Under the pieces are notes generated by a model, which did no database searches, was not told the origin of the DNA, and worked only from the letters and a program-made list of their open reading frames with translations. Positions 1 to 64,000 of a stretch of DNA of 64,000 bases are shown one piece after another. Source of the DNA: Bacteroidales bacterium (GTDB taxonomy: Bacteria > Bacteroidota > Bacteroidia > Bacteroidales > VadinHA17); NCBI GenBank assembly GCA_025454795.1, contig JALONT010000004.1, positions 1 through 64,000 of the forward strand. The letters run 5' to 3'. Position numbers and translations under genes: made by a program. Numbering within the stretch: position 1 is the first letter of the stretch; the number at the start of each line of letters is the position of its first letter.

Positions 1-124
1 ACAAATCATGCTCCTATTAATGCCAAGAAAGCTTGTCTGTCATAACAAATTAAGAGTTGAATATTTATTAAGCTGATTTTATCAGCAAACCCTAAATAAA
101 TACGGGGAACTCGGTTGTGCCACC

Positions 125-214
125 ATGAAAGGCATCAATAAGCCGTACATGTCGGTAATGGCTGATAGTGGTTTCTCAAGGTTTGAGGGAACAATTGCTT
201 TCCCTGGAAAATAA
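125..214 (+). other. Possible C-terminal gene remnant at the window edge
   Basis: A short open stretch encodes 29 residues (MKGINKPYMSV...) ending at TAA 212-214. The same frame is open back to a TGA at 74-76. The composition looks protein-like, but I do not recognise a family, and the frame is closed further left. Another frame ends at 43-45 and could be the tail of a gene lying outside the window. No function is proposed. Positions 1-124 hold nothing else that I can support. Confidence 0.2.
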
Positions 215-215
215 T

Positions 216-244
216 AAAAGTGCAGCCCCTCTTACTGCACTTTT
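216..244 (-). terminator. Rho-independent terminator of the PKD lipoprotein gene
   Basis: A perfect 10-bp inverted repeat (AAAAGTGCAG / CTGCACTTTT) encloses a 9-nt loop, 24 nt past the stop codon of the minus-strand gene. The minus strand continues into a T-rich run, as expected of an intrinsic terminator. The stem is symmetric and could also stop transcription arriving from the left. Confidence 0.75.
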
Positions 245-267
245 CATCTATCGCTGAAAGTAAATTC

Positions 268-1020
268 CTATTTAACCTTAATACTTCTATTGTATAGTGT
301 CTGCCAGTCATCTGAGGTAACAGATGGTAGATTCTTATCGACTGCTCTTCTTTCAAGTTTCTTGATAACCATTGATTTCTGATCTTTTGATGTTCCTTTA
401 GTTGTCCCTGTGTAATCAACCCAGGCTGTGAATCTGTTGATTTTATGAGGCATAACCTCGTCGGTTCGTATAAAACTGGCTACACCATCTGGTTCTTGTT
501 TTAGAGCCAGGTTATTATGATTAGCTTCCCATACATCCACATAATAAACCCATGGTCCAAGATGTGAGAAGACTACAAAACCATCAGTATCAGTATAACC
601 CTCTGCCTCTATATTTGTTTCATCTTCCCAATCGATAATTGACAGATAAAGTCTAACTCTGGCGTCAGCAACAGAATACTCATCATAGTATTCAAGAACT
701 TCAATCTCAAGAAGTGTTGGGATCAAAACCTCAATAGTGATTGTTGCTTTGTCTTCCAGACCTTTCCTTGAAATTGCTGTCAGGACTACATCAAAGACCC
801 CGGTCCCGGTGTAAGTGTGTACAGGATCCCTGTCATTGGAAACAAAACCATCACCAAAATCCCACTCAAAATCAGCAGCATTATGTGATTCATTGGTAAA
901 ATATACCTCCTGCCCTACTTCCGGTTTGATATTATCTGCAGAAAACTGTGCCTCGGGAATCGATTCGCATGAGATGAGTATCAGGGGCAGAACCAGGAAC
1001 ATATAAATTATTCTTTTCAT
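268..1020 (-). CDS. PKD-domain lipoprotein
   Basis: A 250-residue secreted lipoprotein of unknown precise role. A hydrophobic signal ends in a lipobox (LISC, Cys18), so lipid anchoring in the envelope is expected. Residues about 22-98 form a PKD-like beta-sandwich, with the motif WDFGDG near residue 54 and a following HTY. The rest contains a probable second beta-rich domain with a TDTDGFVVF segment, reminiscent of carboxypeptidase-regulatory-like folds. PKD domains usually mediate protein or carbohydrate contacts, so surface binding is plausible but unproven. The gene is monocistronic, divergent from thrS, and followed by a clear terminator. Confidence 0.8.
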   Translation of the reverse strand: MKRIIYMFLVLPLILISCESIPEAQFSADNIKPEVGQEVYFTNESHNAADFEWDFGDGFVSNDRDPVHTYTGTGVFDVVLTAISRKGLEDKATITIEVLIPTLLEIEVLEYYDEYSVADARVRLYLSIIDWEDETNIEAEGYTDTDGFVVFSHLGPWVYYVDVWEANHNNLALKQEPDGVASFIRTDEVMPHKINRFTAWVDYTGTTKGTSKDQKSMVIKKLERRAVDKNLPSVTSDDWQTLYNRSIKVK

Positions 1021-1148
1021 TGTTTTAAGTTTTAGTATTTAATTTTAAAATGTCAAATTGTGTGCCATCTTTTTGTAAGGTTATCTGATTGACTGCTATT
1101 TCTGCATCTGAAGCCTCCTTTTTAAAGCCTCCAAATAAAAAAAATAAT

Positions 1149-1156
1149 TATCTTTG
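1149..1156 (+). promoter_or_regulatory. -7 promoter element of thrS
   Basis: TATCTTTG matches the Bacteroidetes -7 consensus TAnnTTTG and lies 25 nt before the thrS ATG at 1182. It implies a transcript start near 1161-1164, downstream of the earlier in-frame ATG at 1089, so it supports the 1182 start. No clear -33 TTTG is visible. Confidence 0.6.
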
Positions 1157-1181
1157 CACTCCTGTAAAAAGATGCTCAATA

Positions 1182-3122
1182 ATGATAAAGATAACATTTC
1201 CGGACGGAACAGTAAAAGATTGTAAAGAGGGAATAAGCAGTCTCGAAATTGCAGAACAGATAAGCCCCAGGCTTGCAAAAGAGGTTTACGCTGCAACAGT
1301 TAACAGCGAGGTCTGGGATCTTTCAAGGCCTATCAGAACAGATGCAACTCTGAAACTTCACAAATGGGAAGACGAAGAGGCAAAACACGCGTTTTGGCAC
1401 TCTTCCGCTCACCTTATGGCAGAGGCTCTTGAAGCACTCTACCCAGGCATTAAATTCGGAATAGGTCCTGCAATAGATAACGGGTTTTACTATGATGTTG
1501 ATCCTGGTGATGGGAAAATAATTACCGAAGCTGACCTGGTTGCAGTTGAGAACAAAATGAAAGAGCTGGCTGCTCATAACCAGGTTTATCAGAGAAGGGA
1601 TGTCAGCAAGAAGGAAGCTATGGAAGTCTTCACAAGGAAAGGTGATGAGTACAAAACAGAACTTATCAGTGAACTGGTTGACGGGACTATCACTTTATAT
1701 ACTCAGGGTGACTTTACAGACCTTTGCCGCGGACCACATCTCCCTTCCACTGAACCTATTATTGCCATCAAGCTCACAAGTGTGGCAGGGGCTTACTGGA
1801 GAGGTAATGAAAACCGGAAGATGCTTACCAGGATCTACGGAATAACTTTCCCAAAACAAAAAATGCTTGATGAGTATCTTGTTTTCCTTGAGGAGGCCAA
1901 AAGAAGGGACCATCGCCGTATAGGCAAAGAGCTGGAGCTCTTCACTTTTTCTCCGAAAGTCGGGATGGGTCTTCCTTTGTGGATGCCGAAAGGTGCCGAG
2001 GTCAGGCAGAACCTCATTAATTTTCTTACTTCGGTGCTCAGAAAAAGGGGTTACAGGATAGTAGCAACACCTCATATAGGAAATGTGAACCTTTATAAGA
2101 CATCCGGACATTTCGAGAAGTACGGTGCAGATTCATTCCAACCGATGTCAACACCCCAGGAGGGAGAGCAGTTTATGCTTAAACCTATGAATTGCCCTCA
2201 TCACTGTGAGATATATAATGCAACTCCACATTCATATAAAGAGCTTCCTCTCAGGATGGCAGAGTTCGGAACAGTTTACAGGTATGAGCAGAGTGGTGAG
2301 CTCCACGGACTCACCAGAGTAAGAAGTTTCACCCAGGATGATGCACACCACTTCTGCAGACCCGACCAGTTGCGGGAAGAATTCAAGAGCATCATTGATC
2401 TTATACTCTATATCTTTAAAATATTGAATTTCAATGACTTCTCTGCTCAGATTTCATTAAGAGATCCTGAAAACAAACAAAAATATATCGGCTCAGATGA
2501 GAACTGGGAAAAAGCAGAGCGCGATATTATTGAAGCAGCAGGTGAGAAGGACCTGAATACAACTGTTGTCACTGGAGAGGCAGCATTCTATGGCCCTAAG
2601 CTGGATTTCATGGTTAAGGATGCCATTGGCCGTAAATGGCAGTTAGGTACGATACAGGTTGACTATAATCTCCCTGAGAGGTTCGATCTGACCTATAATG
2701 GCAGTGACAATCAGAAACATCGCCCTGTAATGATCCACCGGACAATTTTCGGCTCGATGGAGAGATTTGTAGCAGTTCTGATCGAGAACAGTGCCGGTAA
2801 ATTTCCTCTCTGGCTGGCACCCGATAAAGCTGTCGTTTTGCCGATCAGTGAAAAATTCAATGAATATGCAGGAAATGTTTTGGAAATTCTAAATAATTCC
2901 GATATTTGCACCTTGATTGACGACAGGAGTGAAAAGATAGGTAAAAAGATCAGGGATAATGAATTAAAGAGGATCCCATACCTTCTGATCATAGGAGAAA
3001 AAGAAGCTGAAAGCGGAACGGTTGCTGTCCGTAAGCAGGGTGAAGGTGATAAAGGAAGTATGAAGATTGAAGAATTTGTGGACTTTATCCGGTCAGAGAT
3101 CAAAAAAGAGATTGGAAATTAA
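1182..3122 (+). CDS. thrS: Threonine--tRNA ligase
   Basis: Charges tRNA-Thr with threonine in the cytoplasm. The 646-residue product has the full bacterial layout: an N-terminal TGS domain (residues 1-60), the editing/SAD domain with the HSSAH zinc motif at 73-77, the class II catalytic core with motif 2 and the zinc-binding MNCPHH segment, and a C-terminal anticodon-binding domain. An upstream in-frame ATG at 1089 would add 31 residues with no family counterpart, and it precedes the likely transcript start, so MIKITFPDG at 1182 is taken as the start. It leads the conserved thrS-infC-rpmI-rplT cluster; infC follows after 49 nt. Confidence 0.97.
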
Positions 3123-3157
3123 TTGAACAGAAAGATATATTAGTATTAACAAAAATT

Positions 3158-3163
3158 AGGAGG
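3158..3163 (+). promoter_or_regulatory. Strong Shine-Dalgarno site of infC
   Basis: AGGAGG is followed 8 nt later by an ATA codon in frame with IF3. Strong Shine-Dalgarno sites are uncommon in Bacteroidetes and few genes in this window have one. Here it marks the real infC start, where no ATG, GTG or TTG is present. Confidence 0.7.
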
Positions 3164-3171
3164 AAAGAGTT

Positions 3172-3720
3172 ATAACCGGACCAATCAGACGAAGCCCCGG
3201 AAGGATTACCCAGCCGGCTCACAAAATAAACAACAGGATCACAGCAAAAGTGGTCAGAGTTGTAGGTGATGAAATAGAAGCAGAAGTCATGAGTATCCAG
3301 GATGCCCTTAAACTGGCAGACAAAATGGAACTCGATCTAGTCGAAATTTCCCCAAATGCAGATCCCCCTGTTTGTAAGATTGTTGATTATCAGAAATTTC
3401 TCTATCAGCAAAAGAAAAAGCAGAAGGAGATAAAAGCTAAAGCAGCGAAAATTGTCGTTAAGGAGATAAGATTCGGACCAAATACAGACGATCACGATTA
3501 TAATTTTAAGCTCAAGCATGCTATGAGATTCCTCGAGGAGGGAGCAAAAGTAAGAGCTTATGTGTTCTTTAAGGGAAGGTCAATATTGTTCAAGGAACAG
3601 GGCGAAGTCCTTCTGTTACGGTTTGCCAATGACCTTGAGGAATATGGGAAGGTTGAACAACTCCCAAGACTGGAAGGGAAAAGAATGATCATATCATTCT
3701 CTCCTAAAAAGAGGAAGTAA
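3172..3720 (+). CDS. infC: Translation initiation factor IF-3, apparent AUA start
   Basis: IF3 binds the 30S subunit, checks start codon-anticodon pairing and prevents premature 50S joining. From 3172 the product is 182 residues. The N-domain begins at [17 protein letters not shown] and the C-domain carries KEIRFGP and the conserved ending [11 protein letters not shown]. The first conventional start in frame, GTG at 3250, would delete the conserved INNRI segment of the N-domain. The frame is closed by TAG at 3157-3159, and only ATA at 3172 sits at the right distance from AGGAGG. Rare starts (AUU, AUC, AUA) are typical of infC and allow IF3 to repress its own synthesis. It is followed by rpmI after 25 nt. 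Confidence 0.9.
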
Positions 3721-3745
3721 TTTTTAAATATATTTAATCACAGAA

Positions 3746-3943
3746 ATGCCAAAAATGAAGACAAATCCTGGTGCGAAGAAGAGATTCTCTCTCACCGGAA
3801 CAGGAAAGATCAAGCGCAAACATGCTTTCAAGAGCCATATTCTGACAAAGAAATCAACAAAACGGAAGAGAAACCTGTCATACTTCGGTCTTGTTGACAA
3901 AACGGACTCGAAGAACGTTAAGCTTATGCTGGCAATTAAATAA
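3746..3943 (+). CDS. rpmI: 50S ribosomal protein L35
   Basis: A small, very basic 65-residue ribosomal protein of the large subunit. The N-terminus [14 protein letters not shown] and the following [15 protein letters not shown] segment are diagnostic of bL35. Its position between infC and rplT is the conserved bacterial order. Length matches the family. Confidence 0.97.
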
Positions 3944-4043
3944 TTGTTCAGCTCTCAGAAAAGTAAATATTGTTATTAACCGATTGTTCAGCAGATAAGT
4001 GTCCGCCAACTGGAGGAACGCTGACTTTCAAAAAAAATGAGTT

Positions 4044-4388
4044 ATGCCAAGATCAGTAAACGCAGTCGCTTCAAGGGCCAGAAGAAAAAAAGTCCTTAAG
4101 CAGACAAAAGGAAACTTCCTCTCAAGAAGAAATGTTTTTACAGTCGCAAAAAACACCCTTGATAAAGGGATGGGTTATGCATACCGCGACAGAAAGAAAA
4201 AGAAAGGCCTTTTCAGGTCATTATGGATCCAGAGGATCAACGCAGGCGTTCGTCAGTATGATATGAGTTATTCGGAGTTTATCGGTAAGCTTGATAAGAA
4301 AGGTATTGCCCTTAACAGAAAAACCCTGGCCGACCTTGCAATGAACCACCCCGATGCGTTTAAAGCAATTGTGGAAAAGGTAAAATGA
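4044..4388 (+). CDS. rplT: 50S ribosomal protein L20
   Basis: A 114-residue basic protein that binds 23S rRNA early in 50S assembly. The N-terminus [16 protein letters not shown] and the downstream YAYRDRK and RINA segments are typical of bL20. In other bacteria L20 represses its own operon through leader RNA. The 100-nt gap after rpmI carries two copies of ATTGTTCAGC (3943-3952 and 3983-3992) that could belong to such a leader, which is unproven here. A terminator follows directly. Confidence 0.97.
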
Positions 4389-4403
4389 GCGATATACAGA
4401 AAG

Positions 4404-4434
4404 AAAAGCTGACCGGAAACGAGTCAGCTTTTTT
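4404..4434. terminator. Bidirectional terminator between rplT and lepB
   Basis: The 10-bp perfect stem AAAAGCTGAC / GTCAGCTTTT has a 9-nt loop and a T run on the plus strand. It lies between the convergent ends of rplT (4388) and lepB (4437). The A-rich left flank gives a U tract on the minus strand too, so it probably serves both operons. Confidence 0.85.
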
Positions 4435-4436
4435 AT

Positions 4437-5825
4437 TTACTTCACTTTAATAAACATTCTCCTGAACCTTATTTTGTTCAGCCCCGTTGCTTCCTTGTCG
4501 ATAGAAAGCCATATGAATTTGGGCCTACCTACAATATGATCTTCAGGTACAAAGCCCCAGTATCTTGAATCGGCTGAATTATGGCGGTTATCCCCCATCA
4601 TCCAGTAATAATCCATCCTGAAAGTATAGCTGTCAGCCTGTACATTATTTATATAAATGGTACTTCCGTCTACCCTCAGGTCATTCTCTTCATATACATC
4701 AATAATACGATCATAAAGGCAAAGGTTTGATGTATCGATTTTTACAGTCATTCCTTTTACGGGTATCCATAAAGGTCCAAAGTTATCTTCATTCCACCTC
4801 AGATCAGGATCATAGGGGAAGATATGAGGTGCAAATTCTCCGGCTCTCGCATAAATTGCCGATACTTCATTTACATTAGTGAACTTTGAAATGGTCTCTG
4901 CATTTTGTTTTGTAAGGGGAAGAAAATATGCTGAACTCGACAACATTGTCTGATCAGATTTTGAAACATTAAGCCTTTCAAATGCTTTCGGGTTTATAGT
5001 TGTCCCGTTCGTTCCGACAACATATGTCGTCTGCTGACCTGGATTTTCCGGTGGGACCCTTCCGTTAACATAAAGTACACCTGAGTTGATTGTTATCGTA
5101 TCACCAGGTATTCCCACACATCTCTTTACATAATTATCGCGCCTGTCAACAGGCCTGAAGATGACTTCATATCTGGATCTGATCTCTTTCCTGGCCATTG
5201 GTATATAATACCCAAGCGGCTTCGGTGTCTGGACTCCGTAGCTGTCCCTGCCCTGGAATTCCCTGGCTGTTCTTCTGACAATTTCGTAGTAGCTGGTTGC
5301 CTGATCCTCAACAACAACAGTATCTCCCGCCGGAAAATTAAAAACTATAGGGTCATTATTCTTCACATTACCACACCCGGTCAGTCGTTTATATGGCCAG
5401 AGCACAATGTTTGACCAGGACCTGCTTTTAAAGAAAGGCATGGTATGCTGAGTGAAGGGAAATGCAATCGGTGTGTTCGGCATCCGCGGACCATAAGCCA
5501 GTTTGCTTACAAAAAGATGGTCACCTACCAGGAGTGATTTCTCCATTGAGGGTGTGGGGATACGGTAATTCTGAAAAAGGAAGATATTGATAAGTGAGAC
5601 TGCAATAACTGCAAAGATGAGTGCATCGAGCCATTCAATAAAAGAATTATTATTACCATCTCTCCTTTTCCAGAATGTCCAGTTGACCTTCTCGGAAATA
5701 TAAAGGTCAAAAATGATCCCTAGTCCCGGAAGAAGCCAGTAATTTCCGATCCAGATGACAACCAGGATGTAGATAAGTGCTACAATTGCAAATTTTATGT
5801 ATTTTTTCTGAAAGTACTTACGCAT
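4437..5825 (-). CDS. lepB: Signal peptidase I
   Basis: An inner-membrane serine protease that removes signal peptides from exported proteins. The 462-residue form is large, as usual in Bacteroidetes. Two or three N-terminal membrane segments lie at residues about 10-85. The catalytic serine is in PTPSMEKSLL (Ser93), the catalytic lysine in the KRCVGIPGD segment near residue 230, and the conserved GDNRHNSADSR box is near the C-terminus. A long insertion of about 120 residues separates the lysine box and the C-terminal box. The start was set at MRKYFQKK; an upstream Met would add 19 residues and run towards dapB. It lies 40 nt after dapB and is probably co-transcribed. Confidence 0.93.
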   Translation of the reverse strand: MRKYFQKKYIKFAIVALIYILVVIWIGNYWLLPGLGIIFDLYISEKVNWTFWKRRDGNNNSFIEWLDALIFAVIAVSLINIFLFQNYRIPTPSMEKSLLVGDHLFVSKLAYGPRMPNTPIAFPFTQHTMPFFKSRSWSNIVLWPYKRLTGCGNVKNNDPIVFNFPAGDTVVVEDQATSYYEIVRRTAREFQGRDSYGVQTPKPLGYYIPMARKEIRSRYEVIFRPVDRRDNYVKRCVGIPGDTITINSGVLYVNGRVPPENPGQQTTYVVGTNGTTINPKAFERLNVSKSDQTMLSSSAYFLPLTKQNAETISKFTNVNEVSAIYARAGEFAPHIFPYDPDLRWNEDNFGPLWIPVKGMTVKIDTSNLCLYDRIIDVYEENDLRVDGSTIYINNVQADSYTFRMDYYWMMGDNRHNSADSRYWGFVPEDHIVGRPKFIWLSIDKEATGLNKIRFRRMFIKVK

Positions 5826-5865
5826 AATAAATTGATTTTTTGAAGCGGTAAATGTAGAAAATTTT

Positions 5866-6582
5866 TCAGAATCCCAGTACATTGTTCATCGTGAATACCC
5901 CTTTTCTGGTATAAATGAATTCGGCCGCCACAACTGCACCAAGCGCGAATCCTTTCCTGTTCCTGGCCTCATGACGAAGGCTGAGTGTGTCAATATCTGA
6001 ATCCCAGGTGATAGTATGGGTGCCCGGGACAGTGCCCTCACGAACAGACTTTACCGGAATCAGATTATCTGATTTATCCTTATCGAAGCACCATCCTTTG
6101 TATCCTGAATGCTGATTTTTTATTCCTTCAGCAAGAGTAATTGCAGTACCGCTGGGAGCATCCAGCTTCCTGATATGATGAATCTCTTCTATGGATACAG
6201 AGTAATCTTTGAAATGCTCCATATGCTTTGCAAGCTCACTGTTAAGCAGGAAGAGTAGATTTACTCCAATGCTGAAATTTGTAGAATGGATGAATGAGGT
6301 TCCATTTTTTTTGCAAATCTCAGCGGCTTTTTCATATTCTTTGAGCCATCCTGTGGTACCGGAAACAACCGGGATTTGCTGATTAAGGCATGCTATTATA
6401 TTCCCGAATGCGGAATCCGGTGATGAAAACTCGATTGCAGCATTAATACCCTTCAGGTTTTCTGGATTCAGATCGCTGCTGTTTTCCTCATCAATAATAA
6501 GATCCAGGGAATGTCCACGTTTCAGTGCAATTTCTTCAATCTCATGACCCATTCTCCCATATCCGATCAATGCTATCTTCAT
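5866..6582 (-). CDS. dapB: 4-Hydroxy-tetrahydrodipicolinate reductase
   Basis: Reduces hydroxy-tetrahydrodipicolinate with NAD(P)H in the diaminopimelate/lysine pathway, supplying peptidoglycan precursor. The 238-residue product starts with the Rossmann motif GYGRMGHEI and carries the catalytic segment EIHHIRKLDAPSGTA. The longer frame upstream (39 more residues) has no family counterpart, so MKIALIG at 6582 is the start. The gene heads a probable two-gene unit with lepB. A TAnnTTCG-type promoter element lies 14 nt upstream. Confidence 0.95.
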   Translation of the reverse strand: MKIALIGYGRMGHEIEEIALKRGHSLDLIIDEENSSDLNPENLKGINAAIEFSSPDSAFGNIIACLNQQIPVVSGTTGWLKEYEKAAEICKKNGTSFIHSTNFSIGVNLLFLLNSELAKHMEHFKDYSVSIEEIHHIRKLDAPSGTAITLAEGIKNQHSGYKGWCFDKDKSDNLIPVKSVREGTVPGTHTITWDSDIDTLSLRHEARNRKGFALGAVVAAEFIYTRKGVFTMNNVLGF

Positions 6583-6596
6583 TGTTAAGTTTTTTG

Positions 6597-6604
6597 CGAA
6601 TTTA
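6597..6604 (-). promoter_or_regulatory. Putative -7 element of dapB (TTCG variant)
   Basis: The minus strand reads TAAATTCG, one base from TAnnTTTG, placed 14 nt before the dapB start. The same C-for-T variant occurs upstream of three other genes in the window. Directly upstream (6605-6620) is a perfect 7-bp inverted repeat, CCTGTTT/AAACAGG with a 2-nt spacer, placed where an operator could act. Confidence 0.4.
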
Positions 6605-6668
6605 CCTGTTTTGAAACAGGGTGCATAATAAGAAACAAATAAAATTCTTAAAAAGAAGTTAAAATTAT

Positions 6669-6718
6669 GGACTAAAGTCCCTATGTGTCTAATTATCAAT
6701 TAGCCGGGGCTTTAGCCC
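6669..6718. repeat. REP-like cluster of three small palindromes
   Basis: Three palindromes occur in 50 bp between the divergent dapB and amidohydrolase genes: GGACTAAAGTCC (6669-6680), CTAATT-ATC-AATTAG (6690-6704) and GGGCTTTAGCCC (6707-6718). The first and last share the shape of a GC-rich arm around CTAAAG or CTTTAG. They resemble dispersed intergenic palindromes in Bacteroidetes genomes. No coding content is seen. Confidence 0.5.
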
Positions 6719-6794
6719 AAATCAACCTGTATAAATATGATGAAATAAATCAAGACACAATTAATTTCATATATTTCAAATTATTAATTTAACG

Positions 6795-8486
6795 ATGATG
6801 AAAAGATTAATTATCTCATTATCAATAATAACAATCATTATGATATCCTCATGTTCGGGTCAGTATAATGCCGACCTTGTAATCGTCAACGGAAAGATTC
6901 TTACAGTTGACAAGGATAATCCTATTGCCGAAGCAATTGCAGTAAGGGATGAATTCATCATCGCAATCGGAACCTCGGAAAAGATAAAAGGATTTATTGA
7001 AGAAGGAAAAACAAGAGTGATCGATGCTACCGGCAGGCTGGTGATCCCCGGCTTTAACGATGCTCATGTTCATTTTGGCCCTCTCGATCCTGATTTCATC
7101 GAACTCAGGTACACAACCAATCCGTCGGTGATAACTGAAAAAGTGAAGGCTCAGGTAGAAAGATCAAAACCGGGAGAGGTAATAAGAGGCGGACACTGGG
7201 TTCATGAGCTGTTCACCGACAAGAAATGGCCTGCTAAAGAGCTTATAGATAAAGTGTCAGCTGACAATCCTGTTATTCTCGACAGAGCCGACGGACATTC
7301 AACCCTTGTGAACAGCTATGTCCTGAAAAAATCGGGTATAACAAAAGATACACCCGATCCGTTCGGCGGCGAGATCCAGAAAGATCCTGTTACAGGTGAA
7401 CCTACAGGAATACTTAAAGATGCAGCAATGGACCTGATCAGACTGGGAGACATAAAAGCTGAAAGAACTCCTGAAGAAGAGAAGGCCAGGACGTGGCAGG
7501 GATACCTGATGGCAATGAAGGAAGCCCGGGAGTTCGGTGTTACAAGCCTCCAGAATGCAGGCTGGGGCGATTTTGAAGCTTATGAAAAGCTTCAGAAAGA
7601 TGGAGAACTGACAAGCAGGATTGATTTAGGAGCGCCACTTTCAGGCGATACCTCAAGATTGTTGAAATACAGGGAACTGGAGAACAAATATCCTGATAAT
7701 GGGAACTGGATCCGTTTCGGATACCTGAAGGCTTTTGCCGACGGATCAATGGGCTCCAGCACTGCCCTTATGTTTGAGCCATTTACCGACAATCCGTCGA
7801 CATCAGGGCTTGCCATGTGGCAATATGAGGAACTCGAGAAGATGGTGCTCACATCTGACAAAATGGGATTCCAGATAGGGATACATGCCATCGGCGACAA
7901 AGCCAATAACTGGATCCTCAATGCATTTGAGAAAGCAATTGAAGTCAACGGCAAGCGCGACAGCCGTCACCGCGACGAGCACACCCAGACCGTTCAGCTG
8001 TCGGATATACCGAGATTTGCACAGCTTGGAGTGATACCTTCAATGCAGCCGACGCACTGCATCTCCGACAAGCTCTTCTATGAAAAAAGAGTAGGCTATG
8101 AAAGATGCAAAGGAACCTATGCCTGGAGAAGCCTTATAGAGGCAGGTTCGACACTGGCATTCGGAACAGACTACCAGGTAGAACCGCTCAATCCGATGGA
8201 AGGGTTATATGCAGCTGTATCCAGGAAAGACAGGTTCGGCGAGGAAGGCGAAGGCTGGTTCCCGGAACAGAAGCTTACTATGGAAGAAGCTATTAAATAC
8301 TATACTCTCGGATCAGCTTATGCTCAATTCATGGAAAACAGAAAGGGCATCTTAAAAACAGGATACCTGGCAGATATTGTGATACTTGACAAGGATTTGC
8401 TGACTATCCCTGAGACAGAAATAATGAAAACAAAAGTAGATTACACGATTACCGGAGGGAAGGTGGTTTATAGTTCCGGAAGGTAG
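6795..8486 (+). CDS. Secreted amidohydrolase, YtcJ-like lipoprotein
   Basis: A 563-residue metal-dependent amidohydrolase of the YtcJ-like branch; substrate unknown. An N-terminal lipoprotein signal ends in ISSC (Cys20), so the enzyme should face the periplasm or surface. The HVH metal-binding motif is near residue 92, followed by the AFADGSMGSS segment, HAIGD with a conserved His, and a late FGTDYQVEPLNP segment providing the metal-binding Asp. The C-terminal small beta domain ends with GGKVVY. Start ATG 6795 is followed at once by a second ATG at 6798. The gene stands alone between two repeat clusters. Confidence 0.85.
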   Translation: MMKRLIISLSIITIIMISSCSGQYNADLVIVNGKILTVDKDNPIAEAIAVRDEFIIAIGTSEKIKGFIEEGKTRVIDATGRLVIPGFNDAHVHFGPLDPDFIELRYTTNPSVITEKVKAQVERSKPGEVIRGGHWVHELFTDKKWPAKELIDKVSADNPVILDRADGHSTLVNSYVLKKSGITKDTPDPFGGEIQKDPVTGEPTGILKDAAMDLIRLGDIKAERTPEEEKARTWQGYLMAMKEAREFGVTSLQNAGWGDFEAYEKLQKDGELTSRIDLGAPLSGDTSRLLKYRELENKYPDNGNWIRFGYLKAFADGSMGSSTALMFEPFTDNPSTSGLAMWQYEELEKMVLTSDKMGFQIGIHAIGDKANNWILNAFEKAIEVNGKRDSRHRDEHTQTVQLSDIPRFAQLGVIPSMQPTHCISDKLFYEKRVGYERCKGTYAWRSLIEAGSTLAFGTDYQVEPLNPMEGLYAAVSRKDRFGEEGEGWFPEQKLTMEEAIKYYTLGSAYAQFMENRKGILKTGYLADIVILDKDLLTIPETEIMKTKVDYTITGGKVVYSSGR

Positions 8487-8490
8487 CAAC

Positions 8491-8622
8491 AGATTGCTTC
8501 GTCGCTTTGCGCCTCGCAATGACATTATTGGTGAATGGATTTGGTGATAACATCGCCACAGCTTTTAATCAGATTTACTGTCATTGCGAGGAGTCTCGAT
8601 TAATCGGGACGACGAAGCAATC
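8491..8622. repeat. Inverted pair of REP-like elements (GTCATTGCGAGG type)
   Basis: The left copy (8491-8524) reads ATTGCTTCGTCG ... CTCGCAATGAC. The right copy (8580-8622) is its inverse, GTCATTGCGAGGAG ... GACGAAGCAATC. They are separated by 55 nt, and together they could form a long cruciform or RNA hairpin. A related, more diverged pair lies at 10019-10143. The right copy overlaps the 3' end of the minus-strand YkgJ-like gene and supplies its last codons and stop. Confidence 0.8.
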
Positions 8623-8868
8623 CTTTCCATCCAAAAGAGACTTTATGATCCTCAGTGCTTCCTCCCTCGTTTCACCGCAAAATTCCTCTTCGGCTTTATA
8701 ATCGGAGCAAACCTTTGGACGCAAAGAATCGCCGAAAAGAGCACACTTATAATCATCAAGCAGGTGAATACACCTCACTCCTGCCGGTTTACCGTCAGGC
8801 ATTCCCGGTATAGGTGATGATATTGAAATCGCTATGCAGCAAGCACCGCAGTCAGCCCGACATTCCAT
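8581..8868 (-). CDS. YkgJ-like cysteine-rich protein with repeat-derived tail
   Basis: A 95-residue protein of the YkgJ family of putative zinc/iron-chelating proteins; function unknown. It is rich in cysteines (3, 7, 10, 11, 33, 42, 54, 64) arranged as ECRADCGACC at the start, then VRCIHL, YKCALFG and RPKVCSDY. The start is MECRADC at 8868; an upstream Met would translate a low-complexity tract. The last 13 residues (from Asp83, DCFVVPINRDSSQ) and the stop codon are exactly the REP-like element at 8580-8622, so the native C-terminus was probably replaced. A TACTTTTG promoter element lies 30 nt upstream. Confidence 0.8.
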   Translation of the reverse strand: MECRADCGACCIAISISSPIPGMPDGKPAGVRCIHLLDDYKCALFGDSLRPKVCSDYKAEEEFCGETREEALRIIKSLLDGKDCFVVPINRDSSQ

Positions 8869-8871
8869 TGT

Positions 8872-8906
8872 AAAAGATAAAAGATAAAAGATAAAAGACA
8901 AAAGTA
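8872..8906. repeat. Short heptamer array AAAAGAY in the ykgJ-like leader
   Basis: Five in-phase 7-mers: AAAAGAT three times, AAAAGAC, AAAAGTA. They lie directly upstream of the minus-strand YkgJ-like gene and form its leader and promoter. This is the second of three distinct period-7 tracts in the window. Confidence 0.75.
8899..8906 (-). promoter_or_regulatory. -7 promoter element of the YkgJ-like gene
   Basis: The minus strand reads TACTTTTG, matching TAnnTTTG, 30 nt before the start codon at 8868. It is built from the junction of two heptamer units of the adjacent array. No -33 TTTG is evident. Confidence 0.5.
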
Positions 8907-8938
8907 AAAAATAAATGTATATGTAAATATGGTACTTC

Positions 8939-9253
8939 TTTGATCTTTGGTCTTTGATCTTTGGTCTTTGATCTTTGGTCTTTGGTCTTTGGTCTTTGAT
9001 CTTTGGTCTTTGATCTTTGGTCTTTGATCTTTGATCTTTGGTCTTTGGTCTTTGGTCTTTGGTCTTTGATCTTTGGTCTTTGGTCTTTGATCTTTGGTCT
9101 TTGGTCTTTGATCTTTGGTCTTTGATCTTTGGTCTTTGATCTTTGGTCTTTGGTCTTTGGTCTTTGGTCTTTGGTCTTTGATCTTTGGTCTTTGGTCTTT
9201 GGTCTTTGGTCTTTGGTCTTTGGTCTTTGATCTTTGGCCTTTGGTCTTTGGTC
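8939..9253. repeat. Heptanucleotide satellite, 45 copies of TTTGRTC
   Basis: Exactly 315 bp made of 45 in-phase 7-mers. All are TTTGGTC or TTTGATC, apart from one TTTGGCC near the right end. There is no indel. The gap 8869-9323 between the YkgJ-like gene and trmD therefore holds two heptamer arrays and two promoters but no gene. All minus-strand frames across it are open only because the unit contains no stop. The TTTGATC units followed by T create many GATC sites. Confidence 0.97.
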
Positions 9254-9300
9254 TGTCAAACCAGTACCATTGTGCCATTGTGCCTTTCTCATATTCTTTG

Positions 9301-9308
9301 TACTTTTG
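9301..9308 (+). promoter_or_regulatory. -7 promoter element of trmD
   Basis: TACTTTTG matches TAnnTTTG and ends 15 nt before the trmD ATG (9324), implying a leader of only about 10 nt. It lies 48 nt after the end of the heptamer satellite. Confidence 0.6.
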
Positions 9309-9323
9309 TACAAACAGATTGCG

Positions 9324-10007
9324 ATGCGTATTGATATATTAACAGTCCAGCCTGAATTGCTTGAAAGTCCACTTAACTATTCGATTGTTAAGAGAGCCAG
9401 AGAAAAAGGTCTTGTTGAAATCAACCTGATAAACCTGCATGATTTTGCAAACGACAAATATAAAAGTGTTGATGATTATGCATTCGGCGGCGGTGCAGGG
9501 ATGGTAATGATGATAGAGCCGGTATTTAAAGCTATTGAAAAGCTGAAAAGTGAAAGGAAGTACGATGAAATAATTTATACCTCTCCTGATGGAGAGAAGT
9601 TTACCCAGCAGATGGCAAACAGGCTTTCCCTTAAAGGAAACCTGATAATCCTTGCAGGCCATTATAAAGGTATTGACCAAAGAATACGTGAACATCTAAT
9701 CACCCTGGAAATATCGTTAGGCGATTATGTGTTATCAGGTGGTGAATTACCGGCGGCTGCAATTACTGATGCTATTGTCCGTCTTCTTCCGGGGGCTCTG
9801 GGTGATGAACAGTCGGCACTCTCCGATTCATTTCAGGACGATCTGCTCGCTCCCCCGGTTTACACAAGGCCTTCGGAATTCAAGGGATGGAAAGTACCAG
9901 ATATCCTTTTATCCGGTCATGCTGCCGGGATCGATAAGTGGAGGCATGAGCAATCAGAAGAGAGAACCAGGAGACTGAGACCTGATCTACTGAAAGAGGA
10001 TAGTTAA
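9324..10007 (+). CDS. trmD: tRNA (guanine-N1)-methyltransferase
   Basis: Methylates G37 at N1 next to the anticodon with SAM, preventing +1 frameshifting. The 227-residue product begins [15 protein letters not shown] and has the [11 protein letters not shown] loop and the SPOUT trefoil-knot segment GDYVLSGGE at the SAM site. The C-terminal helical domain that contacts tRNA ends in a basic [10 protein letters not shown] stretch. An upstream in-frame extension to 9234 reads the satellite edge and precedes the promoter, so it is rejected. The usual rimM/rplS neighbours are absent; the gene stands alone between repeat tracts. Confidence 0.96.
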
Positions 10008-10018
10008 ATTTGAATTAC

Positions 10019-10143
10019 GGATTGCTTCGTCTCTTCGTTCCTCGCAATTGACAACACACCTAACGGTCTTCACTGCAACCTTATCAGGGAAATAACCGTA
10101 CTTGCACTGTCATTGCAATCCCGCAAAGAGGGAGAACCAATCT
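10019..10143. repeat. Second, diverged inverted REP-like pair
   Basis: The left copy (10019-10053) reads GGATTGCTTCGTCTCTTCG... CTCGCAATTGAC. The right copy (10109-10143) is a degraded inverse starting GTCATTGCAATCCCGC. The arrangement matches the pair at 8491-8622, including a similar internal spacer. The 231-nt gap 10008-10238 holds this pair and then an AT-rich tract before the next gene. Confidence 0.65.
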
Positions 10144-10238
10144 GTTTTTCATTGTAATATATTTCTTGTAAATAATAAAAACCTTTATTAAACTTGTAGT
10201 CAATATCATATTTTTTCAACTAATTAATAATCAACAAC

Positions 10239-11450
10239 ATGAATGCACAGGATTATATTAATCGGGAAGACAAATATGGAGCTCATAATTACCATCCTCT
10301 TCCTGTAGTTCTTGAAAGAGGTGAAGGTCCTTTTGTTTGGGATATTGAAGGGAAACGTTATTTTGATTTCCTGTCGGCCTATTCAGCTGTGAATCAGGGG
10401 CACTGCCATCCTAAAATCGTAAAAGCGCTTACTGATCAGGCGCAGAGGCTCACACTTACGTCAAGGGCATTCTATAATTCTGTCCTCGGAGAGTATGAAG
10501 AGTACGTCACCAGGTACTTCGGGTATGATAAGGTTCTACCGATGAACTCAGGTGCAGAGGCTGATGAGACAGCATTGAAGCTTTGCCGTAAATGGGCTTA
10601 CAAGAAAAAAGGGATTAAGCAGGACAAGGCAAAGATCATTGCCTGCGAAGGTAATTTTCACGGACGTACAATCTCCATCATCTCAATGTCTACCGATCCG
10701 GATGCCAGAAATGATTATGGCCCTTTTACTCCGGGATTTACGATCATCCCATATAATGATTTAAAAGCTCTTGAAAATGCTCTCAGGGATCCTGATATTG
10801 CAGGGTTTCTGGTAGAACCGATCCAGGGCGAAGCAGGTGTTTTTGTTCCTGATGAAGGATACCTGAAAAAATCATATGACCTCTGCAAAAAACACAATGT
10901 TCTTTTCATTGCCGATGAGGTACAGACCGGTATTGCCCGTACAGGGAAACTGCTGGCATGTGATCATGAAGGTGTACGTCCTGATATTCTTATCCTTGGT
11001 AAAGCTCTCTCAGGTGGTGTACTGCCTGTCTCTGCAGTTCTTGCCGACGACGAGATAATGCTGACTATCAAACCGGGCGAGCATGGATCAACATTCGGTG
11101 GCAATCCGCTGGCTGCCAAAGTTGCAATTGCAGCTCTCGAAGTAATCAAAAATGAAAAACTTGCTGAGAATGCCGATAGACTTGGGAAAATATTCCGGAA
11201 AGAGTTCAGCACCATTAAATCGGAAATGATTGAGCTGGTCCGCGGAAAAGGGCTTCTGAATGCTGTAGTCATCAGGCCTAAAGGAGACAAAACAGCATGG
11301 GATGTATGTCTTGCAATGAAAGACAAAGGTTTAATTGCCAAACCGACTCATGAACACATAATAAGATTTGCTCCTCCTCTTGTCATAAATGAAAAACAGC
11401 TTATGGAAGCCATTGCTCTCATTAAAGAAGCATTTAAACTATTTGAATAA
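10239..11450 (+). CDS. rocD: Ornithine--oxo-acid aminotransferase
   Basis: A PLP enzyme converting ornithine and 2-oxoglutarate to glutamate semialdehyde and glutamate, linking arginine breakdown with proline. The 403-residue protein has fold-type I class III features: [13 protein letters not shown] near residue 105, GNFHGRT, the ADEVQTG aspartate, and the PLP lysine in ILGKALSGG near residue 253. The N-terminal NYHPLPVVL segment is typical of ornithine aminotransferases. The conserved phosphate-pocket [10 protein letters not shown] follows. It is monocistronic; no strong promoter match was found in the AT-rich leader. Confidence 0.92.
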
Positions 11451-11515
11451 AACTTGTTTAACAGTCAGCTTTAATATCGTTTTGCTCAGAACATTCTCCG
11501 GACTTAAATTTAATT

Positions 11516-13306
11516 ATGGATAGAAGGTCAACCTTAAAATACATTAATGGTGTACTTCCGCTGTTGCTGGTATTTATTTTGTTTTCATGTAATGCGAACC
11601 GGGAAGTCACTGTAAAGGAACTACAGAATCACATCAGGTATCTTGCTTCAGATTCTCTGAAAGGCAGGCTGACAGGATCAACCGGCGACAGTCTTGCATC
11701 TGAATATATAAAAGATGAGCTGGTTTCATACGGTTTCGTTCCACTTTCCGGTGACGGTTTTCAGAGATTCAAAGTTGTCAGTAAACTTGTTGCCGGACCT
11801 GAAAACTCGATTTCTGTCGGCGAAAAGAATTTTGAGCCCGAAAAGGATTTCATGCCCCTGGCTTTCAGTTCAAATTCGGGACTCATTGCTGAAGCGGTAT
11901 TCGCAGGGTATGGATTCAATATCAATGAAGAGAGTCTGAAATGGAATGATTATGAGGGCATTGAAGTAAAGGACAAGTGGGTTATCCTCCTTCGTGCGGA
12001 TCCGGAAACCGATAAAACAGAGAGCCCGTTTATCCCGTTTAGCGGTGATCGGGAGAAGGCCTTGATAGCGAAAGATATGGGTGCTGCAGGTGTTCTCCTT
12101 GTATCCGGTAATGCCTATGATCCCCAGGATTCTTTTGAATCACTTAATTCAGGTGATTTCTCTGTTGATATACCAGTATTGAGGATCAAAAGAGAAGTAG
12201 CTGACTATATCCTGTCAGGAACTAAGAAGACAATAACCAGTCTTGAAAAAAAACTAAATGATACAAGAAAACCTCAGAGTTTTCCCTCAAATGTAATTGT
12301 CAGCGCGAAAGCTGAGATTATAAGAGAGATGAGTACTACCAGGAATGTTGTTATGATCCTTCCGGGAGAAGATGAAAATCTTAGAAAGGAGTATATAATA
12401 ATAGGTGCGCATTTTGATCATCTCGGAATGGGCGGACAGGGATCTGACAGCAGAGCGGTTGATACGGTGGCAGTTCATTATGGAGCAGATGATAATGCTT
12501 CGGGAGTTGGGATGATGCTTGAGCTAGCTGAAAAATTTTCTGATACCAGAGGTAGTCATCAGAGAAGCATAATATGTATTGCATTCACCGGTGAAGAACA
12601 GGGACTCCTTGGGTCAAAGCACTTTGCGGATGAACCGGGCATCGATCTTTCAAATGTAAATACAATGATTAACCTCGATATGGTAGGCAGAATGCAGGAG
12701 ACTAACATCCTTCAGATAACCGGAGTGGGTACTGCTGAAGGATTCAGGGATCTTGTATATGCCGAAAGCGACACATCAGTTATTAAGCTCGCACTTTCCG
12801 ATGAAGGATACGGGCCTTCAGATCATACATCATTTTACATGAAAAACATACCTGTTCTTTTCTATTCTACAGGAGCTCATCTTGACTATCATACTCCTGC
12901 AGATACTTACGATAAGCTCAATTATGAAGGTATGGTTAATATCTCATCCCTGATTTTCAAAGTTACGGAAAAACTTGCCTCATCGCCCGACAGGCTGAAA
13001 TTCAGAGAATCAGGGCCTAAAATTGACCATGGAAGACCCATGAGAAGAAAAGGTGTTACCCTTGGCATCATGCCCGATTTCGCCGGTAATGTAAAGAATG
13101 GATTAAGAGCAGATTTCGTTACCCCCAGTGGACCTGCTGCACTTGGAGGTATGAAGAAAGGTGATATTATTATTTCAATCAACAACAAGACAGTTAATAA
13201 TGTATATGACTATATGTCAAGATTAGCACAGCTTAAACGAGGTCAGACAATCAGTGTCGAAGTTCTTAGAAATGGACAAAAAGTTGTGCTTCTTATTCAG
13301 CTCTGA
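11516..13306 (+). CDS. Secreted M28 aminopeptidase with PA and PDZ domains
   Basis: A 596-residue zinc exopeptidase lipoprotein. The signal ends in LFSC (Cys25). A PA-like insert (about 130-240) precedes the M28 catalytic domain, with metal ligands visible as GAHFDHLG, YGADDNASG, FTGEEQG, NLDMVGR and a late HTPADT histidine. A C-terminal PDZ domain (about 505-596) contains GPAALGGMKKGDII. The domain order is common in Bacteroidetes peptidases that trim peptides in the periplasm or at the surface. It is followed 30 nt later by a membrane protein gene, probably in the same transcript. Confidence 0.9.
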   Translation: MDRRSTLKYINGVLPLLLVFILFSCNANREVTVKELQNHIRYLASDSLKGRLTGSTGDSLASEYIKDELVSYGFVPLSGDGFQRFKVVSKLVAGPENSISVGEKNFEPEKDFMPLAFSSNSGLIAEAVFAGYGFNINEESLKWNDYEGIEVKDKWVILLRADPETDKTESPFIPFSGDREKALIAKDMGAAGVLLVSGNAYDPQDSFESLNSGDFSVDIPVLRIKREVADYILSGTKKTITSLEKKLNDTRKPQSFPSNVIVSAKAEIIREMSTTRNVVMILPGEDENLRKEYIIIGAHFDHLGMGGQGSDSRAVDTVAVHYGADDNASGVGMMLELAEKFSDTRGSHQRSIICIAFTGEEQGLLGSKHFADEPGIDLSNVNTMINLDMVGRMQETNILQITGVGTAEGFRDLVYAESDTSVIKLALSDEGYGPSDHTSFYMKNIPVLFYSTGAHLDYHTPADTYDKLNYEGMVNISSLIFKVTEKLASSPDRLKFRESGPKIDHGRPMRRKGVTLGIMPDFAGNVKNGLRADFVTPSGPAALGGMKKGDIIISINNKTVNNVYDYMSRLAQLKRGQTISVEVLRNGQKVVLLIQL

Positions 13307-13335
13307 TAATCGAAAATTATTTAACAGAAAGTAGT

Positions 13336-14232
13336 ATGAAAAAAATCCTTCTTTGGTTGCTGGCGTTTGTAATTACAATATGTGCAGCATATTACCAGAG
13401 AAAAACAGGACCTACATACCCAAAAAGTATAGAGGTTACCCTTAATGATTCGCTTTACAAACTGAAGCTTATCCGCAGTATTGGTCTGGATGAACCTTCT
13501 GAAGTTAAACTCCATATTAAGGATACATCGGTAAAAGCAATCCTCTATTTTAAAAGGTTCCGTTCGGATGATAACTATCAGTCTGTATTGTTTCAATTTA
13601 AAACATATCCTGTTAACTCCTATGTGATGAACAGGATCTTTAAAATGACAGAGGAAAAAGGTCTCTTTGCAGATATTCCTCCGCAGCCTCCTGCCGGAAA
13701 ACTCCAGTACTATGTTGAGCTTACCGATTCGAAGGGGATCCGGACAATTATGAAAGAGACACCTGTGGTGATCCGGTTCAAAGGGGGAGTACCCGGGTAT
13801 ATTCTCGGACCTCATATTCTAATCATGTTCATTACAATGCTCTTTTCAACAGGCGCCGGACTGCTGGCATTTGCCGGAGTTCCCTCATACAAAAAGTACG
13901 CGACCTGGACTCTCATTCTCCTGACTGCCGGAGGAATGGTACTTGGTCCGCTAGTTCAGAAGTATGCTTTCGGAGATCTGTGGACAGGTATTCCCTTCGG
14001 ATGGGATCTTACAGACAATAAAACACTTATTGCTATGGTTTTCTGGGTTCTGGCAGTAATCATGAACCGTATTAAGGAGAGACCTCTTTACACAGTTCTG
14101 GCAGCATTCATATTGCTCCTTGTATACTCTATTCCTCATAGTATGTTCGGCTCTGAACTTGATTACTCCACAGGTCAGGTGACACAAGGCATTATATCTA
14201 TTTTTTTCCTTACAAATCAAAAAAATTCTTAA
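13336..14232 (+). CDS. Uncharacterised polytopic membrane protein
   Basis: A 298-residue protein of unknown function. One N-terminal hydrophobic segment (residues 4-20) is followed by a soluble domain of about 130 residues, rich in beta-type sequence (YYVELTDSKG), probably extracytoplasmic. Four further membrane segments follow at about 155-180, 188-208, 228-245 and 252-268. I recognise no catalytic motif. The soluble domain looks like an immunoglobulin-type fold, an inference from hydrophobic patterning only. It lies 30 nt after the M28 peptidase gene, so a role related to that enzyme is possible. Confidence 0.8.
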   Translation: MKKILLWLLAFVITICAAYYQRKTGPTYPKSIEVTLNDSLYKLKLIRSIGLDEPSEVKLHIKDTSVKAILYFKRFRSDDNYQSVLFQFKTYPVNSYVMNRIFKMTEEKGLFADIPPQPPAGKLQYYVELTDSKGIRTIMKETPVVIRFKGGVPGYILGPHILIMFITMLFSTGAGLLAFAGVPSYKKYATWTLILLTAGGMVLGPLVQKYAFGDLWTGIPFGWDLTDNKTLIAMVFWVLAVIMNRIKERPLYTVLAAFILLLVYSIPHSMFGSELDYSTGQVTQGIISIFFLTNQKNS

Positions 14233-14330
14233 ATTGAGTGCAGCATAAATATTATACCCACGTCTTTGTATCAGAAAAACGATAAAGAGTGGGTGCAGCA
14301 TCTCAAATAAGAACTAGTCTTTACATAAAG

Positions 14331-14900
14331 ATGGCAAATGTAGAAGCGGCATTCAGGAATTTACACCAGGATATACTGGACGGGTGTAAAGTTGGCGACC
14401 AGAAAGCACAGTTTCAGATTTACAAGTTATACTACAAAGCAATGTATAACACAAGTCACAGAATTGTGAATGATACGATGGAAGCCGAAGACATAATGCA
14501 GGAATCGTTCCTGGCGGCCTTTGAAAAAATTGAAACCTATTCAGGAACGGTAAGTTTCGGTGCCTGGTTGAAGAAAATAGTGATCAACCGGTCTCTCGAT
14601 GCGCTGGGAAAAAGGAAAGTGGTCTTTGAAGATATTGAATCACATGTTGGTATCAGGGATGATAGTCCTGACGAATCGGCAAGAAATGAAGAGCTTGATA
14701 TAAAGGTTGAAGAGGTCAAAGAAGCTATTGACAAACTGCCGGACGGTTACAGGGTAATTCTTTCACTGTACCTTCTTGAAGGTTATGATCACGATGAAAT
14801 TGCAGAAATCCTGAAAATTTCGAGCAGCACTTCACGGTCACAACTTTCAAGAGCAAAGCAAAAACTCATCGGAGAATTAAAAGGGAATGAAAATTATTAA
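14331..14900 (+). CDS. ECF-type RNA polymerase sigma factor
   Basis: A 189-residue sigma-70 family factor with region 2 (YNTSHRIVNDTMEAEDIMQESFLAAF, split over residues about 38-65) and region 4 (LPDGYRVILSLYLLEGYDHDEIAEIL, about 135-162). It should direct RNA polymerase to a small envelope-related regulon. Start 14331 (MANVEAAF) was chosen over an upstream in-frame ATG at 14289, which adds 14 residues outside region 2. It is followed after 2 nt by a putative anti-sigma gene and then by a surface-protein gene, a common Bacteroidetes arrangement. The spacing implies a single transcript. Confidence 0.92.
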   Translation: MANVEAAFRNLHQDILDGCKVGDQKAQFQIYKLYYKAMYNTSHRIVNDTMEAEDIMQESFLAAFEKIETYSGTVSFGAWLKKIVINRSLDALGKRKVVFEDIESHVGIRDDSPDESARNEELDIKVEEVKEAIDKLPDGYRVILSLYLLEGYDHDEIAEILKISSSTSRSQLSRAKQKLIGELKGNENY

Positions 14901-14902
14901 AA

Positions 14903-15463
14903 ATGAAAACAATAGATGAAATAATCAGGGACAACAGGGACTTCTTCGAGGAAGAACCGGGAGAAGGTCACCTTGAAAGGTTCAACAGGAAGCTGGAGAG
15001 CAGGTTTCATGCTGGCAGCATCAAAAGAAGCATCGTCCCGTATCTGCTTAAGGCTGCAGTAGTTACACTGCTGATCACTCTTTCCTCACTCTGGACATGG
15101 GATCATTTTGTAAGCCCGGAAAGGAGCAGGATGGCTCTGGGGGATGTTTCTCCCCAATACAGGGAAGTGGAGAACTATTACCTGCACCAGGTGAACCTCA
15201 TGGAGAGCGAGATCGGTACTATTAACATATCCGGGAATCCGGAACAGAAAAAGATGCTTAACAGTGAGCTGAGAAGCATGGATTCCGTTTATGTTCAGCT
15301 TCAGAAAGAACTTAAAGCAAATCCTGACGATGAAAGAATTATTAATGCAATGATCGAACACTACCAGACAAAGGTGGAGGTCATGAACTTCATAGTAAAT
15401 CAGCTTAAATCAATTAGGAATGAAAACCAAAATACCCCAGAAGATGAAAAAGTCAGTATATAA
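14903..15463 (+). CDS. Putative membrane anti-sigma factor
   Basis: A 186-residue protein with a cytoplasmic N-terminus of about 45 residues (acidic DNRDFFEEEPGEGHLERF), one membrane span at about 50-67 (AAVVTLLITLSSLWTW), and an external alpha-helical domain likely to form coiled coil. Position directly after an ECF sigma gene and this topology suggest an anti-sigma factor, although the classic zinc-binding HxxxCxxC motif is absent. No enzyme motif is seen. The 3' end overlaps the next gene in another frame, consistent with coupled translation. Confidence 0.75.
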   Translation: MKTIDEIIRDNRDFFEEEPGEGHLERFNRKLESRFHAGSIKRSIVPYLLKAAVVTLLITLSSLWTWDHFVSPERSRMALGDVSPQYREVENYYLHQVNLMESEIGTINISGNPEQKKMLNSELRSMDSVYVQLQKELKANPDDERIINAMIEHYQTKVEVMNFIVNQLKSIRNENQNTPEDEKVSI

Positions 15464-16526
15464 ATCAGGAACACTCCTTTTAACATCTTTGTTTATTTTC
15501 TCCTTTGCACTTTCCGCACAGGAGGAACTTACAAAGGAATTCCACAAGGAGTATGCAGCTAAGCAGGGATCTAAACTTGAACTCAATAACAGATATGGCA
15601 ATATAGTCGTTCAAACATCTGAAAGCGACCAGGTTGTAATTGACGTGAAGGTTACAGTAAAATATCCGAACAGGGAAAGGGCTGAAAAGCTGATGAGCTA
15701 CATTGATGTCCAGTTCACAGAGGAACCAGGCCTTATTTCGGCAAAAACTGTTATTGATGATAAATTCAGCTTCACCGGCTGGAGCAGCGCTTCAAGAAAA
15801 TTCTCCATAGATTATTTCGTAAAAATGCCGGTATGGCTTGATCTTGGTCTTGCAAACAAGTATGGAAATTCTGAAATAGATGACCTTGCAGGTTATGTTG
15901 ACCTTGATGTTAAATACGGTAATATCACGGCCGCAAAGCTGACCAGAGGAAATGAGAAACCCTTGAGCACTATTAATATTTCATATGGCAATTGCTCAAT
16001 CGAAGAGGCTGGATGGATTGAGATAACAACACGCTATTGCGGAAATTTCTCAATCGCAAAAAGTCGTGCACTCTCGGTAGACAGTAAATATTCAAAACTT
16101 CAGCTTGGTTCAGTGAGCTCTGTGGCTGGCGAAATAAGATATGATAATTTAAAGATTGACGATATAAACAACCTTGTTCTCGACGGCGGATATACTGAAG
16201 TCAACATTGGAACACTAACTAAGAAGCTCGACTACAACGGAGAATATGGTTCATTCAATATCGACAGAATTCCTGCAGGTTTTGAATCGATTGAGATTGA
16301 CACCCGCTATACCGGAGTGAACCTCGGTATTGAAGAAAACGCAAGCTATTACCTTGAAGCAAAAACATCATTCTGCGGTGTGAAATACAATGAGGAAAAC
16401 TTCCTGAATAAAAGACGTATCGTTGAAAACAACTCTGCAGAAATAAGTGGTATTGTAGGGAAAGAAGAAAAACCTTCGGGAACTGTCAAGGTTGAAGCAT
16501 CATACGGAAATGTGAAATTATATTAG
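15444..16526 (+). CDS. DUF4097-like secreted beta-helix protein
   Basis: A 360-residue exported protein. The signal peptide ends near FALSAQ|E. The mature part has repeating short motifs such as NRYGNI, NKYGNSEID, VKYGNITA, ISYGNCSI and EASYGNVKLY, spaced about 20-30 residues. That is the pattern of a DUF4097-like putative adhesin forming a right-handed beta helix. The gene overlaps the anti-sigma gene; an alternative start at 15420 adds eight residues before the signal. It is probably the structural target of the sigma/anti-sigma pair. A hairpin terminator follows after 38 nt. Confidence 0.82.
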   Translation: MKKSVYKSGTLLLTSLFIFSFALSAQEELTKEFHKEYAAKQGSKLELNNRYGNIVVQTSESDQVVIDVKVTVKYPNRERAEKLMSYIDVQFTEEPGLISAKTVIDDKFSFTGWSSASRKFSIDYFVKMPVWLDLGLANKYGNSEIDDLAGYVDLDVKYGNITAAKLTRGNEKPLSTINISYGNCSIEEAGWIEITTRYCGNFSIAKSRALSVDSKYSKLQLGSVSSVAGEIRYDNLKIDDINNLVLDGGYTEVNIGTLTKKLDYNGEYGSFNIDRIPAGFESIEIDTRYTGVNLGIEENASYYLEAKTSFCGVKYNEENFLNKRRIVENNSAEISGIVGKEEKPSGTVKVEASYGNVKLY

Positions 16527-16564
16527 GATATAACTGATTATTAACTAGATAAAACCCACCCCTC

Positions 16565-16589
16565 CCCCTCCCAGGAGGGGATTTCTTTT
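16565..16589. terminator. Terminator between the convergent surface-protein and mutS2 genes
   Basis: A 7-bp GC-rich stem, CCCCTCC/GGAGGGG with a CA loop (or a shorter stem with a 4-nt loop), is followed by ATTTCTTTT. It lies between the ends of the plus-strand gene (16526) and mutS2 (16588). Its CCACCCCTCC context resembles the palindromic element at 41659-41820, so it may derive from that repeat family. Confidence 0.75.
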
Positions 16590-19062
16590 AGAAGTCCATC
16601 TCCACTATTGTTATTCCCGATCCTCCCATTTCTATGTGCTCATCACGGAATGACCTGACAACATCAACAGTAGCAAGATATTGCCGGACAAGCTCTCTCA
16701 GGATGCCGTTCCCTTTTCCATGAAGTATCCTTAAGCTACGGTGCTGTACCATTAACGCGTTATCAATGAGATCACGGACTCTTTCAATTGCCTCTTCTCC
16801 CCTGACACCCCTGATATCTATCTCAGGCTTGAAATTGAGTTTTCGCTGACTTAGTAAAGGATCAGGTTCCCTGTAAGTCTGCGTGTATCTGAAGCTCTTT
16901 TTAAGCTCTGCCTTGCTGATCCTCTCGATTTTTTCTTTTGAAACCTTAAACCTGAAACTTCCTGATTCGATCAGTACCATCTTGTCTTTTATCTCAACTA
17001 TCTCCCCTGCAGCCATGGTATTGGTCATTCTTACAGCATCACCCACCTGTAGCGGTTTTTCCTTCTTCGGGATTTCCCCGGATGACTCAGGTATTTCTTT
17101 TGTTTTGAATTTCTTTGCCTTGTGCGCAAGTGATGATACTTTCTTTTCTGCTTCTGATTCAACCGGTTTAACCTCCTCAACAACAGCATTTTTAAACTCT
17201 TCCAGCTGCTGCCGCACATCTTTTGTTTTCTCCTTTTCAGCCTGCGACTCTTTTATCTGACGGATGGTATTCTCAATCATCCTGTTCGATTCCTTAAGGA
17301 GGTTATGAGCTTCATCCTTAGCGTTTGTGATTATTTCTTTTCTTAACGATTTTGCACCTGAAAGCTCCTTTTCATATTCATTAATCAGCTCCTCAAGTCT
17401 TTTTTCATGCTGCCTGATATTCATTCTTTTATTCTCCCAGTATCGTTTATCGCGGGCAATATCTTTAAGGTTTCTGTCATAATTGATATTCTTTACCCCG
17501 ACTTTCTCTGATGCCTTTTCAAGAATGTCTTCGGGAAGTCCGATCTTCCTTGCTATCTCAAAGGCAAAAGAACTTCCCGGCTTTCCAATATAAAGCTGAA
17601 ACAAAGGCTGCATAAGGTGGTTGTCAAAAGCCATGGCGCCATTAACTATCCCTTCATTAAGTGATGCAAAATGCTTAAGGTTTGTATAATGAGTTGTCAG
17701 GACTCCAAAGACTCTTTTCCTGTTCAGTTCTCCAAGAATGGCCTCCGCGATAGCTCCCCCGAGCATGGGTTCTGTACCTGTACCGAATTCATCGATGAGG
17801 ATCAGGCTTCTTTCTGAACTGTTTTTCAGAAAATACTTCATGTTGATTAGATGCGAGCTGTATGTACTAAGGTCATTATCAATGCTTTGCTCATCGCCGA
17901 TGTCGATCAGTATATCCCTGAAGATTCCGGTCTCAGAACCCTCTGCAACAGGAATCGTGAGACCGCACTGCATCATATACTGAAGTAATCCAACCGTTTT
18001 AAGGCAGACAGATTTACCACCGGCATTGGGTCCGGATATTACCAGTATCCTGTCTTTATCATCGAGCTGGATGTCAAGCGGAACGACTTTTCTTCCGGGA
18101 AGCTTCCCGAAAGTAAGCTTAAGGATGGGGTGGGTTGCCTGTTTCCAGGAGATGAGAGGTTTATCGGAAATTATTGGTTTTATTGAATTGTGGTAGTTTC
18201 CGAAGAGTGCCTTTGCCCTGAGAAAATCGATCTCACCCAGAAAACTATTCGACTGTAGAAGATCCTCAATATATGGTCTGATATTGTCGGCGAATGCTGT
18301 TAATATTTTAACAATCTCTCTTTTCTCCTCATATTCAAGCTCAACAAGGTCATTGTTTATTTCAACGATCTCTTCAGGTTCGATAAAAACGGTTTTTCCG
18401 GAAGCTGACTGGTCGTGGATCAGACCTTTTATTCTTCTCTTGTCATAGGCACTTACAGGGATCACCCCTCTCCCGTTCCTGACTGATACTGAAGTATCTG
18501 CATCAACTATACCATCGGATTGTGCCTGCTTCAGGATTGCATTGAGTCGTTTGGAAGCCTGGATATTTTTTGATATGATCTCTGATCTGATCTCTTTAAG
18601 ACGCGGGGAGGCGTTATCCTTGATTGTTCCGTGACGGTCAATTATCCTGTCGATGGAATCAAGTACATAGGGATAAGTCTTCACTGATCCGCACATTTTT
18701 CTGAGAATAGGATACCTGACCTCTTCTTTGCTTTTGAAGAAACTGAGGATTGATTTTATTGTTTCGAGTGATCTTTTAAGGTCGAATAATTCCCTCACTT
18801 CCGGGAATGTTCCTTCAATCCTTATCTTATTAAGGCATTCGGAAACACTGTAATAGTTTTCTGATGGAAAATTTTCCTCGAACTGAAGCAGCTGCTGGAA
18901 TTCAGATGTTGCAGATAATTGTTCTGAAAGTGATTCTATATCATCACTAAACCGGATGCCATTAACTTTTTCAGTTCCCATGGGGCTAAGGCATCTCTCA
19001 TGCAGTAAAGAGCGGATACGATCGAAGCCGATCTTGGATTCGAAATTAGGTGGGTAGATCAT
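16588..19062 (-). CDS. mutS2: Endonuclease MutS2
   Basis: An 824-residue MutS2 protein. These ATPases suppress homologous recombination or act on collided ribosomes, depending on species. The N-terminal core and clamp helices lead to the ABC-type ATPase with Walker A GPNAGGKS near residue 345, Walker B LILIDEFGTGTEP and LTTHY. A long charged coiled coil follows (about 530-640), then a KOW-like linker and the C-terminal Smr nuclease domain with DIRGVRGEEA and LHGKGNGILR. The start MIYPPNF at 19062 fits the family; 13 extra codons upstream would cross the likely promoter. Confidence 0.94.
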   Translation of the reverse strand: MIYPPNFESKIGFDRIRSLLHERCLSPMGTEKVNGIRFSDDIESLSEQLSATSEFQQLLQFEENFPSENYYSVSECLNKIRIEGTFPEVRELFDLKRSLETIKSILSFFKSKEEVRYPILRKMCGSVKTYPYVLDSIDRIIDRHGTIKDNASPRLKEIRSEIISKNIQASKRLNAILKQAQSDGIVDADTSVSVRNGRGVIPVSAYDKRRIKGLIHDQSASGKTVFIEPEEIVEINNDLVELEYEEKREIVKILTAFADNIRPYIEDLLQSNSFLGEIDFLRAKALFGNYHNSIKPIISDKPLISWKQATHPILKLTFGKLPGRKVVPLDIQLDDKDRILVISGPNAGGKSVCLKTVGLLQYMMQCGLTIPVAEGSETGIFRDILIDIGDEQSIDNDLSTYSSHLINMKYFLKNSSERSLILIDEFGTGTEPMLGGAIAEAILGELNRKRVFGVLTTHYTNLKHFASLNEGIVNGAMAFDNHLMQPLFQLYIGKPGSSFAFEIARKIGLPEDILEKASEKVGVKNINYDRNLKDIARDKRYWENKRMNIRQHEKRLEELINEYEKELSGAKSLRKEIITNAKDEAHNLLKESNRMIENTIRQIKESQAEKEKTKDVRQQLEEFKNAVVEEVKPVESEAEKKVSSLAHKAKKFKTKEIPESSGEIPKKEKPLQVGDAVRMTNTMAAGEIVEIKDKMVLIESGSFRFKVSKEKIERISKAELKKSFRYTQTYREPDPLLSQRKLNFKPEIDIRGVRGEEAIERVRDLIDNALMVQHRSLRILHGKGNGILRELVRQYLATVDVVRSFRDEHIEMGGSGITIVEMDF

Positions 19063-19070
19063 AATAAAAG

Positions 19071-19078
19071 CAAAAGTA
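19071..19078 (-). promoter_or_regulatory. -7 element of mutS2, nearly abutting the start codon
   Basis: The minus strand reads TACTTTTG, a full match to TAnnTTTG, ending only 8 nt before the ATG at 19060-19062. If used, transcription would begin within about five nucleotides of the start codon, giving a leaderless or almost leaderless mRNA. Confidence 0.5.
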
Positions 19079-19147
19079 TAAAGATAATCCACCTTCGTCA
19101 AGGCTATGGAGGATTAAGAAAAACAAAAAAAATAAAATGATTATAGC

Positions 19148-21313
19148 TCACTGATTCCGTACACAACGAACTGAATACCCAAAGTTTTTTTCAGTAGCAT
19201 CACTTCCCGGAGTATAAATGACTACATCATCATAAGACATTAAAACACGTATGGGCTTATCAAGAAGATCTGTTGTCATAGTCCACCATCCTCCTATAAA
19301 ACCAATACCATCGTAATTATAAAAACTGTTCCATGTACCACCCGGAAGAGCAGTAAAATCATATGAATTGGCCGCGCCGGTATTAGGGGTTGACCAGTGT
19401 ACTGTTCCCGTCTCTTTAAGTTTTCCCCCCCAGGCATTTCCTCCCAAAGAATTGATAAGAGTTGTCCATTCATCGGCAGCTACATGCCAGCCGTCAGGAC
19501 AAACACTATTATTTCTTATTGCTCCATAATTATAGAGTGCTCCATACAGATCTTTATAAGAAGTTGAATCATTATTATACCAACCGTAACCTGGATCATC
19601 CGGATATACAACAGTTGTCAGTTTTCTTGGTATTGGATTACCATTTGCATATTTTGTGGTTTTAAGGTTTTCTTTCATCCAAACATTACCACCCGGTACA
19701 GTTACAGGTGTGTAAACATTACCATCGGGATCCTTAACAGTTGTGGTGAATACTATATGGTCACCATATGTGGTTCCATACACATTTACAGCCTTGATTC
19801 TGAAGTGGTATGCTTTCCCTGAGATAAGGCCGGTAACAGCAGCACTTACATCTGTCCAGGCAGAACCGGTTACCGGACTTGGAACTGCAGCTACAGACAT
19901 ACTATATCCCTCTAAACCATATTCCCATTTTTCATATTCAAATGTTATTACTGATGACCCCAGATTAGCATTTACCTTTCCGTTATATATGACGGTGGTA
20001 TTCGTTATTGAGGCAGGATCCAGAGTTATTACATCCGGCGCGTCTGCTGAAGTAAAAATCTGTTCATCGCCATAACCGGTACCAGCACTGTTTTTGGCAT
20101 ATGCTTTAACATAATATTTTGTACCCGGTGCAAGACCTGACAAATTACTTACATATGAGTCAGAACCAATTCCATCATCTGTTTTGTCATCATTAAAAGC
20201 AGGTGATCCGGTTGTATTCCAGCAAACTCCTTTTCCTAAAATGGGTGCACCTCCGGCACTGGTAATCGCCCCTCCACTTTTTGCAGCAGTGGAAGTAACA
20301 GCAGTTATTGGAACAGTAGAAATGGTTGGAACCACAGCTGCTGTTGGAAAACTTTTTTCTTCACCGTATGCGTATGAAGCACCACCACTGTTTGTAGCAA
20401 AAGCACGTACATAATATGTTGTACCAGGAAGAAGTCCGGTAAGATTGCTGACAAAACTGCCCATTCCATTGCCATTATCAGTCTTAAAGTTCGCGGGAGT
20501 CGGATTGGCTGATGTACTCCAGCATACTCCTCTTAAAGTGACAGGGGAACTGCCCTCATTTGTCACTTCTCCTCCACACACAGCAGAGATTGCAGTAATT
20601 GAGGTTACGGTAGCAGTTGTAACCATCGGGGGAACGGGGGTATCAGAATTTGTTGGAAAAGAGAGTTCATTACCCAGTTTTGTACCACCATCGTTTGTGG
20701 CATAAGCCCTTACATAATAGGTAGTTCCTGCAGAAAGTCCTGAAATTTCACTTGTAAAAGAACCTGTTCCTGATCCATTAGTAGTTTTATTATTTGTAAG
20801 TGCAGTTATTGTTGCTGTGCTCCAGCAAACACCCCGTGCCGTTACCGGAGTTCCTCCCTGGCTTGTGATGTTACCTCCACTTACTGCACTGCTTTGTGTA
20901 ATACCGGTGACAGCTGTGGTTGTTAGTTCAGGCAAATCAGCAGACGCAGTAGTAAAATTTATCTCGCTTCCATATGCAACGTTATTGCCACGGCTGATGT
21001 ATGCTTTAATATAATACTTAGTATTGGGAACCAGGCTGGTCAGGCTGTATTTAAAATCGCCGATTTCAGGAATTCCGCGTTCCGTTTTTGTATTGGAGAC
21101 TGTTGGACCCGGAGTTGTGGACCAGCAATGTCCATACTGGGTTGCTCCTTCTCCCAGATCAAGAATTTTAATGCTAACTTCTGCAGAAGTAGTAAGTATA
21201 TTCAACACTGTACCTGTGGTTACGAGCATCTCTTTTTCAACCTTCTTGCAAGTGGAAATAATTGCCATTACGGCAATAAGGCAGATCCATATTAACTTAT
21301 TGATCTTCATCAA
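19148..21313 (-). CDS. FISUMP-domain lipoprotein with Ig/FN3-like repeats (copy 1)
   Basis: A 721-residue surface lipoprotein. The signal ends in STCKK (Cys22). About four or five beta-sandwich repeats of roughly 90-95 residues follow, each with RGVCWST or KGVCWNT and TYYVRAYATN, resembling fibronectin type III units. The C-terminal 170 residues form a FISUMP domain, with markers NVWMKENLKTTKYANG, CPDGWHVAADEW, GGTW and the ending FGYSVRCVRNQ. Such proteins are thought to be surface-displayed; the ligand is unknown. Its N-terminal part is nearly identical to copy 2 at 22900-24768. It is last in a five-gene minus-strand operon, 33 nt after the thioredoxin-like gene. Confidence 0.88.
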   Translation of the reverse strand: MMKINKLIWICLIAVMAIISTCKKVEKEMLVTTGTVLNILTTSAEVSIKILDLGEGATQYGHCWSTTPGPTVSNTKTERGIPEIGDFKYSLTSLVPNTKYYIKAYISRGNNVAYGSEINFTTASADLPELTTTAVTGITQSSAVSGGNITSQGGTPVTARGVCWSTATITALTNNKTTNGSGTGSFTSEISGLSAGTTYYVRAYATNDGGTKLGNELSFPTNSDTPVPPMVTTATVTSITAISAVCGGEVTNEGSSPVTLRGVCWSTSANPTPANFKTDNGNGMGSFVSNLTGLLPGTTYYVRAFATNSGGASYAYGEEKSFPTAAVVPTISTVPITAVTSTAAKSGGAITSAGGAPILGKGVCWNTTGSPAFNDDKTDDGIGSDSYVSNLSGLAPGTKYYVKAYAKNSAGTGYGDEQIFTSADAPDVITLDPASITNTTVIYNGKVNANLGSSVITFEYEKWEYGLEGYSMSVAAVPSPVTGSAWTDVSAAVTGLISGKAYHFRIKAVNVYGTTYGDHIVFTTTVKDPDGNVYTPVTVPGGNVWMKENLKTTKYANGNPIPRKLTTVVYPDDPGYGWYNNDSTSYKDLYGALYNYGAIRNNSVCPDGWHVAADEWTTLINSLGGNAWGGKLKETGTVHWSTPNTGAANSYDFTALPGGTWNSFYNYDGIGFIGGWWTMTTDLLDKPIRVLMSYDDVVIYTPGSDATEKNFGYSVRCVRNQ

Positions 21314-21346
21314 ATTAGAATTAACGATGCAAGTTACATATTTTTT

Positions 21347-22795
21347 CTAAGGATTCATTATTCCATCTATTTGCATAACATTTTCCGGTAGAGAAATGAT
21401 TTCTTTAGTTTTAGAATCAAGTAATACCATCACCGGTACGCTTAGTATGTAAAAATCATTTGCAACCTTGCTGCGTACTCCTTCCGGTATATTCAGGTGG
21501 CTCCATTCTGCGAGCTCTTTAATCTTTTCCTGCCATGATTTTATTTCCGACCTGGTCTCATCCACACTAATAGCCACTATATCTACCTTCTGTTTCGTTT
21601 CCTTCTGCAAGTACCATGGATAGAGTTTATCGACAGTTTCCTGGCAATGACTGCAATCTGCCGACCAGAATAAAAGAAGTAAATATTTTTTTTCAGTTTG
21701 ATAAGTATATAATTCAAAGGGATTATTATCAGTGTCTCTAAGAATAATATCAGGTGCTCTAGTTCCCGGAACGAGTGTTTCAAAGCTTTTCAGCCTTTTG
21801 CTGATTTCCTGTCTTTTTAAAGTAAGACATCTGGGATCGTCTAGGTAAGGCTGAAGCATTTTTATTCCCTTTTCAATATTGAAGCTTTCATAACCTTTGA
21901 AAAAATAATCAACCATCCAGCCATATATCTCAGGGTTTCCTGTACGAGCTTTTTCAATTGCTGTTTTTCCGGCAATAGTGAAAAGTGAATCACGAAGTGT
22001 TATACTGGTTGCCAGTTCACCATAAAGATTCACAAAATTGTCCATCCATTCCTTCATGCCAGATGTCTTAACCATGAGAGGATTGTTAAATTCCATCCCT
22101 TCAAAGTAATTGTCTCTCAGGCTTTTCTTCCTGTCCTCTTCACTGCCCCCCCAGTTTATCCGGGGTATATAGTGGAAGATGAACAGGTTACTTGCGAAGA
22201 GGGCATTGTTCTGTTCTGTCTGTTCTTTAATCCACTTGTTGAAGCTTTTACGTCTCTTTTCATATTCATTGATTCCTACCCGATAAAACGCAGATTTATC
22301 ATCATCATAATTCAGAAGGAAATTCTGGAGTAAAATGAGTTTTTGCATTTGATTGTTATTCTCCTGCATAAATCTCAGGTAGGCCGAATTTTCCCTTTCA
22401 TCCTTCTGAAACCAGGTGCTGTCGGGATTGTTGCTGTGCACAGGATGAACCCACAGATCCAGATCCTGGTTATTGATTATAATCCGTTTTTCTGAAGGAT
22501 ATGGTGTACTTCCCTGATTTTCTTTGTAATCGAAGCGGAGGACAAATTCACCAGGCAAATATTCTACAGGAACCTTAATTGTTGCCAGTTCTTCGCTCTT
22601 AAGATCATCGATAACAGAAATTGCTTTGAAAATACCTTCGCCTGATAATGCAAGCAGGGTGACTTTGCTTTCAAAAACGCTCCGCAGGTTTATGGTTATG
22701 ATAACATCCTGAGCCTGTACTGATCCGGTTAGCAATATATAAAGTCCAATTAAAGCAGATAGTCTTGCTGACGCAAGAATATTTTTGATTTTCAT
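21347..22795 (-). CDS. Secreted thioredoxin-like (TlpA-family) protein
   Basis: A 482-residue exported protein. The signal peptide ends near SVQAQ. An N-terminal beta-rich region like DUF4369 and a helical middle part lead to a C-terminal thioredoxin fold (about 345-482), with FWSADCSHCQ as redox motif (CSHC) and the cis-proline segment SVPVMVLLD. It should act in the periplasm or outer membrane as a disulfide reductase or isomerase. The start MKIKNILAS at 22795 gives a proper signal; the longer frame adds 23 residues ahead of it. It is sandwiched between two paralogous cysteine-containing FISUMP lipoproteins, which could be its substrates (inference). Confidence 0.87.
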   Translation of the reverse strand: MKIKNILASARLSALIGLYILLTGSVQAQDVIITINLRSVFESKVTLLALSGEGIFKAISVIDDLKSEELATIKVPVEYLPGEFVLRFDYKENQGSTPYPSEKRIIINNQDLDLWVHPVHSNNPDSTWFQKDERENSAYLRFMQENNNQMQKLILLQNFLLNYDDDKSAFYRVGINEYEKRRKSFNKWIKEQTEQNNALFASNLFIFHYIPRINWGGSEEDRKKSLRDNYFEGMEFNNPLMVKTSGMKEWMDNFVNLYGELATSITLRDSLFTIAGKTAIEKARTGNPEIYGWMVDYFFKGYESFNIEKGIKMLQPYLDDPRCLTLKRQEISKRLKSFETLVPGTRAPDIILRDTDNNPFELYTYQTEKKYLLLLFWSADCSHCQETVDKLYPWYLQKETKQKVDIVAISVDETRSEIKSWQEKIKELAEWSHLNIPEGVRSKVANDFYILSVPVMVLLDSKTKEIISLPENVMQIDGIMNP

Positions 22796-22899
22796 ATTTA
22801 CATCCGCGGATAAATTAACATTGTTAACCAAATGCATTATTGTTTTCCACCTGAAATTAATCAAAGTTCATCGAAATGCTTGTTACTGGTATAATCAAT

Positions 22900-24768
22900 T
22901 CAATCTCTTATGCACCTGACCGAATAGCCACTCGACTTATAACTTACGTCCATCATGGGTGAATTGTCGATGGTAATGAACCAGCTTTTTGCATTATCAT
23001 ATTGTGTATTGCTCCAGTAAGCACCGCCGGAGCCCCGATAATAAGATGAGCCGTTGTTGAAAAGTAGAGATCCGGCACCATGAAGCTTAAGAACAGATGC
23101 ATATGCATCATTGAGGGTATTCCAGGCGCCATTGAAATCAACATTGGTCCACTCTGTTTGTGTGGGAATACGCCAGCCTGCAACAAGAAGATAGGTACAT
23201 GGATCATTGACTGATGTCCAGTTGCTTGCCTCATCAATGGGATATACCCATGTTGTACCTGGTGTACGGGTGATTCCATCGTGCTTAAACCCCTGTCGTC
23301 GGTTAAACTGCCAGTACCAGCCTGCTGCTGCTTCAGTATCATCGGTGGCCGACACTGCCTGGTGATCCGCACCAAGATTCATGGTTAACCAGCACTTATT
23401 CTGACCTGAGAGGTTAGTTTCAGCTGTCATATAGGTTATTGTTTTGGTCACAGGGGCCAGATCCCCCGCATAATGGGTTATCTGAAAACTTACACAAGGC
23501 GTGGCGGCATTAAAGCTTATTTCATTCCCATAAGCTGTACCGGCATTATTGGTAGCATAAGCTCTGATATAATATTTCAATCCAGGAGTAAGGTTTGTAA
23601 CATTACTCGAATAGGTGCCCGGAGCTGAAGCCGGGCCATCCGTAGTTTTAAAATTGTCAGTTGTCGGATTTACTAGCAGGCTCCAGCATACTCCTTTCAC
23701 TGTTATATTAGCGCCCCCTGTACTTGTAATATCTCCTCCGCTGCTGGCAGATGTGGTTGTAATAGAAGTAACGGGGAGTGTGGTTAAAGTCGGGGGAACA
23801 GCATCAGTCGTAAAGTAGTATTCTGTCCCGTATGATGTACCGGCAGTACTTGTTGCATATGCCCTAACATAATATTTTGTTCCCGGGTCAAGCCCTGTAA
23901 TGTTGCTGACAAAACTTCCCAGTCCGGTACCATTGTTTGTGGTGGTATTTAATATCGTCGGATTTGCCGATGTGCTATAGCATACACCCTTTGCAGTTAT
24001 GGATGCACTCCCCTCATTTGTTACATCTCCCCCGCATACTGCTGAATTTGAAGTTACTGATGATACAAAAGCCGTTGTTACTGAAGGGGCAACTGGTGTA
24101 TCAGAAGTGGTTGTAAAAGAGATCTCATTGCCCAGTTTTGTCCCTCCATCATTTGTGGCATAAGCCCTTACATAATAGGTAGTTCCTGCAGAAAGTCCTG
24201 AAATTTCACTCGTATAAGAACCTGTTCCCGTTCCATTTGAAGTTTTGTTAGCTGCAAGTGTTGTTATTGTTGCAGAGCTCCAGCAAACACCCCGTGCCGT
24301 TACCGGAGTTCCTCCCTGGCTTGCTATATTGCCACCGCTCACTGCCTCTGTCATGGTAATTCCGGAAACTTCTGTGGTCGTCAGTTCAGGAAGATCAGCA
24401 GAGGCTGTGGTAAAATTGATCTCACTGCCATATACAACATCATTTCCTCGACGTAGATATGCTTTAATATAATATTTTGTTCCGGGGGTTAGGCCTGTCA
24501 GGGCACTGGTAAATCCTCCGATTGTCGGTGTGTTGTACTCTGTTTTTGTTCCTGAAACTGTAGAGTTCGGGGATGTTGAATAACAGTGCCCAAAAGCAGT
24601 TGCGCCTTCTCCAAGGTCAAGAATATTACCAGAGACATCAGCAGTTGTGGTCAGGATGTTAGTTACTTCACCAGTAGTAACAAGCATCTCTTTTTCAATC
24701 TTTTTGCATGTGAGAAGAAATGCCAAAAACGCCAGTAAGAAAAACAGGACTAACTTAATGGTCTTCAT
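22900..24768 (-). CDS. FISUMP-domain lipoprotein with Ig/FN3-like repeats (copy 2)
   Basis: A 622-residue paralogue of the protein at 19148-21313. The lipobox is LLTCKK (Cys21). About four beta-sandwich repeats carry ARGVCWSS, AKGVCYST and VKGVCWSL motifs. The C-terminal FISUMP-type domain here has NKCWLTMNLGADHQ, AGWYWQFNRRQGFKHDG, GWRIPTQTEW and the ending GYSVRCIRD. It is a divergent subtype relative to copy 1. Long DNA identities with copy 1 in the N-terminal repeats lie at a constant 3,458-bp offset, so the two arose by duplication. It lies 45 nt after the caspase gene. Confidence 0.88.
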   Translation of the reverse strand: MKTIKLVLFFLLAFLAFLLTCKKIEKEMLVTTGEVTNILTTTADVSGNILDLGEGATAFGHCYSTSPNSTVSGTKTEYNTPTIGGFTSALTGLTPGTKYYIKAYLRRGNDVVYGSEINFTTASADLPELTTTEVSGITMTEAVSGGNIASQGGTPVTARGVCWSSATITTLAANKTSNGTGTGSYTSEISGLSAGTTYYVRAYATNDGGTKLGNEISFTTTSDTPVAPSVTTAFVSSVTSNSAVCGGDVTNEGSASITAKGVCYSTSANPTILNTTTNNGTGLGSFVSNITGLDPGTKYYVRAYATSTAGTSYGTEYYFTTDAVPPTLTTLPVTSITTTSASSGGDITSTGGANITVKGVCWSLLVNPTTDNFKTTDGPASAPGTYSSNVTNLTPGLKYYIRAYATNNAGTAYGNEISFNAATPCVSFQITHYAGDLAPVTKTITYMTAETNLSGQNKCWLTMNLGADHQAVSATDDTEAAAGWYWQFNRRQGFKHDGITRTPGTTWVYPIDEASNWTSVNDPCTYLLVAGWRIPTQTEWTNVDFNGAWNTLNDAYASVLKLHGAGSLLFNNGSSYYRGSGGAYWSNTQYDNAKSWFITIDNSPMMDVSYKSSGYSVRCIRD

Positions 24769-24813
24769 TATTATAGAGAGTTAGCGTAATACCGACAAAT
24801 GCCGAAACCAATG

Positions 24814-25698
24814 CTATTCCCTCAGGACAAAAATAAAATCCCCTCCTTCATCTCCAACTTCCTGTATCACCCCGAACTGCGGAACGACGCTGCTGTTGTT
24901 CATTACTGCAATCCTGAAACTGCTGAAGAGCTGCTCCGATGAAAGATATTTATCTGTATTGTTCAGAAGCCTTTCTACAAGATATTTCAGGAAGGCGCTC
25001 TGATCCGGCACCTCTGTCAGCGTTCCGCTGGTCATCGCCTTCCTGCTTTTCAGGTCATAAAGCATGTTAATAGCAAGCCCTGCATCGTTGAATGCTGCCC
25101 TGGTTTTGAATATTGAACCGCCGAAACATGCGTCGCTGATAAGTAATGTATGTTTTGATTTGATCTCTTTGAGGTAGTCTCTTAATGTACTGTTCCTGAA
25201 CCATGCAAGCTTGCTGTTTTTCTTTGCATCCGTCGGAAGCCAGTAACCGTTCTCTGCATCAGCTTCCCATACTCCGTGACCAGCATAGAATATCAGGAAG
25301 CTGTCCTCAGGACGTACTTTTTTTGCAAAAAAGTCAAATGCTCCCATCATCTCTGCCATGGTTGCATTTCTAAGAAACTTAACATTTTCAGTATTGAAAG
25401 AATATTTCGTTGTAATGACATTGTAAAACATCTCGGCATCCCTGATCGGTTTATCGAGTCCCGTAATATTGGGATCGATGTAATTATTGATCCCTATAAT
25501 AAGAGCATAGAATTTACCTTTCATTGTTGCCAGTGCATTCGTCCCGGACGGTGAAAATGCATTGTAAACCTGTGTATTCACCTCAATTTTCGGCTTGTTG
25601 TTGATATGAATGGTTGTCTTTCCGCTACTCACTATCTGGGCAGGTAAACTTACTGCCTGAAGCAGACAAACTATTAAAAGAAGAAATACTTTTTTCAT
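24814..25698 (-). CDS. Secreted caspase-family (C14) peptidase
   Basis: A 294-residue exported caspase-fold cysteine peptidase. The signal peptide ends near LPAQ (residue 20). The p20-like core begins at YALIIGINNY. The catalytic histidine is in FYAGHG (His141) and the catalytic cysteine in ISDACFGG (Cys191), so both dyad residues are present. The C-terminal part ends GGDFIFVLRE. Most bacterial caspase homologues are cytoplasmic; this one should act outside the inner membrane. It lies 11 nt after the 25710-26453 gene and 45 nt before a FISUMP gene. The family would predict cleavage after basic or acidic residues; its substrate cannot be read from sequence. Confidence 0.9.
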   Translation of the reverse strand: MKKVFLLLIVCLLQAVSLPAQIVSSGKTTIHINNKPKIEVNTQVYNAFSPSGTNALATMKGKFYALIIGINNYIDPNITGLDKPIRDAEMFYNVITTKYSFNTENVKFLRNATMAEMMGAFDFFAKKVRPEDSFLIFYAGHGVWEADAENGYWLPTDAKKNSKLAWFRNSTLRDYLKEIKSKHTLLISDACFGGSIFKTRAAFNDAGLAINMLYDLKSRKAMTSGTLTEVPDQSAFLKYLVERLLNNTDKYLSSEQLFSSFRIAVMNNSSVVPQFGVIQEVGDEGGDFIFVLRE

Positions 25699-25709
25699 TT
25701 CCAGATCAA

Positions 25710-26453
25710 TTAAAAATCCACCTTAAATGATAATAATGTAATCCCGGTCTGACTTAAAGGCAAAGAGCTTGCTGCAAGCTTTGCATGCTGTAAAGGCCTG
25801 TATCTGTTTGGTGTGGCTGCCACCCATACTATATTCCCAACCCAGATTGCAGCTGCCGAAATGAATAAAACACCCGATAAACTTTTCTGCTGCTGAGATT
25901 TATCCCAAAGATCACCCCTTTCCACAGGTTCAGTCTCTATTAAGTAGGCATCGTAATTTTTTTTATAACTATTATAAACAATCAGACTACCTGTAAGAGC
26001 CCCATATGCCGGAATACTAGTTAACCACCATGGCTTTCCATTTTTTATTTTTGTAAGCCCTAATCCCGGTACAATTGTTGACAAGCCTAATGCTGAGCCT
26101 TTGTTAAAAGCCTTCACATACAGCTCGCTTTTTAACTCAACGGATATGTCTTCATCAAGGTATATTGCATCTTCTTCCGGAATCCACTCAATCCTTTTAT
26201 TTGTTCCTGGTTTAATGCTGTCTCCAACCTCTCCTTTAAACGAAAAAGCCCTGATGGGATTTCCTGCCTGATTTTTGATTTCCACCCAGACATAGAAAAT
26301 ATCTGAATTCTCTTTGGTTATAATATCGTAGGTTATGGATAACTTATAACCATCAAATTCCAGCCTGGGATCAGTAATCAGAAAATTCTGAGAGAAGGAT
26401 TCAGTACAAAAAAAGAGGAACATCAGATATAGGAAAAGGTTTTGTTTATTCAT
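25710..26453 (-). CDS. Exported beta-sandwich/membrane protein of the caspase operon
   Basis: A 247-residue protein of unknown function. The signal peptide ends near ESFSQ (residue 22). Residues about 23-105 resemble an immunoglobulin-type domain that precedes effector domains in other Bacteroidetes caspase or SUMF1 proteins (VGDSIKPGTNKRIEW). Two hydrophobic segments follow (ALGLSTIVPGLGL and FISAAAIWVGNIVW), reminiscent of DUF5683-like membrane proteins. The start MNKQNLF at 26453 is preferred to a Met 11 residues upstream because it starts the signal peptide. It is first in the operon with the caspase, FISUMP and thioredoxin-like genes, so it may anchor or regulate the caspase (inference). 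Confidence 0.75.
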   Translation of the reverse strand: MNKQNLFLYLMFLFFCTESFSQNFLITDPRLEFDGYKLSITYDIITKENSDIFYVWVEIKNQAGNPIRAFSFKGEVGDSIKPGTNKRIEWIPEEDAIYLDEDISVELKSELYVKAFNKGSALGLSTIVPGLGLTKIKNGKPWWLTSIPAYGALTGSLIVYNSYKKNYDAYLIETEPVERGDLWDKSQQQKSLSGVLFISAAAIWVGNIVWVAATPNRYRPLQHAKLAASSLPLSQTGITLLSFKVDF

Positions 26454-26493
26454 ACCCTGAAGATAAAATGAAACAAATACGTCCAACTGCTAT

Positions 26494-26501
26494 CAAAATT
26501 A
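26494..26501 (-). promoter_or_regulatory. -7 element of the secreted caspase operon
   Basis: The minus strand reads TAATTTTG, matching TAnnTTTG, 40 nt before the first gene's start. A TTG lies 23 nt upstream, a long but possible -33 spacing. The next 100 nt (to 26606) contain only the 3' flank of the DUF190 gene. Confidence 0.5.
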
Positions 26502-26606
26502 AACTAAAATATCTGAATTATTGGCAATGCTTAATCAAAGATTTGCAGTGCTTTATCAAATACTTAAACAGGACAACTATCCCTTGAAATCTGAATATTT
26601 TCTAAA

Positions 26607-26966
26607 TCAGGAAGAAAAACCGGGCTGTCCTGATTTTTGCAGTAAAACTGTTATTGGCTCAAGAACTACAAGACAACCCTTCTTCATATTCTTAAGATCG
26701 GATTCTATGGTGGAAAAGAAGTCTTTCAGAACTGAGGTTCTGTCAATTATTTCAATCATAACAGGAAGCTTCTCTGTAAGTTCCCAGAACTTCGCTGAGC
26801 TTATCTGGCTGCTAAGCCCATAGCCCATTATCCCCCTGTAAACTGTAACACCCGATATCCCTTTATTCCTGGCTGACTTTACAATATGCTCATAAAGAAG
26901 CTTTGTACCTAACCTGTCAGTTGAACTGGCATATATTTTTAATATGCTGCTTTCTTTGTTTTCCAT
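26607..26966 (-). CDS. DUF190 family PII-like protein
   Basis: A 119-residue protein with the DUF190 pattern: KIYASSTDRLGTKLLYEHIV at the start, GISGVTVYRGIMGYG in the middle and LPVMIEIID. The fold is related to PII signalling proteins (ferredoxin-like trimers). In many genomes it sits beside a CrcB fluoride channel, but no such gene is here. Instead it is last in the DUF5063-exonuclease-RlmI-Tex unit, 29 nt after tex. A ligand-sensing role is inferred from the family only. Confidence 0.85.
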   Translation of the reverse strand: MENKESSILKIYASSTDRLGTKLLYEHIVKSARNKGISGVTVYRGIMGYGLSSQISSAKFWELTEKLPVMIEIIDRTSVLKDFFSTIESDLKNMKKGCLVVLEPITVLLQKSGQPGFSS

Positions 26967-26995
26967 AGTCTAAGGAGATAAAATGTATTTCTATT

Positions 26996-29137
26996 TTACT
27001 TGTTTTTTTGATCCACATCCTTCATCGAAAGCTGGATCCTCTTCCTTTCAAGATCGACCGAAATCACTTTCACCATGACATGCTGATGCAGTTTCACAAC
27101 AGTGGAAGGATCCTGTACATAAGTTTTACTCAGGTTTGAGATGTGAACCAGCCCGTCCTGCTTAATACCTATATCGACAAAGGCCCCGAATTTTGTAACA
27201 TTCGTCACTATTCCGGGAATGACCATTCCGGGCACGAGATCCTCCATTTCATGAACATCAGCAAAACTGAATTCCTTGATCCTGGATCTCGGATCGCGTC
27301 CCGGCTTTGTAAGCTCCTCCATGATATCTTGAAGAGTAGGCAATCCGGTAACAGGTGTTATATATTTTTCGAGGTTTATTTCTTTTCTCCTGCTATCATT
27401 ATTCATGAGTTCCCGGACATCGCAACCAATATCTTTCGCCATTTTCTCAACAACATGATAGCTTTCCGGATGCACCGCACTGCTGTCAAGCGGATTTTCA
27501 GCATTCCTGATCCTCAGGAAACCTGCACTCTGTTCGAAGGCCTTTGCTCCCATCCTCTTTACCTTCAGAAGCTCTTTTCTTGATTTGAAAGGACCGTTCT
27601 CAGCTCTGTAATCAACTATATTTTGTGCCAGTTGTGGGCCAAGTCCTGAAACATAGGTCAGCAGATGACTGCTGGCTGTATTCACTTCAACCCCAACAGC
27701 ATTCACACAGCTCATAACCACCTCATCGAGTGAATTCTGAAGCTTTTGCTGGTCAACATCATGCTGGTACTGGCCGACACCTATAGATTTCGGGTCGAGC
27801 TTAACAAGTTCAGCAAGAGGGTCCATCAGCCTGCGACCAATTGATACCGAACCCCGGACAGTCACATCATAATCCGGAAATTCATCGCGGGCAACCTTTG
27901 ATGCTGAATATATAGAAGCACCCGCCTCACTTACAACAAAAACCTTGATGTCGTTCTCAAACCGACAATACTTAATGAACTCTTCAGTCTCCCGGCTGGC
28001 AGTGCCGTTACCAATTGCAATTGCTTCGATCTTATATGCATTTACCAGCGTAAGTAGTTTTTTCACCGACATAGCAGTCTGATTCTGAGGTGGATGGGGA
28101 TATATAGTTTCATTATGGAGCAGATTCCCCTGCCTGTCAAGACAAACTATTTTGCATCCCGTTCTGAATCCGGGATCAATTGCCAGAACATTTTTTTCAC
28201 CAAGAGGAGAAGAAAGTAAAAGCTGACGAAGGTTATCGGCAAATACTCTTATAGCTTCCTCATCTGCTTTCTCCCTGGAAATATTCCTGAATTCAGTCTC
28301 CATTGATGATGAAAGAAGCCTTTTCCAGCTATCCCTGATTGCAGATTTGACAAGTTCTGAGGACTCATTGTTTCCTTTTATGAAGAGTGTATTAAGAATA
28401 TCCAGCGCATTCTCTTCAGCAGGTTCTATGTAAAGCTTCAGGAATCCTTCATCCTCACCTCTCCTCATGGCCAGGAGACGATGAGAAGGACATTTCTTCA
28501 GCGGCTCTGACCAGTTATAATAATCACTGAACTTGATCCCTTCAGCTTCTTTTCCTTTAACAACTTTTGAATATAGAACTGCTTCCTTTTCAAACAGATA
28601 TCGCAATTTCTTTCTTGCATTTTCATCTTCATTTATCCATTCCGCAATGATGTCGCACGATCCGGCAAGAGCATCTTCTGTTGTAGGAACCTCATCATTC
28701 AGAAATTCCTCAGCTTTATGAGATGGATCTTTCTCCTGCTGCCGGAAAATGATCTCAGCCAGCGGCTCCAGACCTTTTTCCTTTGCAATTGTAGCTCTGG
28801 TACTGCGCTTTGGTCTGAAGGGTAAATAGACATCTTCCAGTTCTGACATCGTCAGAGCAGCCTCAATTTTCTGCAGAAGCTCAGGAGTCATTTTTTCCTG
28901 TTCCTCAATCGATTTGATAACACTTTCTCTCCTGGCATCAAGCTCCTTTAGCCGCTCATATTCATCTTTTATATGGAGCAATTGAACTTCGTCGAGACTG
29001 CCTGTCATCTCTTTCCTGTACCTGCTGATGAAAGGAATCGTTGCACCATCATCCAGAAGCCTGATGGTATTTTCAACCTGCCAGTCATGAAGCCCGAGCT
29101 TCCTGGCGATCAATACAATGTTCTTATTCACAGACAA
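26996..29137 (-). CDS. tex: Tex family RNA-binding transcription accessory protein
   Basis: A 713-residue Tex protein, a cytoplasmic nucleic-acid-binding factor homologous to eukaryotic Spt6. The order is an N-terminal helical region, a YqgF-like RNase H fold (VLAIDPGFRTGCK near residue 320), a double helix-hairpin-helix region (LGPQLAQNIVDYR, KRMGAKAFEQSAGFLRI) and a C-terminal S1 domain (VPGMVIPGIVTNVTKFGAFVDIG, split). The length is slightly short of some homologues (about 770) but all domains are present. It lies 50 nt after rlmI and before the DUF190 gene. Confidence 0.94.
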   Translation of the reverse strand: MSVNKNIVLIARKLGLHDWQVENTIRLLDDGATIPFISRYRKEMTGSLDEVQLLHIKDEYERLKELDARRESVIKSIEEQEKMTPELLQKIEAALTMSELEDVYLPFRPKRSTRATIAKEKGLEPLAEIIFRQQEKDPSHKAEEFLNDEVPTTEDALAGSCDIIAEWINEDENARKKLRYLFEKEAVLYSKVVKGKEAEGIKFSDYYNWSEPLKKCPSHRLLAMRRGEDEGFLKLYIEPAEENALDILNTLFIKGNNESSELVKSAIRDSWKRLLSSSMETEFRNISREKADEEAIRVFADNLRQLLLSSPLGEKNVLAIDPGFRTGCKIVCLDRQGNLLHNETIYPHPPQNQTAMSVKKLLTLVNAYKIEAIAIGNGTASRETEEFIKYCRFENDIKVFVVSEAGASIYSASKVARDEFPDYDVTVRGSVSIGRRLMDPLAELVKLDPKSIGVGQYQHDVDQQKLQNSLDEVVMSCVNAVGVEVNTASSHLLTYVSGLGPQLAQNIVDYRAENGPFKSRKELLKVKRMGAKAFEQSAGFLRIRNAENPLDSSAVHPESYHVVEKMAKDIGCDVRELMNNDSRRKEINLEKYITPVTGLPTLQDIMEELTKPGRDPRSRIKEFSFADVHEMEDLVPGMVIPGIVTNVTKFGAFVDIGIKQDGLVHISNLSKTYVQDPSTVVKLHQHVMVKVISVDLERKRIQLSMKDVDQKNK

Positions 29138-29187
29138 TTCAATTATTTTTAATCTCTTTTGTTTCCTGCCACTGTGCCTCTACACCT

Positions 29188-30369
29188 TTATTCAACATAA
29201 ATCACAAGTCCCTTAAGATACTCGCTTTCAGGATGATATATATTAACCGGATGGTCTGGCGGCTGGCTCATCTGGTGAAGAATTCTGACTCTCCTGCCCG
29301 TGTTGGCAGCTGCCGCAAATACTGATTTTCTGAAATTTTCTTTTGTAACAACCTGGGAACAGGAGAAAGTAAAGATGATTCCTCCCGGCTTAATCTGGGC
29401 TATCGCTCTCATGTTAAGCCTTTTATAACCCTGCAAGGCATTTGCCAGAACATTATTGTGCTTAGCAAATGCAGGAGGGTCGAGGATTATCAGATCATAT
29501 TTATCTTTAATATCCTCAAGAAATCCAAATGCATCCACCCTGAAGACTTCATGCCTTTTATCCTCCCCGTAATTCAGTCGTATATTTTCAATTGCCATCT
29601 CAATTGCAGAAGCTGAACTGTCTACAGTGTGCACCATTGAAGCATTCTTCATTGCATATACCGAAAAAGCTCCTGTATAACCGAACATATTGAGAACACT
29701 TCTTCCGTCACAAAACTCCCCGAGCAGCTTCCTGTTTTCCCGCTGATCTATAAAAAACCCTGTTTTTTGCCCGGTGGCCCAGTCTATCTTAAAACGGAAT
29801 CCGTTTTCAGTGACAATTACCGGGTCAGATTTTCCAAGGAGAAATTCATTTATTCCTGAAATGCCTGACATAAAAGGAATTGTCCCTTCGCTCTTATCAT
29901 AAACGGCTGTCAGCTTATCACCCAAAACATCCTTAAGGATGCCGGCAAATTCGTTCCTCAGCCTGTACATCCCTACCGAATGCATTTGCATTACTGCAAC
30001 TCCATTGTAAAAATCAATTATGAGCCCGGGGAGGTCATCGCCTTCAGCGTGAACCAGCCGGAAAACATTTAAATTTTTATTATTCAGAAGGCCGGCGGAT
30101 TCCCTGTATTTCACTGCGCTCATGATCCGCTCCCTGAAGAAACTTATATCAGGATTCAACTCCTTAAAAGAGAGTATCCTTACAGCAATTGATCCCGGCT
30201 GGTAGTGTCCCACTGCAAGGAACTCATCCTTATTGTCATAGACATCCACAAGGTCTCCTTCAACGGGATTACCGTATATTTTTTTTATTGCTCCGGAAAA
30301 TATCCAGGGGTGATATCTGCGGGCTGACTGGTCTTTGCCTGATTTGAGAACAATTTTAATTCGCCCCAC
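29188..30369 (-). CDS. rlmI: 23S rRNA m5C methyltransferase, RlmI-like
   Basis: A 393-residue SAM-dependent methyltransferase of the RlmI/RlmK family, expected to make 5-methylcytosine in 23S rRNA. An N-terminal PUA domain (residues 1-75, HPWIFSGAI) precedes a small beta domain and a Rossmann methyltransferase core with GQKTGFFIDQREN, VLNMFGYTGAF (SAM loop), LDPPAFAK and the catalytic cysteine region FSCSQVV. It follows the exonuclease gene by 24 nt. This neighbourhood with DUF5063 and the exonuclease is recurrent in Bacteroidetes. Exact site specificity is not deducible. Confidence 0.9.
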   Translation of the reverse strand: MGRIKIVLKSGKDQSARRYHPWIFSGAIKKIYGNPVEGDLVDVYDNKDEFLAVGHYQPGSIAVRILSFKELNPDISFFRERIMSAVKYRESAGLLNNKNLNVFRLVHAEGDDLPGLIIDFYNGVAVMQMHSVGMYRLRNEFAGILKDVLGDKLTAVYDKSEGTIPFMSGISGINEFLLGKSDPVIVTENGFRFKIDWATGQKTGFFIDQRENRKLLGEFCDGRSVLNMFGYTGAFSVYAMKNASMVHTVDSSASAIEMAIENIRLNYGEDKRHEVFRVDAFGFLEDIKDKYDLIILDPPAFAKHNNVLANALQGYKRLNMRAIAQIKPGGIIFTFSCSQVVTKENFRKSVFAAAANTGRRVRILHQMSQPPDHPVNIYHPESEYLKGLVIYVE

Positions 30370-30393
30370 TGAAAGTAAATTTAAAGAAATTGG

Positions 30394-31071
30394 TTATGCA
30401 ATATTTGAAACATCTGAGTCGGAAGACCGAAGTCCGAAGACCGGAGCAAGATCTGCATCTTTTAACTTCCGACTCCCGGCTTCCAGCTTCTGTCCTGTTA
30501 ATTTACAATATATCTGATGACATACCCATGCATCAGTTGCAGCATACAACAGCTGAGCTTCAGTCAGTTCTTCAGCTTCCCAGTCAGTAACCTGCTGACG
30601 CTTTGATATCCTGAATCCCAGTACAATAGCAGTAAGTTTCTTAAGCCCTGAACTCACTATTCCAAAATCCTTAACAAAAGGTTGAAGGTCAATGAATCCT
30701 GCAGGGTCAAATTTCCTCACCTTTTTCATGAAGCATATATCGTCATGTACTGCCACCCCTGCCTTTATCACATCCGGATCCGCAAGCAAATCAGCAAGTC
30801 CCTGTGGTATCCCTGTCTTATTTATCCGGAACAGACAGGCCAGGTTACTGCTTGCCAGCTGAATCAGTGAGACTTTATTTTTATGCCCTTTTCTGAACGA
30901 GGGTTTTGTCTCAGTATCGAAACCAAGCACCTTTTCATTTAAAAGACGTGGCAGGACTTTTTTAAAAGTTGTCAGATCATCAATTACAACTATTTCTCCT
31001 TTAAACCAGGATAATTCATAATTTTTAATCTCATCAACCGAAATATTTTCCTGATATCTGTTATTCGTCAT
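30394..31071 (-). CDS. DEDDy-type 3'-5' exonuclease
   Basis: A 225-residue RNase D-like exonuclease domain protein. The DEDDy residues are visible: GFDTET (Asp52, Glu54), an Asp in VAVHDDI, and YAATDAW for the tyrosine and last aspartate. It probably trims RNA or DNA 3' ends in the cytoplasm; the substrate is unknown. The start MTNNRYQ at 31071 overlaps the DUF5063 stop by 11 nt; longer starts would run deep into that gene. The last 30 or so residues, after CKLTGQKLE, are encoded by inverted heptamer repeats (30420-30492) and look like a recent, non-conserved tail. Confidence 0.88.
   Translation of the reverse strand: MTNNRYQENISVDEIKNYELSWFKGEIVVIDDLTTFKKVLPRLLNEKVLGFDTETKPSFRKGHKNKVSLIQLASSNLACLFRINKTGIPQGLADLLADPDVIKAGVAVHDDICFMKKVRKFDPAGFIDLQPFVKDFGIVSSGLKKLTAIVLGFRISKRQQVTDWEAEELTEAQLLYAATDAWVCHQIYCKLTGQKLEAGSRKLKDADLAPVFGLRSSDSDVSNIA
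30420..30492. repeat. Inverted heptamer arrays inside the exonuclease 3' end
   Basis: Four 7-mers at 30420-30447 (CGGAAGA, CCGAAGT, CCGAAGA, CCGGAGC) face four inverted ones at 30465-30492 (ACTTCCG, ACTCCCG, GCTTCCA, GCTTCTG). They share the unit CxGAAGy and could pair into a hairpin with a 17-nt loop. This is the third, unrelated period-7 tract in the window, and the only one inside a reading frame. Confidence 0.7.
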
Positions 31072-31684
31072 CCCCTCTGAATTCCTTTTGCCTTCTGGAG
31101 ATAAACCACTCTGAAGTATCTCTTTTTTCATCATTCTCTTTATCATTAATCTCTGCCCTACATATCTCTTCACCTGAATATATGAATTTATGAATTGCAC
31201 GGAGGGAATTCACCAGCTTCTGTCCCCAGATATTCTCAAAATTCATTTTGCATTCCCATATAGCATCATTCATTACCTCCTTTGTACCAGTCTGGTATAA
31301 AAGCAGGAAATCCTTCATATCCTGGTAGATATCAGCCATATTTTCTGAAAGGCTTGAAGGAACAGCTCCTTCAGTTTCATTGAATTTTTCATCAGCCAGT
31401 TCAAGGAAATCATCTGCAGTGCCAAAGGTGTGCCTGAAAGAATCATGTATCCTGAACCAGTCTGCCTCAGTTATAAACTTTTCATTCCCATCTTCAAAAA
31501 CCGGTTCAAGTGCCGGAAGAAGGGAGGCTTTTAGATATAAAAACGGAAGAATCCGCTGCAATATTTTCAGCATCTCATCTCCTTTCAGTTCTGAGGAATG
31601 TTCAGAATATTTGCAGAATTCGTTGGCAGCGGCCACAAATTCAACGACAGTCCTTCCATAGACCGGATCTGAATTTTTATCCAT
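31061..31684 (-). CDS. DUF5063 family protein
   Basis: A 207-residue soluble, helical, acidic protein of unknown function. Sequence features include VVEFVAAANEFCKYSEHS near the N-terminus, a LYLKASLLP segment and LYQTGTKEVMNDAIWECKMNFENIWGQK near residue 145 (split). No catalytic motif or membrane segment is seen. It heads the DUF5063-exonuclease-RlmI-Tex-DUF190 unit and overlaps the exonuclease gene. This adjacency recurs in Bacteroidetes and suggests a part in RNA processing, which is inference. Confidence 0.85.
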   Translation of the reverse strand: MDKNSDPVYGRTVVEFVAAANEFCKYSEHSSELKGDEMLKILQRILPFLYLKASLLPALEPVFEDGNEKFITEADWFRIHDSFRHTFGTADDFLELADEKFNETEGAVPSSLSENMADIYQDMKDFLLLYQTGTKEVMNDAIWECKMNFENIWGQKLVNSLRAIHKFIYSGEEICRAEINDKENDEKRDTSEWFISRRQKEFRGDDE

Positions 31685-31704
31685 TTGCTTATATCAAATT
31701 TCAG

Positions 31705-31733
31705 CAAAATTAGACATTTTTTATTGTGAACAA
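31705..31733 (-). promoter_or_regulatory. Promoter of the DUF5063-tex unit
   Basis: The minus strand has TTG, 18 nt, then TAATTTTG (-7 at 31705-31712). This is a near-ideal Bacteroidetes promoter, with the start codon 20 nt further at 31684. The rest of the 269-nt divergent gap to 31953 shows no gene; it contains an AT-rich tract and TTAGCGTTAACG near 31829, which may be an operator half-site for the sulfatase genes. Confidence 0.6.
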
Positions 31734-31953
31734 CAATTGAAAATCCTTTAGTATACTGATAGATTCCTCACGTCGCCCGGAATTACAGGAACTTATGATC
31801 TCTTAAAGAAGAAAAGAGTGAATGTTAGCGTTAACGGAATTTATTTCTTAACACTGATAAAAACTTTAAACCTGCGAATAAAAGAAATTGAAGTACAATT
31901 TTTATAATTTAGCATCTGCCAGCAAAGAATATTAATAGATAACTCATATTATT

Positions 31954-33552
31954 ATGAATGATTTCACATCCAAAACACTTATTTACAGTGGTTTATCAGC
32001 ACTTTTTTGTACAGGAGTCAGTGTACCGCTTCATGGACAAAATCGTGTTAAATCAATTCCTGATCAGAAGTCGCGTCCTAATATTGTCTATATAATGAGC
32101 GACGACCATGCATACCAGGCAATCAGTGCTTATGGCGGCCCGCTGAAAGATCTTGCCCCGACCCCAAATATAGACAGGATAGCTGCTAACGGAGTACGGT
32201 TTGACCGTTGCCTTGTAACAAACTCTATTTCAGGACCATGCCGGGCTGTAATATTGACCGGTAAATACAGCCACCTCAATGGTTTTACAAGAAATGATGG
32301 TCAGCTCCCATTTGATGGCTCACAGCAAACTTTTCCAAAACTCCTGCAAGCTGCAGGTTATAATACGGCAATGATTGGTAAATGGCATCTGGGATCAGAT
32401 CCTACAGGATTTGACTACTGGGATATATTACCAGGGCAGGGTAGTTACTACAATCCTGATTTTTTAAATAAAGATGGAAAATACACCATACAGGGCTATG
32501 TGACAGAAATAATTACAGAAAAGAGTCTGGATTGGCTTAAGGAGGCAAAGGAGACCGGAAAACCATTCATGCTTATGATGCATCATAAAGCTCCTCATCG
32601 TGAATGGCAGCCAGGGCCAGGTGAATTAACACTGTATAAAGATATTACATTCCCGGAACCTTTAACCTTGTTTGATGACTATGCGAACAGAGGAACAGCA
32701 GAGAAGACCCAGGATATGACCATTGCAAAAACCATGCTGATTGAGGAGGATAATAAAATGTTTAAGGACAGGTCAAGAATGAAGATTACAGGACTTGACC
32801 GGATGGATCCGGAACAAATGAAAGCATGGAATAATGTTTATGATCCGATTATCAGGCGTTTCTATGAAGCAGGCTTAACGGGTGATGACCTTGTCCGATT
32901 TAAGTACCAGCGCTATATGCAGGATTACCTTGCATGTATTGCAGCAGTTGATAAAAGTGTTGGAGAGGTGCTTGACTTTCTCAGGGCTAACGGTCTCGAT
33001 AAAAATACAATAGTTATTTATGCCTCCGACCAGGGATTTTACCTTGGTGAACATGGATGGTTTGACAAACGATTTATGTTTGAACAATCCTACCGCACCC
33101 CGCTTCTTATAGAATGGCCTGGTATAACCAAACCAGGAAGTGTTAATAAAGATATGGTTTCAAACCTTGATCTGGCAGAGACATTCCTTGATATGGCGGG
33201 AGTGAAAATCCCTGCTGATATGCAGGGAAGTAGCATGGTTCCTGTCCTTAAGGGGAAAACACCATCCAACTGGAGGAAAGAACACTATTATCATTATTAT
33301 GAATTACCCGGGCCCCATAAAGTTAAACGTCATTATGGAATAAGTACAGAAAGGTATAAACTCATTCATTACTATAATGATATTGACGAATGGGAACTTT
33401 ATGATATTGAAGCCGATCCTCAGGAGTTAAAAAATGTGTATGATGATCCGGCTTATAAAAAGGTGAAGGCAAGGTTACATAAAGACCTTGATCTGCTTCG
33501 GAAAAAATATAAGGATGAACCCGGATTGGCAGAGACATTCCCGACGCAATAA
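31954..33552 (+). CDS. Secreted sulfatase (N-acetylglucosamine-6-sulfatase-like)
   Basis: A 532-residue type I sulfatase that should remove sulfate esters from a glycan in the periplasm. A signal peptide occupies residues 1-29. The metal site begins with [11 protein letters not shown]. The formylglycine motif SGPCR (in [14 protein letters not shown]) carries serine, so maturation would need an anaerobic radical-SAM sulfatase-maturing enzyme, not seen in this window. GKWHLG and [16 protein letters not shown] supply further active-site residues. It resembles the S1 subfamily containing glucosamine-6-sulfatases; substrate not certain. Start of a plus-strand cluster, 57 nt ahead of a second sulfatase. 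It is intact. Confidence 0.88.
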
Positions 33553-33609
33553 TAGCCCGGGAAAACCATGATCGGGTAAGTAAAATTTAGAAATTAATAA
33601 CCATACATA

Positions 33610-35070
33610 ATGAAAAATTCCTTTCTGAATAGTTTAATACTACCATTAGCTTTTTCGGTTACTGCCAGTGCAACTAATGCACAGTCAAAGAGAATGAATA
33701 TCCTCTTTATCGCTGTTGATGATATGAATAATGACCTGGGTTGTTATGGTCATCCAATAGTTAAATCTCCAAATATAGACCGCCTGGCATCGAAAGGTAT
33801 TGCATTTGCAAACTCTTATTGCCAGTTCCCGCTTAGCAATCCCAGCCGAAGCTCCATTTTAACCGGGATGCGTCCGGATGAAACCCGTGTTTTTAATCTG
33901 CAATATCATTTCAGACAGGATCTGCCTGATGTGGTAACTCTTCCTCAAATGTTTATTAATAATGGTTACTTTGTTGCCCGTGTTGGTAAGATGTACCATT
34001 ATGGAAATCCAGGTGATATTGGCAATAATGGATTGGACGACAAGGTATCCTGGATGGAACGCATCAATCCGTCAGGTCTTGATAAGACTTCCCTTGAACT
34101 TGATATTATAAATTATACACCTCAAAGAGGATTGGGATCAGCAATGGCATATCTCTCCGACAGCAAGGGAAAAGATGTTGAACATACAGACGGGAAAGTT
34201 GCCACTGAAACAATTAAGCTTTTGGAGAAGCATAAGAATGAACCGTTTTTTATTGCTGCAGGTTTTTATAAACCTCACACTCCATGGATAACTCCAGGAA
34301 AGTATTTCGACATGTATAATCCCGAAAAAATAAGTCTTCCCGGAATATCAGCAGAAACTCCGGATGATTACCCTGAGCCGGCATTAGCCTCAACTAAGCC
34401 ATGGCCTTATTTTGGTATTACAACCAGTCAGGCAATGGAATGTAAACTGGCTTATTATGCTGCAATCTCATTCGTGGATGCCCAAATAGGAAAGTTGCTG
34501 GATGCTCTTGATTCATTAGGTTTAAGTGACAATACCATCGTTGTTTTCTGGAGCGATCATGGATACCATCTTGGCGAACATGGATTATGGTTCAAACAGA
34601 GTTGTTTTGAAGAGTCAGCTAAAAGTCCTTTAATCATTTCAGTTCCGGGATCTAAATCAGCCGGAAAGATATGTCATCGGACAGTTGAGTTGATCGACAT
34701 TTATCCAACGCTTGCCGAACTTACAGGATTGACACCTCCCGGAAATATTCAAGGTTATAGTTTATATCCTCTTCTGAAAAATCCTGAAGCAGCATGGAAG
34801 CATCCGGCCTTTACCCAGGTTCAGAGAGGAGAAACGCCAGGGCATAGTGTCCGTACAGAATTATGGAGATATACCGAATGGGGATACGGAAAGATGGGGG
34901 AAGAATTATATAATGAAAAAAACGACCCTCAGGAATTAAATAATCTTGCGGATAATCCAAAATATAAGGATGTAAAAAACAAAATGAAAACTTTGCTTCA
35001 TAAATATCATCTAAAACCTGTTAATGGTGGTAATGCAGTTGCTGATACAAGAGAAAAATACAGCAACTAG
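33610..35070 (+). CDS. Secreted sulfatase (iduronate-2-sulfatase-like)
   Basis: A 486-residue type I sulfatase. The signal peptide ends near TNAQ (residue 25). ILFIAVDDMNNDLGCYG supplies metal ligands, and the serine-type formylglycine motif SNPSR is in PLSNPSRSSILTG. The later WSDHGYHLGEHGLWFK segment is typical. The overall pattern (AVDDMNNDLG, GFYKPHTPW) resembles iduronate-2-sulfatases, but that name also covers many algal-polysaccharide sulfatases. It is co-oriented with and close to the first sulfatase and shows no disruption. Confidence 0.87.
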   Translation: MKNSFLNSLILPLAFSVTASATNAQSKRMNILFIAVDDMNNDLGCYGHPIVKSPNIDRLASKGIAFANSYCQFPLSNPSRSSILTGMRPDETRVFNLQYHFRQDLPDVVTLPQMFINNGYFVARVGKMYHYGNPGDIGNNGLDDKVSWMERINPSGLDKTSLELDIINYTPQRGLGSAMAYLSDSKGKDVEHTDGKVATETIKLLEKHKNEPFFIAAGFYKPHTPWITPGKYFDMYNPEKISLPGISAETPDDYPEPALASTKPWPYFGITTSQAMECKLAYYAAISFVDAQIGKLLDALDSLGLSDNTIVVFWSDHGYHLGEHGLWFKQSCFEESAKSPLIISVPGSKSAGKICHRTVELIDIYPTLAELTGLTPPGNIQGYSLYPLLKNPEAAWKHPAFTQVQRGETPGHSVRTELWRYTEWGYGKMGEELYNEKNDPQELNNLADNPKYKDVKNKMKTLLHKYHLKPVNGGNAVADTREKYSN

Positions 35071-35134
35071 AAAAACCAGTATGCCTGCCCCCTACTATTT
35101 CATACATATTGAATTAAAGAATAAATAAAATATT

Positions 35135-36679
35135 ATGAATTGCAATAAATCAAAACTCAACTTCTCTTTCCTGTAGAAACTGAAGGAAGTGATCCTTTTA
35201 GCTAAGTTATTTATTTTAATTCCTATATCCATGACTACTGTTTCGGCACAAATTTCAAGAGATGAGGTTCCCATGATCGGGGCTGAATTATTTATTGAAC
35301 CCGGACAGACACCTGATGAGATGAATACCTGGTTTCAAAGAATGAAAGAAGGCGGAATGACAATAACACGGATCCGCATGTTTGAAACTTATATGCATAA
35401 GCCAGATGGAACATGGGATTTTAGCTTATTTGATCAGGCTTTTATGGTTGCTGAAAAATTCAATATTAAAGTATATGCTAATTTATTCCCGGCTACTTCT
35501 TTTTCTGATCTTGGCGGATTCAAGTTTCCCAGGGATGAGGAACATCTAACATCTATCTCTGAATATATTAAAAATCTGGTTCCTCATTTTAAGGAATTTA
35601 GCTCGTTATACGGTTGGGTCCCGATTAATGAGCCGGGAATTGACGGTATCCCGGAAGGGATATTTACGCAAAACAAATTTAAAGAATGGAGGGACAATCA
35701 GCCGGCCAATGTTTATAATAGCAAAGGTTTTGAACATTTCAATTTTGAGGATGACCGTTTTCTCCTGGATTATAATACCTGGTTTTTAAAATGGCTGATC
35801 GATGAAATCCGTAAGTATGATCAGAAAAGTCCGATACATGTGAACACCCATGCCATTTTTAATAATATAACCGTTTATGATTTTCCCGAATGGAGCAAAT
35901 TTCTGACCAGTCTTGGAGGATCGGCACATGCAAGCTGGCATTTTGGCTATTTTAAACGGAATCAATATGGTGCTGCAATGTCAGCAAACGGTGAAATTAT
36001 CCGTTCCGGTGCCGGGAAAATTCCATGGCTGATGACGGAACTGCAGGGAGGTAACAATACTTACAGCGGGGGAAACCCTATGTGTCCAACAAAAGAGGAA
36101 ATCAGTCAATGGTTATGGACCATTATCGGAACTGAAAGTAAAGGTGCAATTTTTTGGTGCCTGAATCCCAAGTCATCAGGTATTGAGGCAGGTGAATGGG
36201 CATTGCTGAATTTCCAGAATGAGCCCTCTGACAGGATGGAAGCTGTCTCAAAAGTTACAGAGATCGTTAATAAAAATACTTCCTTGTTTGCCAAAGCCAG
36301 GATTCCCGGATCAGGCATAAGCGTACTGTATTCCAGGGAAGCGCTCTGGGTTGAAAAGAAATTACAAACAGGTAGTAACGGCCCTTATGAAGGCCGTAAT
36401 GCAGGTGGCGTTATGAAATCGGCTCTGTCATATTTTGAAGCACTTGGTGAAATGGGGATTCAATCTGATTTGAAAGAATTCAGCGAATATGATTTTTCAA
36501 AAAGTGATTTTACCGGAGCTTCAATTATTCTGGCTCACCAGATAGCAATTCACTCCCGATACTGGCAAAATCTTTATGGTTTTGTAGACAAAGGAGGAAA
36601 ACTGATTGTTGACGAACTTACCTCCTATTTTGATGAAAATGCTTTATGTGTTATTAAATGGAAATCTGAATATGAGTAA
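35135..36679 (+). pseudogene. GH42-like glycoside hydrolase, nonsense-interrupted and truncated
   Basis: The natural start is ATG 35135, but codon 14 is TAG (35174-35176), before the signal peptide. The frame then continues without a break (KLKEVILLAKLF... TVSAQ). The body is a clan GH-A beta-galactosidase-like enzyme, with MIGAELFIEPGQTP, the acid/base in PINEPG and the probable nucleophile in MTELQGG. A trimerisation-type domain begins about residue 365. The frame stops at 36679 after VDELTSYFDENA, at only about 500 residues against 700 or more for the family. A displaced frame at 36640-36710 may be the original C-terminus. A GTG at 35189 could still allow translation of a truncated form, but loss of function is likely. 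Confidence 0.75.
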
Positions 36680-36793
36680 CCCTGAATTCGAACCGCTCCT
36701 GTATAAATGACTGTAAAATAAGCTAAAAATACTTAACTCAACAATATTATGTTGGTAATACTTTTTTCTGATGGGGAGACAGATTGTACCTGC

Positions 36794-36823
36794 TTGATAA
36801 TGTAATTTAGAATACTATTTTTG
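36794..36823 (+). promoter_or_regulatory. Consensus promoter ahead of the ROK/SIS genes
   Basis: TTG (36794-36796), 19 nt, then TATTTTTG (36816-36823) is an ideal match to the Bacteroidetes -33/-7 arrangement. It lies 119 nt before the ROK remnant's ATG. The 262-nt gap 36680-36941 holds this promoter and AT-rich sequence but no gene. Confidence 0.55.
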
Positions 36824-36941
36824 CTTATCGGATTTTGAAAAATTTTTCACAAGTACTTCTGTTTAGAATAAGACTAATAAACTATATAAAAAATTTAAAA
36901 ATCCTGTTTTTGGATTTTAAGAGTTTAATCGAATTAAAAGA

Positions 36942-37016
36942 ATGTATTACCTGGGTATTGAAATCGGCGGGACAAAATTTCAGGCTTTAGTTGGCGATCC
37001 CAATGCAAGCTTTTAA
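36942..37016 (+). pseudogene. ROK-family sugar kinase, N-terminal remnant
   Basis: Only 24 codons remain: MYYLGIEIGGTKFQALVGD and a short unrelated tail, then TAA. The first 17 residues are a textbook ROK-kinase phosphate-binding loop (IEIGGTKFQ). The remaining 280 or so residues of the kinase are missing, so an internal deletion has fused its start to the leader of the SIS-domain gene, which begins 34 nt later. ROK kinases often pair with sugar-phosphate isomerases, so the two were probably neighbours in one pathway. Confidence 0.8.
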
Positions 37017-37050
37017 TAATAAATTATTTAAAGATAAAATCTCTATTGTT

Positions 37051-37620
37051 ATGGAAAAATGGATGAAAAATTATGTTGAAATCCTGAACCAGAATTTAAA
37101 TAAAATACCGTTTGATAAAATAAACGAAATTATAAAGATCCTGGGAAAAGCGAATAAAGAAAAAAGACAAATATTTGTTTTCGGAAATGGAGGCAGCGCG
37201 TCAACATCCTCTCATTTCATTACTGATCTTGGAAAGAGTGCTTCAGATAAACTTCCTGATCGTTTTCGCTGTATTTCGTTGAATGATAATACAGCCTGGA
37301 TTACTGCTATCGGGAACGACTACTCATTTGAAGATATTTTTTTATTTCAGCTGAAAAACTATGCGCAACCAGGGGATGTGGTAATGACAATGAGTGTGAG
37401 TGGCAGTTCACCCAACCTGGTAAAAGCTTTTAAATGGGCAAAAGCAAACGGACTGGAAACGATAGCCCTTGTTGGTGGCAAAAAAGGAAAACTTGCGGGT
37501 ATTGCTGATCATGTTGTAGTGATCGATTCAGAACATTACGGAATTGTTGAAGATGCTCATATGGTTATCTCACATCTTCTCTGCTATGCATTTATAGAAC
37601 ATCCCGAAGTTATTAAATGA
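37051..37620 (+). CDS. SIS-domain sugar-phosphate isomerase, GmhA-like
   Basis: A 189-residue SIS-domain protein with a GmhA-like pattern: FVFGNGGSASTSSHF (phosphate-binding loop near residue 50), SVSGSSPNLVKAF near residue 115 and a late EDAHMVISHLLCYAF with possible metal ligands. It should isomerise or bind a phosphosugar; sedoheptulose-7-phosphate is the family's best-known substrate, but the neighbourhood suggests another sugar. The start MEKWMKN at 37051 was preferred because the longer frame reads through the ROK remnant. Its TGA overlaps the ATG of the following sulfatase pseudogene by 4 nt. It appears intact. Confidence 0.82.
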   Translation: MEKWMKNYVEILNQNLNKIPFDKINEIIKILGKANKEKRQIFVFGNGGSASTSSHFITDLGKSASDKLPDRFRCISLNDNTAWITAIGNDYSFEDIFLFQLKNYAQPGDVVMTMSVSGSSPNLVKAFKWAKANGLETIALVGGKKGKLAGIADHVVVIDSEHYGIVEDAHMVISHLLCYAFIEHPEVIK

Positions 37621-38998
37621 ATCCGTATATGCCATCTATAAGTCTTTTTTCAGTAGCCGTAAGCCTGGGTCTTTTGCCCCTTATTTCATGCGCGAGGCAA
37701 CCGGACGATCAAAAACCCAATATAATCTTCATCCTTGCCGATGATTTTGGATGGGCCCAGACAGGTGTCTATGGAAGTGATTATTATCATACACCAAATA
37801 TTGACCGCCTTGCTGCAGAAGGAATGCGTTTCACCAATGCTTATGCAGCCTGTTCAGTTTCTTCACCTACCAGGGCAAGCATTATGACCGGAAAATACCC
37901 GGCACGATTACATCTGACTGATTTTATAGCAGGCAATAACAGAAACGACTATCCCCTATCCCAGCCCGACTGGTAAAAGTTTCTACGACTTGAAGAGGTT
38001 ACTCTGGCTGAAATGATCAAAGAGCAGGGTTACAAAACAGCAATATTTAGTAAATGGCATCTTAGCGTGACAAAGTTCGGACCCGAAAGTCTCCCATTTA
38101 ATCCAGACAAACAAGGCTTTGATGAACATTTCGTTATTGATAAACCAAACAGGACAACCGATCCTGAACGTGATCCGCACAGGTCAGATTCCATTGGTAA
38201 TAGGTCGGTAGAATTTCTCCGGGAAAATGCCGGAAATCCATTCTTTCTGTTCGTAAGTTTCAGCGCTATTCACAATCCGCTGATGGAAAAAGCCGGTTCA
38301 ATAGCCTCGTGGAGAAAGGTCTCCGGAAGTGATGAACCGGAGAATAATCCTGTAATTGCTGCAATGCTGTCGAGAATGGACAGGAATATAGGCAAAATAA
38401 TGGATGCTGTTGCCGGGTTAATCTGGGAAAGAATACAATAATTATCTTTTTCTCGGATAATGGAGGACTGGGAAGTGATGCAAAACAGACACCCCTGCGT
38501 AAAGGGAAAGGCTGGCTTTATGAAGGAGGTATACGTGTGCCTCTGATTATAAGATGGCCGGGAGTTGTTAAAGAAGGTTCGGTAAGTTCAGAGATTGTAT
38601 CCTCTATCGATTTTATGCCCACCTTTTGTGATTTATTAAATGTGGATAAAATACCCGATGTTGACGGAATAAGTTTACTGTCTCATCTTAAAACCAGAGT
38701 TCCTTTGCCGGAAAGAAATCTTTTCTGGCATTATCCACACTACCATAATGGACCTCCCTGCGGCGCTGTCAGAAGTGGCAGATGGAAACTTATCGAATGG
38801 TATGAAAATAGTCTTCTTGAGACAGGAAAGCCGGCATTCGAGTTATATGACTTGGAAAATGATATCAGCGAATCTGTTAGCCTGGCAGATAGTTTGAAAA
38901 CTTTAACCATGAAGTTGGCGGGTGATTTGCAAAGGTGGAGGGAAGCTGTATATGCACAAATGCCTGTTCCGAATGCAAAATATTTTGAAAAAGAATGA
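37617..38998 (+). pseudogene. Third sulfatase, broken by a stop codon and a frameshift
   Basis: Encoded as a lipoprotein (LISC, Cys25) with a sulfatase N-terminus (IIFILADDFGWAQ) and a serine-type motif SSPTR in SVSSPTRASIMTGK. An in-frame TAA at 37974-37976 interrupts it after SQPDW; the same frame resumes as KFLRLEEVTLAE. A second lesion, loss of one base near 38418-38425, shifts the frame. The +1-displaced frame continues as GKNTIIIFFSDNGGLGSDA and runs to 38998. Restoring one base and one codon recovers a family-length protein of about 460 residues. It overlaps the SIS stop codon (ATGA). Confidence 0.9.
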
Positions 38999-39113
38999 AA
39001 TTAGAAGAAGACTATATAAGAAATATGGATACGAAATCAATTCGACACATTTTGAAATTGGTTCGGCAGAGATGATAGTTAAACAGGCATTAAGAATACT
39101 TAACGATTTATAA
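38995..39113 (+). pseudogene. Unidentified gene remnant
   Basis: An ATG overlapping the sulfatase stop opens a 26-codon frame (MKLEEDYIRNMDTKS...) that ends at a TGA. Another frame across the same bases carries a protein-like C-terminus (YGYEINSTHFEIGSAEMIV, then a short helix) ending at TAA 39111-39113. Together they look like the two ends of a gene that lost its middle. I do not recognise the family. Confidence 0.45.
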
Positions 39114-39116
39114 AAT

Positions 39117-39673
39117 ATGAAACAGATCTTTTGCGGTTTAAGTAAAAATCATTCATACTTTTAAGGCCATTTCCCTATTATTAGTGGTCTCATTAATTTC
39201 TTTTAACAGGATTAATGCATAAAAGCAGAATGACCTTGATGTATTAAGGAATTACTGGCTCCATTATACTGATGCTTCTAATTCTCTGTATCACTATCTG
39301 ACAGGGGAAGCATATAAAATGCTGGAAACAAGAGCAGCAAGTGTAGGTAAACTTCAGAATATTGACGAGTGGCGGAAAAGACAGGCAGAAGTATTGATCG
39401 TTTTTATTATCCGGGTTTTGTTCAGAACCTGGTTCCGGGAGCCCTTTCAGCATACGATCTTCAGGACCTTGCAGCCACTCTGGCACCAAGGAGATTATTG
39501 CTGGTGGGCACAACAGATGGAAATGGGAAAAAACTGATCAGGAAAGCATTGATAATGATCTCGCAATAATCAAAAAAACTTATCAATCAAAAAATGCCAG
39601 CCGACAGTTAAGTATTGAATCACCGGAATCAACTGAGAGGACTTATAATCTTTTTTTGGAATGTATAAAATAA
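39117..39673 (+). pseudogene. Alpha/beta-hydrolase esterase (acetylxylan-esterase-like), decayed
   Basis: ATG 39117 opens a frame that shifts near 39160. A signal peptide (FKAISLLLVVSLISFNRINA) then meets TAA at 39220-39222. After the stop the frame continues as YWLHYTDASNSLYHYLTG and KLQNIDEWRKRQAEV, typical of the N-terminus of large Bacteroidetes carbohydrate esterases. Near 39395-39405 it jumps to C-terminal sequence in another frame (VPGALSAYDLQDLAATLAPR), and the final tail uses yet another frame to TAA 39671-39673. Several hundred central codons, including the nucleophile serine region, are missing. Confidence 0.7.
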
Positions 39674-39684
39674 GTTATCTGTCT

Positions 39685-41613
39685 TTACCTGGTAAAAAGA
39701 TCAGGTTCCTTCCACATCAGCAGGTGCTTGTCGTCCATGATTATCTTATTATGATCGAGAAGCCAGCGTAACACCTTCATACTTTTTTCCTCCGGATAAG
39801 TGATCCTGCTTATCAGTTCCTGTGCATCCAGTTTTGTTTCAGCAAGTATCTCCTTTATTTCTTCAAGAATAAGATCAAATTCATATTTGCTCAGGTCAAG
39901 TTCATTCCTTTCACGGCATACATCGCAGGAGCCGCACCGGTCTGCCTCCTCTCCGAAATAATCAAGAAGGGTAACAGATCTGCATTTGGTGTTGTAATCT
40001 GCAAAATCGATCATTTTGTTCAACCGGATGATATATTTCTCCTTCACCTGGAGATAGTTCTCCGGAGATATCTTCAGAGCTTTTCTTTCGAGCCTCTCTT
40101 CGGTAAATATTACCAGAGCAGTTTTTTTACCCGGGATAAACTTTATTATATTTAGTGTTGAAAGTTTCACAAGGAACCTGTAAATGACATCCCTGGTCAG
40201 TGCTGATTTTTTTGCAAGTGTCTCTTCGTTTATTGCCACAAACTCTGAGAACATTCCCGAATAGGATCTCAGGAGAAGTTTTATGAATCCGTCAAAAGAT
40301 TCGTTGGCAACCTGGAATTTGTAAAGATCATCGCGTCCTACAATAAAATGCACCCTCGACGGATTGTTTATCTCTTCAGTGAATTCAATGTATCCTTCCC
40401 TTTGAAGAAATACAAGGCTGTTGTACGTTTCAATTACAGGAAGACGATATTTTGAAACAAAACCCTGCATGCTGAAATCAAATACACTATCTTTTCCTGC
40501 CCCCTGTGGCACCTGGAGAAAATTGCAGAGAGCCTCATATATGTCCTTGATTTTCTCAACAGGAGGAAATCTGCGTTTTATCGATTCTTCCATCCTGCTC
40601 TTATCGGAAGTCGAATAGAGAAGAACAGCATATGCCGGTTTACCATCGCGCCCGGCTCTCCCGCTCTCCTGGAAGTATTCTTCGATGGAGTCCGGCATTT
40701 CCCAGTGGATCACGAACCTGACTTCTGCTTTATCAATACCCATTCCGAATGCATTTGTCGCAACTATCACACGTGTCTCACCTGTAGTCCAGGATGTCTG
40801 CTTCTTATCCCGGAGTTCAGATGGAAGTCCTGCATGGTAAAAATCGGCACTGATACCATTTGCAACAAGAAGCTCTGCAATCTCTTTGCACCTTTTTCTG
40901 CTGCGGACATAAACTATTCCGCTGCCGTTAACCTTATGAAGGGTTTTAAGAAGATACGTGCCCTTATCCTCTGCACTTCTAACGAGGTATGAGATATTTT
41001 TACGCTCAAAGCTTGTCCGCAGAACATTTTTTTCCCTGAATCCCAGGTTTTTCATTATATCATCAATCACAACCGGGATTGCAGACGCAGTAAGCGCAAG
41101 GAAAGGGACCTTTTCTGATATCAACCCGCGTATCGATGAAATTTTCAGGTATGATGGTCTGAAATCATAACCCCACTGTGAAATGCAATGCGCTTCATCA
41201 ACTGCCACAAGGTTAAGGTTAAGACGCGGAAGCCTGGTCTGGAATATCCTGGTTGCAATCCTTTCGGGAGATATGTACAGGAATTTATAGTTGCCGTAAA
41301 TTGAATTTTCCAGAGCAATATCAATCTCTTCTGCCGACATGCCGGAATGTACTGCCAGAGATTTAATTTCCAGGCTGTTAAGACGATTTACCTGGTCCTT
41401 CATCAGTGCAATAAGTGGAGTTATTACAAGACATATTCCCTCTTTCGCAAGTGCCGGCACCTGGAATGTAATTGATTTGCCACCACCTGTTGGCATAAGT
41501 CCAAGCGTATCCTTTCCTTCTGCAATGGATCTTATGATTTCTTCCTGCAGAGGTTTGAAGGATGTATATCCCCAGTATTTTGTCAGGACCTGCCTGTAGG
41601 GTTCAATATTCAT
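39685..41613 (-). CDS. recQ: ATP-dependent DNA helicase RecQ
   Basis: A 642-residue 3'-5' superfamily 2 helicase for recombination and replication repair. Walker A is MPTGGGKS (residues about 40-47), with VDEAHCISQWGYDFRP (DEAH), LTASA and the motif VI region QESGRAGRDG. A zinc-binding domain has CRSVTLLDYFG, CGSCDVC. A winged-helix region follows. No HRDC domain is evident; the protein ends after a short helical tail, as in the shorter RecQ forms. Its 3' end lies 12 nt from the esterase pseudogene. Confidence 0.94.
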   Translation of the reverse strand: MNIEPYRQVLTKYWGYTSFKPLQEEIIRSIAEGKDTLGLMPTGGGKSITFQVPALAKEGICLVITPLIALMKDQVNRLNSLEIKSLAVHSGMSAEEIDIALENSIYGNYKFLYISPERIATRIFQTRLPRLNLNLVAVDEAHCISQWGYDFRPSYLKISSIRGLISEKVPFLALTASAIPVVIDDIMKNLGFREKNVLRTSFERKNISYLVRSAEDKGTYLLKTLHKVNGSGIVYVRSRKRCKEIAELLVANGISADFYHAGLPSELRDKKQTSWTTGETRVIVATNAFGMGIDKAEVRFVIHWEMPDSIEEYFQESGRAGRDGKPAYAVLLYSTSDKSRMEESIKRRFPPVEKIKDIYEALCNFLQVPQGAGKDSVFDFSMQGFVSKYRLPVIETYNSLVFLQREGYIEFTEEINNPSRVHFIVGRDDLYKFQVANESFDGFIKLLLRSYSGMFSEFVAINEETLAKKSALTRDVIYRFLVKLSTLNIIKFIPGKKTALVIFTEERLERKALKISPENYLQVKEKYIIRLNKMIDFADYNTKCRSVTLLDYFGEEADRCGSCDVCRERNELDLSKYEFDLILEEIKEILAETKLDAQELISRITYPEEKSMKVLRWLLDHNKIIMDDKHLLMWKEPDLFTR

Positions 41614-41658
41614 TTTTGTTTAAGTCAAAGAAATAAATAATAATTGTGAAACAATTTA

Positions 41659-41820
41659 AACCCACCACCCCCCCTGACAATGATGTCAGAGGTACTTCCC
41701 GCCAAAGCGGGACAGGCTCTCCTCTGAAGAGGAGGAGAAAGTTATGATACTATATATCAACACTTTCCCCTCCTTTCTGAAGGAGGGGTGTCCCAACCGA
41801 AGTGTTGGGACGGGGTGGTT
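41659..41820. repeat. Long imperfect inverted repeat (MITE- or REP-doublet-like)
   Basis: About 160 bp between recQ and guaB begins AACCCACCACCCC and ends GGGGTGGTT. The arms align in inverted orientation (left CTCCTC..AGGAGGAGAAAG; right CTTTCCCCTCC..GGAGGGG). They contain local hairpins: CTGACA/TGTCAG, CCCGC/GCGGG, CTCCTCT/AGAGGAG, CCCCTCCTT/AAGGAGGGG and GTCCCAAC/GTTGGGAC. No ORF. The rest of this 349-nt gap (to 41962) is AT-rich and holds the likely guaB promoter. Confidence 0.75.
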
Positions 41821-41962
41821 ATAACCTTTTCATTGATCTAAAACCTTATCTTACAAAAATAGTAACTGTAATTCAATTTTTTATGGCACTTAAGATATTG
41901 AATCTTTTATGAGTAACTTATTTTTCGTAATTTGTGCCAGCAAAAACTTAATACCCTTTCCG

Positions 41963-43444
41963 ATGTCATTCTTAGAAGATAAAATATTTTATGAGGGCCT
42001 TACATTTGACGATGTCCTTCTTGTGCCTTCATACTCAGAGGTACTTCCAAGGGAAGTAGATCTGAGCTCATTGTTCTCAAGAAATATAAGGATTAATACA
42101 CCGGTAGTATCGGCTGCCATGGATACGGTTACTGAAGATGAGATGGCAATAGCTATTGCCAGGGAGGGAGGAATAGGTGTCATCCACAAAAATATGAGTA
42201 TCGAAAAACAGGCTGCACAGGTGAAACGGGTTAAAAGGGCTGAGAACGTGATGATACTGGATCCAATAACAATCGGGCTTGATGCTACAGTTGCTGAAGC
42301 AATAAGCCTTATGTCTGAATACGGTATCGGTGGCATACCTGTAATTGATCAGAACGGAATACTAAAAGGTATTGTTACGACAAGGGATCTCAGGTTCGAA
42401 ACTACGCGCAAGCGAAAGATCACCGATGTAATGACGACGAACCTGATAACCACCAATCACCAGACGAACCTCAGTGAAGCAGCCATGATACTTCAGAAAC
42501 ATAAGATTGAAAAGCTGCCAATGGTTGATGAGAATGGTAAACTGACAGGACTGATCACTTACAAGGATATAACCAAGACTAAGGACAGTCCCAATTCGTG
42601 CAAAGACGATAAAGGGCGGCTTAGGGTGGCAGCCGCAGTTGGAATAGCTTCTGACACTATGGAAAGAGCTGATGCCCTGGTAAATGCAAATGTTGATGCC
42701 ATTGTTATTGATACTGCTCACGCTCATACCAAAAGTGTAATCAGGATACTGAAAGAAATTAAGAAACATTATCCGGGAACTGACGTAATAACAGGAAATA
42801 TAGGCACTGCAGAAGCCGCCAGAAAACTGGTCAGTGAAGGTGCTGATGCCGTAAAGGTTGGTATAGGCCCCGGATCAATCTGTACTACAAGGATTATCGC
42901 AGGTGTCGGAATACCACAGCTTTCAGCTATTTACAATGTAGCAAAGGCTATCGAAGGATCAGGAGTTCCGGTGATTGCTGACGGCGGTATCAGGTATTCG
43001 GGTGATATCATAAAGGCAATTGCTGCCGGTGCAGACTCAATAATGGCAGGTTCAATTTTTGCCGGTGTCGAAGAGTCTCCGGGTGAAACGATAATTTACA
43101 ACGGTCGTAAATTCAAAGCCTACAGGGGAATGGGATCAATCGAGGCAATGCAGCAAGGCTCAAAAGACCGCTATTTCCAGGATATGGAGGATGATATTCA
43201 GAAGCTTGTTCCTGAAGGAATTGAAGCAAGAGTGCCATTTAAGGGGTCTCTATCTGAAGTGATTTTTCAAATGATGGGAGGACTGAGAGCAGGAATGGGT
43301 TATGTAGGCGCAAAGAATATTGGCATCCTCAAGAAAGAAGGAAAATTTGTCAGGATAACCAATTCAGGAATCATCGAAAGTCATCCGCATGATGTGTCAA
43401 TTACCCGAGAATCACCGAACTACAGTAGAAAATCAATTGAATAA
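41963..43444 (+). CDS. guaB: Inosine-5'-monophosphate dehydrogenase
   Basis: Oxidises IMP to XMP with NAD+, the committed step of guanine nucleotide synthesis. The 493-residue protein has the TIM barrel split by two CBS domains (about 95-210), the catalytic cysteine in GPGSICTTR, the loop [10 protein letters not shown], and the flap GSKDRYFQ. The start MSFLEDKIF was chosen over a Met 18 codons upstream that yields a non-conserved extension. TAATTTG at 41928-41934, one base shorter than TAnnTTTG, may be its -7 element. It is followed 18 nt later by the envelope-biogenesis genes and is probably co-transcribed. Confidence 0.96.
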
Positions 43445-43462
43445 CCATATAAACCCTTACTT

Positions 43463-45430
43463 ATGAAGATCAGATCGTCACTATTAGTTTTACCTGCGGT
43501 CCTGTTACCCTTTTTCTGCGGAGCACAGACGCTAAACGACAGGACACTTGTAACCGTTGCGGGAAAAGATGTTCCGGCAGGTGAATTTATAAGGATGTTT
43601 AAAAAAAGCGCTGAACCAGGGAAGACTGAAGATATGAATAGTTATCTGCAGCAATATATAGTTTTCAAACTCAAGGTAAGTGATGCCATTCAGGAAGGAT
43701 ATGACACAACCAGGGCATTCAGAACAGAACTGAATGGATACAGAAATCAGCTTGCCCAGAATTACCTTACTGATAATCAGACAAAAGAAAAGCTTCTTCA
43801 GAAGACCTATCAAAGGTCGCTTACTGAAATAAATGCATGGCACATTCTTGTAAGCTGTCCTGAGGGAGCCAAACCTGAGGATACACTTATTGCCTGGAAC
43901 AAAGCCTCCGGCATACGCGAAAGGATAATACAGGGAGAATCTTTTGAGCAGGTTGCCCGTGGATCGTCTGACGACTCATCGGTAAAAGTTAACGGAGGGA
44001 ATCTTGGTTATTTTACCGTATTCCAGATGATCATGCCTTTTGAGGATGCCGCTTATAACCTCAAAGAAGGTGCAATTTCTCAACCTGTAAGAACACCCTA
44101 CGGATATCATATAATCAAAGTTATAGATAAAAGAGCATCACGCGGAAAAGTTCTGATCGCTCATATTATGAAAGCTTCTCCTCCCGGAACAGATGAAAAG
44201 AAGGCAAAAGAGGCTGAAGAAGCAATAAACAGCGTTTATAACGAGTTACAGGCTGGCGGATCTTTCAGCGAGCTTGCAAAAAAATATTCCGATCATAAGG
44301 AATCGGCTGCTGCCGGAGGAAAGCTTAACTGGTTCGGAACAGGTGAAATTATTCCTGCTCTTTCAGAGGCAGCCTTTTCAATTACTGATACAGGGAAATA
44401 TTCAAAACCTGTACACACTGTATATGCATGGCATATAATAAAGCTTCTTGATAAAAAGAATCCCGGATCGTATGAGGAAACAAAGTCGTATCTCGAGAGC
44501 AAATTAAATCAGTCTTACCTCAATTCATTAAGCAGGAAATCTTTTGTCGAAAAGCTTAAGAATGAATATAAATTCAGGATTAATCAGACAGCTTATAACT
44601 GGTTCGTTAATAATACAGATACCCTTATCATCAGGGGTAAAACAAAATATAACAGGTCATCTTTACCATCTGGTTATTTATATTCATTTGCAAATCAACA
44701 TCTTACAACAAAAGAGTTTGCATCATATATCGAAAAGAGAGGCTCCATGATTGTTACTGATGATCCGGCATATTTCATCAACCGGTCTATAGATGCCAGA
44801 ATATCAGACCAGATAATCACATATGAAAACTCCCTTCTTGAAAATAAATATCCCGATTTCAGATACCTCATGAATGAATTTCATGACGGTATTCTTCTGT
44901 TTGAAATATCCGGGAAAAAGGTCTGGAACAGGATCCAGGAGGATTCCACCGGATTACGGGATTATTATGAAAATAACAAGCAGGATTTTCTTTCAAAAAA
45001 GGGCATAGATGCTAAAGTTTATACCCTCAGGTCCGCCAAGGGTGAAAAGAAACTGTCATCATACTATAAAAAATATTCGCAAAAACCCGAAACTGATTAC
45101 CTGCTGAAGAGAAAATTTAACAAGGAAAATGATTCTATACTGGTCATTACGGAAGGAAAATGGTTTGAAGGTGATAACCCGGAAATGGATAGTATTAAAT
45201 GGACCAAAGGCTTTCAGACTACGAAAATCAATAATTATCCGTCAATTGTCGTGATAAACAATGTCATTGATGCTGAGCCCCTTCCTTTTGAAGCTGTTAA
45301 GGGAGAAATGATGAACGGGTATCAGGACTATCTGGAGAATGAATGGGTAAAACAATTAAAAGAGAGATATAACGTTAAAATTGACCAGCAAGTTCTTGCT
45401 GAAGTCAAGATGAGTTTAATTAATGATTAG
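43463..45430 (+). CDS. Periplasmic peptidyl-prolyl isomerase, two rotamase domains
   Basis: A 655-residue exported parvulin-type foldase. The signal peptide ends near FCGAQ. Two rotamase domains are visible: about residues 122-226 (INAWHILVSCP, GGNLGYFTVFQMIMPFEDAAY, YGYHIIKV) and about 229-338 (LIAHIMKA, GGKLNWFGTGEIIPALSEAAF, YAWHIIKL). A long C-terminal region of about 300 residues has no recognised domain. It likely assists outer-membrane protein folding. First of four linked genes whose ends overlap or nearly touch (8-nt overlap with the next). Confidence 0.88.
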   Translation: MKIRSSLLVLPAVLLPFFCGAQTLNDRTLVTVAGKDVPAGEFIRMFKKSAEPGKTEDMNSYLQQYIVFKLKVSDAIQEGYDTTRAFRTELNGYRNQLAQNYLTDNQTKEKLLQKTYQRSLTEINAWHILVSCPEGAKPEDTLIAWNKASGIRERIIQGESFEQVARGSSDDSSVKVNGGNLGYFTVFQMIMPFEDAAYNLKEGAISQPVRTPYGYHIIKVIDKRASRGKVLIAHIMKASPPGTDEKKAKEAEEAINSVYNELQAGGSFSELAKKYSDHKESAAAGGKLNWFGTGEIIPALSEAAFSITDTGKYSKPVHTVYAWHIIKLLDKKNPGSYEETKSYLESKLNQSYLNSLSRKSFVEKLKNEYKFRINQTAYNWFVNNTDTLIIRGKTKYNRSSLPSGYLYSFANQHLTTKEFASYIEKRGSMIVTDDPAYFINRSIDARISDQIITYENSLLENKYPDFRYLMNEFHDGILLFEISGKKVWNRIQEDSTGLRDYYENNKQDFLSKKGIDAKVYTLRSAKGEKKLSSYYKKYSQKPETDYLLKRKFNKENDSILVITEGKWFEGDNPEMDSIKWTKGFQTTKINNYPSIVVINNVIDAEPLPFEAVKGEMMNGYQDYLENEWVKQLKERYNVKIDQQVLAEVKMSLIND

Positions 45431-46271
45431 GATCATAATTATATTACTAATTGTTATGCTTGCAGGCGGTTGCAGGAATAATAACAATAATGCCAGACGG
45501 ATTTCTGTTGCCAGAGCAGGTGATGTTACACTTTACCTCGATCAGATCACCGACATTATAATGCCGGGTACACCACCTGCCGACAGCGCTGCAATAATTC
45601 AAAATTACATCAACAAATGGGCAAAGAGAGAGCTGCTGTTTCAGAAAGCTGAAGAAAATCTTTCTCCCGAACTGAGGAGCGAAATTGAAAACCAGCTTGA
45701 AGAGAGCAGGATTAACCTTGTTATTTATCAGTATCAGAGGCAGATGATGCTCGAGAAGATGGATACTATGGTAACAGACAATGAAATGGGAAACTACTAT
45801 TCTGCCAATCAGGAAAGCTTTGTACTTAGTTCCAACATTTTAAAAGCTCTCTTTATTAAACTCCCGGCAGAAACTCCTAACGTTGACAAGGTGAGGATTT
45901 TGTCCCGATCAAATGAACAAGCCGATCTACAGCAGCTTGAAACGATATGTTACCAGTTCGCTGATAAGTTTGATGACTTCAACGAGAAATGGATCCCGCT
46001 TAACAGGATTTCAGTCGAATTACCAAATGAAATTGTAAATGAGGAAAACTTCCTTCGGAGAACATCATTCTATGAAACCAGTGATTCAACATTTATCTAT
46101 ATCATCTCCATCAGGGACTATAAACTAAGATCATCAGTTGCTCCGTTCGAATATGTCAGGGATGATATTAAAAGAATCATCTGGAATAATAGAAGATTTG
46201 ATTTCATACAGTCTCTTGAGAACGGGATCTATAATGACGCTATAAAAGAAAATAATTTCAAGCTGTTTTAA
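45423..46271 (+). CDS. Lipoprotein of the SurA/OstA operon
   Basis: A 282-residue lipoprotein (lipobox AGGC, Cys17). After a polar Asn-rich stretch it resembles the N- and C-terminal helical lobes of SurA/PrsA foldases (a substrate-binding chaperone core). No rotamase domain with the conserved HIL/GYHI motifs is seen. It overlaps the preceding foldase gene by 8 nt and lies 12 nt before a surA-like gene. A chaperone partner in outer-membrane assembly is the simplest reading; function not established. Confidence 0.8.
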   Translation: MIRIIIILLIVMLAGGCRNNNNNARRISVARAGDVTLYLDQITDIIMPGTPPADSAAIIQNYINKWAKRELLFQKAEENLSPELRSEIENQLEESRINLVIYQYQRQMMLEKMDTMVTDNEMGNYYSANQESFVLSSNILKALFIKLPAETPNVDKVRILSRSNEQADLQQLETICYQFADKFDDFNEKWIPLNRISVELPNEIVNEENFLRRTSFYETSDSTFIYIISIRDYKLRSSVAPFEYVRDDIKRIIWNNRRFDFIQSLENGIYNDAIKENNFKLF

Positions 46272-46283
46272 TAAATATTAATA

Positions 46284-47645
46284 ATGAAAAGAGGTTCAAG
46301 AATATTACTGATACTGGCATGCATGATCATTTCCGGAGCATCAGTCCTGAAATCACAGGTTCTCGTGGAGTCAGTCGCAGCAATTGTGGGGAATGAAGTA
46401 ATATATCTTTCTGAAATTGAGAACATGATTGTCGATCTGAGAAGTAACGGGAACAGGGCTCCTGTTGAAGTTCTGAGATGTAATGTGCTTGAGGAGCTTC
46501 TTATATCAAAACTTTTTCTCGACCAGGCAAGGATCGACAGCATAATTGTCGGTGATGATGAAGTTGAAGGTGAGCTAACCATGAAAATGAACGATGCCAT
46601 AAGACGGGCCGGAAGTGAAAAAAACCTGGAGGAATATTTTAAAAAAGGATTGGCAGAGATCCGTAAAGATATCCGTAAAGCACTTGTCCAGCAGGAAGTC
46701 ATCAGGCAGGTTCAGGGCAGTATAGCTGAGAATATCAAGCTGACACCCAACGAACTGAAGAAATTCTTTTCAAATATTCCCAAAGACAGCCTCCCCATAA
46801 TTCCTGCCAAAGTCGAGGTAAGCATAATTCAGCTTGATCCTCCTGAAAATGAAGAGAACAAAGCAGAAGCAAGACAAAAGCTTCTGGATATCAGGAGCCA
46901 GATACTTGCCGGAAAAAGCTTTAATGTGCTGGCAATCATGTATTCTGAAGATCCAGGCACTGCAACCAGCGGAGGAGAGCTCGGATATCTTACCAGAGGA
47001 GAACTTGAAAAACCGTATGCCGATGCAGCGTTCAGCCTCACAAAAAATACTGTATCAAAAATTGTAGAAACAAGGTACGGATTTCATATAATCCAACTTA
47101 TCGACCGTAATGGAGACCTTTTGAACACACGTCATATCCTCATCAAGTCAAAAGTCAAACCTGATCAGGTAACAGCAGCAATGGCCAAACTCGACAGCAT
47201 TTCTGACCTGATAAGAAAAGACAGTCTTAAATTTGCTTATGCTGCCTTAAGATTCTCCACGCACAAGGACAGCAGGATCAATGGTGGAAAGATGGTAAGT
47301 TCTGATCCATCAGAACGTGATACATGGTTCACACTTGAAGAGCTTAATCCTGAAATGTATGTGAAGGTAAGGGAACTGAAGGTGGGTGAAATATCTGAAC
47401 CGTTCAGAACTACTGATGAAAACAATAATACAGTATTCAGAGTCGTAAAGCTTGACAATGAAATCCCTGCACACAGGGCTAACCTGAAAGATGACTATCA
47501 GAACCTTTCCAATACGGCTCTTATGAACAAGCGCAATAAGACATATGAGGATTGGATCAAAAAGAAGATCGAATCCACCTACATTAAAGTAAGTGATGAA
47601 TTAATATCATGCGATTTTCTGAAGAAAAACGGATGGCTGAAATAA
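46284..47645 (+). CDS. surA: SurA-like periplasmic chaperone/peptidyl-prolyl isomerase
   Basis: A 453-residue exported foldase. The signal peptide ends near LKSQ. The SurA N-domain (VESVAAIVGNEVIYLSEIE) is followed by a rotamase domain (about 170-265: KVEVSIIQLDPP, GGELGYLTRGELEKPYADAAF, YGFHIIQL), a second parvulin-like region (NTRHILIK) and a C-terminal helix. It should escort outer-membrane proteins through the periplasm. The symbol follows domain order and context; orthology to E. coli SurA is not proven. It overlaps the next gene. Confidence 0.85.
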   Translation: MKRGSRILLILACMIISGASVLKSQVLVESVAAIVGNEVIYLSEIENMIVDLRSNGNRAPVEVLRCNVLEELLISKLFLDQARIDSIIVGDDEVEGELTMKMNDAIRRAGSEKNLEEYFKKGLAEIRKDIRKALVQQEVIRQVQGSIAENIKLTPNELKKFFSNIPKDSLPIIPAKVEVSIIQLDPPENEENKAEARQKLLDIRSQILAGKSFNVLAIMYSEDPGTATSGGELGYLTRGELEKPYADAAFSLTKNTVSKIVETRYGFHIIQLIDRNGDLLNTRHILIKSKVKPDQVTAAMAKLDSISDLIRKDSLKFAYAALRFSTHKDSRINGGKMVSSDPSERDTWFTLEELNPEMYVKVRELKVGEISEPFRTTDENNNTVFRVVKLDNEIPAHRANLKDDYQNLSNTALMNKRNKTYEDWIKKKIESTYIKVSDELISCDFLKKNGWLK

Positions 47646-49210
47646 AAGCAGTCAGGTTCATTTTGAAGTTTTTCCGGGCCAGTCACTTATTACCACTGTC
47701 TGTTATATTTCTTTTTTCATTCTCCTTACAGCCTCAGGATATTCCGAATAAAAATGGAGGTAAGAGGAGGATAGACCTTAAACACGCTGATTCTGACGAT
47801 ATTGAGAAAGATAAACAAACCGGCAAGGATTGGCACAGGTTACGTGGCGCGGTTTCTCTCCAGCATAATGAAATGACTATGCTTTGCGACAGCGCTTATT
47901 TTTATCCGGACAAGAATCAGGTAAAAGCCTTCAGCAGGATCCATATTGAACAGGGTGACACCCTCGATATTTACGGCGATTATCTTTTATATGATGGTCT
48001 GACTGAAAAAGCATTGCTTACTGGGAAGGTGGAATTAATTGACAAAGAGACACATCTCTTCACCAACTCAGTCACCTATTCTGTAAAAGACCAGGTAGCC
48101 CTGTACACCGATAGCGGAAAAATTATAAACGGGGATAATAAGCTCACCAGCAGGGTCGGTATTTATTATGTTTCGGAGAACCTCTTCCATTTTAAGGATA
48201 GTGTTAAAATTGTCAATCCGGATTATGTAATGACTGCTGATACAATGGATTATAACACAAAGTCGGAGATAGCTATTTTCACGGGACCCTCTGAAATGAA
48301 AGGCGACAGCATCTACCTCTATTGCGAAAGAGGCTGGTATGACACAAAAAATAATGTGACGCGAATCTGGAGAAATGCCTTAATAAACAACATGAAGCAG
48401 ATAGTCCGGGGTGATTCGCTTTTTTATAACGAAAATACGGGTTATGGTCAGTCATTCAGAAATATCAGCATTTCCGATACCAATAATCACATAATCATAA
48501 AAGGGAACTATGCCTGGTATTACAAGGAACCGGAAAAGTTCCTGGTTACAGACAGTGCCTTATTCATCCAGATATCGAGTAAGGACTCTATGTTTCTTCA
48601 TTCCGATACAATAAGTGCAATAACTGTTTCAGATACATCAGCCAAAGGTTACAAACTCATGAGAGCATTCCATGGTTGCCGTATATTCAGCAAAAATCTT
48701 CAGGCAAAATGCGACTCTCTCTCTTACTCTTTTCGCGATTCGGTTATCAGATTATACACCGAGCCGGTCCTCTGGTCTGAAGAAAATCAGCTTACCTCCG
48801 ATTCCATGGCAATCTTTACAAAAAACAGGCAGGCTGAGAGGATGGAACTCTATAATTCGGCTTTCATTACAAGCAAGGTGGATTCTCTTAGATATGACCA
48901 GGTCAAAGGCAGATCCCTGACAGGCTACTTTAAGGATAATGAACTTTATAAAATAGATGTAAACGGGAACGGGGAATCAATTTATTATCTTGTTGATGGA
49001 GAGGAAATTGTTGGGGTAAATACAACCAGATGCTCCAGTATTGAGATATATGTGGAAAATGGAAAGATTATTGAAATCTTTGAACGCCAGAGCCCTGAGG
49101 GGGTGATAGATCCACCATTAATAACACCCGGATCTAACCTTCTTCTTCCCGGATTTAACTGGTTCGACAGCATAAGGCCTAAAAAAATTCTGGATATTTT
49201 TAATAAATAA
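47633..49210 (+). CDS. OstA/LptA-like outer-membrane biogenesis protein
   Basis: A 525-residue protein with repeating beta-strand pattern of the OstA-like (LptA/LptD N-terminal) fold: DWHRLRGAVSLQHNEMTMLC, FSRIHIEQGDTLDIYGDYLLY and further units through residue 430 (split here). A hydrophobic signal lies at about 18-36. Such proteins bind and pass lipopolysaccharide across the periplasm. The start MAEIKAV at 47633 overlaps surA by 13 nt; an upstream ATG at 47609 is possible. Linkage with foldase genes fits an outer-membrane assembly operon. A strong terminator follows immediately. Confidence 0.85.
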   Translation: MAEIKAVRFILKFFRASHLLPLSVIFLFSFSLQPQDIPNKNGGKRRIDLKHADSDDIEKDKQTGKDWHRLRGAVSLQHNEMTMLCDSAYFYPDKNQVKAFSRIHIEQGDTLDIYGDYLLYDGLTEKALLTGKVELIDKETHLFTNSVTYSVKDQVALYTDSGKIINGDNKLTSRVGIYYVSENLFHFKDSVKIVNPDYVMTADTMDYNTKSEIAIFTGPSEMKGDSIYLYCERGWYDTKNNVTRIWRNALINNMKQIVRGDSLFYNENTGYGQSFRNISISDTNNHIIIKGNYAWYYKEPEKFLVTDSALFIQISSKDSMFLHSDTISAITVSDTSAKGYKLMRAFHGCRIFSKNLQAKCDSLSYSFRDSVIRLYTEPVLWSEENQLTSDSMAIFTKNRQAERMELYNSAFITSKVDSLRYDQVKGRSLTGYFKDNELYKIDVNGNGESIYYLVDGEEIVGVNTTRCSSIEIYVENGKIIEIFERQSPEGVIDPPLITPGSNLLLPGFNWFDSIRPKKILDIFNK

Positions 49211-49211
49211 A

Positions 49212-49232
49212 AAAGGCTCTGTGTGAGCCTTT
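49212..49232. terminator. Terminator after the envelope-biogenesis operon
   Basis: A perfect 8-bp stem AAAGGCTC/GAGCCTTT with a 5-nt loop begins 2 nt after the OstA-like stop codon. It also lies 3 nt from the end of the minus-strand DUF2795 gene. A-rich and T-rich flanks on either side suit bidirectional termination. Confidence 0.85.
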
Positions 49233-49234
49233 GG

Positions 49235-49456
49235 TCAATATTCGTCTTCGTTAAAAAAGAAGTCATCCTTGCTCGGATAATCAGGCCAGATATCTTCGAT
49301 GCTCTCATAAATATCCCCTTCATCTTCAATTTCCTGAAGATTCTCGATTACCTCCATTGGAGCACCTGATCTAATGGCAAAATCAATTAGCTCATCCTTG
49401 GTTGCAGGCCATGGTGCATCCTCTAGTTTTGATGCTAATTCAAGTGTCCAATACAT
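49235..49456 (-). CDS. DUF2795 family small acidic protein
   Basis: A 73-residue acidic protein with the DUF2795 pattern: MYWTLELASKLEDAPWPATK, ELIDFAIRSGAP and an acidic ending IWPDYPSKDDFFFNEDEY. Highly conserved in Bacteroidetes, of unknown function; proposed to be regulatory because of its small helical fold. No signal peptide. It is monocistronic with its own TATATTTG promoter element. Confidence 0.9.
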   Translation of the reverse strand: MYWTLELASKLEDAPWPATKDELIDFAIRSGAPMEVIENLQEIEDEGDIYESIEDIWPDYPSKDDFFFNEDEY

Positions 49457-49492
49457 AGTTTTCTGATCAAATTATGTTTTTTTCAAAGTCTG

Positions 49493-49500
49493 CAAATATA
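49493..49500 (-). promoter_or_regulatory. -7 promoter element of the DUF2795 gene
   Basis: The minus strand reads TATATTTG, matching TAnnTTTG, 36 nt before the ATG at 49456. Confidence 0.6.
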
Positions 49501-49550
49501 TATATTATTTTAATTATTAAACAACACCTTTTTTAAAGTTTTTTAACGAT

Positions 49551-50093
49551 TCAAACTTGCCACTCAATTTCCTCACTATCAAGTTCTAAGGCAATCTTCC
49601 GTGATAATACAAATAAATAATCGGCAAGCCGGTTCAGAAATTTATTGATGATTTCAGGAGTTTTCTCCGTTTGATCCAGCTTCAATACTCTTCTTTCCGC
49701 ACGGCGGCATACACACCTGGCAATATGACAGTAAGATACAAGGATATTCCCCCCGGGGAGTATAAAACTGTTCAGGGGGCTGAGGGATGATTCCATTTTA
49801 TCTATCTCCATTTCAAGTCTTGAGATGCAGCCAGGATCGGGAAGGTAGCTCCTGCTATTCAAATTACCAGGATCTGAAGCAAGCGCAGCTGCACAGATCA
49901 TTAACTGATTCTGCAGATAGACTAGAAGGTCCATGCGCTTATCATTTCCGTGATGGTCCCTTAAGAGTCCTATCCATGAAATGAGCTCATCAACAGAACC
50001 ATATGCTTCAACACGAATGTCGTATTTAGGGACTCTCTTTCCTCCTTCAAGGGAAGTGGTTCCATCATCTCCTGTGCGGGTATAGATCTTCAT
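49551..50093 (-). CDS. PduO-type cob(I)alamin adenosyltransferase
   Basis: Transfers the adenosyl group of ATP to cob(I)alamin to make coenzyme B12. The 180-residue protein has the N-terminal KIYTRTGDDGTTSLEGG ATP-binding loop and a helical bundle with VEAYGSVDELISWIG, CHIARCVCRRAERRV and a C-terminal NRLADYLFVLSR. All family key residues (Arg in RCVCRRAER, Asn in LNRLADYLF) are present. The start MKIYTR at 50093 was preferred to an ATG nine codons upstream. It lies 49 nt after the ABC ATPase gene and may be co-transcribed. Confidence 0.93.
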   Translation of the reverse strand: MKIYTRTGDDGTTSLEGGKRVPKYDIRVEAYGSVDELISWIGLLRDHHGNDKRMDLLVYLQNQLMICAAALASDPGNLNSRSYLPDPGCISRLEMEIDKMESSLSPLNSFILPGGNILVSYCHIARCVCRRAERRVLKLDQTEKTPEIINKFLNRLADYLFVLSRKIALELDSEEIEWQV

Positions 50094-50142
50094 AACCTTA
50101 ATTATAAGATTAACCTGCAATATATGTATTTACGAATAATTA

Positions 50143-50844
50143 TCAGGCGTGTACATATTTTTCATTGGGTACGTCCTGAGCTACTTCACCGTCAAATAAC
50201 CTGATAATGCGTGCTGCATGCCTTGCAATTTCCTCTTCGTGAGTAACAACTATCACGGTATTGCCATTATTATGGATAATATCAAGAAGGCCCATTATAT
50301 CGAGTGAAGTCTTACTGTCGAGGTTTCCTGTGGGTTCATCGGCCAGGATTATGGATGGTTTGTTAACGAGAGCCCGTGCAATTGCAACCCGCTGTCTCTG
50401 ACCTCCTGACAGTTCATTGGGTTTGTGACTCATACGGTCAGCAAGTCCGACCTGCCTGAGTGTCTCTATAGCCATTTCCTCCCTGGCTGCTTTCTGAATT
50501 CCGGCATATATAAGTGGTAAAGTAACATTTTCGAGAGCAGAATATCTTGGAAGAAGGTTAAAGGTCTGAAAAACAAAACCTATTTCCTTATTCCTGATCT
50601 CTGCCAGATAATCATCTTCCATCTTGCTGACATCAATACCGTTAAGTATATATGTTCCGCTGGTAGGTGTATCAAGACATCCCAGAAGGTTCATGAGTGT
50701 TGATTTGCCTGAACCCGAAGGTCCCATAATTGCAACATATTCGTTCCTGTTTATATCAACGGAGACCGACCTGAGAGCCCTTACAATCACGGAGCCAACC
50801 TGATAGTTCTTGACAATATTTTGAATCTCAATAACTTTATCCAT
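50143..50844 (-). CDS. ABC transporter ATP-binding protein, MacB/LolD type
   Basis: A 233-residue ATPase subunit with Walker A GPSGSGKS (residues about 41-48), Q-loop VFQTFNLLP, signature [15 protein letters not shown], Walker [14 protein letters not shown] and the switch histidine in VVTHE. The NLLP and EPTGNLDS pattern is typical of the MacB/LolD/FtsE mechanotransmission class. No permease partner is adjacent, so the membrane partner must be encoded elsewhere. The promoter may be the TTCG-type element at 50863-50870. Confidence 0.9.
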
Positions 50845-50862
50845 ACTTTTAAATTTGATTTT

Positions 50863-50870
50863 CGAAATTA
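50863..50870 (-). promoter_or_regulatory. Putative -7 element of the ABC ATPase gene (TTCG variant)
   Basis: The minus strand reads TAATTTCG, one base from TAnnTTTG, 18 nt before the start codon. Identical in sequence to the element upstream of the SiaC-like gene at 62722-62729. Confidence 0.4.
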
Positions 50871-50913
50871 GATTAATTTGATCAATATAGAAATATTATA
50901 ATCTTAATTTTTG

Positions 50914-51702
50914 TTAATACTTTATTACGTAATCAGAATGATTCATCCCTCCCCTGAAAAAAACCAGGCCCATTCTGAAAATATCAATCGTAAAAGTCAC
51001 TTTTTCGTGATGTTTTATTCCAGTCCATGCTTCTTCCATTTCCGTAGAATGGTGTATGTCATCAATAACTATTACAGTATCTTTATCTGCCATTCGTGCC
51101 ATCTGCCGGAAATAATTCATTACAGGCTCCTTCCTGTGGTTCCCATCAATAAAAATGAGTCCCGGGTTAACAGCTTTTTTCAATAGTTCCGGAATCATAT
51201 CCTCAAAAGAACCTGTAAGCAGGCGGATATTTCCAATTCCTGCTTCCCTGAAATTTTCCTTTGCAATTTCAGAAGTCGCCGGACACCCTTCCATTGTATA
51301 AATAACACTCTCAGGAGAACCTTTAGCCATATACATTGTACTGAATCCCAGTGAGGTACCAAACTCAACAATATCCGGGTTGCCAAATTCTGCCGCCAGT
51401 CTCGATAAAAGAACACCATATTTTTCAGGAACTGCCGAAATCCCTGCTATTTCTGATACTTTTCTCAAACTTATTTTCATTATTACCGAACCGGCTCCAA
51501 GATCCAGAACCTGAATAGTTCTCTTATCTGATTTATTCTTCTTTCTTATTTTCTCAATTAATAAGACAGTGTCAAGGTCAGTTTTATTCCTGAAAAGACG
51601 CGAAACCAGGTCATATACAAACGGACTGTGAATTCCATGACCCTTTTTGTGACGGGCTGTGAGAAAATAACTCAGATATTTAAAAGTTCTGAAAATAAAC
51701 AT
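50914..51702 (-). CDS. O-methyltransferase-like class I SAM methyltransferase
   Basis: A 262-residue protein. After an N-terminal basic region (LTARHKKGHGIHSPFVYDL) comes a Rossmann methyltransferase core: IVEFGTSLGFSTMYMA (SAM loop near residue 112), IYTMEGCPA, FIDGNHRKEP and VIVIDDIH. The pattern is like the O-methyltransferase/TrmR group. The substrate is unknown. Both ends are close to neighbours, but the gene has its own TATTTTTG promoter element. Confidence 0.85.
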   Translation of the reverse strand: MFIFRTFKYLSYFLTARHKKGHGIHSPFVYDLVSRLFRNKTDLDTVLLIEKIRKKNKSDKRTIQVLDLGAGSVIMKISLRKVSEIAGISAVPEKYGVLLSRLAAEFGNPDIVEFGTSLGFSTMYMAKGSPESVIYTMEGCPATSEIAKENFREAGIGNIRLLTGSFEDMIPELLKKAVNPGLIFIDGNHRKEPVMNYFRQMARMADKDTVIVIDDIHHSTEMEEAWTGIKHHEKVTFTIDIFRMGLVFFRGGMNHSDYVIKY

Positions 51703-51734
51703 TCTGTTAAATAAAAAATATTATGTAAGGTCTT

Positions 51735-51742
51735 CAAAAATA
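51735..51742 (-). promoter_or_regulatory. -7 element of the methyltransferase gene
   Basis: The minus strand reads TATTTTTG, a full TAnnTTTG match, 32 nt before the start at 51702. On the other strand, TATTTTCG at 51745-51752 may be a TTCG-type -7 element for recG; the two elements nearly abut, so the divergent promoters would share sequence. Confidence 0.5.
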
Positions 51743-51785
51743 AGTATTTTCGGTTATCTTTTCAATACTGTTTATACCTGGTGCT

Positions 51786-53891
51786 ATGCAGGATTTTCTT
51801 GAAACAAATATTATGTACCTTCCGGGAGTCGGGCCGAAAAGAGCCGAACTCCTTAATAAAGAGTTAAACATTTTTACCTATCGCGATCTTCTCTATTATT
51901 TCCCCTACAAGTATATCGACAGAACAAGATTTTATAAGATCGCGGAGCTCGATCCTGATCTTCCTTTTGTACAACTGAAAGGAGTAATTAAAGGATACTC
52001 CACAGAAGGCCATGGTAAAGGGAAAAGGCTGGTTGCAGATTTTCAGGACGATTCAGGCAATCTAAAGCTGGTTTGGTTCAAGGGGACAAAATGGATTATG
52101 CAAAGTTATAGCCCGGGGATCGAATTCATTGTGTTCGGGAAACCATCGGTATTTAACGGAATGATCAACATAATTCACCCTGAAATTGAAGCATCAGGCA
52201 AGGCTGCTGAAAGGATGACCTCAGCACTTCAGTCTCAGTATAGTACGACTGAAAACCTGAAGAACCATTTTCTAGGTTCAAAGGCTCTGAGCAGGTTGCT
52301 GGGGAACCTCATCAAGCAGATAAATTTCAGGCTTCCGGAATCTCTTCCGACATATATTGTTTCAAAGTATAAACTTATGGATCTTCACCAGGCACTCCAT
52401 AAGATTCATTTTCCGTCTGACCCCGATGAGATAGAAAAAGCCAGGTACCGTCTCAAGTTTGAGGAACTCTTTTATATACAGCTGAATCTCATACGATTTA
52501 AAAACAACCGGGCCAGAAAGTTCAAAGGATTTGTCTTTTCAAGTGTGGGAGAAAACTTTAATAGCTTTTATCATGACAACCTTCCGTTCGCACTTACAGG
52601 AGCTCAGAAAAGAGTAATGAAAGAGATACGTAGAGACCTCGGATCAGGGAAGCAGATGAACAGGCTGCTCCAGGGTGATGTCGGCAGCGGAAAAACACTG
52701 GTTGCTCTTATGAGCATGCTTATTGCCATAGATAACGGATACCAGGCATGTATAATGGCACCAACAGAGATCCTTGCCAGCCAGCATTACCAGACTATTT
52801 TAAAACTGCTTGAGGGGATCAATATCAGGGTAAGGCTCCTTACAGGATCATCCAAAAAATCATTAAGGAATGAAATAAGCGAATCGCTGCTTGACAGATC
52901 ACTAAACATTCTTATAGGTACCCATGCACTCATAGAAGAGACTGTTCAGTTCAGCAACCTCGGGCTGGTTATAATCGACGAACAACACAGGTTCGGGGTA
53001 GAACAGAGGGCAAAACTATGGCAGAAAAGTATTAACCCTCCTCATATTCTTGTCATGACAGCCACTCCTATTCCGAGAACTCTTGCCATGACCCTTTATG
53101 GTGACCTGGATGTATCGGTGATCGATGAACTTCCACCCGGAAGGATTCCTGTAAAGACAATGCATTTCTTTGATTCTGAAAAGAATAAGGTATTCGGATT
53201 TCTTCGTAATCAAATCACAGAAGGGCGACAGATATTTATTGTTTATCCCCTGATCAAGGAATCTGAAAAGATGGATTATAAGGATCTTGAGGATGGATGG
53301 GACACAATTTCCAGGGTTTTTCCGGCACCTCAGTATTGTATAAGTGTTGTTCATGGGAAAATGACTTCGGCAATAAAGGAAGAATCTATGAAACTCTTCA
53401 AGGATGGGAAAGCGCATATCCTGATCGCCACAACGGTTATAGAGGTTGGGGTAGATATTCCAAATGCAACAGTAATGGTAATTGAGAGCGCTGAAAGGTT
53501 CGGATTATCTCAGCTTCATCAGCTGAGAGGACGTGTTGGAAGAGGTGCTGATCAGTCATATTGCATCCTTATGACCTCGAATAAACTATCCAGAGAAGCT
53601 TCAACCAGACTTGAGGTTATGATCAGGACATCCGATGGCTTTGAGATTGCAGAAACTGACCTTCAACTCAGGGGCCCCGGCGATATTGAAGGCACGATGC
53701 AAAGCGGAATACCTTTCGACCTTAAAATTGCAAACCTTGGCAGAGACGGACAATTGATTGAATATGTAAGGAACATTGCAGAGGATATTATTGCAGGTGA
53801 TCCACTTCTTGAAACAGATATTAATCTCATCCTGAAATCTGAGTTGAAGCGGCTTTTCAGTAAACGCCAATCATGGAGCAGCATAAGCTGA
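51786..53891 (+). CDS. recG: ATP-dependent DNA helicase RecG
   Basis: Remodels stalled replication forks and Holliday junctions. The 701-residue product has the N-terminal wedge/OB domain (about 1-160), Walker A GDVGSGKT near residue 300, the DEQH box IIDEQHRFGVEQR, MTATPIPRTLAMTLYGD, and the motif VI region QLRGRVGRG. It ends with the TRG-type region LRGPGDIEGTMQSG. All helicase motifs are intact. Monocistronic. Confidence 0.95.
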   Translation: MQDFLETNIMYLPGVGPKRAELLNKELNIFTYRDLLYYFPYKYIDRTRFYKIAELDPDLPFVQLKGVIKGYSTEGHGKGKRLVADFQDDSGNLKLVWFKGTKWIMQSYSPGIEFIVFGKPSVFNGMINIIHPEIEASGKAAERMTSALQSQYSTTENLKNHFLGSKALSRLLGNLIKQINFRLPESLPTYIVSKYKLMDLHQALHKIHFPSDPDEIEKARYRLKFEELFYIQLNLIRFKNNRARKFKGFVFSSVGENFNSFYHDNLPFALTGAQKRVMKEIRRDLGSGKQMNRLLQGDVGSGKTLVALMSMLIAIDNGYQACIMAPTEILASQHYQTILKLLEGINIRVRLLTGSSKKSLRNEISESLLDRSLNILIGTHALIEETVQFSNLGLVIIDEQHRFGVEQRAKLWQKSINPPHILVMTATPIPRTLAMTLYGDLDVSVIDELPPGRIPVKTMHFFDSEKNKVFGFLRNQITEGRQIFIVYPLIKESEKMDYKDLEDGWDTISRVFPAPQYCISVVHGKMTSAIKEESMKLFKDGKAHILIATTVIEVGVDIPNATVMVIESAERFGLSQLHQLRGRVGRGADQSYCILMTSNKLSREASTRLEVMIRTSDGFEIAETDLQLRGPGDIEGTMQSGIPFDLKIANLGRDGQLIEYVRNIAEDIIAGDPLLETDINLILKSELKRLFSKRQSWSSIS

Positions 53892-53935
53892 GTAAGTTTA
53901 ATTAAAATCATAATAAATAGTAATTTTATGTATAA

Positions 53936-53961
53936 ATACTGACAAAAAACAGTCTCAGTAT
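53936..53961. promoter_or_regulatory. Inverted repeat upstream of the RNF operon promoter
   Basis: ATACTGA and TCAGTAT form a perfect 7-bp inverted repeat with a 12-nt spacer, 12 nt ahead of the -7 element TAAATTTG. It could be an operator or the terminator of recG, but there is no T tract directly after it. Confidence 0.35.
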
Positions 53962-53973
53962 TATCAGTAATTC

Positions 53974-53981
53974 TAAATTTG
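53974..53981 (+). promoter_or_regulatory. -7 promoter element of the RNF operon
   Basis: TAAATTTG matches TAnnTTTG and ends 25 nt before the ATG of the RseC-like gene at 54007. No strong -33 is visible. Confidence 0.55.
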
Positions 53982-54006
53982 CGGTTTAATTTCTTGACGA
54001 AAATCC

Positions 54007-54429
54007 ATGACCGGATCAGATAATTTCGGAAGTATTGAACATGATGGTATTGTGCAGAAATCTGATAAAAACTCCGTTACCGTAAGAATATCATCTGTAT
54101 CAGCATGTTCAGGATGTCACGAAGAGGGTTCCTGTACACTTTCAGGTAAAGAGGACAAGATAATCGATATCTCGGGAAGATATAACTTAGTGCCCGGTGA
54201 AGCAGTTACTGTGCTGATGAAGAAATCAATGGGGTATGCAGCCGTAATACTGGGATATGTTATACCAATGATCCTTGTAGTTGCACTGGTTATAATTCTT
54301 GGTTCCATGTCACTTCCGGAACTAATAACAGGACTTGGATCTCTTGCTGTTCTTATTCCATATTATTTGGTACTCTGGTTTTTCAGAAAAAGGATCAATA
54401 CTAATTTCAAGTTCACAATAAAAATCTGA
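54007..54429 (+). CDS. SoxR-reducing/RseC family protein
   Basis: A 140-residue membrane protein at the head of the rnf operon. The N-terminal cytoplasmic part has a Cys-rich segment (SACSGCHEEGSC, possibly metal or redox binding), followed by two membrane spans (about 75-97 and 103-122). RseC homologues are often linked with rnf genes and associated with reduction of the SoxR iron-sulphur cluster. It lies 3 nt before rnfB. Confidence 0.88.
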   Translation: MTGSDNFGSIEHDGIVQKSDKNSVTVRISSVSACSGCHEEGSCTLSGKEDKIIDISGRYNLVPGEAVTVLMKKSMGYAAVILGYVIPMILVVALVIILGSMSLPELITGLGSLAVLIPYYLVLWFFRKRINTNFKFTIKI

Positions 54430-54432
54430 TTA

Positions 54433-55296
54433 ATGAGTCTTACGATTCTTATTACAGTAATAAGTCTGAGTCTTCTCGCACTGATCTCGTCAGTCATTCT
54501 ATATTTCGTTGCCCGGAAATTCAAGATCTTTGAAGATCCGCGCATTGACGAGGTTCAGGAAGTACTGCCTGCGGCAAATTGTGGCGGATGCGGTTTTGCC
54601 GGATGCCGTAATTTTGCAGAGGCGCTTGTAAAAGCAGAGACTTTTGAAGGATTGAACTGTCCGGTCGGTGGTGCGGAAGTTATGGGCAAAGCGGCAAAAA
54701 TTCTTGGAAGAGAGGCTCCTGTCGTGGATCCGTTGGTGGCTGTTCTGCTTTGTAATGGTTCACCCGAATTCAGGCCCCGGACATCTCTCTATAACGGTGT
54801 AAATGACTGCAGAATTGCTCACTCTCTTTATATCGGAGAGACCGACTGCAGCTATGGTTGTCTTAGCAGAGGCGACTGCGTCAGAGCCTGCAATTTTGAG
54901 GCAATGTACATGAATCCGGAAACAGGATTACCTGTAATAATAGATGAGAAGTGTGTATCATGCGGTGCATGCGTAAAAGCTTGTCCCAGGAACCTTATTG
55001 AACTCCGGAAAAAGGCTAAGAAAGACAGAAAGATATATGTTGCCTGCTCAAACTGCGATAAGGGAGGACCTGCAAAAAGAGCCTGCAAGGTTGCCTGTAT
55101 TGCCTGTACAAAATGCGTCAAAGTATGTGAGTTCAATGCAATCACCATTGAGAATAACCTTGCCTATATCGACGCGTTTAAATGCACCTTCTGCAGAAAA
55201 TGTGCTACAGAGTGTCCTACATGTTCAATTTTGGAATTAAACTTCCCGCCCAGGAAGACAAAACCTGAAACTCAGGAAGAAACAATCATGGTATAA
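54433..55296 (+). CDS. rnfB: RNF complex subunit B
   Basis: A 287-residue iron-sulphur subunit that takes electrons from ferredoxin. One N-terminal membrane segment is followed by a 4Fe-4S domain (NCGGCGFAGCRNFAEAL). Ferredoxin-type clusters follow: GDCVRACNF, CVSCGACVKACP, CIACTKCVKVC and CTFCRKCATECP. It sits at the cytoplasmic face of the inner membrane. The cysteine sets are complete. Confidence 0.95.
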   Translation: MSLTILITVISLSLLALISSVILYFVARKFKIFEDPRIDEVQEVLPAANCGGCGFAGCRNFAEALVKAETFEGLNCPVGGAEVMGKAAKILGREAPVVDPLVAVLLCNGSPEFRPRTSLYNGVNDCRIAHSLYIGETDCSYGCLSRGDCVRACNFEAMYMNPETGLPVIIDEKCVSCGACVKACPRNLIELRKKAKKDRKIYVACSNCDKGGPAKRACKVACIACTKCVKVCEFNAITIENNLAYIDAFKCTFCRKCATECPTCSILELNFPPRKTKPETQEETIMV

Positions 55297-55327
55297 TCTT
55301 GAAGTATAATTAAAAAATAAATAAGCG

Positions 55328-56662
55328 TTGAAAACATTTCCCGTTGGAGGTGTTCATCCACCCGAGAACAAGCTGACAGCCGGCATTGCAATTCAGTACC
55401 TGCCCCTGCCACTGACCGTTGCAATACCTGTATCACAGCATATCGGAACCCCTGCCAATGTGATAATAAATAAAGGTGATTCTGTAAAAACAGGTCAGGT
55501 TATTGCAGAAAACAAAGGCTTTGTCTCTGCAAACATCCATTCTTCAGTCTCCGGAAAAGTAAATAGAATAGATACGGTGATAGACAGCACAGGTTTTAAG
55601 CAGAATGCTGTTTTTATTGATGTGGAGGGAGATGAATGGGTTAGTACAATTGACAGGAGCAGTGAAATAATCACGGACATAAAACTATCGTCCGACGAAA
55701 TTACCAAAAAATGCCTTGAATCAGGTATTGTCGGGCTTGGCGGTGCGACCTTTCCATCACATGTAAAACTGACTGTCCCTGCAGGAAAGAAGTGCGATAT
55801 TCTGATCATCAATGGTGTCGAATGTGAGCCTTATCTTACTTCTGATCACCGTCTTATGCTCGAAAGAGGAGAAGAGATTCTAATTGGTACCTCCATTCTG
55901 ATGAAGGCCCTTAAGGTTACAAGGGCAATGATCGGAATTGAGAATAATAAACAGGATGCAATAAGTCACATGACAAAACTGGCATCTGCATTCCAGGGAA
56001 TAAGTGTGCATGCATTGAAAGTAAAATATCCGCAGGGTGCTGAAAAACAGCTCATCAAAGCCCTCATTAACAGGGAAGTACCTTCAGGTCGCCTTCCTCT
56101 TGATGTTAATACGGTTGTGCATAACGTAGGTACCGCTTTTGCAGTTTATGAAGCTGTACAGAAGAATAAACCACTTTTCGAAAGGGTAGTTACTATAACA
56201 GGAAAACAGGTTTCAAAACCAGGGAACTATTTCGTCAGAACCGGGACTCCGGTCAGCAAGCTGATCGAAGCTGCAGGTGGCCTGCCTGATAATACCGGTA
56301 AGATAATTTCCGGAGGTCCGATGATGGGCAAATCGCTGAGCAACATTGAAGTTCCGGTTGTAAAGGGAACCTCAGGGATCATTCTTTTTCCGAAAAACGA
56401 ATCTGAACGTATGGAATCACGGCCATGTATCCGTTGTGCAAAATGTGTTTCTGCATGTGCCCTGAATCTCGAACCATATCTTCTGATGTCCCTTTCTGAA
56501 AAAGACATGTTCGAAAGAGCTGAAAGAGAAAGGATTACCGATTGCATGGAATGCGGATCCTGCAGTTTTGCATGCCCGGCAGGACGTCCTCTTCTCGATT
56601 ATATCCGCTTAGGAAAATCGACTGTGATTAAAATGGCACGCGAAAGATTAGTAAAAAAATAA
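55328..56662 (+). CDS. rnfC: RNF complex subunit C (TTG start)
   Basis: A 444-residue peripheral subunit carrying the NADH/FMN site and two 4Fe-4S clusters. The N-terminal sandwich KTFPVGGVHPPENK is followed by the NuoF-like flavin region (GLGGATFPSHVKL, INGVECEPYLTSDHRL) and a SLBB-like part. The C-terminal clusters are CIRCAKCVSAC and CMECGSCSFACP. The only start that fits the conserved N-terminus is TTG 55328; no ATG or GTG lies near. It has no Shine-Dalgarno site. Confidence 0.94.
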   Translation: MKTFPVGGVHPPENKLTAGIAIQYLPLPLTVAIPVSQHIGTPANVIINKGDSVKTGQVIAENKGFVSANIHSSVSGKVNRIDTVIDSTGFKQNAVFIDVEGDEWVSTIDRSSEIITDIKLSSDEITKKCLESGIVGLGGATFPSHVKLTVPAGKKCDILIINGVECEPYLTSDHRLMLERGEEILIGTSILMKALKVTRAMIGIENNKQDAISHMTKLASAFQGISVHALKVKYPQGAEKQLIKALINREVPSGRLPLDVNTVVHNVGTAFAVYEAVQKNKPLFERVVTITGKQVSKPGNYFVRTGTPVSKLIEAAGGLPDNTGKIISGGPMMGKSLSNIEVPVVKGTSGIILFPKNESERMESRPCIRCAKCVSACALNLEPYLLMSLSEKDMFERAERERITDCMECGSCSFACPAGRPLLDYIRLGKSTVIKMARERLVKK

Positions 56663-56681
56663 GACATATAAAACATAGTTC

Positions 56682-57683
56682 ATGAGCAACTTACTTTATG
56701 TTTCACCTTCACCGCATACACATGCCTCAGAGACAACCAGGAAGCTGATGTTCGGGGTGGTCATAGCTCTCCTTCCCGCTCTTTTCACATCAATATTTTA
56801 TTTTGGTTATGGTGCTATAATTGTAACAGCAACTTCAATAGTCTCATGCCTGCTGTTCGAATACCTTATTCAGAGATTTATATTTAAGAAACCGGTTACA
56901 ATAACTGACGGATCAGCTCTGGTTACAGGCCTTCTGCTGGCTTTTAACCTGCCATCCAATATACCGGTATTTATAATTGTCCTGGGAAGTTTTGTCTCCA
57001 TTGCAATCGCAAAAATGACCTTCGGCGGATTAGGGAACAATCCTTTCAACCCGGCACTTGTAGGCCGTGTTTTCATGCTTATCTCATTCCCGGTCCAGAT
57101 GACCAGCTGGCCCGTTCCTGCAGGATTCGGTACCGGTTATACCGATGCAGTGACAGGAGCAACACCCCTGGCTATTATAAAAGAGGGTCTTAAAAACGGT
57201 GAATCTATTTCACAGCTGGTTACACAGATCCCGACACCTGCACAGATGTTTCTTGGTAATATGGGTGGATCGATGGGTGAAGTTGCAGCTGTTGCACTTC
57301 TTATTGGATTCATTTACCTCCTTGCAAAAAAAATAATTACATGGCATATCCCGGTATCAATAATCGGGAGCCTGGCAATCTTTACTGCAATCCTCTGGCT
57401 TATAAATCCGGAACAGAATGCTGGCCCTTTGTTCCATATTCTCGCCGGAGGTGTCCTGCTTGGAGCTATCTTTATGGCAACAGATTATGTCACTTCACCG
57501 ATGAATCCGAAGTCAATGATAATATACGGCTGCGGAATCGGAATACTTACAGTAATAATAAGAGTCTGGGGCGCATATCCCGAAGGTGTATCCTTTGCTA
57601 TCTTAATAATGAACGCATTTGTCCCGCTTATGAACGCATATATAAAACCCAAAAGATTTGGTGAGGAGGTAAAAAATGGCTAA
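56682..57683 (+). CDS. rnfD: RNF complex subunit D
   Basis: A 333-residue integral membrane subunit with about nine or ten hydrophobic segments. The covalent FMN site is the threonine in VTGATPL near residue 160. GGLGNNPFNPALVGRVFML and YVTSPMNPKSM are family hallmarks. Part of the ion-translocating core. It overlaps rnfG by 8 nt; the GGAGG of rnfG lies in its last codons. Confidence 0.95.
   Translation: MSNLLYVSPSPHTHASETTRKLMFGVVIALLPALFTSIFYFGYGAIIVTATSIVSCLLFEYLIQRFIFKKPVTITDGSALVTGLLLAFNLPSNIPVFIIVLGSFVSIAIAKMTFGGLGNNPFNPALVGRVFMLISFPVQMTSWPVPAGFGTGYTDAVTGATPLAIIKEGLKNGESISQLVTQIPTPAQMFLGNMGGSMGEVAAVALLIGFIYLLAKKIITWHIPVSIIGSLAIFTAILWLINPEQNAGPLFHILAGGVLLGAIFMATDYVTSPMNPKSMIIYGCGIGILTVIIRVWGAYPEGVSFAILIMNAFVPLMNAYIKPKRFGEEVKNG
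57664..57669 (+). promoter_or_regulatory. Shine-Dalgarno site of rnfG
   Basis: AGGAGG lies 6 nt before the ATG at 57676, within the last codons of rnfD. A strong site of this kind is uncommon in Bacteroidetes; it may sustain translation of a gene whose start lies inside its upstream neighbour. Confidence 0.6.
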
Positions 57684-58251
57684 AACCGAGTCGACGTTTA
57701 AGAATATGGTGCTATCGCTTACACTTATATCTCTGGGGGCTTCAGCATCGCTTGGTTTCGTATACGTAATTACCAAGACACCAATAGAGGTTTCTGTTCT
57801 TAATAAGAAACTTAATGCTATAAGACAGGTTGTTCCTGAATTTACAAACAACCCGAATGAAGAGATGTTCCATCTGCCAACCGGTGAAGGGGACAGCCTC
57901 GAAATTTATCCTGCGAAAAAGAATGGAGAAATTATCGGGTATGCTGTAAAAACATATACAAAGACAGGATTCGGAGGAAATATAAGCCTGATAGCCGGCT
58001 TCAAACCAGACGGGACAATAATCAATATTTCAGTCCTTGAGCAGAAAGAGACACCCGGTCTAGGCACAAAGATGGCCGATCCGGGATTCAAGGATCAGTT
58101 CAATAATAAGAATCCTTCTGAATTTATGCTGAAAGTAAAGAAGGATGGCGGAACTGTAGATGCCATAACAGCAGCCACAATAAGTTCAAGAGCATTTTGC
58201 GATGCGGTACAGCGTGCATATAATACAATTCAGAAAGGAGGTTTAAAATGA
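57676..58251 (+). CDS. rnfG: RNF complex subunit G
   Basis: A 191-residue subunit with one N-terminal membrane span (about 12-32) and a periplasmic FMN domain. The covalent flavin threonine is expected in VDAITAATISS near residue 172; the usual SGAT is here TAAT, a mild variation retaining the acceptor threonine. GFGGNISLIAGF and ETPGLGTKM are family motifs. ATGA overlap with rnfE. Confidence 0.93.
   Translation: MAKTESTFKNMVLSLTLISLGASASLGFVYVITKTPIEVSVLNKKLNAIRQVVPEFTNNPNEEMFHLPTGEGDSLEIYPAKKNGEIIGYAVKTYTKTGFGGNISLIAGFKPDGTIINISVLEQKETPGLGTKMADPGFKDQFNNKNPSEFMLKVKKDGGTVDAITAATISSRAFCDAVQRAYNTIQKGGLK
58234..58241 (+). promoter_or_regulatory. Shine-Dalgarno site of rnfE
   Basis: AAAGGAGG lies 6 nt before the ATG at 58248, inside the end of rnfG. 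Together with the rnfG site it is among the few strong Shine-Dalgarno sequences in the window. Confidence 0.6.
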
Positions 58252-58829
58252 ACCACTTGCAAAACTTTACAAAAGGATTTTTTAAAGAGAATCCGATCCT
58301 TGTCCTGGTCCTGGGTACCTGCCCTGCCCTGGCAACTTCAACTTCTGTACTAAACGGTATGGGGATGGGAATTGCCACCACCTTCGTCCTGATAGGATCA
58401 AATGTTGTTATTTCCCTGCTTTCGGGTCTGATTCCGGATAAAGTCAGGATCCCGGCATTTGTTGTAATAATTGCCTCGTTCGTGACAATAGTTGATCTGT
58501 TAATGCAGGCTTATGTACCGAGTCTATATGAGGCTCTTGGAATATTTATCCCGTTGATTGTAGTCAACTGCATTGTTCTCGGAAGGGCTGAAGCATATGC
58601 AAGTAAAAATTCTGTTCTCTCATCTTTCATTGATGGTGCAGGAATGGGTCTCGGGTTTACGATGGCCCTGGGTATTCTTGGCGCATTCCGTGAGATAGTA
58701 GGAAGCGGGGCAATATTTGGCCATAAATTTATCCAGGGTGACGGTGTTCTTGTATTTATTCTTGCACCTGGAGCTTTCTGGGCGCTTGGGTACCTTATTG
58801 CTCTGATTAACAGGATAAAAAGAACCTAA
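58248..58829 (+). CDS. rnfE: RNF complex subunit E
   Basis: A 193-residue membrane subunit with about six spans. Signature segments are KENPILVLVLGTCPALAT and the IPLIVVNCIVLGRAEAYASK region with its conserved cysteine, plus GMGLGFTMALGILGAFREI. It belongs to the NqrD/RnfE family and forms, with RnfA, the inverted-repeat core that holds a membrane iron-sulphur centre. Confidence 0.95.
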   Translation: MNHLQNFTKGFFKENPILVLVLGTCPALATSTSVLNGMGMGIATTFVLIGSNVVISLLSGLIPDKVRIPAFVVIIASFVTIVDLLMQAYVPSLYEALGIFIPLIVVNCIVLGRAEAYASKNSVLSSFIDGAGMGLGFTMALGILGAFREIVGSGAIFGHKFIQGDGVLVFILAPGAFWALGYLIALINRIKRT

Positions 58830-58841
58830 AACTGAAATAAA

Positions 58842-59417
58842 ATGGAATATATATTAATAATCATATCTGCCGTATTCATAAATAATGTGGTACTTGCCCA
58901 ATTCCTTGGCATATGCCCTTTTCTGGGTGTATCAAACAAGGTCAACACAGCACTTGGAATGACAGGAGCAGTTACCTTCGTTATCGTCCTTGCCACAATG
59001 GTCACATATCTCATCCAGATATATGTATTGAATAAGTTGGGTATCGCCTTTATGCAGACCATAATATTTATACTTGTAATTGCCGCACTGGTCCAGATGG
59101 TTGAGATCATCCTGAAAAAAATAAGCCAGCCCCTTTACCAGGCTCTTGGAATTTATCTGCCGCTGATAACCACCAACTGCGCTGTTCTTGGTGTCGCCAT
59201 CCTTGTTATCAAGAAAGACTACAATCTTCTGGAAGGTGTTGTTTACGGTGCATCGACAGCTATTGGCTTCGGTCTGGCCCTTATCATCCTTGCAGGGATC
59301 AGGGAACAGCTGGAATTGGTTAATATACCAAAAGGAATGAAAGGTGTTCCCAGCTCACTTGTTATAGCAGGTATTCTTGCCCTCGCATTTATGGGATTTA
59401 CAGGAATAGTAAAATAA
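58842..59417 (+). CDS. rnfA: RNF complex subunit A
   Basis: A 191-residue membrane subunit of the NqrE/RnfA family, with six predicted spans. FINNVVLAQFLGICPFLGVS and LPLITTNCAVLGVAI are the two paired cysteine regions characteristic of the family. It is last of the RNF operon, 12 nt after rnfE. The next gene begins 38 nt later. Confidence 0.95.
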   Translation: MEYILIIISAVFINNVVLAQFLGICPFLGVSNKVNTALGMTGAVTFVIVLATMVTYLIQIYVLNKLGIAFMQTIIFILVIAALVQMVEIILKKISQPLYQALGIYLPLITTNCAVLGVAILVIKKDYNLLEGVVYGASTAIGFGLALIILAGIREQLELVNIPKGMKGVPSSLVIAGILALAFMGFTGIVK

Positions 59418-59455
59418 TTCGCTAAATTTTTCATATTTCCGTAATCCGGTCAAAT

Positions 59456-60019
59456 ATGACGCTGTCAGATTATTATCAGGTACTGGGATTACCTTCCGGC
59501 TCTTCACCTGACGAAATTAAAAAAGCATACAGGCAGAAAGCACGTCTTTACCATCCTGATATCAATCCTGATCCGGAGGCAAAAAATAAATTCATTCAGG
59601 CTACAGAAGCTTATGAATTCCTGATAGCCAATTATGATAAAGTTTCAAACAACGAAGAGGCTTACCGCCAGGCAATGGAGGACTGGAGAAAGTACCGGCA
59701 GGACAGATCAAGGCAGAGGGCTCGCGCTTATGCTCAAACCTCATATGTACGGTTTAAAAATACAAAGTTTTACAGGAGTACAAGAATATTAGATGTAACA
59801 ACTATTATCTTCAGCCTGGCGGTCTCTATATTAGTGATCCTTTACACTATTTACGGATATTTATACAGGTTAAAACATCCGATGCCGGAACTCCATCAGC
59901 CAACATTTCTTGTTTTCCTCATGCTGTTATCACTTGGTATGGTCTTTTTCGTAGTCTCAATTATCTACCTGAAAGCCTGGATGGAAACTTCGAAAAAAAA
60001 TAAAAAAAATCCCGGGTAA
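59456..60019 (+). CDS. Membrane-anchored J-domain protein
   Basis: A 187-residue DnaJ-type co-chaperone. The J domain spans residues 4-65 with the essential HPD tripeptide at 33-35 (LYHPDINP). A basic linker rich in Arg is followed by two membrane segments (about 112-137 and 145-165). The Gly/Phe and zinc regions of full DnaJ are missing. It should recruit DnaK to the cytoplasmic membrane face; clients unknown. It may be co-transcribed with rnf, 38 nt upstream. Confidence 0.87.
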
Positions 60020-60110
60020 TATGGCATGGTTTTTGGGCGACAAAGGTATAACCCGGACCGGCATAGAATGAATTTGTATTCAATTACCTTAGTCCATAAA
60101 TAGTAAGTAT

Positions 60111-61361
60111 ATGAAAAACAATATTTTAAAGACGGTATTAGTTTTTTCAATTACTATACCCCTCCTATTTATAAAGTGTTCAAAAGATCCTGATGATAAT
60201 CTTCCAAAGGAACCCGTTCCAATTGATCTGAATGCTACTCAGACTTATTTAGTTGAATCCGGGAACTCCTTTGCATTTGACATTTTCAGGAAAGTAGTTG
60301 AAAATGCTGATAATTCGGAAAATATCATCATTTCACCATTAAGTATTTCCTATGCATTATCAATGACCCTTAACGGAGCAAATGGTGCTACCCGGGAAGC
60401 AATGCTTGAAGCACTCAGATTAAACAATATAACACCTGAGGAGATCAATAGTTCTTACCAGGATCTCACAGACGCTTTGCTCACAGTCGATAAACGCGTG
60501 CTGATGTCAATTGCCAATTCGGTCTGGACAGAAAATGATTTCCAGGTCAAGAATTCATTTATAGATATTCTTGCTAATTATTATGATGCCGAATCGAGAG
60601 GATTTGATATTAATGATGTGACAGCTCCCGACAAGATCAATGCCTGGATTGAAGATAAGACTAACGGACTTATAAAGGATATGGTTGAGAAGCTTAACGA
60701 CAATACGGTAATGCTTCTCATAAACGCCATTTACTTCAAAGGCAAATGGCAATCACAGTTCGATCAGACCAGGACCGTTCATCAGTCATTTTATAAACCG
60801 GACGGAACTGAAATAACCGTTCCGATGATGAAGCAGCAGGAAGATTTCAAAGTATATGCCGGTAACGGTTTTTTAATGGGAGAATTTGTTTACGGACAGG
60901 GCAACTTCGTGATGGACATTATTTTACCTGATGATCAGAATGGCATTCCTTCTCTCCTTCCTCAGGTTACCGATCCCGCTTTTAAAACCTGGACAAATGG
61001 ACTATATAAGCGTGAGCTTAATCTTTTGATGCCGCGCTACAAATATGGTTTCAAAAAACAACTTAAGGATATTCTTACCGATATGGGAATGGGAATTGCA
61101 TTTACCGGCGGGGCCGATTTCACAAATATAGCTGAAACCCCTCCTCTGCTGATAAATGATGTGACCCACCAGGCATTTATCGAAACTAATGAAGAGGGGA
61201 CAGAAGCTGCAGCTGCAACAGTTGTCGAAATAGGGTATACTTCCATGCCTCCCGAACCTCTTACATTCAACCTCGATCATGCTTTCCTGTATATAATAAG
61301 GGAGACTACAACCAATTCAATTATCTTCATAGGCAGGGTCTCTGATCCGCTCGCTGAATAG
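60111..61361 (+). CDS. Serpin lipoprotein, inhibitory type
   Basis: A 416-residue serpin family protease inhibitor. An N-terminal signal ends in FIKC (Cys23), giving a lipoprotein. The serpin core includes NIIISPLSISYALSMTLNGA, NAIYFKGKWQ and LLINDVTHQAFIETNEEG. The reactive loop hinge is EEGTEAAAAT at 361-370, which predicts inhibitory conformational change. Counting from P17 puts P1 at Thr377 and P1' at Ser378, within VVEIGYTSMPPEP. The family acts by trapping serine or cysteine proteases. The target could be an external host or competitor protease or a native one. It is monocistronic. Confidence 0.93.
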   Translation: MKNNILKTVLVFSITIPLLFIKCSKDPDDNLPKEPVPIDLNATQTYLVESGNSFAFDIFRKVVENADNSENIIISPLSISYALSMTLNGANGATREAMLEALRLNNITPEEINSSYQDLTDALLTVDKRVLMSIANSVWTENDFQVKNSFIDILANYYDAESRGFDINDVTAPDKINAWIEDKTNGLIKDMVEKLNDNTVMLLINAIYFKGKWQSQFDQTRTVHQSFYKPDGTEITVPMMKQQEDFKVYAGNGFLMGEFVYGQGNFVMDIILPDDQNGIPSLLPQVTDPAFKTWTNGLYKRELNLLMPRYKYGFKKQLKDILTDMGMGIAFTGGADFTNIAETPPLLINDVTHQAFIETNEEGTEAAAATVVEIGYTSMPPEPLTFNLDHAFLYIIRETTTNSIIFIGRVSDPLAE

Positions 61362-61402
61362 ACAGAATTATTATATACCTTTAGAAGAAAATTGGCTTAC
61401 TG

Positions 61403-62308
61403 ATGAAGCTATTGATCTCTTCAATATTTGCCCTAATTTTCTTCACAATGCCGGAATTTGACAGAATCGAAGGAAGTCAGACCCAGAAACCTCTCTTTTC
61501 ATTTGGTTTGATCGCTGATGTACAGTACTGCGATTGCGAACCTAAAGACTCAAGATACTACAGGATGTCTCCTTTAAAGCTCAGGGATGCAATGAATTCT
61601 CTGAAGGAGGATTCAGTTGAGTTTCTCTTCAACCTTGGCGATCTTATCGACCGTGATTATTCTTCATTCAAACCTGTCCTTGACATTATTGACTCATCAG
61701 GAATTAAAACCTGGCATCTGACCGGTAATCATGATTATTCCGTTGACTCACGTTTAAAAAAGCGACTTCCACTGCCCATGCCTTCCAAAGAAAGTTATTA
61801 CTCATTTGTTTATAAAAACTTCAGGTTTATTGCACTTAATGGCAATGAGTTGAGCACCTATGGTCCAGGCAGTAAATCTCAAATAAAAGATGCCGAAAAA
61901 TATATTTCATCCCTCAGGGATTCGGGCAAAATAAATGCTATTGACTGGAATGGAGGAATGAGCAGGTTACAACTTGGATGGCTGAGTGGTCAGCTTGAAG
62001 AAGCAGCTACGAAAGGTGAAAAGGTATTCATATTATGCCACTTTCCTGTTTATCCCGAAAATTTGCATAACCTGCTTAACTCAAATGAGGTACTTGAGAT
62101 TCTCAACAAATACAACAATATAATTGCATGGTTTAACGGGCATAATCATTCCGGTAATTATGGTAATTTCAATATGATACATTTCGTAACAATGAGAGGA
62201 ATGGTTGAAACCGGAACGAGCGGAAGCTTTGCTATTGTAGAAGTCTACAGAAACAAGATTTGGATCAAAGGATCAGGACGAGAAAAGAGCCAGATACTGG
62301 CTTACTGA
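61403..62308 (+). CDS. ADPRibase-Mn-like metallophosphoesterase, exported
   Basis: A 301-residue calcineurin-fold phosphoesterase. It has a hydrophobic N-terminus (residues 1-16) that may be a signal peptide. Metal motifs are complete: FGLIADVQYCD, NLGDLIDRD, LTGNHDY, ILCHFPVYP and FNGHNHSGNYG. ADVQYCDCEPKDSRYYRMS resembles manganese-dependent ADP-ribose/CDP-alcohol diphosphatases. Its specific substrate is unknown. It lies 41 nt after the serpin gene and is convergent with the SiaC-like gene. Confidence 0.85.
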   Translation: MKLLISSIFALIFFTMPEFDRIEGSQTQKPLFSFGLIADVQYCDCEPKDSRYYRMSPLKLRDAMNSLKEDSVEFLFNLGDLIDRDYSSFKPVLDIIDSSGIKTWHLTGNHDYSVDSRLKKRLPLPMPSKESYYSFVYKNFRFIALNGNELSTYGPGSKSQIKDAEKYISSLRDSGKINAIDWNGGMSRLQLGWLSGQLEEAATKGEKVFILCHFPVYPENLHNLLNSNEVLEILNKYNNIIAWFNGHNHSGNYGNFNMIHFVTMRGMVETGTSGSFAIVEVYRNKIWIKGSGREKSQILAY

Positions 62309-62321
62309 TCAGCACATTAAT

Positions 62322-62705
62322 TCAATCCTTTCCCCCGAGCTTAATAAAATTGAAAGGAACATCAAGAACTGAGGAAAAGTATTCTCCCCTTTCAAAGATA
62401 TCTTCATCACCATCTTCATAATACCAGTTGAAGATGAATTTTTTATTCTTCAGGGTGACATGTTTTAATAGTTCAAGGAGGTGAATAAAAACCTTTGCAC
62501 TGGCACTGTTAAAATATTCAAGGTTCATATCAACACAGGTCACCTCAGCAGGTACCTCAATATATTCAGTTACCCAGTCGTTGGCCGATGCAAAAAACTC
62601 AGCCACATTCTCATGAATAGAACGGCCCATTATCTTAAGCATCCCGTCAGGGCTTAAAATGATCTCTGGTGAGTTTTTTGTCGGTGCTATTCTCAGCTCC
62701 TTCAT
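62322..62705 (-). CDS. SiaC/DUF1987 family regulatory phosphoprotein
   Basis: A 127-residue protein of the DUF1987 family, with KNSPEIILSPDGMLKIMGRS at the start and LEYFNSASAKVFIHLLELL near residue 68, the region phosphorylated in Pseudomonas SiaC. Family members act as phosphorylation-switched partners of kinases and diguanylate cyclases. No such kinase is encoded nearby. A TAATTTCG element precedes it. Confidence 0.87.
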   Translation of the reverse strand: MKELRIAPTKNSPEIILSPDGMLKIMGRSIHENVAEFFASANDWVTEYIEVPAEVTCVDMNLEYFNSASAKVFIHLLELLKHVTLKNKKFIFNWYYEDGDEDIFERGEYFSSVLDVPFNFIKLGGKD

Positions 62706-62721
62706 CCCCGGTATTTTTGTC

Positions 62722-62729
62722 CGAAATTA
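62722..62729 (-). promoter_or_regulatory. Putative -7 element of the SiaC-like gene (TTCG variant)
   Basis: The minus strand reads TAATTTCG, 16 nt before the ATG at 62705. It is one of four TTCG-type elements in the window. Confidence 0.4.
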
Positions 62730-62754
62730 ATTAAATTATTTTCACAATCAATGA

Positions 62755-63762
62755 TCAGGTTCTTGCAACAGGCACAACATCCTGTCCTGAAAATTCACGC
62801 CTAAGATACTTATAATATCCCGTTATACCAATCATTGCAGCATTATCTGTTGTATATCTTAGTTCAGGAATAAAGAGGTTCCATCCTTTTTTTTCTGCTT
62901 CTGCTTTTACAGCATGTCTTAGTCCTGAATTAGCTGAAACACCACCGGCAATACCGATTTCTTTTATCCCTGTTTCGTGTGATGCTTTCACCAGCTTACC
63001 AGTAAGGATTGTCACAATGGTATATTGAAGCGATGCACACAGATCAGCTTTGTTTTTTTCAACAAAATCCGGATCCTCTTTAATCCTGTCACGGAGAAAA
63101 TAGAGAAAATTGGTTTTCAATCCGCTGAAGCTGAAATCAAGTCCTCTGACCACTGGCTTTGAAAATATAAAAGCCCTGTTATTACCCTCAGATGCCAGCT
63201 TATCGATTGCCGGACCGGCAGGATAATGCATTCCCATCACTTTTCCGCATTTGTCGAATGCCTCACCAGCAGCATCGTCAATCGTACTACCCAGTACATC
63301 CATTTCCAAATGGCTTTTCATCAGGATTATCCTGGTATGCCCTCCTGAGACAAGCAGACATAAAAAGGGGAATTCCGGAACACTCTTCTCTTTACTTATT
63401 ATGAAATGAACAAGCAGATGAGCCTGAAGATGATTTACTTCGATGAGTGGTATATTGAGCGCCAGTGCAAATCCTTTTGCAAATGATGTTCCTACAAGGA
63501 GAGATCCCAGGAGACCGGGTCCGCGGGTAAATGCAACAGCATCAATTTCGCTTTTTCTTATACCGGCAGTCTTAATAGCCTGATCTGCAACAGGTACTAT
63601 ATTAACCTGGTGGGCTCTGGAAGCGAGTTCGGGAACTACTCCTCCATAAGACTTATGAATATTCTGTCCCGCAATCAGATTTGACAGAATGTGACCATCC
63701 CTGATAACTGCTGCAGAGGTATCATCACAGGAAGATTCTATTGCAAGGATGGTAACACTCAT
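62755..63762 (-). CDS. tsaD: tRNA N6-adenosine threonylcarbamoyltransferase
   Basis: Transfers the threonylcarbamoyl group to A37 of tRNAs reading ANN codons. The 335-residue ASKHA-fold protein has AIESSCDDTSAAVI, the metal ligands in VNHLQAHLLVHF (His-x3-His), LLVSGGHT, EAFDKCGKV, IAGGVSANSGLR and TTDNAAMIG. The full family length is present. It is divergent from the TamB-like gene, with the start codons 62 nt apart, so their promoters overlap. Confidence 0.95.
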   Translation of the reverse strand: MSVTILAIESSCDDTSAAVIRDGHILSNLIAGQNIHKSYGGVVPELASRAHQVNIVPVADQAIKTAGIRKSEIDAVAFTRGPGLLGSLLVGTSFAKGFALALNIPLIEVNHLQAHLLVHFIISKEKSVPEFPFLCLLVSGGHTRIILMKSHLEMDVLGSTIDDAAGEAFDKCGKVMGMHYPAGPAIDKLASEGNNRAFIFSKPVVRGLDFSFSGLKTNFLYFLRDRIKEDPDFVEKNKADLCASLQYTIVTILTGKLVKASHETGIKEIGIAGGVSANSGLRHAVKAEAEKKGWNLFIPELRYTTDNAAMIGITGYYKYLRREFSGQDVVPVART

Positions 63763-63812
63763 ATTTTCTTTGATTTTCGGTATATTTTAGGTTATTTTGA
63801 TCTATGATTTTT

Positions 63813-63820
63813 CAAACTTA
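63813..63820 (-). promoter_or_regulatory. -7 promoter element of tsaD
   Basis: The minus strand reads TAAGTTTG, matching TAnnTTTG, 50 nt before the tsaD start. The plus strand has TATTTTG at 63794-63800, 23 nt ahead of the TamB-like ATG, one base shorter than consensus. Confidence 0.5.
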
Positions 63821-63823
63821 TTA

Positions 63824-64000
63824 ATGGCCAAAAATATTAAAAAATCATTTAAGTATATCATAATATTTTTCGGGATCCTCATTTCTGTCCCGACACTTCT
63901 CTCATTCTTTCTACGCATTCCTGTGATACAAACCTTTATGGTAAGAAGGGTCACAGATCATATTTCCGCTGAGATCCGGTCGACAATTTCAGTTGGAAAA
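63824..64000 (+). CDS. TamB-like translocation/assembly protein, start only
   Basis: The first 59 codons (MAKNIKKSFKYII...) are present and the window end cuts the gene. A basic N-terminus is followed by one membrane segment (IIFFGILISVPTLLSFFL), then PVIQTFMVRRVTDHISAEI and ISVGK. This matches the start of Bacteroidetes TamB-domain proteins, which bridge inner and outer membrane in lipid or outer-membrane protein transport. The identification rests on this short N-terminus and is inference. Confidence 0.65.
   Translation, partial: MAKNIKKSFKYIIIFFGILISVPTLLSFFLRIPVIQTFMVRRVTDHISAEIRSTISVGK

Follow-up and report, generated by a model that had tools for sequence, protein, structure and literature searches.

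A sulfated-glycan gene island, probably in decay, at a variable DUF5063-recQ junction of a Bacteroidales genome

Between a DUF5063 gene and recQ of the draft, metagenome-type Bacteroidales assembly G000 (3,294,153 bases, 86 contigs, 99.11% complete) we found an island of genes that is probably a sulfated-glycan catabolic cargo at a variable junction, in the course of being lost gene by gene; we put the probability of this reading at around 0.75. It is carried by the gene families, the lesions within them, a junction that is nearly empty in the two closest relatives examined and further glycan genes that are broken elsewhere in the genome. Processes of this kind, in which variable glycan genes disappear, are already known, and the island would provide a clear snapshot of a glycan-foraging set being lost, with a near-empty junction in a sister genome for comparison. 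The stages of decay differ from gene to gene: the kinase and the esterase-like gene are nearly gone, the glycosidase is truncated and appears to be drifting, one sulfatase is disrupted yet has stayed close to its paralog, and two sulfatases and an isomerase are untouched.

Layout of the island

The window, i.e. the whole stretch of 64 kb that was analyzed, is part of contig C23 of this genome. On re-reading, its ORFs, reading frames and coordinates matched the earlier map. The DUF5063 gene and recQ are separated by 8000 nt, and the genes in between are all located on the + strand, both flanking genes on the - strand:

31061-31684, - strand: DUF5063 gene, flanking the variable junction on the left (PF16702, 141.6 bits)
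31685-31953, no strand: non-coding stretch at the island's left border, without matches above chance level in the rest of the genome
31954-33552, + strand: S1, intact sulfatase (family match, solved relatives, conserved positions)
33610-35070, + strand: S2, intact sulfatase (family match, solved relatives, conserved positions)
35174-36679, + strand: GH164-type glycosidase, truncated (leader TAG at 35174-35176, frame from the GTG at 35189, C-terminal part gone)
36942-37016, + strand: ROK kinase stub of 24 codons (36942-37013) followed by TAA, the remainder of the gene being absent
37051-37620, + strand: SIS isomerase, GmhA-like, intact (189 aa)
37617-38998, + strand: S3, broken sulfatase (TAA at 37974-37976, frame change around 38417-38420)
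38996-39113, + strand: putative frame without a relative in the searches, not confirmed as a gene
39115-39670, + strand: esterase-like remnant, pieces in several frames (weak profile and structure matches)
39685-41613, - strand: recQ, right flank of the junction, whose orthologs adjoin DUF5063 in relatives

Outside the island the gaps between listed ORFs measure at most 340 nt, versus 686 nt in the esterase region, and eight of the ten ORFs that were checked there with Pfam belong to sensible families, the other two being overlapping frames over a tandem repeat. A tandem repeat at around 8640-9240 shows KDQRPKT-like frames on the - strand, directly before a short cysteine-rich frame, and the Pfam matches there look spurious. 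Of the repeat and IS families that were listed (20 of 31 direct and 25 of 27 inverted), none was conspicuous in joining the two edges of the island. The 254-nt left edge recovered three matches from its own genome besides itself, all at E 0.06, and the stretch 36640-37000 recovered matches at E <=0.01 in 8 of 60 genomes including its own, the others all being shorter than 60 nt (best E 5.3e-4). In codon usage, the four island genes with open frames deviate more from the window mean (distances of 0.238-0.378) than most of the 19 other window genes do (0.167-0.255), which is a weak sign because these same 19 genes set the mean and the SIS gene is short.

Gene families, lesions and constraint

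Among proteins of solved structure, S1 is most similar to 9s03 (a putative sulfatase), 5g2v (an N-acetylglucosamine-6-sulfatase) and 7p24 (a mucin-desulfating sulfatase), S2 to an arylsulfatase (6hhm) and iduronate-2-sulfatases, and the last piece of S3 to a kappa-carrageenan sulfatase, S1_16. The S/C-x-P-x-R motif of maturase-dependent sulfatases (S1 family) was found by eye, in its Ser-type, in S1, S2 and the first piece of S3. Given that the genome has one match above cut-off to the maturase model TIGR03942, on contig C62, S1 and S2 could be activated. In searches throughout the order, in which only a few candidates per genome were scored, matches to S1 (E <=1e-120) were obtained in 80 of 393 genomes including its own, the best (74% identity) in the same-genus genome G029, where it sits in a different sulfatase cluster; matches to S2 (E <=1e-80) were obtained in 26 of the 393, the best at 42%. 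The TAA and the frameshift reported for S3 in an earlier note on this DNA were both recovered by alignment to an intact paralog of 465 aa on contig C59 of the same genome, to which S3 is 72% and 74% identical on the two sides of the lesions. The redundancy provided by this paralog speaks for the reading as decay.

The glycosidase had been taken for a GH42-like enzyme with an early TAG and a truncation. The family assignment has to be replaced: the protein matches one solved sequence, that of the GH164 enzyme Bs164, at 571 bits over residues 20-486, whereas the GH42 profile (PF02449) reached 38.3 bits and covered only profile positions 193-374 of 376. Bs164 is a beta-mannosidase of Bacteroides salyersiae and the founding member of GH164, built of a barrel, a trimerisation and a beta-sandwich domain, with Glu-160 and Glu-297 as acid/base and nucleophile (PMC7105311). 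Both catalytic glutamates are kept; in the alignment to Bs164 they correspond to residues 148 and 284 of the frame that starts at 35189. The truncation, on the other hand, is evident. The frame 35189-36679 encodes 496 aa, whereas seven whole-frame relatives have 647-697 aa and the chain of Bs164 has 674 residues, and the alignment stops at chain residue 489 of 674, so that around 180 C-terminal residues are lost and the window copy lacks the full set of three domains, as a truncated, pseudogene-like gene. The TAG at 35174-35176 is real, yet ambiguous; it may be harmless, because the GTG downstream of it opens a frame that retains a signal-peptide-like start (by eye). The homologous stretch of genome G071 also contains stops, but these are confined to its residues 2 and 4 and do not lie beyond the likely start.

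Matches to GH164 were found in 10 of 98 genomes including its own. Besides G000, they were strong over most of the length in G071, G034 and G008, the latter two of the same genus as G000. Nine GH164 loci were taken from the named collection, among them L032, which equals the contig of G071 in length and is probably the same record. Just upstream of the GH164 gene there is a GH130 gene in L034 and a GH2 gene in L030, neighbors that are consistent with beta-mannosides. No matches of ortholog strength to S1, S2, S3 or SIS were present at the GH164 loci L028-L041, some of which span only 3.5 to 12 kb; the contig of G071 (L032, L039, L040) carries distant sulfatases.

The reduction of the ROK kinase to 24 codons was borne out, as 22 of these match residues 5-26, the start, of a 307-aa ROK kinase in genome G236 (68% identity over 22 residues). 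The gene for that kinase adjoins the best relative of the SIS isomerase (55% identity; SIS matches occur in 258 of the 393 genomes of the order), with a sodium:solute symporter also beside it. Its closest solved relatives are glucokinases and N-acetylmannosamine kinases, with an ATP-glucomannokinase far lower in the ranking, and these similarities do not favor mannose as the substrate. The SIS protein has Asp and Glu at two aligned positions that we take to be the metal ligands of GmhA; 19 of 29 aligned relatives have Glu and Gln there, and the other 10, including that of G236, have Asp and Glu. Since several of these 10 adjoin heptose-kinase-like and nucleotidyltransferase-like genes (by eye), a heptose-type substrate would be as open as mannose.

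Toward recQ the picture becomes less distinct. The pieces described as a broken esterase are present at around 39115-39670, and their identity as an esterase is weakly indicated, by PF12715 (Abhydrolase_7) at E 0.0024, under the family cut-off, and, at E 0.18, by the solved structure 3g8y, which is an esterase-like protein associated with SusD/RagB. A match of the first piece to a spectrin model was judged to be due to chance. The frame 38996-39113, which had been counted as another broken gene, could not be confirmed as a gene, having no useful match in the searches made with it.

Constraint was expressed as the number of departures at positions that are identical in all other sequences of a set (S1, 12 others, three of the 15 loci offered having been lost to a duplicate/coverage filter; S2, 11 of 11; GH164, 11 of 11; SIS, 29 of 29). 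S1 departs at 1 of 163 conserved positions (other sequences 0-5), S2 at 1 of 45 (1-4) and SIS at 0 of 18 (0-1). For GH164 there are 10 departures in 135, including two that lie beyond the end of the homology, versus 0-5 in eight relatives and 7, 11 and 21 in three more distant ones. On basis of these counts, S1, S2 and SIS, described earlier as intact and indeed fully open, seem to be under constraint or to have been released only lately, and GH164 seems to be drifting, moderately and not beyond its most distant relatives.

The open genes might also be read as a trimmed working set, in which S1 and S2 desulfate glycans processed through other loci, SIS works with a different kinase and the loss was confined to useless parts. 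The conserved positions kept in all three, together with the maturase encoded in the genome, fit such a set, but a recently released gene would look identical, and the SIS gene is without its kinase neighbor. A simulation of the lesions, in which the original gene lengths and the lesion numbers are estimates, left all of S1, S2 and SIS clean by chance with a frequency of 0.030 (7 lesions) or 0.018 (8 lesions); for any gene set with as many codons the values were 0.25 and 0.15, and thus, with the selection of the genes taken into account, the simulation does not show that the intact ones escaped lesions more often than by chance. We consider the trimmed set a serious candidate that falls somewhat short of even odds.

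The preferred reading, decay of a sulfated-glycan cluster that is still partial, is supported by the disabling lesions in neighboring genes for which intact relatives exist elsewhere (GH164, ROK and S3). Recoding, or another genetic code, was considered unlikely because missing parts and frame changes accompany the stops. The proposal that the loss was recent suits S3, with two lesions and 72-74% identity to its paralog, but suits less well the ROK and esterase-like genes, which are nearly gone, and the GH164 gene, which departs more often from conserved positions. No literature titles on a decayed sulfatase cluster were found.

The junction in relatives and glycan genes elsewhere in the genome

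A comparison with the orthologous locus had been suggested as a check, and it showed that the two nearest relatives examined, G053 and G001, carry no island at this junction. Orthologs of DUF5063 were found in 56 of 62 genomes of the genus, and 20 stretches were fetched, with both flanks visible in 11; in the other nine recQ lay outside the stretch or a contig end was reached. In the 11 two-flank stretches DUF5063 and recQ are spaced by 36, 153 and 283 nt in three cases and by 1.5 to 11.4 kb in eight, the shortest spacings being those of G053 (36 nt) and G001 (153 nt), versus 8000 nt in G000. None of the 20 stretches contained a match of at least 50 bits to S1, S2, S3, GH164 or SIS. Congeners differ in their cargo: G013 has a SusD gene, G025 (recQ not in view) has an FAD-linked oxidase with iron-sulfur domains, others have cargo of further kinds, and frames with a start resembling that of the G025 oxidase were seen by eye at several other junctions. 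The junction thus appears to be a small insertion hotspot or an unstable site, ranging from empty to 11.4 kb across the species of the genus.

A tree of four flank proteins (21 genomes, recQ being present for 12 of them) placed G053 as sister to G000 with a support of 0.893, some deeper nodes being weak. Because the two nearest relatives have a near-empty junction, a gain of the island in the line of G000 is probably the simplest reading, though not a proof; it is argued by the two nearest of the fetched relatives only, and a loss in both is possible. In that case the island would be old in the genus and its decay in G000 a late stage of the same loss. The S1 relative in another sulfatase cluster of G029 and the GH164 genes of two other same-genus genomes (G008 and G034) agree with this, but in all three the relatives of island genes sit in surroundings other than the DUF5063-recQ junction, and no island gene is found at that junction in the 20 fetched stretches, for which reasons we hold an old island to be unlikely.

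Erosion of glycan genes extends beyond the island. The genome has 16 matches to the sulfatase family PF00884, two of which are the pieces of S3. A sulfatase on contig C16 is broken by an internal TGA and a later frame change, C81 carries a sulfatase end of 131 aa beside two short frames without Pfam match, and on C38 a sulfatase is truncated by the contig end. There are 13 matches to SusD (PF07980), with internal stops on C79 (6) and C80 (2). Decay is thus not confined to the island, and the view that selection was lost on one glycan pathway is too narrow, because four contigs besides C23 (C16, C81, C79 and C80) carry broken sulfatase or SusD genes. The absence of SusD and maturase genes from the neighborhood was correctly noted: there is no PF07980 or TIGR03942 match on C23, all 13 SusD matches and the maturase being on other contigs. 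Decayed sulfatase/SusD remnants of G000 lie at L044 8087-9299, L043 9920-11297, L142 5900-7500 and L143 6800-7600. In the control congeners G001, G053, G013, G011 and G101 the sulfatase matches number 8, 12, 3, 3 and 117, of which 0, 0, 0, 0 and 2 have internal stops. As partial, stop-free sulfatase matches occur in these congeners too, the erosion is not special to G000. The range within the genus is very wide, with 117 matches in G101 versus 3 to 16 in the five other genomes counted. In G000 and G029, transposase-like frames (by eye) were seen close to sulfatase/SusD genes and to the ends of contigs (L161 3828-4553, L143 8418-9395, L045 4210-5057 and L165 1952-2380), and they are possibly tied to gene loss and to breaks in the assembly.

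An origin of the stops and frame changes in errors of assembly or base calling, with the genes in fact whole, is very improbable, in spite of the draft state with 86 contigs, because the lesions are many and large: S3 combines a stop with a frame change, large parts of the GH164, ROK and esterase-like genes are absent besides the point lesions, and no comparable gap exists elsewhere in the window.

Possible pathway and comparison with known systems

If the genes of the whole island once served one pathway, S1, S2 and S3 would remove sulfates and the esterase-like product perhaps ester groups, GH164 would release beta-linked mannose, the ROK kinase would phosphorylate the released sugar and SIS would isomerise the sugar phosphate. 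The substrate and the order in which the steps were lost would have to be read in the same conditional way. In no other genome searched did this gene set occur together, and the best relatives of S1, GH164 and SIS are found in different genomes, so that a single ancestral pathway is a supposition. A more specific proposal would be that GH164, the sulfatases, ROK and a SIS isomerase with a non-canonical metal site constitute an undescribed route for a sulfated beta-mannoside, in which ROK phosphorylates mannose and SIS makes fructose-6-phosphate, the genome having kept desulfation and isomerisation and lost mannoside cleavage and the kinase; we regard this as quite doubtful. A search for literature linking ROK, the SIS domain, mannose-6-phosphate isomerase and mannokinase (three together) returned nothing.

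The island resembles the polysaccharide utilisation loci of Bacteroidota in that sulfatases, a glycosidase and an esterase-like remnant occur together, and differs from them in the absence of a SusC/SusD pair, as judged by its SusD member (PF07980) on C23. The ROK-SIS pair of G236 (L104) has the same gene order as the island, but there both genes are whole and accompanied by the symporter; within 37 kb around that pair there is no ortholog of GH164, S1, S2 or S3, only a distant sulfatase. Another likeness concerns the Bs164 locus, where an arylsulfatase-like gene adjoins the glycosidase as well (PMC7105311). Apart from a paper on mucopolysaccharidoses that is unrelated by its title, this paper was the only one in the literature searched that joins GH164 with a sulfatase. 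Unlike Bs164, the window copy is without the last ~180 residues, which include the final portion of the trimerisation part as well as the beta-sandwich domain, and it is accompanied by three sulfatases and by ROK and SIS genes. The occurrence of GH164 beside sulfatases, as at the Bs164 locus, bears on the natural substrate of the GH164 family.
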